From Dokdonella sp. (GTDB lineage Bacteria > Pseudomonadota > Gammaproteobacteria > Xanthomonadales > Rhodanobacteraceae), in NCBI GenBank assembly GCA_023228465.1, contig JALOBC010000031.1, positions 1 to 36,007 of the forward strand: DNA of 36,007 bases. Direction: 5' to 3'. Positions 1 to 36,007 of this stretch are shown piece by piece. The translations under genes and the position numbers were made by a program. Below the pieces are notes generated by a model. It was not told the origin of the DNA. It saw nothing but the letters and a program-made list of their open reading frames with translations, and did no database searches. The stretch's first letter is position 1, and each line of letters opens with the position of its first letter.

Positions 1-62
1 CATCATCGTGCGGCTGCGGGGCACGCTCGATGAACTGACCTGGCAGGTGATGCTCGAAGGCC

Positions 63-482
63 TTACACCGCCGGCATCGACCGCGCGGGGTCGCGCGGCG
101 CCTGGGTCGGCGGACCCAGGATGATCGCCGCGAGCACGCGCCGACCCTCTCCGGCAAGCAGGTTGTAGGTGCGGCAGGCGGCGCCGTTGTCCATCACCTC
201 GATGCCGATGCGTTGCCGCAGCAGGGCGACGCGTGCGGCATGCGAGGGAAACACCTGGCGCGTTCCGGTACCGAGCAGGACCACCTCGGGCTGCAGCGCG
301 GCGATCTGCTCGGCGGCGGCCACGTCGAAATCGGCCGGCGAGGTCACCGGCCACTCCTCGACCAGTCGTTCAGGCGTGAGCAGGAAGCTGCGTTCCAGCA
401 CGCGATCCACCACCGTCACGCTGCTGGCGGTTGCGCTGCGGAAGTAGAGGTAGCCCTCGGGACGTTCCTGATTGAGATCCAC
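63..482 (-). CDS. Xcc1710-like (Mth938/DUF498 family) protein
   Basis: A 139-residue protein of the small Mth938/DUF498 fold family, whose biochemical role is not established. The family signature is visible in the middle (EVVLLGTGTRQVFPS) followed by a stretch ending in EVMDNGAACRTYNLLAGEGR, the conserved cysteine-containing segment. There is no signal peptide or membrane segment, so it is probably cytoplasmic. The start is GTG at 482, preceded by a GAGG ribosome-binding site inside the end of the yhbY gene; only 7 bases separate the two genes, so they are probably one operon. Neighbourhood with yhbY, rlmE and ftsH is what I recall for Xanthomonas, where the family name comes from. Family assignment is fairly sure, function unknown. 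Confidence 0.82.
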   Translation of the reverse strand: MDLNQERPEGYLYFRSATASSVTVVDRVLERSFLLTPERLVEEWPVTSPADFDVAAAEQIAALQPEVVLLGTGTRQVFPSHAARVALLRQRIGIEVMDNGAACRTYNLLAGEGRRVLAAIILGPPTQAPRDPARSMPAV

Positions 483-489
483 GGTGGCC

Positions 490-885
490 TCAACGCGGCA
501 GGGTGTAGGCGGCGCGATCCGGGTTGCAGCGGTAGAACGCGGCCGTCTTGCCGATCGCCTGAACCAGCTCGGCCCCGGCTTCGTTGCGGATCGACTCGAT
601 GGCGGCTGCGCGCGCCGCGCGGTCGTCGTCGGCGAGCTTCACCTTGATCAGTTCATGGTGGGCAAGAGCGCCCGCCAGTTCTTCGAGCAGGGCGGGCGTG
701 ATGCCCTTCTGGCCGACCTGGATCACGGGCTTGAGGGCATGCGTGAATCCGCGCAGGTAGCGCTTCTGGGCCGCCGACAAGGGCCGCTGCGGGCCGCTCG
801 GTGCGGGTGTCGTCGCGGCCGCCTTGCGGACTGGCGGCTGGCGCGGGGTGCGTGCAGCGGGATTGCGGTGCTTGGGCTGGGGCAT
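490..885 (-). CDS. yhbY: YhbY-family RNA-binding (CRM domain) protein
   Basis: A 131-residue protein whose C-terminal two thirds is a CRM/YhbY RNA-binding domain, associated in the family with pre-50S ribosomal subunits. Visible landmarks are LSAAQKRYLRGFTHALKPVI at about residues 36-55, then VGQKGITPALLEEL with the GxxG-type turn, then ELIKVKLADDD and the closing FYRCNPDRAAYTLP. The first 35 residues are a basic, proline- and alanine-rich tail that the E. coli protein lacks. The reading frame stays open upstream to 1446, but that part lies opposite rlmE and looks like a shadow, so I use the ATG at 885. It is divergent from rlmE, as greA-yhbY-rlmE neighbourhoods often are, and is followed by the Xcc1710-like gene. 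Confidence 0.88.
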   Translation of the reverse strand: MPQPKHRNPAARTPRQPPVRKAAATTPAPSGPQRPLSAAQKRYLRGFTHALKPVIQVGQKGITPALLEELAGALAHHELIKVKLADDDRAARAAAIESIRNEAGAELVQAIGKTAAFYRCNPDRAAYTLPR

Positions 886-993
886 CGGGCGGGGCGCGAA
901 GTGCGCTGCTGGGCGGAAGGCGAGGCCCGACAGGGTATCATGGGCCACTCGTGGGTCGCGCGGCGGCTGTGACTCCCAGGAACCAGGACGCCG

Positions 994-1623
994 ATGGCGC
1001 GCAGCAAATCCAGTTCCCGCTGGCTGCGGGAACACTTCAATGATCCCTTCGTCAAGCGTGCCCAGGCCGAGGGCTGGCGCTCGCGTGCAGTGTTCAAGCT
1101 GGAAGAGCTGCTGGAACGCGACCGCCTGATCAGGCCCGGCATGCTGGTGGTCGATCTGGGTGCCGCGCCGGGCGGCTGGTCGCAGGTGGTCCGCCAGCAG
1201 CTCGGCGAGAAGGGACGGGTGGTGGCGCTGGACATCCTGCCGATGCAGGGCATCGGCGGTGTCGAGTTCATCCAGGGCGACTTCCGCGAGGAAGCAGTCC
1301 TCGCACGATTGCGCGACCTGCTGGCCGGCACACCGGTCGATCTTGTGCTTTCCGACATGGCCCCCAATCTCAGTGGCATGAGCGTAGTGGATCAGCCACG
1401 CGCCATGTACCTGGTCGAACTGGCCGAGGAGTTCGCCGCCACGCATCTGCGCGAAGGCGGGGCGTTTCTGGTCAAGGTGTTTCAGGGCGCAGGGTTTGAT
1501 GATCTGGTGCGGCGCTTGCGTGGTCGCTATGCGCGCGTCAGCATCCGCAAACCGAAGGCGTCGCGTGCGCGCAGCGCCGAAGTCTATGCGCTGGCCATCG
1601 GCAAGCGCGGCAAGGAAAACTGA
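994..1623 (+). CDS. rlmE: 23S rRNA 2'-O-methyltransferase RlmE (FtsJ/RrmJ)
   Basis: RlmE methylates the 2'-OH of U2552 in 23S rRNA within the 50S subunit, using S-adenosylmethionine. The 209-residue protein has the family length. The AdoMet motif I is [11 protein letters not shown] at 54-64, and the KDKE catalytic tetrad can be placed at K35 (AVFKLEE), D121 ([10 protein letters not shown]), K161 (LVKVFQG) and E196 (RSAEVYAL). The start ATG at 994 has an AGGA element upstream. A TATCAT element at 936-941, between it and the divergent yhbY, is a possible -10. ftsH follows after 86 bases, the same order as in E. coli. Identification is firm. Confidence 0.97.
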
Positions 1624-1709
1624 ATGATGTCTGATCGTGGTACGACCAACATGGCTGCATGTGGATTGCCCGCCCGGGAACGGGCGCGTCGCGTCGCGGG
1701 GTGCGCACC

Positions 1710-3665
<1,956 letters not shown>

Positions 3666-3798
3666 CCGTCCGGCTCCGGTCATGGATGACCGCCCGCCGT
3701 GCGATGCGATGGCGGGAAGCGTCGGCCCGTGGCCGGTGATGTCTTGCGACCCGACCGCTCGCCGTGCTCGTGCAGCATGTCCCGTGGGCCGGCGTGCT

Positions 3799-4467
3799 TC
3801 AGTCCTCCTGCCAGACCACGCGCGCCTTGTACAGGCTGAGGGCGGATCCCTCGCAGGCGCCCCCGCCAAGCGCGAGATTGATCGAGTAGCCGCAGCGGGC
3901 CGGATTGGCGTAGTAGCTCGGGATTGCGCTCCTGTCGAAGAAGCGTCCCGGAGACGGCCCACCCGCCGCCTGGCTCCTGACCTGCGCGAGCACGGTCTGC
4001 GACGGATTCCCGGTGTGGCTTTCGTCCATGCAGGTTGCGAGCAGGAAGGCAGTAATGTCCTTCGGCGAGGCGTCGTAACCCCACAGGTCCAGGAACATCA
4101 GTCGATGGCCGGATGGCACGTGCACGACGGCCGAGGCGAGGCTTGGAGCGGCGCCGGCCGTGCATTGCAGGGTGCCCTGGCCGGTGGTGTCATAGCCGAC
4201 CGAACTGGACGCCATGCGGAAATCGTCACCCGTCACCGAGTAGGACGCGGCGTCATCTTCGTGGCCGCCCAGCGGCCGGACGGGTGCAGCCATGTCCGCC
4301 GGGTGATCGGGTAGCAGGCGCCAGACGTCCGTGGCATCGGCGGGAAACCCCATTGCGGCAAGTGCGGCAGGATCGATGACCGGAACCGCTTGGCTGCCCG
4401 CGCGGGCAGCCAGGCTCAGCAGCAGACCGGCGAGCACCAGGAGTGGAATGGAACGGATCGCCTTCAT
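3799..4467 (-). CDS. Exported four-cysteine protein, third of a tandem paralogous trio
   Basis: Not a family I recognise. The 222-residue protein begins with a signal peptide (MKAIRSIPLLVLAGLLLSLA, probable cleavage after ARA at 23), so it should be exported. The mature part has exactly four cysteines, at 102, 146, 192 and 205. Shared landmarks with the two genes upstream are DLWGYDAS before the second cysteine (LLATC), a T-V-L run after it, CGY at the third and GGAC at the fourth, then a short hydrophobic strand ending KARVVW. Cysteine spacing of 44/46/13 is nearly that of its siblings. Its ATG lies 2 bases after the stop of the preceding gene, suggesting translational coupling. Two disulfides in a secreted beta-rich domain is my inference. 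Confidence 0.8.
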   Translation of the reverse strand: MKAIRSIPLLVLAGLLLSLAARAGSQAVPVIDPAALAAMGFPADATDVWRLLPDHPADMAAPVRPLGGHEDDAASYSVTGDDFRMASSSVGYDTTGQGTLQCTAGAAPSLASAVVHVPSGHRLMFLDLWGYDASPKDITAFLLATCMDESHTGNPSQTVLAQVRSQAAGGPSPGRFFDRSAIPSYYANPARCGYSINLALGGGACEGSALSLYKARVVWQED

Positions 4468-4469
4468 GC

Positions 4470-5060
4470 TCAGTGCCCCCATTGGCTGAAATCGCTGCGG
4501 AAGATGACGTCGGGATCGAAACTCGTCAGGCGTACGCGGATCAGGCGCAGGTCCGTCGATGCGCAGGCCGCGCCTGGCACGGCGAAGCTGGCTTCCAGGA
4601 AGTAGGCGCACTCGCTGCTGCGCGCGCCGGCCAGGCTGGTCGTCAGCATCGTCGAAAAGCCGCCGGCGGCGCCGCTGGTGCTCGTGCTGGCGAGGATGGT
4701 GCGTTGCGGAATGCCGCCGCCCAGAAAGGGTTGGCAGGCCTCGATGAGCTGCAGCGAGAGGTCGTTGCTCGCGGAGGCGTCGTTGCCCCAGACCTGCACC
4801 GCGACGATTGCATGGTCCTCGCGAAGGTCGAAGGGATAGACGAGCATGCGCTGGTCGGCATCCACGCCATTGCGGCAGTAGGCGCCAAGATAGCCGTCGC
4901 GCGCCACGTCGAGCGCGCTGCTGGCGGCAAATCCGGAGCGGCCGTTGTAGTTCTGGAACTCGATACCGTACAGGACTCCGGCGCGTACCTGGACGCCCGC
5001 GGTGGCAAGCAGGGCCGCGAGCAGCAGCGCGGCCTTTGGGGTATGGCTGAGAGCGTTCAT
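4470..5060 (-). CDS. Exported four-cysteine protein, second of a tandem paralogous trio
   Basis: Unrecognised 196-residue exported protein. The start is ATG 5060 (MNALSHTPKA), with GGAG 8 bases upstream; the in-frame GTG at 5069 overlaps that GGAG and is less likely. A signal peptide (core AALLLAALLATAG) ends near VRA at 25-27. The mature protein has four cysteines at 62, 109, 151 and 166, spacing 47/42/15. VQVWGNDAS precedes the second cysteine, and the segment TILASTSTSG closely matches TILGSTSTAG in the first gene. The tail DPDVIFRSDFSQWGH resembles the I-F-x-x-x-F-E C-termini I recall on secreted proteins of this lineage; that is memory, not a search. It lies 15 bases after the first gene and 2 bases before the third, in one apparent operon. 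Confidence 0.8.
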   Translation of the reverse strand: MNALSHTPKAALLLAALLATAGVQVRAGVLYGIEFQNYNGRSGFAASSALDVARDGYLGAYCRNGVDADQRMLVYPFDLREDHAIVAVQVWGNDASASNDLSLQLIEACQPFLGGGIPQRTILASTSTSGAAGGFSTMLTTSLAGARSSECAYFLEASFAVPGAACASTDLRLIRVRLTSFDPDVIFRSDFSQWGH

Positions 5061-5075
5061 GGGCTTCACTCCGGT

Positions 5076-5729
5076 TCAGGGCAGGGCGTACTCGACGCGC
5101 ACCTTGTCGAGGAACAGGGCGCCACCGACGCAGGGGCCGGAAATCGAGCTGGACAGGCGCACTCGCGCGAAGTAGCGACAGACGCCGCGATCGACGACCA
5201 CCGGTGCGCCGCTCAGATCCAGCGTGACCACGAAGTCGCCGGGTGTGCCGGCCGTGGATGTACTGCCGAGGATGGTCGTTGTCGGCGTGGATGTGTCGCC
5301 GAAGCCGCGGCACGTCGACATGAGGAAGACGCTCATGTTCTCGGTGGCCGTGTTGTCCAGGCCGAACACGTCCAGGTACGTGATGCGGGCCTGGTCGGGC
5401 AGATCCAGCGTCGCCGTGGCGAACGGATCGGTGGCGCCGCTCAAGCAGTAGAGGCTGGGCGGCGCGCCGGCGTGCCGGAACGCGCTGGTGCGACCGACGA
5501 AGGCGGTGCCGATACGGGTCAGGTATTCACCGCCCGGCCAACCGCTCGGCGCATTGCGGCGTTCGCCGTCCGCTTGCCGGGCACCTGTGCGCACCCGCAC
5601 GGTGACGGCCGCATCGTCGATGCCGGCGGCGGCGCGTTCGTCGGCATTTGCCGGCCGGCTGGCCGGATCGGCCGCCGCGAGACTGCAGCCGATCGCGAGT
5701 GCGGCCATTGCAATGGATCGTGCGCTCAC
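5076..5729 (-). CDS. Exported four-cysteine protein, first of a tandem paralogous trio
   Basis: Unrecognised 217-residue exported protein and probable lead gene of the operon. I choose the GTG at 5729 because AGGAG lies 6 bases upstream; a longer reading from 5783 adds an arginine-rich stretch without signal character. Residues 1-20 form a signal peptide (cleavage near LAAA-DP). A variable segment of about 70 residues precedes the shared domain. Mature cysteines are at 95 (SLYC), 140 (MSTC), 184 (VCRY) and 200 (GPCVGG), spacing 45/44/16. YLDVFGLDNT stands where the siblings have WG-x-D. It is divergent from folP, with 176 bases between them. Function unknown; an extracellular or periplasmic disulfide-stabilised domain is an inference. 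Confidence 0.8.
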   Translation of the reverse strand: MSARSIAMAALAIGCSLAAADPASRPANADERAAAGIDDAAVTVRVRTGARQADGERRNAPSGWPGGEYLTRIGTAFVGRTSAFRHAGAPPSLYCLSGATDPFATATLDLPDQARITYLDVFGLDNTATENMSVFLMSTCRGFGDTSTPTTTILGSTSTAGTPGDFVVTLDLSGAPVVVDRGVCRYFARVRLSSSISGPCVGGALFLDKVRVEYALP

Positions 5730-5893
5730 CTTCTTCTCCTGTGCTCGTTGATGGGTGCGCCGGCGACGCCAGCCATGGGGCATCCAAACGCAGCGGCTGG
5801 CGCGTGCCGGACCCGCCTCCCATCTATCGGAATCGGGTGGCGAAGCGTGCCAAACGTCCTGCGCGGCTACGCGGCGTACGGCACGCGCTCGGC

Positions 5894-5899
5894 TACACT
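5894..5899 (+). promoter_or_regulatory. Likely -10 element (TACACT) of folP
   Basis: TACACT in the context GGCTACACT ends exactly 6 bases before the folP ATG at 5906. Transcription starting about 7 bases downstream would begin at the start codon itself, and no Shine-Dalgarno sequence precedes it. The same element with the same 6-base spacing precedes the gene at 25115. No clear -35 hexamer is seen. Confidence 0.5.
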
Positions 5900-5905
5900 T
5901 GCCGC

Positions 5906-6799
5906 ATGTTTCATCCCGTACTGGATTGCAACGGCCGCGAACTTGCGCTGGATCGCCCGCGCATCGCCGGCATCATCAACGTCACGCCGGACTCGTTTTC
6001 CGACGGCGGACGGCATTTCGATGCCGGACGCGCGGTGGCGCATGGCCTGGCGCTGGTCGAACAGGGCGCGGACCTGCTCGATATCGGGGGCGAATCGACC
6101 CGCCCCGGCGCGCAGGCGATTTCGGCCGACGAGGAAATCGCGCGCGTGCTGCCGGTGATCGAAGCGCTCGCGCAGCAGACGGGCGTGCCGCTCTCGATCG
6201 ATACTTCCAAACCGCAGGTCATGCGTGCGGCGGTCGCCGGCGGCGCCGGGCTGATCAACGACGTCTACGCGCTGCGCGGGGAAGGTGCGCTGGATGCCGC
6301 TGCGGCCTTGGGTGTGCCGGTGTGCCTCATGCACATGCAGGGCGAACCGCGCACCATGCAGGATGACCCGCATTACGAGGACGTGGTCGGCGAGGTGCAC
6401 CGCTTTCTCGCCGAACGCCTGTTCGCCTGCCAGATGGCAGGCATCGACAAGCGCCGGATTCTCGTTGATCCGGGCTTTGGCTTCGGCAAGACGCTGGCGC
6501 ACAACCTCGCCCTGCTCGCCGCGCTGGCGCGTTTTGCGGAGCTGGCCCCGGTGCTGGTCGGGTTGTCGCGCAAGGCGATGATCGGCACGCTGACCGGGCG
6601 CGAGGGCGGCCCCGCGCGTGCTGCCGGCTCGGCGGCGGCGGCGCTGGTGGCAGTGCAGAACGGCGCCGCCATCGTGCGTGTGCACGATGTCGCCATCACG
6701 CGCGACATGCTTTGCGTGTGGCAGGGCGTCACGGCCGCCGCCCCGCCGCAGCGCCAGTCGGCAACGCCGGCGAAGGCGTCACTGTGGGACGAGGACTGA
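5906..6799 (+). CDS. folP: Dihydropteroate synthase
   Basis: FolP condenses 6-hydroxymethyl-dihydropterin diphosphate with p-aminobenzoate to dihydropteroate in folate synthesis, and is the sulfonamide target. The 297-residue protein carries the family signatures in order: GIINVTPDSFSDGG at 22-35, IGGESTRPGA, DTSKPQVM, then DPGFGFGKT and GLSRKAMIG, closing with VRVHDVAITRDM. The start MFHPVLDCNGREL at 5906 gives the usual length; the frame is open further upstream, but that part lies across the intergenic region. A short extra tail after the last motif is rich in Ala, Pro and Gln. No ribosome-binding site is visible; the promoter element sits 6 bases before the ATG. Confidence 0.96.
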   Translation: MFHPVLDCNGRELALDRPRIAGIINVTPDSFSDGGRHFDAGRAVAHGLALVEQGADLLDIGGESTRPGAQAISADEEIARVLPVIEALAQQTGVPLSIDTSKPQVMRAAVAGGAGLINDVYALRGEGALDAAAALGVPVCLMHMQGEPRTMQDDPHYEDVVGEVHRFLAERLFACQMAGIDKRRILVDPGFGFGKTLAHNLALLAALARFAELAPVLVGLSRKAMIGTLTGREGGPARAAGSAAAALVAVQNGAAIVRVHDVAITRDMLCVWQGVTAAAPPQRQSATPAKASLWDED

Positions 6800-6881
6800 T
6801 CGCCCCGCGATCAGCGGAAGCTGCGATGGGAGCCGACGGGCCACGGCGCGGATCGTGACGGGTCGTCCGATAGCGGCTATG

Positions 6882-6903
6882 CGCATCCCCGCCGGGTGCG
6901 TTT
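6882..6903. terminator. Possible terminator between folP and the convergent sigma/anti-sigma operon
   Basis: CGCATCCC and GGGTGCG form a 7-bp stem with one bulged T around a CGCC loop, followed by TTT on the plus strand. It lies between the convergent ends of folP (6799) and the membrane anti-sigma-like gene (6903), whose stop codon it touches. The T tract is short, so this is tentative. Confidence 0.35.
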
Positions 6904-7565
6904 CAGCGCTGGTCTGCGGCGCGATCCGCGGTATCCAGCAGGGCCGCGAGGTCGGCGGGCAAGGGTGCGGCCGGATAGGCCGCGTGGAGCGCCTGAAGCT
7001 GCGCGACGGCCTGCGCGCGCTCGCCCTCGCGCAGCAGCTGGCGGATGACGGCAATGCGCGAGCCGAACTCGACCGGGTCCGCCGTATTGGTGGCGTCCTG
7101 CGCCTGGCGTGCCTTCGCCGGCGCTGTGGCGGCCCGGGGCGGAGCGTCGACGTCGATGGACGTTGGCGGATGGCCTGCGGATTCGCGCGCGTCCGCTCTC
7201 GCGGGCGCGGTGTCCAGCGGGGTCGCCTGCCGGTGCCCGGCGCGCGGCGCCGTAATGGGTTCCACCTGGATGGCGTGGTCGTGTGCGCCCTGTGGCCGCG
7301 GCGCGAGCAGCGGTTCGTTGCCGATGCGCCAGGCGATGCCGGCGGCCAGGACCAGCCCCGCGGCCGAGCCCAGCCAGGTCCGCCAGCGCTGGCCGCGGGC
7401 CTCCTGGCCACGCGCGGCGCGCGCCGCCTCGCCCAGCACGGCCCGGTCGAGCCGGCGCGGCGGTTGCGCACGGGCCAGGCGGCGGTACACGGCGGCGTAC
7501 TCGCCGCCCGTCTCGGACAGCAGGCGCGCCAGGGCGGCGTCATGCTCGTGCGGATCCGGGTTCAT
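6903..7565 (-). CDS. Putative membrane-anchored anti-sigma factor
   Basis: A 220-residue protein encoded directly behind an ECF sigma factor and overlapping it by four bases (ATGA), which is the main reason to call it the sigma partner. The N-terminal ~60 residues are charged and helical, followed by one membrane helix (about 64-82, WLGSAAGLVLAAGIAW), a Pro/Ala-rich linker of about 80 residues, and a C-terminal helical hairpin (VIRQLLREGERAQAVAQLQA, then HAAYPAAPLPADL). There is no cysteine in the whole protein, so it is not a zinc-binding anti-sigma of the H-x3-C-x2-C type. The C-terminal hairpin resembles segments I recall at the ends of Xanthomonadales anti-sigma proteins. The regulatory signal cannot be read from sequence. 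Confidence 0.7.
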   Translation of the reverse strand: MNPDPHEHDAALARLLSETGGEYAAVYRRLARAQPPRRLDRAVLGEAARAARGQEARGQRWRTWLGSAAGLVLAAGIAWRIGNEPLLAPRPQGAHDHAIQVEPITAPRAGHRQATPLDTAPARADARESAGHPPTSIDVDAPPRAATAPAKARQAQDATNTADPVEFGSRIAVIRQLLREGERAQAVAQLQALHAAYPAAPLPADLAALLDTADRAADQR

Positions 7566-8110
7566 GGCGCGAACCTCGCACGCATGCGTGTCAACGCGTA
7601 GCGCAGGCGGGATTTCACGGTCTCGCGACCGACCCCGGTGACTGCGCCGATCTCCTCGAGACCCAGGCCAGCTTCCACACGCAACAGAAAGGCCATGCGC
7701 TGCTCGGGCGGGAGTTCCTCCATGGCCAGCTGCAGGCGGCGGCGTTGCTCGAACTCGCTCAGCACGCGCTCGGGCTGGTCACGCTCCGGTGCGGCCAGGC
7801 GATCCAGCACGGCCTCGGCCTCGGCCCGTGCCAGGTGCGGGCGCTGGCGGCGAAAGCGGTCGCGGGCAAGGTTGTGCGCGATCTGCAACAGCCAGGTGGT
7901 GAAACGTGCCTGCGCCCGGTAGCGTGCGCGGGCACGGATCAGACGGCTCCAGGTTTCCTGGAACATCTCGTCGGCATCGGCACGATTGCGCAGCGTGCGC
8001 AGCAGGAAGCGGTACAACATGGCCCGGTGGCGCCCGTACAGCACCTCGAATGCGATCAGGTCGCCCTTGGCATAGGCAAGCATCAGGTCCTCGTCGGTGC
8101 GCTCGTCCAT
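7562..8110 (-). CDS. ECF-type RNA polymerase sigma factor (RpoE-like)
   Basis: A 182-residue group IV sigma factor. Sigma region 2 runs from about 20 to 87, with RNRADADEMFQETWSRLIRA as the helix that contacts core polymerase and the -10 element, and ARFTTWLLQIAHNLARDRFR next. Region 4 (about 125-180) contains LPPEQRMAFLLRVEAGLGLE, then EIGAVTGVGRETVKSRLRYA, the helix-turn-helix for the -35 element. The start ATG at 8110 (MDERTDEDLMLAYAKGD) fits the family; the open frame further upstream lies opposite kdsB. It is translationally coupled to the downstream membrane protein, a probable anti-sigma. It is divergent from kdsB; TAGCAT at 8154-8159 on this strand is a possible -10, but no convincing autoregulatory ECF promoter was found. 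Confidence 0.9.
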   Translation of the reverse strand: MDERTDEDLMLAYAKGDLIAFEVLYGRHRAMLYRFLLRTLRNRADADEMFQETWSRLIRARARYRAQARFTTWLLQIAHNLARDRFRRQRPHLARAEAEAVLDRLAAPERDQPERVLSEFEQRRRLQLAMEELPPEQRMAFLLRVEAGLGLEEIGAVTGVGRETVKSRLRYALTRMRARFAP

Positions 8111-8250
8111 CGTGCAGTGGGCGTGCGGCAGGGCGGCCGCATCATCGAGGCGCATGCTACGACATTGAACGCGACGCGCGCGGCGCCGGGGTTGACGTTG
8201 CGGGTCGGCCTCGGGCGGCGCGCATTGTGGTGTCCGCTGCGCGAGTCGGC

Positions 8251-8256
8251 TAGGCT
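8251..8256 (+). promoter_or_regulatory. Possible -10 element (TAGGCT) of the kdsB operon
   Basis: TAGGCT ends 26 bases before the ATG at 8283, the same spacing seen for better -10 candidates before pyrG, the YciI gene and the FHA gene. TAGGCT also occurs before ispF (19425-19430). The match to the consensus is modest and no -35 is evident. Confidence 0.3.
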
Positions 8257-8282
8257 GGGAGTTCCATTCCCGATGCGTGTCC

Positions 8283-9062
8283 ATGGGCACCGAACAGCCC
8301 CCGTTCATCGTTGCGATTCCGGCGCGCCACGCCTCCACGCGACTGCCCGGCAAGCCGCTGCTGCCAATCGCTGGCGTGCCCATGATCGTGCACGTGGCGC
8401 GTCGCGCACGCGCTGCCGGAGCGCAGGCCGTGGTGGTGGCGACCGACGATGCACGCGTGGCCGCCGCGGTCGAGGCGGAGGGCGTACGCGCGGTCATGAC
8501 CGACAGCCAGCTGGCTTCGGGGAGCGACCGGCTGGCGGCCGCGGCGCGCGTGCTGGCCTGGCCGGATGAAGCCGTCATCGTCAACCTGCAGGGCGACGAG
8601 CCCCTGGCCCCGGCCAGTGGCATCCGCGCGGTTGCCGCGGCGCTGACCGCGGGCGATGCGCCCATGGCGACCCTGGCCACGCCGGTGCGCGATGCGGCCG
8701 AGTTGTTCGATCCGGACTGCGTGAAGCTGGTGCGCGATCGTGCCGGGCGGGCCCTGTATTTCAGTCGGGCGCCCTTGCCGTGGCCACGCGATGCCTTTTC
8801 ACGCACCCGCGCCGACTTGCCTGCAGATGTTCCATTCCTGCGGCATATCGGCATCTACGCCTATCGGGCCGGGTTCCTGCGCGCGTTCGCGGCGCTGGCG
8901 CCGACCACGCTGGAGCGCACCGAATCGCTGGAGCAGTTGCGCGCACTCGAACATGGCTTCGCCATCCAGGTGGCGCTCGCGCCGGAGCCGTTCCCGGCCG
9001 GGGTGGATACTGCGGCGGATCTGGAGCGGGTCACGCGCATTCTCGAAGGAGTCGTGGCATGA
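8283..9062 (+). CDS. kdsB: CMP-KDO synthetase (3-deoxy-manno-octulosonate cytidylyltransferase)
   Basis: KdsB activates KDO with CTP to CMP-KDO for attachment to lipid A. The 259-residue protein has the nucleotidyltransferase signature [16 protein letters not shown] near the N-terminus, then [27 protein letters not shown] and VNLQGDEPL, the metal- and sugar-binding segments of the family, and ends with [14 protein letters not shown] 8283 is chosen; a GTG two codons earlier (8277) is also possible, and GGGAG at 8257-8261 is rather far from either. Its last codons overlap the next gene (ATGA at 9059-9062). kdsA, the preceding pathway step but one, is also in this window at 15896. Confidence 0.95.
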
Positions 9063-9514
9063 AGCGCATCCTGTTCATCTGCATGGGCAACATTTGCCGT
9101 TCGCCAACGGTGGAGGCGATTGCGCGCGTGGAGTTTGCCCGTGCCGGGCTGGCTGTCGAAGTGGCTTCGGCAGGCACCGAGGATTACCACGTCGGGCGGG
9201 GTGCGGACGCGCGCTCGATCGCGGTTGCCGCCGCCCATGGCTATTCACTGGCGGCGCACCGTGCGCGCCAGGTGTGCAGCGCGGACTTTGCTCGTTTCGA
9301 TCATCTGCTGGTGATGGACCGCACCAACCTGCGCGCGCTGCAGCGATTTCATCCGGACGGACCGGCAGTGCAGCCGGCGCTGTTCCTGGATGAGGAAGAA
9401 CTGCCTGATCCCTACTATGGGGAGCACGCCGACTTCGAGCGTGTGATCGTGCTGGCGCGGCACGGCACGCAGCGCTGGATCGAGCGTTTGCGCGGCACGC
9501 CGGGGGTGCGCTGA
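9059..9514 (+). CDS. Low-molecular-weight protein tyrosine phosphatase
   Basis: A 151-residue cytoplasmic phosphatase of the LMW-PTP family. The catalytic P-loop is CMGNICRS at 8-16, with nucleophile C8 or C9 by numbering from the ATG ([11 protein letters not shown]) and the phosphate-binding arginine six residues on. The general-acid aspartate is D117 in LPDPYYG. Bacterial members include Wzb/Etp, which act on polysaccharide tyrosine kinases, and general-purpose enzymes; no kinase is encoded here, so the substrate is unknown. The gene overlaps kdsB by four bases and the following thioredoxin/NHL gene by one (TGATG at 9512-9516), so the three are probably co-translated. Family is certain, role is not. 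Confidence 0.93.
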
Positions 9515-10938
9515 TGGGCACGCGCGGCGTGGCGGCAGATTGGCCAGGGGACCTGCAATGGGTCAATACACCGCAGCCGCCGGAGCTGGCCGGCTTGCGC
9601 GGACACGTGGTGCTGGTGTGGTTCTGGAGCTTCGACCAGGTCAACTGCTGGAATGTCGCCCATGCCCTCGCGCGACTTGAACGGAAATATTACGACGGCC
9701 TGGCGGTGGTCGGCATGCACTGCCCGAAGTACCCATACCAGCATGCGATCGCGCCGGTCCTGCAGGCGGTGAACCGGCTCGGCATCCGCCACCCGGTCGC
9801 CAGCGACCCGGAGTTTCGCGTCTGGCGCGAACACGAGATCAGCGCCTGGCCATCGATGTTGCTGATCGATGCCACGGGCCGCGTGGCCGCGCGCTACTCG
9901 GGCGAAGGCACCCTGGATCCGCTGGACGCGCATATCGCCGCGCTGCTCGATGAGGCAGCCATGCAGGATGCCCGCAGCTACGAGCCGGTGGCGCCGGCCC
10001 TGCGGCCGGAGCCGCGCACCGCGCTGGCATTTCCGTCCGGGCTGCTGATAGAGCGCGAGCGCATCTGGGTGGCCGACAGCGGGCATGGCCGGGTCCTGGA
10101 GTGCAATCGCAGCGGGCGCATCCTGCGCAGCTTCGGCGGGGCGGTGGGCATGGCCGGGGGTGCTGCCCCCGGACGCGGCCTGATCTCCGATCCGCGCGGG
10201 TTGGCGGCTTGCGACGACGCCATTTGCGTGGCCGATGCGGGCAGTCATTCGATCCTCTCCATCGATCGCGCCAGCGGTGAGGTGCAGACCATGCTGGGTA
10301 CGGGCGTTGCCGGCCACGCACGCCCCCAGGGTGCCGGCGCCGACGCCACGCCGATCAACACGCCGCTGGGCCTGGCGGTCATGCAGCAGCGCCTGTTCGT
10401 CACGCTGGCCGGCCAACACCAGGTGTGGATGATCGATCGGGCCAGCGGGACGGTCAGCGTGCTTGCCGGCAGCGGGGAGCCCGGCCTGGTCGATGGCCCG
10501 GGCGCCGAGGCGCGCCTGGCGCAGCCTTCCGGGCTCGCGGTGCTCGGCTCGGAACTGGTGCTGGCCGATGCGGCGGCTTCCGCGCTGCGTACAGTGGATG
10601 CGGCCGGACAGGTTGCGACCCTGGTCGGACAGGGTCTGTATGTCTTCGGCGATGCGGCAGGTACGCGCGAGAGCGCGAGACTGCAGAATCCACTGGCCGT
10701 GGCTGCGGATCCGCGCGGCATCGTTTACCTGGCCGACAGCTACAACAACGCGATCAAGCTGTTCGATCGGCGCAGCGGCAAGCTGCATGCCCTGCCGCTG
10801 CGGCACGAGCTGGCCGAACCGCAGGCGCTGGCGCTGGCGCCGGGCCGGCTGTGGATCGCCAACACGAACCGGCACGAAATTCTTGCCGTCGACCTTGCCA
10901 GCGGCACCTGCACGCGCGTACCGGTGGGGGAGATGTGA
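9514..10938 (+). CDS. Thioredoxin-fold plus NHL-repeat protein with degenerate CxxC
   Basis: A 474-residue protein resembling NHLRC2. Residues 1-150 form a thioredoxin-like domain (HVVLVWFWSF, VVGMHCPKYPYQ, SAWPSMLLIDATGRV with the expected cis-proline region). Residues about 165-474 hold NHL/beta-propeller repeats: AFPSGLLIERERIWVADSGH, ISDPRGLAA, INTPLGLAV, LAQPSGLAV, LQNPLAVAADPRGIVYLADS. Family members I know have CCINC at the active site; here it reads DQVNC, so only the resolving-position cysteine (C45) remains and Q42 stands for the nucleophile. No signal peptide is visible, so a cytoplasmic location is likely. It starts within the stop of the phosphatase gene. A scaffolding rather than redox role is an inference. 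Confidence 0.85.
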   Translation: MGTRGVAADWPGDLQWVNTPQPPELAGLRGHVVLVWFWSFDQVNCWNVAHALARLERKYYDGLAVVGMHCPKYPYQHAIAPVLQAVNRLGIRHPVASDPEFRVWREHEISAWPSMLLIDATGRVAARYSGEGTLDPLDAHIAALLDEAAMQDARSYEPVAPALRPEPRTALAFPSGLLIERERIWVADSGHGRVLECNRSGRILRSFGGAVGMAGGAAPGRGLISDPRGLAACDDAICVADAGSHSILSIDRASGEVQTMLGTGVAGHARPQGAGADATPINTPLGLAVMQQRLFVTLAGQHQVWMIDRASGTVSVLAGSGEPGLVDGPGAEARLAQPSGLAVLGSELVLADAAASALRTVDAAGQVATLVGQGLYVFGDAAGTRESARLQNPLAVAADPRGIVYLADSYNNAIKLFDRRSGKLHALPLRHELAEPQALALAPGRLWIANTNRHEILAVDLASGTCTRVPVGEM

Positions 10939-10981
10939 TGGCATGCCTGCCGCGCAGCCTGGCTGGCGATCGCGCGCGGGA

Positions 10982-10998
10982 GGCGGCCGTGGGCCGCC
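10982..10998. terminator. Perfect GC hairpin between the NHL gene and uvrC
   Basis: GGCGGCC-GTG-GGCCGCC is a perfect 7-bp inverted repeat with a 3-base loop in the 114-base gap before uvrC. No T tract follows, so it could be a terminator, an RNA structure in the uvrC leader, or chance in GC-rich DNA. Confidence 0.3.
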
Positions 10999-11052
10999 GC
11001 GCAGCGCACGGGCCAGGCAGGTCGATGGCGCGATGAAGCGGCCGTCCCCGGC

Positions 11053-12897
11053 ATGAGCACGGCGTTTGACGGCAAGGGCTTCGTGCGCACGCTGACCAGT
11101 GCGCCCGGCGTGTACCGCATGTTCGATGGCGGCGGCGAGCTGCTGTATGTCGGCAAGGCGGGCAACCTCAGGAAACGGGTCGGCAGCTATTTCCTCAAGC
11201 CACGCATGGAGCCGCGCATCGCTGCCATGGTGGCGCAGGTAGCGCGCATCGAGACCACCGTCACGCGCACCGAGAGCGAGGCGCTGCTGCTGGAGGCGCA
11301 GCTCATCAAGTCGCTCAAGCCGCGCTACAACATCCTGTTGCGCGACGACAAGAGCTATCCCTACATCCACCTGACCGCGGTGCGCGAGGCGGCCGGCGAT
11401 CGCCCGGATCCGGCCGCCTTCGCACGTCTGGAGTTCCATCGTGGCGCGCGCAATACCGGTGGCCGCTACTTCGGACCCTTCCCGAGCGCCGGGGCGGTGC
11501 GCCAGACGCTCGATCTGGCGCAGAAGCTGTTCAAGATCAGGAACTGCGAGGACAGCTTCTTCCGCAACCGCTCGCGCCCGTGTCTGCAGTACCAGATCAA
11601 GCGCTGCACCGCGCCCTGCGTCGACTACATCTCGGCCGCCGATTACGCGGAAAACGTCCGCCTTGCCGAAATGTTCCTCGATGGGCAGGGCGGTGCCGTG
11701 ATGGATGAGCTGGTGGCCTCGATGGAGCGCGCCAGCCGCGAGCTGGCCTTTGAGCGGGCGGCGCAGATCCGCGACCAGATCGCCGCGGTCAAGCGCGTGC
11801 AGGCGCACCATTACGTGCAGGGTGCCAGTACCGACCTGGACGTGATTGCCTGTGCCGTTCGCGGTGGCGTGGCGTGCGTCAGCGTGCTGTTCTTCCGCAA
11901 CGGCATCAGTCTCGGTTCACGCGACTTCTTTCCGCGTCTGGCGGGCGAGAGCGAGGCGGAAGCGATCCTCGGGCAGTTCCTTGCCCAGTATTACCTGGAG
12001 CGCCCGCTCCCGAGCGAGATCATCACCAGCCATGCGCCGATCGACGCCACGGCGCTGGCCGATGCGCTGTCCCTGCAGGCCGGACGGCGCGTGCCGCTGA
12101 AGGCCAGCGTGCGCGGCGAGCGTGCGCGCTTCCTCGACCTGGCCATGCGCAATGCACAGGCGGCGCTGACTTCGCGGCTGGCCAGCCGGCAGACCCTGCT
12201 CGAGCGCTTCGAGGCGCTGCGCGACCTGATCGGGCTCGATGAGACCCCGCAGCGCATCGAGTGCTTCGACATCAGCCACACCATGGGCGAGGCCACCGTG
12301 GCTTCCTGCGTGGTGTTCGGGCCGGAAGGCCCGGAGAAGTCACAGTACCGGCGCTTCAACATCAGCGGCATCACGCCCGGTGACGACTACGCAGCCATGC
12401 ATCAGGCACTGGAACGGCGCTACCGGCGCGTGCAGGCCGACGCGGCCAAGGTGCCGGACCTGCTGTTGATCGATGGTGGCAAGGGCCAGGTGCAGCAGGC
12501 GCTCGACGTGCTCAACGAGCTGGGCCTGGAGGGCGTGCCGATCGTTGGCGTGGCCAAGGGCACCGCACGGCGCGCGGGCGATGAAAACTTGATAGTCGCG
12601 CGCAGTGGCCGCACTCTGTGGCCCGGGCCCGATTCGCTGGCGTCCCACCTGATCCAGGCGGTACGCGACGAAGCGCATCGCTTTGCCATCACCGGGCACC
12701 GCGGGCGCCGTGAAAAGGCGCGCGAAAGGAGCACGCTGGAAGAGATCGCCGGCGTGGGCACGCGGCGACGCTCGGCGCTGCTCAGGCACTTCGGCGGCCT
12801 GGCCGGCATCGCCGCCGCCGGTGTCGAGGAACTCATGCAGGTCAAGGGTATCAGCCGGGAACTTGCCGAGCGCATCTACGGCAGCTTCCATGGATGA
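11053..12897 (+). CDS. uvrC: Excinuclease ABC subunit C
   Basis: UvrC makes both incisions in nucleotide excision repair after UvrA and UvrB load on damage. The 614-residue protein has the family layout: GIY-YIG nuclease at the N-terminus (GVYRMFDGGGELLYVGKAGN, about 17-36), the cysteine cluster RSRPCLQYQIKRCTAPCV, a UVR motif for UvrB contact around ELAFERAAQIRDQI, the RNase H-like endonuclease domain (RIECFDISHTMGEATVAS, then LLIDGGKGQVQ), and a C-terminal helix-hairpin-helix pair (IAGVGTRRRSALLRHFGG, MQVKGISRELAERIY). The ATG at 11053 lacks a strong ribosome-binding site. pgsA follows within 15 bases, then tRNA-Gly and tRNA-Cys, the same order as uvrC-pgsA-glyW-cysT in E. coli. Confidence 0.97.
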   Translation: MSTAFDGKGFVRTLTSAPGVYRMFDGGGELLYVGKAGNLRKRVGSYFLKPRMEPRIAAMVAQVARIETTVTRTESEALLLEAQLIKSLKPRYNILLRDDKSYPYIHLTAVREAAGDRPDPAAFARLEFHRGARNTGGRYFGPFPSAGAVRQTLDLAQKLFKIRNCEDSFFRNRSRPCLQYQIKRCTAPCVDYISAADYAENVRLAEMFLDGQGGAVMDELVASMERASRELAFERAAQIRDQIAAVKRVQAHHYVQGASTDLDVIACAVRGGVACVSVLFFRNGISLGSRDFFPRLAGESEAEAILGQFLAQYYLERPLPSEIITSHAPIDATALADALSLQAGRRVPLKASVRGERARFLDLAMRNAQAALTSRLASRQTLLERFEALRDLIGLDETPQRIECFDISHTMGEATVASCVVFGPEGPEKSQYRRFNISGITPGDDYAAMHQALERRYRRVQADAAKVPDLLLIDGGKGQVQQALDVLNELGLEGVPIVGVAKGTARRAGDENLIVARSGRTLWPGPDSLASHLIQAVRDEAHRFAITGHRGRREKARERSTLEEIAGVGTRRRSALLRHFGGLAGIAAAGVEELMQVKGISRELAERIYGSFHG

Positions 12898-12911
12898 AGG
12901 AACGAACGAAG

Positions 12912-13475
12912 ATGAAGATCACGCTGCCTACCGCGCTGACGCTGTTTCGCATTGCCCTGCTGCCGGTCATGGTGGTCGTCTTCTATGCCGGCTTCCGCGG
13001 CGCCAACGTGGCCGCCGCCGCGATCTTCATCCTGGCCGCAACGACCGACTGGCTGGACGGCTGGATCGCGCGCCGCTTCGACATGATGTCGGCGTTTGGT
13101 GCATTCCTCGACCCGGTCGCGGACAAGCTGATGGTGGCGGTGACGCTGTTCCTGCTGGTGCAGAACAATCCCACGCCGCTGATGGCGGTGACCAGCGCGG
13201 TCATCGTCGGCCGCGAGATCAGCATCTCGGCACTGCGCGAGTGGATGGCCGAGATCGGCCAGCGCGCCACCGTGCGCGTGGCCGTGATCGGCAAGGTGAA
13301 GACGGCGGTGCAGATGGGCGCCATCGTGGTGCTGCTCTACCAGCACGAGGTGCCGGACCTGCGTGCCTACTTCGTCGGCGAGATCCTGCTGATGGTTGCT
13401 GCCATCCTGACCATCGGCTCGGGCCTGCAGTATCTTTGGGCGGCCTTGCCCTATCTGCGCGAAGAGCAGCATTGA
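12912..13475 (+). CDS. pgsA: CDP-diacylglycerol-glycerol-3-phosphate 3-phosphatidyltransferase
   Basis: PgsA makes phosphatidylglycerol-phosphate, the committed step to phosphatidylglycerol and cardiolipin, in the inner membrane. The 187-residue protein has the CDP-alcohol phosphatidyltransferase motif D-G-x2-A-R-x8-G-x3-D-x3-D, read here in DGWIARRFDMMSAFGAFLDP followed by VADK. Several hydrophobic helices are visible, for example ALTLFRIALLPVMVVVFYAG. I start at ATG 12912 (MKITLPTALTLFRI), the usual family N-terminus, with AAGGA about 10 bases upstream; an ATG at 12894 overlapping the uvrC stop adds six residues and cannot be excluded. A strong tRNA promoter follows about 90 bases after its stop. 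Confidence 0.95.
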   Translation: MKITLPTALTLFRIALLPVMVVVFYAGFRGANVAAAAIFILAATTDWLDGWIARRFDMMSAFGAFLDPVADKLMVAVTLFLLVQNNPTPLMAVTSAVIVGREISISALREWMAEIGQRATVRVAVIGKVKTAVQMGAIVVLLYQHEVPDLRAYFVGEILLMVAAILTIGSGLQYLWAALPYLREEQH

Positions 13476-13568
13476 CGCAGTGCAGCGGCTGCGTTGGCCG
13501 CGCCTCCGCAGGCGTGCCGGCGACCCTTCGGCGTGGCCGGGCATTGCATCGGCTTCCGGCACGAGGGA

Positions 13569-13596
13569 TTGACAGACGCGTGTGAAAACGTAAGAT
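13569..13596 (+). promoter_or_regulatory. Sigma-70 promoter of tRNA-Gly
   Basis: TTGACA at 13569-13574, a 16-base spacer and TAAGAT at 13591-13596 make the best consensus promoter in the window. Transcription would begin near 13603, a few bases before the mature 5' end of tRNA-Gly at 13608. Confidence 0.8.
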
Positions 13597-13607
13597 GCGC
13601 CTCCCAC

Positions 13608-13683
<76 letters not shown>

Positions 13684-13692
13684 GTTGCAGAC

Positions 13693-13717
13693 GAAGCCCC
13701 GGGTCTCCCGGGGTTTC
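13693..13717 (+). terminator. Hairpin terminator after tRNA-Gly
   Basis: GAAGCCCCGGG, a TCT loop and CCCGGGGTTTC form an 11-bp stem with one G-U pair, starting 10 bases after the tRNA CCA end. The 3' arm carries TTT but no long T tract follows. It would separate tRNA-Gly transcription from the tRNA-Cys unit, which has its own promoter element. Confidence 0.7.
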
Positions 13718-13750
13718 GTGTATCGGGGGTCCGATGCACGGCCCCTGACG

Positions 13751-13770
13751 CAAGCCGCTACACTGGCTTG
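13751..13770 (+). promoter_or_regulatory. -10 element (TACACT) of tRNA-Cys unit inside an inverted repeat
   Basis: TACACT at 13759-13764 is the likely -10, ending 25 bases before the first tRNA-like sequence. It is enclosed by a perfect 6-bp inverted repeat, CAAGCC at 13751-13756 and GGCTTG at 13765-13770, which could be an operator or chance. No clear -35 is seen. Confidence 0.45.
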
Positions 13771-13777
13771 AAGTCCA

Positions 13778-13809
13778 ATCCAAGTCACCGGCCTGGTGGC
13801 AGAGTGGTC
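13778..13809 (+). repeat. 32-bp direct repeat, upstream copy (tRNA-Cys 5' part and leader)
   Basis: This stretch is identical to 13888-13919, 110 bases downstream. The repeat comprises 12 bases of leader plus the first 20 bases of tRNA-Cys (acceptor 5' strand and D arm), and identity stops sharply at 13810. Confidence 0.95.
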
Positions 13810-13867
13810 GAACGCGGCCCTCCGGCCGCGTGAGGGGGAGGCAGGAAGCCGACCGGAAGGCGCTCCA
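13790..13867 (+). pseudogene. Degenerate partial duplicate of tRNA-Cys
   Basis: The first 20 bases match the functional tRNA-Cys at 13900 exactly. After that the sequence diverges: a GCGG...CCGCGT segment sits where the anticodon arm should be, but reads as a perfect CGCGGCC-CTCC-GGCCGCG hairpin with a four-base loop instead of a seven-base anticodon loop. The 3' side ends CCGACC...AGGC..CTCCA at about tRNA length (78 bases against 74), which may be the remnant of the 3' half. The acceptor strands no longer pair and there is no T-loop TTCGA. I read it as a dead copy; the 3' homology is tentative, the 5' identity is not. Confidence 0.7.
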
Positions 13868-13887
13868 TGGATGGGTCGCAGTGGAAC

Positions 13888-13919
13888 ATCCAAGTCACCG
13901 GCCTGGTGGCAGAGTGGTC
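13888..13919 (+). repeat. 32-bp direct repeat, downstream copy
   Basis: Second copy of the exact repeat at 13778-13809; here it leads into an intact tRNA-Cys. Confidence 0.95.
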
Positions 13920-13973
13920 ATGCAGCGGACTGCAAATCCGCGTACGCCGGTTCGATTCCGACCCAGGCCTCCA
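13900..13973 (+). tRNA. tRNA-Cys (anticodon GCA)
   Basis: A 74-base cloverleaf. The acceptor stem GGCCTGG pairs perfectly with CCAGGCC, the discriminator base is T (U73, typical of tRNA-Cys) and CCA is encoded at 13971-13973. The anticodon arm is GCGGA-CTGCAAA-TCCGC with GCA at 13932-13934, and the T arm is GCCGG-TTCGATT-CCGAC with one C-A mismatch. It lies 32 bases after a degenerate copy of itself. Position after pgsA and tRNA-Gly matches glyW-cysT in E. coli. Confidence 0.96.
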
Positions 13974-13980
13974 TTCGCAG

Positions 13981-14022
13981 GCACGCGAAGGCCCGCTGCG
14001 GCGGACTGCGCTTCGCGCGTGC
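13981..14022 (+). terminator. Hairpin downstream of tRNA-Cys
   Basis: GCACGCGAAG at 13981-13990 pairs with CTTCGCGCGTGC at 14011-14022, leaving a two-base bulge, around a 20-base loop. It starts 8 bases after the CCA end. There is no T tract, so it may be a terminator or a 3' processing structure. Confidence 0.4.
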
Positions 14023-14082
14023 GCCAGGGCACCCGTCCGGGGTCGCGCGGCAGTCGCACTCGCCCGCGCAGCGCCCAGCCGG

Positions 14083-15777
<1,695 letters not shown>

Positions 15778-15895
15778 GCGGGTGTCGTGACCGCTGCATC
15801 GCCGGGCGTGGCTGCCATCGTTCCGTGCGCCGCCCGGCACGCGGCGCGGCGGGTTCGATCCGGGCGCAAGCCCCTGCAACAGGCACGTCCGTACC

Positions 15896-16729
15896 ATGAA
15901 CCTGTGCGGCTTCGAAGTGGGCCTCGATCGTCCGCTGTTCCTGATCGCCGGGCCCTGCGTGATCGAATCCATGCAGCTCCAGCTGGATACGGCCGGCACG
16001 CTCAAGGAAATCACCGACCGCCTCGGCATGCCCTTCATCTTCAAGTCGAGCTTCGACAAGGCCAACCGCACCTCCGGCACCAGCTTCCGGGGACCGGGCC
16101 TGGAGGAGGGCCTCAAGGTGCTGGCGGAGGTGAAGCGCCAGATCGGCGTGCCGGTGCTGACCGACGTGCACGAATACACGCCGATGGACGAGGTGGCCAG
16201 CGTCGTCGATGTGCTGCAGACCCCGGCGTTCCTCTGCCGGCAGACGGACTTCATCGTCAAGGCCTGCAGCGCGGGACGTCCGGTCAACATCAAGAAGGGC
16301 CAGTTCCTCAGCCCCTGGGAAATGAGGCACGTCGCCGCCAAGGCCAAATCGACCGGCAACCCGGACATCATGGTCTGCGAGCGCGGTGCGAGCTTTGGCT
16401 ACAACAACCTCGTTTCCGACATGCGCTCGCTGGTGGTCATGCGCGATACCCACTGTCCGGTGGTGTTCGATGCAACCCACTCCGTGCAACTGCCGGGCGG
16501 CGCCGACGGCAAGAGCGGCGGTCAGCGCGAATTCGTGCCGGCACTGGCGCGCGCAGCGGTCGCAGTCGGCGTGGCCGGGGTCTTCATGGAAACCCATCCG
16601 GACCCCGACCAGGCGCTTTCCGACGGCCCGAATGCGTGGCCGCTCGGGCAGATGGAATGGTTGCTGGAAGCGCTGCTGGAGCTGGATCGATTGACCAAAT
16701 CGCGCGGCTTCGAGCCAGCCTCCCGGTAG
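15896..16729 (+). CDS. kdsA: 3-deoxy-8-phosphooctulonate synthase, metal-dependent type
   Basis: KdsA condenses phosphoenolpyruvate with arabinose 5-phosphate to KDO 8-phosphate. The 277-residue protein shows IAGPCVIES at 17-25, [53 protein letters not shown] and [16 protein letters not shown]. The cysteine of GPCVIES (C21) is the metal-ligand position of the metal-dependent class exemplified by Aquifex; the E. coli metal-independent enzyme has asparagine there. The other expected ligands, H in FDATHSVQ, E in METHPD and D in LSDGPN, are present. The start ATG at 15896 has no strong ribosome-binding site. Its substrate phosphoenolpyruvate is the product of the enolase encoded next. Confidence 0.96.
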
Positions 16730-16741
16730 TGCTGCAGGCTG

Positions 16742-16774
16742 ACCTGTGATGGCAACCGAAAGATGGCAACAGGT
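16742..16774 (+). repeat. Direct repeats inside an inverted repeat upstream of eno
   Basis: GATGGCAAC occurs at 16748-16756 and again at 16762-16770. The pair is enclosed by ACCTGT (16742-16747) and ACAGGT (16769-16774), followed by TTTC. It could be a weak terminator of kdsA or a regulatory site for eno, whose start is 67 bases downstream. Confidence 0.45.
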
Positions 16775-16819
16775 TTTCGCACGGACGCCTGCGCGCCGAG
16801 CCGCCAGGCCATCCAATGA

Positions 16820-18151
<1,332 letters not shown>

Positions 18152-18165
18152 CGAGGTAGATCCAC

Positions 18166-18489
18166 GTGCTGCGCCTGGTCGCATTGATCCTGCTGATCCT
18201 CCTGATCGCCCTGCAGGTTCACCTGTGGACCGGGCGCGGGGGTCTGCGCGACGTGTGGCGCCTGGAGCAGCGCATCGAGGAACAGAAGGCGGAGAATGCG
18301 CGCCTCAAGGCGCGCAACGACACCCTGTCGGCGGAGGTGGAGGATCTCAAGCGCGGCAAGGAAGCCATCGAGGAGCGCGCGCGCTCGGAACTCGGCCTGA
18401 TCCGTCCCGGCGAAACCTTCTACCAGGTCGCCGAACCGCCGCCCGACAAGCAGGGCGCCCGGCCCAGGGACGGTGATGGGCACCGCTGA
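18166..18489 (+). CDS. ftsB: Cell division protein FtsB
   Basis: FtsB is a small bitopic membrane protein of the FtsQLB divisome complex. The 107-residue protein has one N-terminal membrane helix (about 3-17, RLVALILLILLIALQ), then a coiled coil (RLEQRIEEQKAENARLKARN, continuing to about residue 67) and the conserved closing segment ERARSELGLIRPGETFYQV. The start is GTG at 18166, with GAGGT upstream near 18153. Its last 14 bases overlap ispD, so the two are likely co-translated. Position between eno and ispD is the standard one. Confidence 0.93.
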   Translation: MLRLVALILLILLIALQVHLWTGRGGLRDVWRLEQRIEEQKAENARLKARNDTLSAEVEDLKRGKEAIEERARSELGLIRPGETFYQVAEPPPDKQGARPRDGDGHR

Positions 18490-19183
18490 AGCGCTCTGGT
18501 GCGTGGTGCCGGCGGCCGGGCAGGGCTTGCGCTTTGGCGCCGAGGTGCCCAAGCAGTATGTCGAACTCGCCGGCCGCCCCTTGTTGGCGTGGACGCTGGC
18601 GCGGCTCGCTGGCGCGCCGGCGATCGGCGGGCTGATGGTCGTGCTGGCACGCGATGACCGCTGGTGGCCCAATCTTGCGCTTCCGGCGGGCGTGCCGGTG
18701 CTGAGCGTGACTGGCGCCAGCGAGCGCAGCGGTTCGGTGCTCGCCGGCCTGCGTGCCCTGCCGCCCGAGGTGGCGCCCGACGCTTTCGTGCTGGTGCACG
18801 ATGCCGCGCGCCCCTGCGTGCCGCTGGCCGATATTGCACGACTCGTGGCCCGCGGCACGCCTGCCGGCGGAGCCATCCTCGCCGCGCCGCTGCGCGATAC
18901 CCTGAAGCGTGCTGCAGGCGATGGCCGCATCGCCGCGACCGAGCCACGCGAATCACGCTGGCGCGCGCTGACACCGCAACTGTTCCGCCGCGGCGAGCTC
19001 ACCCTGGCGCTGGAACAGGCCGAACGCGATGGCGCGAACATCACCGACGAGGCCATGGCCATGGAGCGCGCCGGCCATCGGCCCTTGCTGGTCGAAGGCG
19101 CGGACAGCAACCTCAAGGTCACCACGCCCACCGACCTCGCGCTGGCCGCGCACTGGCTGGCGGCGTCCGGCGCGATCACCTGA
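18476..19183 (+). CDS. ispD: 2-C-methyl-D-erythritol 4-phosphate cytidylyltransferase
   Basis: IspD transfers CMP to methylerythritol phosphate in the non-mevalonate isoprenoid pathway. The 235-residue protein has VVPAAGQGLRFGAEVPKQYV near the N-terminus (glycine-rich CTP loop and the conserved lysine), FVLVHDAARPCVP in the middle, and ITDEAMAMERAGHRPLLVEG followed by NLKVTTPTDLALA at the end. I choose ATG 18476 because AGGGA lies 6 bases upstream; a GTG one codon earlier is also possible. It overlaps the end of ftsB. ispF comes next but after an unusually long gap of 286 bases. Confidence 0.95.
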   Translation: MGTAEALWCVVPAAGQGLRFGAEVPKQYVELAGRPLLAWTLARLAGAPAIGGLMVVLARDDRWWPNLALPAGVPVLSVTGASERSGSVLAGLRALPPEVAPDAFVLVHDAARPCVPLADIARLVARGTPAGGAILAAPLRDTLKRAAGDGRIAATEPRESRWRALTPQLFRRGELTLALEQAERDGANITDEAMAMERAGHRPLLVEGADSNLKVTTPTDLALAAHWLAASGAIT

Positions 19184-19469
19184 GCGTTGCGCGCCGGCCA
19201 GATCGACCCGGAGTCGCCGCTTCGACACGCGACCTTGCAGCGTCCGAACCTGCCTTCGCTGGAAGCGGCAGGCCGCAGCGCCCGCGCCAGCGCGAGACGC
19301 TTCGAGGGTGCGAATCACCGCGGCCGGCCTGTCGGCCGGGCGCATGCGCTTGCGTTTGCTGCCACGCGGGCATCGGGACGCGCCTGTCCCGGCCGCGGCG
19401 CTTCCCGACCGCGCGTCCAGGGGGTAGGCTTCGGGCGACTCCAGCACCGTGACTCCGGCATCCAGCCCC
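19184..19469. other. 286-base GC-rich gap between ispD and ispF, no gene recognised
   Basis: Both strands hold open frames, but their composition (Arg/Ala/Pro-rich, no recognisable motif, continuing into ispD or ispF) looks like GC-rich noise. The only structure seen is CCGGCC (19324-19329) facing GGCCGG (19334-19339) around a four-base loop. TAGGCT at 19425-19430 could be a -10 for ispF. Confidence 0.5.
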
Positions 19470-20024
19470 ATGCGCATCGGCCAAGGCATCGACGTCCACG
19501 CGTTCGGACCCGGCGACCATGTCGTCCTGGGCGGGGTGCACATTCCACATGACCGCGGGCTTGTCGCGCATTCCGATGGTGACGTGGTCATCCACGCGGC
19601 GTGCGACGCCATCCTCGGCGCGCTGGCGCTGGGCGATCTGGGCCAGCACTTCCCGCCCGCCGACCCGCAGTGGCGCGGCGTGAGCAGCCGCAACCTGCTG
19701 CTGCATTGCGCGGCGCTGATGATCGAGGCGGGCTACGCAATGGTCAATCTGGATATCAGCGTGGTGTGCGAAGCGCCGAAGCTGGCGTCGCATGTCATGG
19801 CGATGCGGCGCAATCTGGCCGCAGATCTCGGCTGTGCGGTGGGCGAGGTCAGCGTCAAGGCGACCACCAGCGAGCAGCTCGGCTTTGCCGGTCGCGGCGA
19901 GGGGATCGCGGCGCTCGCCGTGGTGCTGCTGCAACGCCGGCGCGAGGCGTCCCTGGTGGGCAACGAGGTGGATGCCGAACTCGAAGCCGTGGCCCGGCGT
20001 GCCGAACCGGATGCGCCGGCCTGA
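19470..20024 (+). CDS. ispF: 2-C-methyl-D-erythritol 2,4-cyclodiphosphate synthase
   Basis: IspF cyclises CDP-methylerythritol phosphate to MEcDP, releasing CMP. The 184-residue protein has the metal ligands D8 and H10 in GQGIDVHAF and H42 in [13 protein letters not shown], then [17 protein letters not shown] and the closing [20 protein letters not shown]. The last 25 or so residues go beyond the usual length of about 160. ATG 19470 ([12 protein letters not shown]) is the family start; a GTG at 19449 is less likely. Its stop overlaps the ATG of truD (TGATG). Confidence 0.95.
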
Positions 20025-21052
20025 TGGCGCAGCTGCCGTTTGCCCATGGCGGGCCGGTGCTGCGGGCGCGACTGCGCGCGCAAGCCGCCGATTTCGTGGT
20101 CGAGGAAGTACTGGGCTTCGCCCCCGATGGCAGCGGTGAGCACGTCTTCGTGCAGGTCGAAAAGATCGGCGCGAATACCGATTGGGTCGCCGGTCGGCTG
20201 GCTGCATTCGCCCGTGTGCCGCCGGCGGCGGTCGGCTATGCCGGCCTCAAGGATCGGCACGCCCTGACCTGGCAGACCTTCAGCGTGCACCTGCCGGGAC
20301 GCGCCGATCCGGACTGGTCGGCGCTGGCCGTGCCCGGCGTGCGCGTGTTGGCGGCCGAACGCCACTCGCGCAAGCTCAAGCGGGGTGCGCACCGCGGCAA
20401 CCGATTCCGCATCTGCCTGCGCGAGGCCGAAGGCGACCACGAGCGGGCAGCCGGCCGGCTGGCGGCACTCGCGGCGGACGGTGTGCCGAACTATTTCGGC
20501 GAGCAACGCTTTGGCCGCGACGGCGGCAACCTGGAGCTCGCCCGCGCGCTGTTTGCCGGGCAGGCGCTGCCGCGCGCACAGCGCGGCTTCGCTCTTTCCG
20601 CGGCACGGGCAGAAATCTTCAACGCGGTGCTGGCGGCGCGCGTCGCTGCGGGCAGCTGGAATCGCGGCCTTGACGGCGAGGTCTGGATGCTGGCCGGCAG
20701 CCAATCCGTGTTCGGCCCCGAACCCATGGATGAGGCGCTGGCCAGGCGTGTCAGCGCAGCGGACATCCACCCGACGGGGCCGCTGTGGGGGCGCGGCAAC
20801 CTGCGCAGCGGCGCCGCCGTGCGGGTGCTGGAGGAGCGCATCGCCAGCGAGCACGCCGACTTCGCCCAGGGTCTCGAACGCGCCGGCCTGGCCCAGGAGC
20901 GCCGCGCGCTGCGCCTGCCCGTTGCCGGGCTGGCCTGGGAATGGCAGGGTGGCGCCGAGCTGGTGCTTTCCTTCGAACTCGCCCGTGGCAGTTTTGCAAC
21001 GACGGTGCTGCGCGAGTTGTGCGACTGGTCACCCGCGGTGCACTCCGGGTGA
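20024..21052 (+). CDS. truD: tRNA pseudouridine(13) synthase TruD
   Basis: TruD makes pseudouridine 13 in tRNA-Glu. The 342-residue protein shows the family hallmarks ADFVVEEVLGF near residue 22, GYAGLKDRHALTWQTFSV with catalytic D77, the RNA-contact segment LKRGAHRGNRFRICLRE, NYFGEQRFGRDGGNLELARA and, later, HPTGPLWGRGNL and ELARGSFATTVLRELC. The ATG overlaps the ispF stop. In relatives surE often follows truD; here a membrane acyltransferase follows after 20 bases. Confidence 0.96.
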   Translation: MAQLPFAHGGPVLRARLRAQAADFVVEEVLGFAPDGSGEHVFVQVEKIGANTDWVAGRLAAFARVPPAAVGYAGLKDRHALTWQTFSVHLPGRADPDWSALAVPGVRVLAAERHSRKLKRGAHRGNRFRICLREAEGDHERAAGRLAALAADGVPNYFGEQRFGRDGGNLELARALFAGQALPRAQRGFALSAARAEIFNAVLAARVAAGSWNRGLDGEVWMLAGSQSVFGPEPMDEALARRVSAADIHPTGPLWGRGNLRSGAAVRVLEERIASEHADFAQGLERAGLAQERRALRLPVAGLAWEWQGGAELVLSFELARGSFATTVLRELCDWSPAVHSG

Positions 21053-21072
21053 ACCCTTCTTCCGGACATTCC

Positions 21073-21963
21073 ATGCACTACCTGCCCGTCTTCATCCGCA
21101 TTCCGCTGGCCGCCAGCCTGATCCTCGCCAGTACCCTGGTGCACGCGGTCGGCCTGTTTGGCGTCGCCCTGCTCAAGGCGCTGGTGCCGCTGGCCGCGTG
21201 GCAGCGTGCCTGCAACCGGCCGCTCACCGCCATTGCCGAAAGCTGGATCGCCTTCAACAGCGCCCTGATCGCGCTGTTCACCACGACCCGGTTCCAGCTG
21301 CACATGGACGCCAACCTGGCACGCGGGGGGCATTACCTGGTGCTGGCCAACCACCAGTGCTGGAGTGACATCCCGGTGCTGCAGAAGGTCTTCAACCGGC
21401 GCATCCCGCTGCTGCGCTTCTTCCTCAAGCGGCAGCTGTTCTGGGTTCCGGTGCTGGGCCTGGCTTGGTGGGCGCTGGATTTTCCCTTCATGCATCGCCA
21501 CTCGCGCGAGGCAATCGCACGCCGGCCGGAGCTGGCCGACCAGGACATCGCCGCGACCCGGCGCGCCTGCGAGCGGTTTCGCGACATCCCGGTGTCGGTG
21601 ATGAACTTCGTCGAGGGCACGCGTTTCACCGCAGCCAAGCATGCGGCGCAAGCATCGCCCTATCGGCACCTGTTGCGGCCCAAGGCGGGCGGGGTCGCCT
21701 TCGTCATCGACGCGATGGGCGGGGCGCTTGCAGCCATCCTCGACGTCACCATCGTCTATCCGGCGGGTGCGCCAAGTTTCATCGACCTGTTCGCCAATCG
21801 CGTGCCGGAAGTGCGCATCGAGGTGCGTGAGCGGCCGATCCCGCGCGAGTTCGTCGGCGGCGACTACCGGGGCGACGCCGCCTTCCGCGCGCGCTTCCAG
21901 GCGTGGATGAATGCCCTGTGGGACGACAAGGACGCAACGCTCGCGCGCCTGCTGCAGCGCTGA
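21073..21963 (+). CDS. YihG-type 1-acyl-glycerophosphate acyltransferase
   Basis: A 296-residue inner-membrane acyltransferase of the PlsC superfamily, close to E. coli YihG. Motif I is NHQCWSD (NHx4D), followed by RRIPLLRFFLKRQLFWVPVL and ALDFPFMHRHSR. Motif III is FVEGTRFT. The N-terminal 50 residues contain one or two hydrophobic helices. The C-terminus FQAWMNALWDDKDATLARLL also matches YihG. YihG has been linked to acyl-chain composition at the sn-2 position of phospholipids; that role here is inference. ATG 21073 (MHYLPVFIRIPLAAS) is chosen; the frame is open further upstream but overlaps truD. Confidence 0.9.
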   Translation: MHYLPVFIRIPLAASLILASTLVHAVGLFGVALLKALVPLAAWQRACNRPLTAIAESWIAFNSALIALFTTTRFQLHMDANLARGGHYLVLANHQCWSDIPVLQKVFNRRIPLLRFFLKRQLFWVPVLGLAWWALDFPFMHRHSREAIARRPELADQDIAATRRACERFRDIPVSVMNFVEGTRFTAAKHAAQASPYRHLLRPKAGGVAFVIDAMGGALAAILDVTIVYPAGAPSFIDLFANRVPEVRIEVRERPIPREFVGGDYRGDAAFRARFQAWMNALWDDKDATLARLLQR

Positions 21964-22006
21964 GTACGCGCCGGCCACGCGCCGGCGCGCCCGCGGCGGA
22001 ATGCCG

Positions 22007-22789
22007 TCAGATGCCGGTCATGCCCAGCGTGTTGTAGCCGGCATCGACATAGGTCACTTCGCCGGTGATCCCCGAAGCGAGATCCGAGCACAGGAAGGCG
22101 GCGGTGTTGCCGACCTCGTCGATGGTGACATTGCGGCGCAGCGGCGCGCACTGCTCGACGTGTTCGAGCATCTTGCGGAAATTCGCCACGCCCGAGGCGG
22201 CCAGGGTCTTGATCGGCCCGGCCGAAATGGCGTTCACGCGCGTGCCCTCCGGACCCAGGTTGTAGGCCAGGTAGCGCACGTTGGCCTCCAGGCTGGCCTT
22301 GGCCAGGCCCATCACGTTGTAGCTTTCCATGGCGCGCTGGGCGCCCAGATAGGTCAAGGTGAGGATGGCGCCGCCGCGATTCTTCATCAGCGGGCGGGCG
22401 GCCTTGGCCAGGGCCGCCAGGCTGTAGCTGGAAATGTCGTGCGCGACGGTGAAGGCTTCGCGCGACAGCCCCTCGAGGAACTCGCCCTGCAGCGCCTCGC
22501 GCGGAGCGAAACCGATCGAATGGACGAGGATGTCGAAGCCGTCCCAATGCTGGCCGAGATCATCGAACAGTGCCGTGATGTCGCTGTCGCGGGTCACGTC
22601 GCAGGGCAGCACGATGTTGGATCCGAAGGCCGCGGCCGCCTCGTCCACGCGCGACTTCAGCTTTTCATCGACATAGGTGAAGGCGAGTTGCGCGCCCTCG
22701 CGGTGCATGGCATTGGCAATGCCCCAGGCGATCGAACGCTGGCTGAGGATGCCGGTGATCAGGGCGCGCTTGCCGTGCAGGAAACCCAT
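22007..22789 (-). CDS. fabI: Enoyl-[acyl-carrier-protein] reductase (NADH)
   Basis: FabI performs the last reduction of each fatty-acid elongation cycle. The 260-residue short-chain dehydrogenase has the N-terminal nucleotide loop [15 protein letters not shown], the NAD-site sequence HSIGFAPRE and the catalytic Y147, Y157 and K164 in [20 protein letters not shown], aligned one residue from E. coli Y146/Y156/K163. The C-terminal segment [17 protein letters not shown] is typical. ATG 22789 has GGAG 6 bases upstream; a TTG two codons earlier is ignored. A TAGAAT element at 22823-22828 on this strand is the likely -10. It is convergent with the acyltransferase. Confidence 0.97.
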
Positions 22790-22822
22790 GGACAACTCCG
22801 GATGCGAATGCGGAAGGCGCAG

Positions 22823-22828
22823 ATTCTA
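22823..22828 (-). promoter_or_regulatory. Likely -10 element (TAGAAT) of fabI
   Basis: On the minus strand GGTAGAAT ends 33 bases before the fabI ATG, giving a leader of about 26 bases with a GGAG ribosome-binding site. The -35 is not clear. Confidence 0.5.
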
Positions 22829-22941
22829 CCGGGATTCACATCACGGCAGGAACGGCGCTCGACCCGCACTGGCGTTGGTTGCGGGCGCGCACATGCAGGC
22901 AATCGGGTGGCGGCACGAAGTGCGCGCAGGCCTGCACGCCG

Positions 22942-24267
22942 CTACTGGCCCACCCCCACGCGGATGCGGTCGCCGGGTTGCAGGTCGGCGTCGATGCCCG
23001 GGTTCAGCCGGCGCAAGCGTTCGAGCGTGAGCGAGTAGCGCCGCGCAATCGTCCACAGGCTGTCGCCCGCCTTGACGACATGCTCGTGGCTGCGCTGGCC
23101 AGAAGCGGCGGCCGGGGCGCGATGCGCGGTGACCGCTCCGGGCAACAGGAGTGGGGTGTTGCGCAGGAGCGTCTCATCCTCGCCGACCCCATTGGCGGCG
23201 GCGAGGGCCGGCGTGTCCACGCCGTGCAGCTCGGCCCAGCGCGCGATCGACCCGCTGAAGCCGGCGCGTTCCTCGTGCCAGTCGCCCCACAGCGCCAGCG
23301 GGACGCGCGCCGCGTTGGCATGGAAGGACGCCACGCGTGGCGCGGGCATCAGCAGTTCGCGCGCGTTCGATGGCATGCGGTGGTTCCGATAGCCGGCGTT
23401 CCACTGCGCCATGTCGCTGCGTGACACGCCGGCCAGGTGTGCGGCGAGACGCAGGTCCATGGCCGCTTCCAGCGTGACCGTTGCCAGGTGGTCGGCCGCT
23501 TCCGGGGCGGGCAGTTCCAGGCCGAAGGTGGCCGGGGATTCCACGATGCAGGCCAGCGCAAACATGCGATCCAGGTGCCGTTGCGCCTGCGGGTTCAGGC
23601 GGGCCAGCTCGTCGGCGGACAGCGCGCGCGCCTCGCGCCCGGCGAGCAGCTTGCGCATGCGGAACTCGCCGCTGTTGTAGGCAAGGTCGGCGGCACGCCA
23701 GTCCTTGAACACGCGCTCGTAGCGCTCGAGCAGATCGAGCGCAGCGCGGGTCGAGGCGCGCGCGTCCAGGCGCTCGTCGACTTCGTCCGACACCGTCAGG
23801 CCCATTTCCCGGGCCGTGCCGACGGCCAGCTGCCACATGCCGCCGGGCAGGTTGCGCTTGCCGGGCAGGGGACGATAGCCACTTTCGACGTAGGGCAGCA
23901 GGGCCAGTTCGCCGGGCAGGTCGCGCGTCTCGATCTCGTCGATCACCAGCAGCAGGAAGGGCAGGGCGGCCTTCCAGCTGCGCTCGAACAGGAACGGACT
24001 GTCCGCATAGTTGCGCGCCAGGCGGCGCACGTCGGGACGATAGTTGCAGGGGTCGAGCGCGAAGCGCGTGCGCAGGCGCTCCCAGGGCGAGGCCGGTGGC
24101 ACTGGCAGCGGCGCAGCCGGCGGCGCGGCGGCAAGCGGCGGGACCGGCAGTGACGGTGGTGGCGCTGGTGCCGTCGTCGGCCGCTTCGACGGCGCCGCGC
24201 AGGCGGCCAGCAGCAGCAGGCCCAGCACGGGCAGGCCGCGCAGCACGTGGCGCCGCGCCAGCCTCAA
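22942..24267 (-). CDS. mltD: Membrane-bound lytic murein transglycosylase D (MltD-like lipoprotein)
   Basis: A 441-residue murein hydrolase. The N-terminus is a lipoprotein signal (GLLLLAAC, lipidated C23) that also carries an ARRHVLRG twin-arginine-like stretch. A proline-rich linker covers about 30-60. The lysozyme-like SLT domain has FLFERSWKAALPFLLLVIDE, the catalytic glutamate E128 in LLPYVESGY, and GGMWQLAVGTAREMGL. Towards the end lies a degenerate LysM-like segment (IARWAELHGVDTPALAAANG) and then one clear C-terminal LysM (VVKAGDSLWTIARRYSL to LQPGDRIRVG). The canonical family reads ESxF; here ESGY. Its ATG overlaps the gloB stop. The order mltD-gloB-yafS-rnhA-dnaQ is conserved with E. 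coli. Confidence 0.9.
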   Translation of the reverse strand: MRLARRHVLRGLPVLGLLLLAACAAPSKRPTTAPAPPPSLPVPPLAAAPPAAPLPVPPASPWERLRTRFALDPCNYRPDVRRLARNYADSPFLFERSWKAALPFLLLVIDEIETRDLPGELALLPYVESGYRPLPGKRNLPGGMWQLAVGTAREMGLTVSDEVDERLDARASTRAALDLLERYERVFKDWRAADLAYNSGEFRMRKLLAGREARALSADELARLNPQAQRHLDRMFALACIVESPATFGLELPAPEAADHLATVTLEAAMDLRLAAHLAGVSRSDMAQWNAGYRNHRMPSNARELLMPAPRVASFHANAARVPLALWGDWHEERAGFSGSIARWAELHGVDTPALAAANGVGEDETLLRNTPLLLPGAVTAHRAPAAASGQRSHEHVVKAGDSLWTIARRYSLTLERLRRLNPGIDADLQPGDRIRVGVGQ

Positions 24268-25034
24268 CGTGCCGGCATCCGGAAGTGGTCCTTGCGCCGG
24301 CGCAGCTCGGCGAAGCGCGCCACGCGGTCGGCGATGCCGAGCGCCGCCTTGAGCTCCGGCGCATCGATGCGCAGGAAGGGGTTGGTGGCGCGTTCGCGTG
24401 CCAGCGACACCGGCAGGGTGGGCCGGCCGTTGGCGCGCAGCGCCTCCGCTTCGGCAGCGCGCGCGACCAGCGCGGCATTGCCCGGCTCGTGCTGCAAGGC
24501 AAATGCGCAGTTGGCGCGCGTGTATTCATGGCCGCAGCAGACCAGGGTCGCGTCGGGCAGCGCGGCAAGCCGCTCCAGCGAGGCCAGCATCTGTGCCGGA
24601 CTGCCCTCGAACAGGCGTCCGCAGCCGACACTGAACAGCGTATCGCCGCTGAACAGCAGGCCGTGACCGTAGTAGCTGACGTGGCTGGTGGTATGCCCGG
24701 GTACGGCGATGACTTCGAATGACAGGCGCGGCTCTACCAGGCGGATGTGCGCGCCATCGTCGACGCGGTGGGTGACGTGGTCGATGCGATCGTCGTGCGG
24801 GGCGTACACGTCCGCCCCGGTGGCGGCCACCAGGTCGGCGACCCCGCCGGTGTGGTCGACATGGTGGTGGGTCAGCAGGATGGCGTGCAGCCGCAGCCGC
24901 TCGCGCGCCAGGGCCGCGTGCACCGGCGCCGCTTCGCCCGGATCGACGACCAGCGCCGCACCGCCCGCATCGGCAAGCAGCCAGATGTAGTTGTCGGCAA
25001 GCGCCGGCAATGGGACTGGACGGAGGTCGTGCAT
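24264..25034 (-). CDS. gloB: Hydroxyacylglutathione hydrolase (glyoxalase II)
   Basis: GloB hydrolyses S-D-lactoylglutathione to D-lactate and glutathione, the second step of methylglyoxal detoxification. The 256-residue metallo-beta-lactamase-fold protein has the metal motif THHHVDHTGG near 55-64, then AVPGHTTSHVSYY, LFSGDTLFSVGCGRLFEG and CCGHEYTRANCAFA, with the C-terminal substrate segment NPFLRIDAPELK and RRRKDHFR. ATG 25034 follows a TATATT element by 9 bases and has no Shine-Dalgarno sequence. It overlaps mltD by four bases and is divergent from the methyltransferase gene. Confidence 0.96.
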   Translation of the reverse strand: MHDLRPVPLPALADNYIWLLADAGGAALVVDPGEAAPVHAALARERLRLHAILLTHHHVDHTGGVADLVAATGADVYAPHDDRIDHVTHRVDDGAHIRLVEPRLSFEVIAVPGHTTSHVSYYGHGLLFSGDTLFSVGCGRLFEGSPAQMLASLERLAALPDATLVCCGHEYTRANCAFALQHEPGNAALVARAAEAEALRANGRPTLPVSLARERATNPFLRIDAPELKAALGIADRVARFAELRRRKDHFRMPAR

Positions 25035-25043
25035 GGCGCGGCG

Positions 25044-25049
25044 AATATA
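25044..25049 (-). promoter_or_regulatory. Likely -10 element (TATATT) of gloB-mltD
   Basis: GGCTATATT on the minus strand ends 9 bases before the gloB ATG, so the transcript would have a leader of only about 2-3 bases. The 80-base intergenic region also holds the divergent TACACT element. Confidence 0.5.
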
Positions 25050-25102
25050 GCCAGCCCGGCCCTGCGGTTCGTTAAGGAGTCATTAGCCGCGGCGGCTGCA
25101 GG

Positions 25103-25108
25103 TACACT
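25103..25108 (+). promoter_or_regulatory. Likely -10 element (TACACT) of the methyltransferase-rnhA unit
   Basis: GGTACACT ends exactly 6 bases before the GTG start at 25115, identical in hexamer and spacing to the folP element. No ribosome-binding site lies between. A leaderless transcript is inferred. Confidence 0.5.
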
Positions 25109-25114
25109 TCACAC

Positions 25115-25810
25115 GTGCCTGCCGTCGCTCCAAACCTGTGTGCCCTGCCTGAGCTCGCGCCACTCCTGCGCGAGGAACTCGAACGCGTCTCGCTGGAGGC
25201 CATGCGCCGGCCGAGTGGCCGCGCCCTGCTGGTGCAGGCGTGTGCCGATTGCCGGCAAACGGCGGTGGATGCAGGTCGCCTGGTGCTGGTACGCCAGCAT
25301 CTTCAGGCGCAGCGCCTGACCGGAGCCGCCCACTGCGATCCGCGGGCACTGCCCTGGGAGGACGCCGCGTTCCAGCTCGTCGTGGCCCAGCACGTCGGTG
25401 ATGCGCTCGGTGATTCGGAGCCGCTGGTGGAGGAACTGGTGCGCGTGCTGGCGCCGGGCGGGGTGATCCTGTGGTTCGGCTTCAATCCGCTCAGTCCGTG
25501 GTTGGCGCGCATGCGCTGGAAGACACGCGGCCGCGTGACGCCGCCGCAGCCGTTGCACGCCGATCGCGCGCGCCAGCAGTTGTTGCGCCAGCACCTGGCC
25601 CCGGCGGCACTCGACTGGTTGGGTCCGAGCTGGCCCCTGCGTGTGGCCAGCGCGCACCTTGATACCCTGGTCGGACCCTTGCGGGCGGCCTACCTGATCA
25701 CGGCGACGCGCGAGCTGGTGACGCCGCTGGCGCTGCGCCGGGATCGGCGACGTGAACAGGTGGTGATCGCGCCGCCGCTGGCCGTACCCAGCCGCAGGGC
25801 GTGTGCGTGA
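25115..25810 (+). CDS. Class I SAM-dependent methyltransferase, YafS-like
   Basis: A 231-residue protein whose position between gloB and rnhA and general character match E. coli YafS. A Rossmann-like methyltransferase core is suggested by [13 protein letters not shown] near 36-48, the acidic segment [20 protein letters not shown] (motif II region) and [20 protein letters not shown] (strand and loop after motif III). Motif I (GxGxG) is eroded, so AdoMet binding is weaker evidence than the fold. Substrate unknown. The start is GTG at 25115 without a Shine-Dalgarno sequence. The stop overlaps the rnhA ATG (TGATG), pointing to coupling. Confidence 0.75.
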
Positions 25811-26271
25811 TGCCAGGCGCTGGGGTAGTGGAACTCTTCACCGACGGTGCCTGCCTCGGCAATCCCGGCCCAGGTGGCTGGGCTGCGCTGCTGCGCCATG
25901 CCGGTCGCGAACGCGAACTCAGCGGCGGCGAGCCGCATACCACCAACAACCGCATGGAGCTGATGGCCGCGATTGCCGGACTCGAGGCGCTCAAGCGGCC
26001 ATGCGAGGTCGTCCTCACCACCGACTCGCAATACGTCAAGCGCGGCGTGGAGGAATGGATGGCGCGCTGGCGGGCCAATGGCTGGCGTACCAGCGACCGC
26101 CAGCCGGTGAAGAACCGCGATCTCTGGGAACGCCTGTCCGCGGCCCTTGCGTCCCACCGCGTCCGCTGGCATTGGGTACGCGGACATGCCGGGCACGCCG
26201 AAAACGAACGCGTGGATGCCCTGGCACGTGCGGCGGCGGAAGCTTGCCGTGCGGCCGGGGCCGCAAGTTGA
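25810..26271 (+). CDS. rnhA: Ribonuclease HI
   Basis: RNase HI cuts RNA in RNA-DNA hybrids. The 153-residue protein has the four carboxylates of the active site: D12 ([16 protein letters not shown]), E50 (NNRMELMAA), D72 (TTDSQYV) and D136 (NERVDALAR), with the H-x-G-H like segment [15 protein letters not shown] 25810 is chosen; three codons upstream would give a GTG start inside the previous gene. It is coupled to the methyltransferase by a TGATG overlap and is followed by dnaQ on the same strand, whereas in E. coli rnhA and dnaQ are divergent. Confidence 0.97.
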
Positions 26272-26406
26272 GGCCGGGTGCGATGAAGGACGCACGGCAA
26301 GTGACCGTGCGAGATTCCCGGCAAGCGCGCTGCCTGTCGCCTCGTGCCACGCGCACCTCGAGCTTGTAGGCAAGACCCGACTCCATTTCCCCTCTCCAGT
26401 ACGCCA

Positions 26407-27117
26407 ATGCGCCAGATCATCCTCGACACCGAAACCACCGGCCTTGAAGTCCAGCGCGATCACCGGGTGGTCGAAATCGGTTGCCTCGAATTGGTACACA
26501 GGCGGCTGACGGGCAGGCATTTTCATCGCTACCTGAATCCGGAACGCGCGATCGACGCCGGGGCGCGGGCGATCACCGGCATCACCGACGAAAGCCTGCT
26601 GGACAAGCCGCGCTTCGCCGAGATCGCCGACGAGTTCCTTGCCTTCATCGACGGCGCCGAAATCGTCGCTCATAACGCCGCCTTCGACATCGGCTTCCTG
26701 GATGCGGAATTTGCCCGCGCCGGGCATGGCGAGCGTGCCCTCTCGAGCCGCGTCAGCGTGCTCGATACCCTGGTGCTCGCGCGCGAGAAGTTTCCCGGCC
26801 AGCGCAATTCGCTCACGGCCCTGTGCAAGCGGCTGGGCGTGGACGACAGCCACCGCGAACTGCATGGTGCGATGCTGGACGCGAACCTGCTGGCCGAGGT
26901 GTATCTCATCCTCACCGCCGGCCAGAGTCAGCTGGGCTTCGGCGAGGAAGCGGCTGCGGCCGTGGCCACCGCGCCCGGCGAGATCAGGATCAGCGCCCGC
27001 CCGCGCGTGCTGCGTGCCCGGGACGAGGAAGTCGCGCGGCATGCCGCGCGCTTGCAGGCGATCGAGAAGAACAGCCGCGACGGCTGCGTGTGGCTGCGCG
27101 TGGAACCGGTTTCCTAG
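26407..27117 (+). CDS. dnaQ: DNA polymerase III epsilon subunit
   Basis: DnaQ is the 3'-5' proofreading exonuclease of the replicase. The 236-residue protein has Exo I with catalytic D7 and E9 in IILDTETTGLE, Exo II in VAHNAAFDIGFLDAEF and Exo III-epsilon in ELHGAMLDANLLAEVY (H and D). QSQLGF shortly after is in the place of the beta-clamp-binding motif, and the remaining tail is the expected DnaE-contact region. ATG 26407 (MRQIILDTETTG) is the family start. A 135-base gap with no recognisable feature separates it from rnhA, so it probably has its own promoter. Confidence 0.96.
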   Translation: MRQIILDTETTGLEVQRDHRVVEIGCLELVHRRLTGRHFHRYLNPERAIDAGARAITGITDESLLDKPRFAEIADEFLAFIDGAEIVAHNAAFDIGFLDAEFARAGHGERALSSRVSVLDTLVLAREKFPGQRNSLTALCKRLGVDDSHRELHGAMLDANLLAEVYLILTAGQSQLGFGEEAAAAVATAPGEIRISARPRVLRARDEEVARHAARLQAIEKNSRDGCVWLRVEPVS

Positions 27118-27170
27118 CCAGGCGCAAGGCAAGGCGCGGCGCTGGCGGCGGCCCAGGGCCTGCCTTGGGC

Positions 27171-27176
27171 TACCAT
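27171..27176 (+). promoter_or_regulatory. Likely -10 element (TACCAT) of the YciI-BolA unit
   Basis: GGCTACCAT ends 26 bases before ATG 27203, with a purine-rich ribosome-binding site (GTGGAGGGG, near 27186) between them. No clear -35. Confidence 0.45.
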
Positions 27177-27202
27177 GAGGCCTTTGTGGAGGGGCGAACG
27201 CC

Positions 27203-27502
27203 ATGTGGTATGCCGTCACCGGCACCGATGTTCCCGATTCCCTGACCCTGCGGGCGGCGGCGCGGCCGGCACACGTGGCGCGCCTGGAACGCCTGCGCGA
27301 TGCGGGTCGCCTGCTGCTGGCGGGGCCGTTTCCGGCCATCGATGCCGAGGAGCCGGGGCCGGCCGGCTACAGCGGCAGCCTGATCGTGGCCGAGTTCGAT
27401 GACCTTGCCGCCGCACGGGCCTGGGCCGAGGCTGATCCCTACGTGGCGGCCGGCGTGTATTCGGCGGTCGAGGTGCGGCCGTTTCGCCGCGTGCTGCCAT
27501 GA
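27203..27502 (+). CDS. YciI family protein
   Basis: A 99-residue protein of the YciI-like ferredoxin-fold family (dimeric alpha-beta barrel). The start MWYAVTGTDVPDSLTLR, the central RLLLAGPFPA and the closing EFDDLAAARAWAEADPYVAA are typical; the last carries the conserved DP. Enzymatic roles are known only for scattered relatives, so the function is open. Its stop overlaps the ATG of the bolA-family gene (ATGA at 27499-27502); YciI and BolA genes are neighbours in several proteobacteria. Confidence 0.88.
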   Translation: MWYAVTGTDVPDSLTLRAAARPAHVARLERLRDAGRLLLAGPFPAIDAEEPGPAGYSGSLIVAEFDDLAAARAWAEADPYVAAGVYSAVEVRPFRRVLP

Positions 27503-27771
27503 ACGGACGGGTCGAGCGCATCCGTGCGGCCCTCGAAGCCGCCCTGAGCCCGGCCGAGCTGGTGGTGGAGGACGACGGCCACCGCCATGTGGGCCATCCG
27601 GGTGCACGCGACGGGCGCGGACACTTCAACGTGCGCATCGTCAGCGCCAGCTTTCGCGGCCAGTTGCCGCTGGCGCGCCACCGCGCCGTCTATGCGGCGC
27701 TCGGGGACATGATGCAGACGGACATCCACGCCCTGTCGATCGATGCGCGCACCCCGGAGGAAGCGGCTTGA
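27499..27771 (+). CDS. BolA family protein
   Basis: A 90-residue BolA/IbaG-type protein with the class II KH-like fold. Visible are the N-terminal helix RVERIRAALEAALSP, the conserved histidine in EDDGHRHVGH, FNVRIVSASFRGQLPLARHR and the terminal helix AVYAALGDMMQTDIHALSI. Family members bind [2Fe-2S] clusters together with monothiol glutaredoxins and influence morphology or iron handling; which role applies here cannot be read. Its stop is 148 bases before smc. Confidence 0.92.
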   Translation: MNGRVERIRAALEAALSPAELVVEDDGHRHVGHPGARDGRGHFNVRIVSASFRGQLPLARHRAVYAALGDMMQTDIHALSIDARTPEEAA

Positions 27772-27919
27772 GCGCGCCGCGAACGCGCCGCCCGCGTGCG
27801 CTGGCGGCCACCCCGGCATTGCACGCCGCCCGGCTCATTGCGCAGAATGCTGCCGTTGCAGCATGCTCGTCCGCCGTTCCTGCAGCCCGGTTTCCAGGGG
27901 CCATCGAGACCCGCTTTCC

Positions 27920-30900
27920 ATGCGTCTGACCACGATCAAGCTTGCCGGCTTCAAGTCCTTCGTCGATCCGACCACGCTGCACCTGCCGACCAACATGACC
28001 GGCGTGGTGGGGCCAAACGGCTGCGGCAAATCCAACATCATCGACGCCATCCGCTGGGTGATGGGCGAGAGCGCGGCCAGCCGCCTGCGTGGTGATGCGC
28101 TCACCGACGTCATCTTTTCGGGTTCCGCCACGCGCAAGCCGGTGGGCAGTGCCACGGTCGAACTGCGTTTCGACAATTCCGATGGCCTGATTGCCGGCGA
28201 GTACGCGGCCTATGGCGAGATTTCGGTCAAGCGCCTGGTCAGCCGCGATGGCCAGTCGCAGTATTTCCTCAATGGCGTGCGCTGCCGCCGGCGCGACATC
28301 ACCGATCTGTTCCTCGGCACCGGGCTGGGGCCGCGCAGCTATTCGATCATCGAGCAGGGCATGATCTCGGAGATCGTCGAGGCCGATCCGGAGCAATTGC
28401 GCAACCACCTGGAGGAAGCGGCCGGCATCTCCAAGTACAAGGAACGGCGCAAGGAAACGGAAAGCCGCATCAGGTCCACGCGCGAAAACCTCGACCGCGT
28501 GCGCGACGTGCGCGACGAGGTGGACAAGCAGCTCGAACACCTCAAGCGCCAGGCGCGTACCGCCGAGCGCTGGCAGGCCCTGCAGCTGGAGCACAAGCGC
28601 CGCGAGGCCGATCTCAAGGCGCTCAACCTGCGCGAGGCGCGTGCCGCCCTTGCCACCCATTCCGGCGCGGTGCGCGCGGCGGAGCTGGCCATTGAACAGC
28701 AGCTGGCCGGCCAGCGCCGCGCCGAGGCCGAACTGGAGGCCGGGCGCGAAGCGCATGCCGCCGCTGGCGACCAGGTCAACGCGGTGCAGGGCGAGGTGTA
28801 TGCCATTGGTGCCGAGATCGCCCGCGTCGAGCAGCAGATCCGCCACAACCGCGAGCTGGCCGAGCAGCTGCAGCGCGCCTGGGACGAAAGTGGGCGTGCG
28901 CGCGCCGAACTGGTCGAGCATGTTGCCGCGGACCAGCGTCGTCACGATGAGCTCAGCGCCCTGCTGGCCGAGGCCGAGCCCCGGCGCGAGACCCTGCAGG
29001 AAGCGCGCGAAGCCGCCGCCGAGGCGCTGCAGGCTGCCGAGGCCCGGCTTGCCGACTGGCAGGGGGCCTGGCAGCAGCACACCCAGGCGGCATCGCAGGC
29101 GGCCCAGGCCGCCGAGGTCGAACGCACCCATCTCAATCACCTGGACAAGCAGTGCATGGCCGGCGATCAGCGCCGTGCCGCGCTGGAAGCGGAGCTGAGC
29201 GGGGCCGACGTGGACGCGCTGGCGCGCGCGCTGGCGACGCTCGAAGAAGAGCACGCCCTGTTCCGCGAGCGCGTGGAAATGCATACCGAGGCGCTGGACG
29301 AACGGCGGGTCGCGGCCGAATCGGCACTCGAGGGCGAGCGGGCCACCCAGGTCGAGCTGACCGCCACGCGTGGCAACCTGGAGTCCCTGCGCGGCCGGCT
29401 CGCCTCGCTGGAGACCTTGCAGCAGGCGGCCCTGGGCGAAGCCGCCGGGGCGGCCCAGGACTGGCTGCAGGGGCTCGGGCTGGATGGCAGCCGGCGCCTG
29501 GGCGTGACGCTGCAAGTCGAGCCGGGTTGGGAGCGCGCGGTCGAAACCGTGCTGGACGGCTGGCTGGAAGCAGTGCTGGTGGATGACGTCGATCCGCTGG
29601 TCGAGGAACTTGCCGCGCTCGCCGATTGCGACCTTGGACTGCTTGCCAGTGGTGGCGCGTCGCCGCGTGTCGCTGCCGACACGCTGGCGGGGCGCGTCAC
29701 CGGCCCGGCGGCGGCGCTTCGCCTGCTGGCGCACGTGCATTGCGTGGATGATGTCGCCGCCGCGCGGGCGCGGCTGGCTGCGCTGGAGGACAACGGTTCG
29801 GTCATCACGCGCGCCGGCGAGTGGTTCGGTCCGGGCTTCGCGCGCATCCGCCGTGGTGCCGGGGCCCAGGTCGGCGTGATCGCACGCGAGCGCGAACTGC
29901 GCGAACTGGCCGAGCGCATCGCGGTGACCACGCGTGCAGCGGACGAACTGGCCGCCGTGTTGGAGCAGCGCAAGCAGGCGCGCATCGATGCCGAACGCGT
30001 GCGTGACGATGCCCAGCGCGAGCTGTACGGGCTGCATCGGCGCCTGGCGGAAATGGCCGGCCAGCTGCAGAGCCAGCGCGGACGCATCGACAGCGTTCAT
30101 GAGCGCCTCGGGCGGGTGCGCACCGAACTGGCCGAAGTCACCGAACGGCTGGCGGTCGATCGCGAGGAGGTGCGCAGTGCGCGTGCCCGTCTGGAGGTTG
30201 CGGTCGAGCGCATGGGCGAGCTCGAGCAACAGCGCCAGGCGCTGGATGCCGCGCGCCGCGAGTTGCTGGAAGCCCGCGAAGTGGCACGCATGAACGCCCG
30301 CGAGGCTGCCGATGCCGCCCACCAGGCGGCACTCTCCGACGAATCACGCCGCGCTGCGGTGGCCTCGCTCGCGCAGTCCCTGCAGCGCATGCAGGCGCAA
30401 CTGGCCCAGCTCGATGCGCGGCGCAGTGAAATCGAGGCGCAGCTGGCCGCGGGCGGGGATCCGCTGAGCGAACTGGAGGCCGAGCGCCAGCGACACCTGG
30501 CGCAGCGCGTGCTGGTGGATCGGCGCATGGTCGAGGTGCGCCAGGCACTGCAGGAATGCGACGCGGAACTGCGCCGACTCGAGCAGCAGCGCCATGCCAG
30601 CGAACAGCGGCTGGCCGAGCAGCGCGAGGCGCTCTCCGGACTGCGGCTGCGCGAACAGGAACAGCGCCTGCACGCCGAGGCGCTGACCGCTGCCATCAAC
30701 GCGGCCGGCTTCGTGCTCGATGAGGTGCTGGACGCCTTGCCGGCCGAGGCCGATGTGGGCGTCTGGCAGGCCGAACTCGGCGAGATCGAACAGAAGATCC
30801 GGCGCCTCGAGCCGGTCAACCTGGCGGCCATCCAGGAATACGAGGAACAATCCGAGCGCAAGGGCTATCTGGACGCCCAACTGGCCGACCTCACCACGGC

Positions 30901-31423
30901 GCTGGAAACACTCGAAGGCGCAATCCGCAAGATCGACCGCGAAACCCGCGCACGCTTCAAGGACACCTTCGATCGGGTCAATATCGGCGTGCAGGAGCTG
31001 TTCCCGCGCCTGTTCGGGGGCGGGCATGCGCACCTCGAACTCACCGGCGACGATCTGCTGACCACCGGCGTCACCATCATGGCCAGGCCACCGGGCAAGC
31101 GCGTCAGTTCGATCTCGCTGCTCTCTGGCGGCGAGAAGGCCATGACCGCAGTGGCGCTGGTGTTTGCGATCTTCCGACTGAACCCGGCGCCGTTCTGCCT
31201 TCTGGACGAGGTCGATGCACCGCTGGACGAGGCGAATGTCGGGCGCTTCTCTGCCCTGGTGTCGGAAATGAGCGAGCAGGTGCAGTTCATCTTCGTCAGC
31301 CACAACAAATCGACGATGGAGGCCGCACGCCAGCTGTGCGGCGTTACCATGCGCGAGCCGGGCGTGTCGCGCCTGGTACAGGTGGATCTGGCCGAGGCCG
31401 CCAAGCTGGCGGGTGCCGCTTGA
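27920..31423 (+). CDS. smc: Chromosome segregation protein SMC
   Basis: SMC is the ring-forming ATPase that, with ScpA and ScpB, compacts and segregates the chromosome. The 1167-residue protein has the Walker A GPNGCGKSN at 31-39, a first coiled coil from about 165 to 510, a hinge at about 513-650 (GLGLDGSRRLGVTLQVEPGW to RIRRGAGAQVGVIARE), a second coiled coil to about 1000, and the C-terminal head with signature LLSGGEKAMTAVAL near 1066 and Walker B CLLDEVDAPLDEANV near 1094, then FIFVSHNKSTM. I start at MRLTTIKLAGFKSF (27920); upstream codons in frame lack family character. CAGAAT at 27843-27848 may be a -10. zipA follows after 28 bases. Confidence 0.98.
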   Translation: MRLTTIKLAGFKSFVDPTTLHLPTNMTGVVGPNGCGKSNIIDAIRWVMGESAASRLRGDALTDVIFSGSATRKPVGSATVELRFDNSDGLIAGEYAAYGEISVKRLVSRDGQSQYFLNGVRCRRRDITDLFLGTGLGPRSYSIIEQGMISEIVEADPEQLRNHLEEAAGISKYKERRKETESRIRSTRENLDRVRDVRDEVDKQLEHLKRQARTAERWQALQLEHKRREADLKALNLREARAALATHSGAVRAAELAIEQQLAGQRRAEAELEAGREAHAAAGDQVNAVQGEVYAIGAEIARVEQQIRHNRELAEQLQRAWDESGRARAELVEHVAADQRRHDELSALLAEAEPRRETLQEAREAAAEALQAAEARLADWQGAWQQHTQAASQAAQAAEVERTHLNHLDKQCMAGDQRRAALEAELSGADVDALARALATLEEEHALFRERVEMHTEALDERRVAAESALEGERATQVELTATRGNLESLRGRLASLETLQQAALGEAAGAAQDWLQGLGLDGSRRLGVTLQVEPGWERAVETVLDGWLEAVLVDDVDPLVEELAALADCDLGLLASGGASPRVAADTLAGRVTGPAAALRLLAHVHCVDDVAAARARLAALEDNGSVITRAGEWFGPGFARIRRGAGAQVGVIARERELRELAERIAVTTRAADELAAVLEQRKQARIDAERVRDDAQRELYGLHRRLAEMAGQLQSQRGRIDSVHERLGRVRTELAEVTERLAVDREEVRSARARLEVAVERMGELEQQRQALDAARRELLEAREVARMNAREAADAAHQAALSDESRRAAVASLAQSLQRMQAQLAQLDARRSEIEAQLAAGGDPLSELEAERQRHLAQRVLVDRRMVEVRQALQECDAELRRLEQQRHASEQRLAEQREALSGLRLREQEQRLHAEALTAAINAAGFVLDEVLDALPAEADVGVWQAELGEIEQKIRRLEPVNLAAIQEYEEQSERKGYLDAQLADLTTALETLEGAIRKIDRETRARFKDTFDRVNIGVQELFPRLFGGGHAHLELTGDDLLTTGVTIMARPPGKRVSSISLLSGGEKAMTAVALVFAIFRLNPAPFCLLDEVDAPLDEANVGRFSALVSEMSEQVQFIFVSHNKSTMEAARQLCGVTMREPGVSRLVQVDLAEAAKLAGAA

Positions 31424-31451
31424 GCCTGGTGACCCTTGCAGGAAGGATTTA

Positions 31452-32174
31452 ATGATGGAGTGGAACGCCGCTGTCGGCATCCCGCTGATCGTCTTTGGCG
31501 CCGTGGTGCTGATCCTGATCTATGTCTTCGGACGCCCGCAGAAGCCACGCCAGGGCGAGCGACGTGCGCGGCGCGAAGCGGGCGCCGGCCGCGTCGAGCC
31601 GACCCTGGGCGAAACCGGTCCGCAAGCCGGTGCGGATGACGAACTGCCGAGCATGCGTGCCGACGACAGCGAATCCGAGACGCCTCCGCCACGCGCCGCA
31701 GCCAGCGTCGGCGTGCGTCCGGATCGTCCCATCGAGCGCATCGTCACGCTCTTCGTCGCCGCACCGACCGGCGAAACCCTGCGCGGCGCCGACGTCGTCG
31801 TGGCCGCCGAGAAGGCCGGGCTGGAGTTCGGTGACCTGGGCATCTTCCACCGCCGCGCCGTCGGCCGGCATGCCGAGGGGCCGGTGTTCAGCATGGCGGA
31901 CATGGTCAAGCCGGGCAGTTTCGACATGAGCCGCCTGGACAGCCTGCACACGCCCGGGGTCACCCTGTTCATGACCCTGCCGGGACCGCTGCCTGCACTG
32001 GATGCCTGGGAAATGCTGCTGCCGACCGCCCAGCGTCTGGCCGAACTGCTCGATGCGCGCGTGCTCGATGAAGATCGCAGTGTGCTCGGACGCCAGCGCA
32101 TCGCCCATCTGCGCGATGAGATGCGCGCCTGGGATCGGCGCCAGGAACGCGACCGCATCCGTCCCGGCCACTGA
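31452..32174 (+). CDS. zipA: Cell division protein ZipA
   Basis: ZipA tethers FtsZ to the inner membrane early in division. The 240-residue protein has an N-terminal membrane anchor (AVGIPLIVFGAVVLILIYVF), a basic then acidic linker that is short for the family (about 60 residues against well over 100 in E. coli), and a ZipA C-terminal FtsZ-binding domain starting at RIVTLFVAAPTGETLRGADV, with LGIFHRRA, FSMADMVKPGSFDM and TPGVTLFMTLPGP. ATG 31452 and ATG 31455 are both possible; AAGGA at 31443-31447 spaces better with the latter. In Xanthomonadaceae ligA is often next; here a minus-strand acyl-CoA-binding gene follows. Confidence 0.93.
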   Translation: MMEWNAAVGIPLIVFGAVVLILIYVFGRPQKPRQGERRARREAGAGRVEPTLGETGPQAGADDELPSMRADDSESETPPPRAAASVGVRPDRPIERIVTLFVAAPTGETLRGADVVVAAEKAGLEFGDLGIFHRRAVGRHAEGPVFSMADMVKPGSFDMSRLDSLHTPGVTLFMTLPGPLPALDAWEMLLPTAQRLAELLDARVLDEDRSVLGRQRIAHLRDEMRAWDRRQERDRIRPGH

Positions 32175-32180
32175 AGCTCC

Positions 32181-32200
32181 GGCCACCTGGGCGCGTGGCC
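32181..32200. terminator. Hairpin between convergent zipA and the ACBP gene
   Basis: GGCCAC and GTGGCC form a perfect 6-bp stem around an 8-base loop in the 58-base convergent gap. No T tract on either side, so it is only a candidate bidirectional terminator. Confidence 0.3.
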
Positions 32201-32232
32201 CGGCCGCGGGCGCCTCGCGGCGCGGCGTCCGA

Positions 32233-32505
32233 TCAGGCGGTGTCAGTCGAGTCGAGCAGTTCGGCGACCAGCGCGATGTACCGGCGCATGGCTTCCTCGC
32301 GCGGGGTGCCCGCGAGCTTGGCCCAGGCTTCGCGCTTTGCGGTGTCCACGAAATCGAAGAAGCCCGGCCTGGGGCCGCGCGCATCGCCTTGCGAACCCTG
32401 CTTGTAGAGCGCGTACAGGCGCAGCAGCGTGTCGTTGCCCGGTGGTCCGGGCAGGCTCTTCGCGCGGGTTGCCGCCTGTTCGAAGCGGGCCTGGAGGTCG
32501 GACAT
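32233..32505 (-). CDS. Acyl-CoA-binding protein (ACBP)
   Basis: A 90-residue four-helix ACBP, a cytosolic carrier of long-chain acyl-CoA. The family core is clear: LQARFEQAATRAKSLPG, then DTLLRLYALYKQGSQGDARG with the YxLYKQ ligand site, PGFFDFVDTAKREAWAKLAG with the K-x3-W segment, and EEAMRRYIALV. ATG 32505 (MSDLQARFE) gives the usual length; an ATG at 32526 adds seven residues (MAIAPIP) and is a fair alternative, since TAAGCT at 32543-32548 on this strand could be its -10. Neither start has a strong ribosome-binding site. ACBPs are mainly eukaryotic but recur in some proteobacteria. Confidence 0.9.
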   Translation of the reverse strand: MSDLQARFEQAATRAKSLPGPPGNDTLLRLYALYKQGSQGDARGPRPGFFDFVDTAKREAWAKLAGTPREEAMRRYIALVAELLDSTDTA

Positions 32506-32594
32506 GGGAATGGGTGCGATCGCCATCGATGCGTCGTCGTACAGCTTACAACAGCCTCGCACGCACGCTGCAGCGACGCGCCTGTGACCATTTA

Positions 32595-32614
32595 TTGCAT
32601 GCTGATTCTTGCAA
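32595..32614. repeat. TTGCA/TGCAA inverted repeat in an AT-richer patch
   Basis: TTGCA at 32595-32599 and TGCAA at 32610-32614 frame a 10-base spacer in a patch (about 32588-32614) visibly richer in A and T than the surroundings. It lies between the divergent ACBP and YegP-like genes and could hold promoter or operator sequence. This 269-base gap holds no gene I can support. Confidence 0.4.
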
Positions 32615-32774
32615 CCATGGAGCGCAGGCGCGATGCTGCGGGCGACTTCCCGAAACGCATCGCAGGGGTATTCGGGACGCGGCAGTGGCAACTGCATGGC
32701 GGGTGGCACCGGGTTCGCAACCACGTGCCGCGCACTGCAATCCAGGCACATCATGACTATTGGAGAACAGCATC

Positions 32775-33107
32775 ATGGCGGGATGGTTCGAGCTCGGCAC
32801 CGACAAGAATGGCCAGTTCCGCTTCGTGTTGAAGGCGGGCAACGCACAGACGATCCTCGTCAGCGAGTCCTACAGGACCGAGGCTGCGGCCCGCAACGGC
32901 ATTGCATCGGTGCAGAAGAACTGCAGCGACGACGCCCGCTTCGAGACAAGGGATGCAGCCAACGGGAAGTTCTATTTCAACCTCAAGGCCGCCAATCACC
33001 AGGTGATCGGCACCAGCCAGATGTACGCATCCGCGGCCACGCGCGCCACCGGCATCGCCTCGGTCAAGGCCAATGGCACCAGCACCACCATCAAGTCGCC
33101 GAGCTGA
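32775..33107 (+). CDS. YegP family protein (tandem DUF1508)
   Basis: A 110-residue protein made of two DUF1508/YegP repeats. Repeat one is GWFELGTDKNGQFRFVLKAG followed by NAQTILVSESYRT and RNGIASVQKNC. Repeat two is FETRDAANGKFYFNLKAANH followed by QVIGTSQMYAS and ATGIASVKAN. The repeated pattern F-x-F-x-L-K-A and the G-I-A-S-V endings are unmistakable. The function of the family is unknown. ATG 32775 has GGAG at 32762-32765; an in-frame ATG at 32760 lies before that site. It has no signal peptide, so is likely cytoplasmic, and converges with the next gene after 17 bases. Confidence 0.92.
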   Translation: MAGWFELGTDKNGQFRFVLKAGNAQTILVSESYRTEAAARNGIASVQKNCSDDARFETRDAANGKFYFNLKAANHQVIGTSQMYASAATRATGIASVKANGTSTTIKSPS

Positions 33108-33124
33108 CGCGACGGGCAGGCGCT

Positions 33125-33400
33125 TCAGACGATCCAGGCATCGAGCCGGCGTTCGATTTCCTGTTCGATGAGGGGCTTGAGCGCGGCGGCCAGCAGGCCC
33201 AGGCGCAGGTGAATGCGCAGCTCGGGCCCGGCGACATCCACGGTGCCCGACACGCCCGGGCGGGCCACATGCAGCACGTCACCCTGCCAGTGGTGATGCA
33301 CGCCGTAACGCTGCGCCAGATGGGCCGCCAGCTGATCCACGGCGGCGCGCACCTGCAGCGGTTGCAGCGCATGCAGGCGGCGGATTTCGATGGCCGACAC
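33125..33400 (-). CDS. Polyhydroxyalkanoic acid system family protein
   Basis: A 91-residue protein of the PHA granule-region family, usually encoded near polyhydroxyalkanoate genes or alone in Xanthomonadales. The core is ALQPLQVRAAVDQLAAHLAQ, then YGVHHHWQGDVLHVARPGVS and GTVDVAGPELRIHLRLGLLA, ending EQEIERRLDAWIV. The start is GTG 33400 (reads SAIEIRRLHAL next), which has GGGG four bases upstream; the frame extends to 33445. There is no PHA synthase in this window, so a link to storage polymer here is only family-based. Confidence 0.85.
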   Translation of the reverse strand: MSAIEIRRLHALQPLQVRAAVDQLAAHLAQRYGVHHHWQGDVLHVARPGVSGTVDVAGPELRIHLRLGLLAAALKPLIEQEIERRLDAWIV

Positions 33401-33485
33401 GGCACCCCGGAGCGCTGGATACGGGGCGCGATTGTCGCATGGCACGCCGGTTGATCGACGGCTGCCCGTGCCCGTGGCTGCATGC

Positions 33486-33491
33486 TACAGT
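33486..33491 (+). promoter_or_regulatory. Likely -10 element (TACAGT) of the FHA gene
   Basis: GCTACAGT ends 27 bases before ATG 33519, leaving a short leader with an AGGGA ribosome-binding site. The -35 is not clear. Confidence 0.45.
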
Positions 33492-33518
33492 TCCCGATCG
33501 CGCGCTACAGGGACCCCG

Positions 33519-34322
33519 ATGCGACTCAGCTTTGCGAATGGCGAGCATGCCGACGTCGTCGTCGAAGACACGATCATTCTCGGCAGCGCGGAAGGCAGTG
33601 CGCTGGTGTTGCCGGCGCGCGAAGTCGCCGCGCGCCACGTGCGCCTCAACGTGGGTGCACGTGGCATCGTGCTGGAAGTGCTCGAGCCCGGCGCGCGCAC
33701 GCATGTCAATGCGCGCCCGGTCCGCGAACGCGCCCTGCTGCATCTGGGCGATATCGTCTGCCTCGGTCGCATTGCCATCACCCTGAAGGCCGACCGGGAC
33801 GATTCGATCGAGGCGCCGCCGCCGGTCACGCAAGCCGGCCCGGCGCAGGCGCCGGCTGCCGTCACCCTGCGCGGTGTTGCCGGCAGCCACTTCGGCCGCG
33901 CCCTGGCGATCAACCCGCGCCTGACGGTGGGCCGTGGCAGGGATTGCGCGCTGCGCATCGATGAGCCGCAGGTGGCACGCCAGCATGCCGTGGTCGAGGC
34001 GGCGGGCCAGTCCATCTACCTGCGCGGTGGCGGCGAAGGCCGGTCGCTGCGCGTGAATGGCATTCCGGTTGCGGACGCGGTGATCTATCCGGGCGACCAG
34101 ATCACCATTGGCCGCAGCCAGTTCCTGGTCGAAGCGCCGGGTTGGCCGCGGCGCGGCGAGGCGGGCCGGATTGCCGGCCATGCGATCACCGACGCAGTGC
34201 GCGCGCTGGAGGCCCCGCCGGCGGCGCCCGTGGCGGCCCGTCACCGTGGCCTGTGGTGGCTGATCGGCGTCGCCGCGTTGATCGCGCTGATCTCGGTCCT
34301 GCTGATCGAGCGCGGACTCTGA
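33519..34322 (+). CDS. Double FHA-domain protein with C-terminal membrane anchor
   Basis: A 267-residue protein with two forkhead-associated domains and a tail anchor. FHA-1 spans about 1-95 (ILGSAEGSALVLPAREVAAR then HVRLNV). FHA-2 spans about 110-208 and is the better match: LTVGRGRDCALRIDEPQVAR then QHAVVE, and NGIPVADAVIYPGDQITIG. FHA-2 keeps the G-R-x(5)-L...H core for phosphothreonine peptides, while FHA-1 has GSAEGS in place of GR..., so may not bind. Residues about 244-262 form one membrane helix (GLWWLIGVAALIALISVLLI) with a short tail. No Ser/Thr kinase, phosphatase or type VI gene is nearby, so partners are unknown. AGGGA five bases before ATG 33519 supports the start. Confidence 0.87.
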   Translation: MRLSFANGEHADVVVEDTIILGSAEGSALVLPAREVAARHVRLNVGARGIVLEVLEPGARTHVNARPVRERALLHLGDIVCLGRIAITLKADRDDSIEAPPPVTQAGPAQAPAAVTLRGVAGSHFGRALAINPRLTVGRGRDCALRIDEPQVARQHAVVEAAGQSIYLRGGGEGRSLRVNGIPVADAVIYPGDQITIGRSQFLVEAPGWPRRGEAGRIAGHAITDAVRALEAPPAAPVAARHRGLWWLIGVAALIALISVLLIERGL

Positions 34323-34334
34323 CCTCTCGACGGG

Positions 34335-34372
34335 GTGCCCGCGCCCGCTTTCCGGCGGCGCAACCCGGGCAC
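34335..34372 (+). terminator. Inverted repeat after the FHA gene
   Basis: GTGCCCG (34335-34341) and CGGGCAC (34366-34372) form a 7-bp stem around 24 bases in the gap before serC. No T tract follows. Confidence 0.35.
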
Positions 34373-34438
34373 GACTCGCGCAAGCGGCCGGCCGGCAGGG
34401 CGGGCGACGTTTCCGGGTCGGGACCTGCCGCCGTGTGC

Positions 34439-34466
34439 TTGCCTGCTTGCTGCGCTGCGGCATAAT
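34439..34466 (+). promoter_or_regulatory. Promoter of serC-serA
   Basis: TTGCCT at 34439-34444, a 16-base spacer and CATAAT at 34461-34466 make a fair sigma-70 promoter. The leader of about 31 bases carries AAGGAG at 34494-34499, five bases before the serC GTG. Confidence 0.6.
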
Positions 34467-34504
34467 GCAGTGCCAACCCTGGTCATGCCCCAGAAGGAGT
34501 TCCG

Positions 34505-35587
34505 GTGAGCCGCGATTACAACTTCAGCGCAGGCCCCGCCGCGCTGCCCGAGGAAGTCCTGCGCGAAGTCCAGGCGGAACTGCTCGAATGGGGTGGCGCT
34601 CGTGCCTCCGTGATGGAGGTCAGCCATCGTGGCAAGGCTTTCGCGGCCATGGCCGGCGAGGCCGAGCAGGACCTGCGCGAATTGCTGGCCGTGCCGGATG
34701 ACTACCGGGTGCTGTTCCTGCAGGGTGGCGCGACGCAACATTTCGCCCAGATCGCCATGAACTTCGCGCGCCGCGATCAGGCCGTCGATTATGTGCTCAC
34801 CGGCGACTGGAGCGAGAAGGCGGCGAAGGAGGCGGCGGCTTCGGCATGCGTGCGCATCGCGGCCAGTTCCGCCGCGACGAACTACGATCGCGTCCCGCCG
34901 CGTGCGACCTGGGACCTGGATCCTGGCGCGGCCTATGTGCATGTGACGCCGAATGAAACGATCCGCGGGGTCGAGTTCCACGCGGTGCCCGAGGTCGGAG
35001 ACGTGCCGCTGATCGGCGATGTCTCCTCGACCATCCTGTCGCGCCCGCTGGAAGTGGCCAGGTATGCGCTGCTGTATGCCGGTGCGCAGAAGAACATCGG
35101 CCCATCGGGACTGGTGGTGATGATCGTGCGCGAGGAACTGTTGCAACGCTGTCCCAAGGCGTTGCCACGCATCTTCAACTACGCCGAACACGCCGCGGCG
35201 GGTTCCATGCTGAACACGCCCAACACCTGGGGCTGGTATCTCGCCGGGCAGGTATTCAAGTGGCTCAAGCGTCAGGGTGGGGTGGCCGCAATGGGCGAGC
35301 GCAATCGTGCCAAGGCGGAACTCCTGTACGGCTACATCGACGGCTCCGGCTGGTATCGCAACCCGGTCGAACCGGCCGCGCGTTCCTGGATGAACGTGCC
35401 GTTCACCCTGCCGCGCGCCGAGCTCGATGCGGTCTTCCTCGAGGAAGCGGACGCTGCCGGCCTGATGGCGCTCAAGGGCCACCGCGCGGTCGGCGGCATG
35501 CGCGCCTCGATCTACAACGCCATGCCCCTGGCCGGCGTGCAGGCGCTGGTCGATTTCATGGCCGACTTCGCGCGCCGCCACGGTTGA
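34505..35587 (+). CDS. serC: Phosphoserine aminotransferase
   Basis: SerC transaminates 3-phosphohydroxypyruvate to phosphoserine (and acts in pyridoxal phosphate synthesis in E. coli). The 360-residue class V aminotransferase starts SRDYNFSAGPAALPEEVL, has the family sequence GGARASVMEVSHRGKAF, the phosphate-binding LFLQGGATQHFAQ and the PLP lysine K196 in GAQKNIGPSG. Later landmarks are NTPNTWGWYLAGQVFKWL and RAVGGMRASIYNA. The start is GTG 34505, set by AAGGAG five bases upstream. serA follows after 59 bases that contain a heptamer repeat; its product feeds this enzyme. Confidence 0.97.
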   Translation: MSRDYNFSAGPAALPEEVLREVQAELLEWGGARASVMEVSHRGKAFAAMAGEAEQDLRELLAVPDDYRVLFLQGGATQHFAQIAMNFARRDQAVDYVLTGDWSEKAAKEAAASACVRIAASSAATNYDRVPPRATWDLDPGAAYVHVTPNETIRGVEFHAVPEVGDVPLIGDVSSTILSRPLEVARYALLYAGAQKNIGPSGLVVMIVREELLQRCPKALPRIFNYAEHAAAGSMLNTPNTWGWYLAGQVFKWLKRQGGVAAMGERNRAKAELLYGYIDGSGWYRNPVEPAARSWMNVPFTLPRAELDAVFLEEADAAGLMALKGHRAVGGMRASIYNAMPLAGVQALVDFMADFARRHG

Positions 35588-35615
35588 CCAGCCGCCGCGC
35601 GCGCCCTGGCTTGGC

Positions 35616-35640
35616 CGATTCCCGATTCCCGATTCCCGAT
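35616..35640 (+). repeat. CGATTCC heptamer tandem repeat between serC and serA
   Basis: Three perfect copies of CGATTCC (35616-35622, 35623-35629, 35630-35636) and a partial fourth. It ends 6 bases before the serA ATG, in the spot where a ribosome-binding site would be, and the repeat itself has no purine-rich SD on this strand. Similar TTCCCGA repeats are, from memory, frequent between genes in Xanthomonas. Confidence 0.95.
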
Positions 35641-35646
35641 ATCCCC

Positions 35647-36007
35647 ATGTTCACCATCCAGACCCTGAACCACATTGCCCGCAGCGGCCTTGATCGCCTG
35701 CCGGCCAACCTCTACCGCGTGGCCAGTGAAGTCGCCGCGCCCGACGCCGTGCTGCTGCGCTCGGCCGACATGCACGCCTGGCCGGTGGCGGACAGCGTGA
35801 AGGCGGTGGCACGCGCTGGCGCCGGCACCAACAATATCCCGGTGGCGGCGCTGTCGGCGCGCGGCGTGCCGGTGTTCAACGCACCCGGCGCAAATGCCAA
35901 TGCGGTCAAGGAACTGGTTGTGGCCGGCATGCTGCTGGCGGCGCGGAATCTCGCCGATGCGCTGGCCTTCGTGCGCGAACTGGAAGCGGACGCGGAGCTC
36001 GATCGTC
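35647..36007 (+). CDS. serA: D-3-phosphoglycerate dehydrogenase, 5' part
   Basis: The first 120 residues of a D-2-hydroxyacid dehydrogenase, running off the window. The N-terminal substrate domain is visible: FTIQTLNHIARSGLDRLPA, DAVLLRSADMHAWPVADSV, then VARAGAGTNNIPVAALSARG (with the R-A-G-x-G-x-x-N substrate motif), PVFNAPGANANAVKELVVAG and MLLAARNL. The coenzyme loop, catalytic histidine and any ACT domain lie beyond 36007, so the subtype cannot be stated. Its place behind serC, with the product of one being the substrate of the other, supports phosphoglycerate dehydrogenase over other family members. ATG 35647 has no Shine-Dalgarno sequence; a heptamer repeat is there instead. Confidence 0.9.
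   Translation, partial: MFTIQTLNHIARSGLDRLPANLYRVASEVAAPDAVLLRSADMHAWPVADSVKAVARAGAGTNNIPVAALSARGVPVFNAPGANANAVKELVVAGMLLAARNLADALAFVRELEADAELDR

What the first reader, a model, noticed from the sequence alone, without database searches (positions are those of the whole stretch)
3799..5729. Tandem trio of exported four-cysteine paralogues inserted between ftsH and folP
Three consecutive minus-strand genes encode signal-peptide proteins of 217, 196 and 222 residues that share no family I can name but are related to each other. Each has exactly four cysteines in its mature part, spaced 45/44/16, 47/42/15 and 44/46/13. Around them recur [VL]-[FW]-G-x-D before the second cysteine, a T-I/V-L segment after it, C-x-Y at the third and C near a glycine cluster at the fourth. 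Gene spacing of 15 and 2 bases implies one operon. Overall identity is low despite the common scaffold, suggesting old duplication with fast divergence. They sit where ftsH and folP are commonly adjacent, so this is a lineage-specific insertion. A secreted, disulfide-stabilised domain family with an unknown extracytoplasmic role is the inference.
Basis: partly seen in the sequence, partly recalled or inferred. Interest (0 to 1): 0.7.

Follow-up and report, generated by a model that had tools for sequence, protein, structure and literature searches.

The report
Three-gene cassettes of secreted four-cysteine proteins
The three neighbouring genes are one copy of a repeated three-gene cassette that makes three related but distinct, apparently exported proteins of an unnamed family, and the middle protein alone ends in a short tail resembling a tag seen on many other proteins of these bacteria, so the three may well act together outside the cell.

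Summary
In detail: three exported-looking paralogues, four mature cysteines each, in one tight run. I found 18 complete A-B-C cassettes in seven genomes (four in this one), always in the same order. B and C each form one clade (C with moderate support); A is the remainder. Within a cassette A, B and C are no more alike than across cassettes, and their trees mirror each other, so the cassette is inherited as a unit. AlphaFold models of A and B show the same ten-strand order with cysteines at the same places, and resemble sandwich domains, carbohydrate-binding modules among them. Five C proteins lack cysteines 1 and 4 together, pointing to disulfides 1-4 and 2-3. Only the second gene carries a C-terminal tail, [DE]-x-[IL]-F-x-x-x-F: 17 of 18 cassettes by pattern, the last by eye. 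It looks like a worn form of a tag, D-x-[IV]-F-x-x-G-F-[DE], present 22 times in this genome against 0 in the reversed control. No Pfam or NCBIfam family matched. Best reading: a three-subunit secreted or surface complex, B carrying the label; complex and ligand are inferred. The ftsH-folP gap is a variable site.

The parts
5076..5729 (-). Gene A: exported-looking four-cysteine beta-sandwich protein, 217 aa, GTG start, N-terminal extension with RPANADERAAAGIDD
   Evidence: AlphaFold model m17e3457afa30
4470..5060 (-). Gene B: exported-looking four-cysteine beta-sandwich protein, 196 aa, short N-terminus, the only member with the C-terminal tail
   Evidence: AlphaFold model m53fbba9463a3
4488..4517 (-). 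Tail of B: residues 182-191, DPDVIFRSDF; resembles the genome-wide tag D-x-[IV]-F-x-x-G-F-[DE]
   Evidence: (F187 and F191 invariant in 18 B rows, R188 nearly so); the strict tag itself is absent from the window even with one mismatch
3799..4467 (-). Gene C: exported-looking four-cysteine protein, 222 aa, N-terminal segment DPAALAAMGF..DVWR; not modelled
1659..3665 (+). ftsH, flanking gene (convergent with the cassette)
   Evidence: homologues, some cut, in 16 of 16 genus genomes
5906..6799 (+). folP, flanking gene (ATG at 5906)
   Evidence: name from recognition of the sequence

Best explanation
The three genes are one copy of an inherited cassette. It makes three different subunits, A, B and C, that share one disulfide-braced, carbohydrate-binding-module-like beta sandwich. 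They are probably made from one transcript, exported by the Sec route, oxidised in the periplasm (disulfides 1-4 and 2-3), and assembled into one heteromeric complex at or outside the cell surface. B supplies a C-terminal tail related to a tag that these bacteria put on many other, probably exported, proteins; A and C, without it, are held by B. The complex most likely binds a surface or matrix ligand, perhaps a polysaccharide. Shown: fixed cassette, distinct types, co-inheritance, tail on B only, cysteine scaffold, same strand order in models of A and B. Inferred: one transcript, export, the complex, its place, the role of the tag, sugar binding, the fold of C.
For: Order A-B-C in 18 of 18 complete cassettes. 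Tree: B one clade (99/95; 97% of 200 bootstrap trees), C one clade (88/75; 89%), A the rest. Distance matrices of A, B and C correlate at 0.85-0.87, 0 of 5000 shuffles as high, and at 0.81-0.83 after pruning to 12 cassettes; identity within a cassette (19-23%) equals that across cassettes (19-24%), so no mixing between types is seen. dN/dS 0.16-0.52 in 15 of 15 pairs. Tail on the second gene only: 17 of 18 cassettes by pattern plus L041 by eye; 5 of 5 looser triplets by pattern; 8 of 10 looser pairs by pattern, L055 by eye, L029 with a like string 17 residues before the end; no first or third gene of these arrays has it. Strict tag: 22 in the own genome against 0 control; 32 of 52 examined lie within 15 residues of the stop. 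Tag and family go together: 33 of 35 family-bearing genomes against 107 of 313 others, Fisher p 2e-12. Foldseek for A: CBM22 first, then a gingipain adhesin domain, CBM86, CBM35 (24 matches at E<=0.001). Cys1 and Cys4 are missing together in 5 of 18 C proteins, in two separate clades.
Against: No evidence of physical contact. A is not shown to be one clade (2% of bootstrap trees) and C's support is under the usual bar. Models rest on 9 sequences (mean pLDDT 70; sandwich blocks mostly 74-92 with dips to 56-69); TM-scores to CBMs are 0.32-0.44 of the query. For B the first matches are a viral capsid protein and meprin alpha (3 at E<=0.001), CBMs follow; TNF-type and phage-tail folds also appear. 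The tail of B keeps G before the last F in only 3 of 18 (L036, L039, L041), so it may not act as the tag. Export of tagged proteins is weakly supported: a crude signal-peptide rule is met by 12 of 18 with the start side in view and by 19 of 44 control frames. Genomes are related, so the tag-family association is inflated by descent. Mirrored trees are also expected if the cassette is merely inherited whole. No neighbouring gene ties it to a pathway (by eye).
Confidence: 0.48

Rival explanations
1. Three independent secreted lectin-like proteins kept together only for co-expression; each binds a different ligand and they never form a complex.
For: Each has its own signal-peptide-like start and full sandwich; identity between types is low; four divergent cassettes coexist in one genome, which fits ligand diversification.
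Against: Fixed order in 18 of 18 cassettes, and one tail per array, on the second gene, also in looser triplets and most looser pairs, look like division of labour.
Confidence: 0.29
2. Pilin-like subunits that polymerise by donor-strand exchange, as in chaperone-usher or Csu pili; the N-terminal extensions of A and C would be donor strands.
For: Small cysteine-bearing beta sandwiches in tandem; A and C have extensions before the domain.
Against: No usher (PF00577) in the own genome, 99.98% complete, while the control rings in E. coli; SCPU pilins (PF05229) match in 2 of the 7 cassette genomes only, at other places.
Confidence: 0.04
3. A secreted multi-component antagonism or toxin-like system, diversified between strains.
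For: Three co-inherited exported-looking parts, several divergent copies per genome, patchy presence (6 of 16 genus genomes match the profile, 4 with cassettes).
Against: No immunity gene or catalytic motif noticed by eye; Pfam, NCBIfam and the PDB sequence search gave nothing significant (best PDB match E 0.36).
Confidence: 0.08
4. Outer-membrane or matrix structural proteins (coat or layer) whose three subunits tile a surface.
For: Three similar beta-sandwich subunits and one possible anchoring tail would suit a coat.
Against: Patchy distribution; nothing here speaks to abundance.
Confidence: 0.11

Closest known systems
Carbohydrate-binding modules of the beta-sandwich type (CBM22, CBM35, CBM6, CBM86)
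   Same: Foldseek ranks CBM22 first for A and CBM86, CBM35 close behind; several CBMs among the first 50 for B, not at the top; similar domain size
   Different: No sequence match to any Pfam model over its cut-off; four cysteines; separate genes in fixed threes, not joined to an enzyme
PEP-CTERM / exosortase, GlyGly-CTERM / rhombosortase and MYXO-CTERM / myxosortase (PMC1569441, PMC3237569, PMC11980579; seen as search listing and start of abstract only)
   Same: A short signature shared by dozens of proteins in one genome, often at the C-terminus
   Different: Most terminal tags here end within 15 residues after the motif, and 20 of 52 lie further inside; no sorting enzyme known; the helix-and-basic-tail architecture of those systems is from recall
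Chaperone-usher and Csu-type pilins (PF00577 usher, PF05229 SCPU)
   Same: Small exported beta sandwiches with cysteines in tandem genes (recalled)
   Different: No usher in the own genome; family not matched by PF05229

Membership tests
CBM-type beta-sandwich domains | Jelly-roll beta-sandwich fold | tested here: inconclusive
   AlphaFold models plus Foldseek: clear for A, weaker for B, modest TM-scores; C not modelled
CBM-type beta-sandwich domains | Recognised by a CBM family profile | tested here: not met
   Pfam: A and C 0 families up to E 10; B only FANCE at 0.068, under its cut-off
CBM-type beta-sandwich domains | Binds a polysaccharide | not testable with these tools
   needs a glycan binding assay
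Chaperone-usher pili | An outer-membrane usher in the genome | tested here: not met
   0 of 1, own genome
Csu/SCPU pilins | Match to PF05229 over cut-off | tested here: not met
   own genome 0; 4 matches in G049 and G058 lie on contigs other than those of the cassettes
CTERM sorting signals | Short signature at the C-terminus of many proteins of one genome | tested here: met
   strict tag: 22 against 0 control; 32 of 52 within 15 residues of the stop. The tail of B fits it only loosely (3 of 18 keep the G)
CTERM sorting signals | Carriers are exported | tested here: inconclusive
   crude rule: 12 of 18 tagged frames against 19 of 44 control frames
CTERM sorting signals | Signature followed by a transmembrane helix and basic residues | tested here: not met
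   12 of 22 own-genome tags and 20 of 30 from G010 end 0-15 residues after the motif, too short for both
CTERM sorting signals | A dedicated sorting protease | not tested
   phylogenetic profiling not run

The most novel reading that the evidence does not exclude
D-x-[IV]-F-x-x-G-F-[DE] is an undescribed address or docking tag of this order, working without a membrane segment and at the end of a protein, inside it or near its start, and the cassette is a three-subunit surface complex in which one subunit alone carries the address for all three.
Probability: 0.27. Interest if true: 0.8.

Novelty: new variant of a known kind. Interest (0 to 1): 0.55.

Why it matters
An unnamed secreted-looking family is given a boundary, a fold class, a cysteine pairing to test and a strict three-gene organisation. 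If the tag is a sorting or docking signal, dozens of proteins per genome in parts of this order become explainable at once, and the cassette is a small system in which to test it: remove the tail of one subunit and see where three proteins go.

Tried and rejected
Pfam and NCBIfam on the trio and on ten looser kin: nothing over a cut-off. Profile against PDB sequences: best E 0.36. Plasmid and phage records with protein A: no match at E 0.001; other cassette proteins were not tried there. Class-wide profile search at E 1e-5: 0 of 364 genomes outside the order (369 searched, 5 of them in the order). In some searches at most 8 candidates per genome were scored, so counts there are lower bounds. 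Chaperone-usher idea rejected. A crude signal-peptide test of tagged proteins gave 12 of 18 against 19 of 44 control frames, many of which are repeats of the same genes (ftsH, subtilases) from related genomes; it does not settle export. Papers: a search for the tag's letters returned 18 papers whose titles concern other fields; I opened none and guess that the letters are parts of author names. Searches around Dokdonella gave 0 papers and 998 unspecific ones, 15 listed; one on protein sorting listed 15 of 71; one on secreted tandem paralogues gave 0. That tag and family are not in print rests on these five searches only.

Errors of my own: the FolP query was made in a wrong frame and marks only the position of folP; one search shows the real FolP frame for some loci (L031, L104, L106, L107, L109, L112), not for L110 and L111 (G004, G005). 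One search listed L038 and L041 in the wrong order; one search corrects it. One search's pattern, [DEQ] then 0-1 residue, [IVLF][FIY], 2-3 residues, [FL], misses the tails of L041 (DPNHIFRDGF), L055 (DLIFMDNM) and L029 (DSIFVDSF, 17 residues before the end), which I count by eye. Whether the pair in L058 is whole is unsure, since the contig ends 79 bases beyond it. The tally (18 of 61 at E 0.1) includes chance matches. For that and for I lowered the main odds a little (0.50 to 0.48; novel case 0.30 to 0.27).

Full report
What is there. Three minus-strand genes lie between ftsH and folP: A 5076-5729, B 4470-5060, C 3799-4467, with gaps of 15 and 2 bases. No family in Pfam or NCBIfam fits.

It is a cassette. 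A search of the own genome with A gave 14 places at E up to 10; of 61 related genomes 18 matched at E 0.1 or better, many by chance, with tandem clusters in seven. In 17 stretches from those seven genomes plus the window, an iterated profile found 18 complete three-gene cassettes: own genome 4, G002 2, G004 2, G005 2, and in another family of the order G049 3, G058 4, G038 1. Two cassettes stand head to tail in L028. Gaps between neighbouring genes of a cassette run from -4 to 20 bases. The own genome also holds a looser pair in L029.

Position equals type. In a tree of the 54 proteins B is one clade (99/95; 97% of 200 bootstrap trees) and C is one clade (88/75; 89%, under the tool's bar for a firm branch). 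The 18 A rows are what is left; they form one clade in only 2% of bootstrap trees, and the tool warned of long branches, most of all in L041. Distances among the 18 A, B and C proteins mirror each other (r 0.85, 0.86, 0.87; 0 of 5000 shuffles as high; 0.81-0.83 in 12 cassettes after near copies and L041 were left out), and A-B, A-C and B-C identity is about the same inside a cassette as between cassettes. So at least B, and probably all three types, arose before the cassette was copied, and it is inherited whole. Fifteen gene pairs from five pairs of close cassettes show dN/dS of 0.16-0.52.

Cysteines. All 18 A and 18 B have the four; 13 of 18 C do. The other five C proteins (L037, L040, L043 in one clade, L038, L042 in another) lack Cys1 and Cys4 and keep Cys2 and Cys3. 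That is what pairs 1-4 and 2-3 predict. Looser kin with two cysteines (for example L061) appear to keep the first and a late one, by eye.

Fold. AlphaFold with nine sequences gave mean pLDDT 69.6 for A and 70.1 for B; N-termini are low, ten-residue blocks of the sandwich mostly 74-92 with dips to 61-68 in A and 56-69 in B. Leaving aside one poorly predicted strand before the domain in A, both have ten strands in the same order; Cys1 lies in the third, Cys2 at the end of the sixth, Cys3 at the start of the ninth and Cys4 before the tenth in both (read from the DSSP strings). Foldseek against the PDB ranks CBM22, a gingipain adhesin domain, CBM86 and CBM35 first for A (24 matches at E 0.001 or better); for B a viral capsid protein and meprin alpha come first (3 matches at that level), carbohydrate-binding domains follow from rank 5. 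This supports a secreted-type jelly-roll sandwich; it does not show sugar binding, and C was not modelled.

The tail. B, and only B, ends in [DE]-x-[IL]-F-x-x-x-F, in 17 of 18 cassettes by pattern and in L041 by eye. F187 and F191 of B are invariant in 18 rows. Looser relatives in other families of the order are arrays too (17 further stretches). Of their arrays in view, five triplets have the tail on the middle gene; of ten pairs (L029 of the own genome included) eight have it on the second gene by pattern, L055 by eye, and L029's second gene has a like string 17 residues before its end. Cut arrays (L054, L056, L057) and the single L064 are left out; the wholeness of L058 is unsure. In four of the looser pairs (L059, L060, L063, L065) the tail has the fuller form GF[EDQ].

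The tag. D-x-[IV]-F-x-x-G-F-[DE] occurs 22 times in the own genome against 0 for the reversed pattern; 12 lie within 15 residues of the stop, the rest further inside, two of them (L079, L088) soon after what looks like a signal peptide. In the relative G010, 20 of 30 examined (of 135) are terminal. In the order sample 140 of 348 genomes have at least one, up to 135, with the reversed control mostly 0 and at most 3; outside the order 66 of 364 have one or two and none more. Of the 35 genomes of that sample with a family match at E 0.001, 33 have the tag, of the other 313 107 do; shared descent inflates this. Two genomes (G106, G186) show two tags 27 bases apart and two others 33 or 36 bases (its list of places is cut). 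Export of the tagged proteins is likely from their look but a crude rule hardly separates them from controls (12 of 18 against 19 of 44). I read the tag as an address or docking label, and the tail of B as a worn form of it; both are inference.

The site. Of 12 genus genomes with ftsH and its surroundings in view, 11 show what follows it: a cassette in the own genome and G002 (there with a subtilase ending in DRIHADGFD), ftsH-folP adjacency in G013, G004 and G005 (for the last two by position marks only), a subtilase-like gene without a cassette in G009, G007, G012 and G014 (in G012 with about 2 kb unassigned), other or unassigned sequence in G010 and G008; G015's contig ends. The subtilase-like proteins are 61-72% identical to that of G002 (Pfam Peptidase_S8 tested for two of five). 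In G049, G058 and G038 a cassette lies upstream of rlmE, with ftsH behind it in view in two, but by the tree it is not the window's nearest kin. So this is a variable site near a conserved block.

Function. No neighbour is shared by all cassettes (read by eye). No usher exists in the own genome. The best reading is a three-subunit secreted or surface complex with B as the labelled subunit; the strongest rival is three separately acting secreted lectin-like proteins. Complex formation about 0.5, surface or matrix ligand 0.4, sugar as the ligand 0.3, by my judgement.

Novelty. The fold is a common kind; the family, its strict cassette and the one-tail-per-array rule were not found in the searches made.

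Noticed in passing
own genome, 22 places (L073-L094); order-wide counts: A protein tag D-x-[IV]-F-x-x-G-F-[DE], frequent only in part of this order, mostly at C-termini, sometimes internal or soon after a signal-peptide-like start (L079, L088, L128).
   Followed up: partly
G106:C1:1302955-1303007, G186:C106:6085-6137, G126:C3:9229-9287, G069:C1:871659-871720: Two copies of the tag 27 to 36 bases apart, head to tail.
   Followed up: no
L031 7274-9910; L104, L106, L108, L112 after ftsH: A subtilase-like gene whose product ends in the tag or a near form of it often fills the ftsH-folP gap in this genus.
   Followed up: partly
L029 3465-4600 and about 4806: A looser pair of the family followed by an open frame that looks like an IS30-type transposase start (recalled resemblance).
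   Followed up: no
N-termini of C and of the window-type A: A recurring segment like DPAELAALGF or RPATPAERQAAGF before the sandwich, absent from B; similar segments in distant kin (L055, L056), by eye.
   Followed up: no
L032 and L034 upstream of the cassette: An open frame that looks like a serine/threonine kinase (and in L034 an ECF-like sigma factor before it) precedes the cassette in two genomes; recognised by eye only.
   Followed up: no
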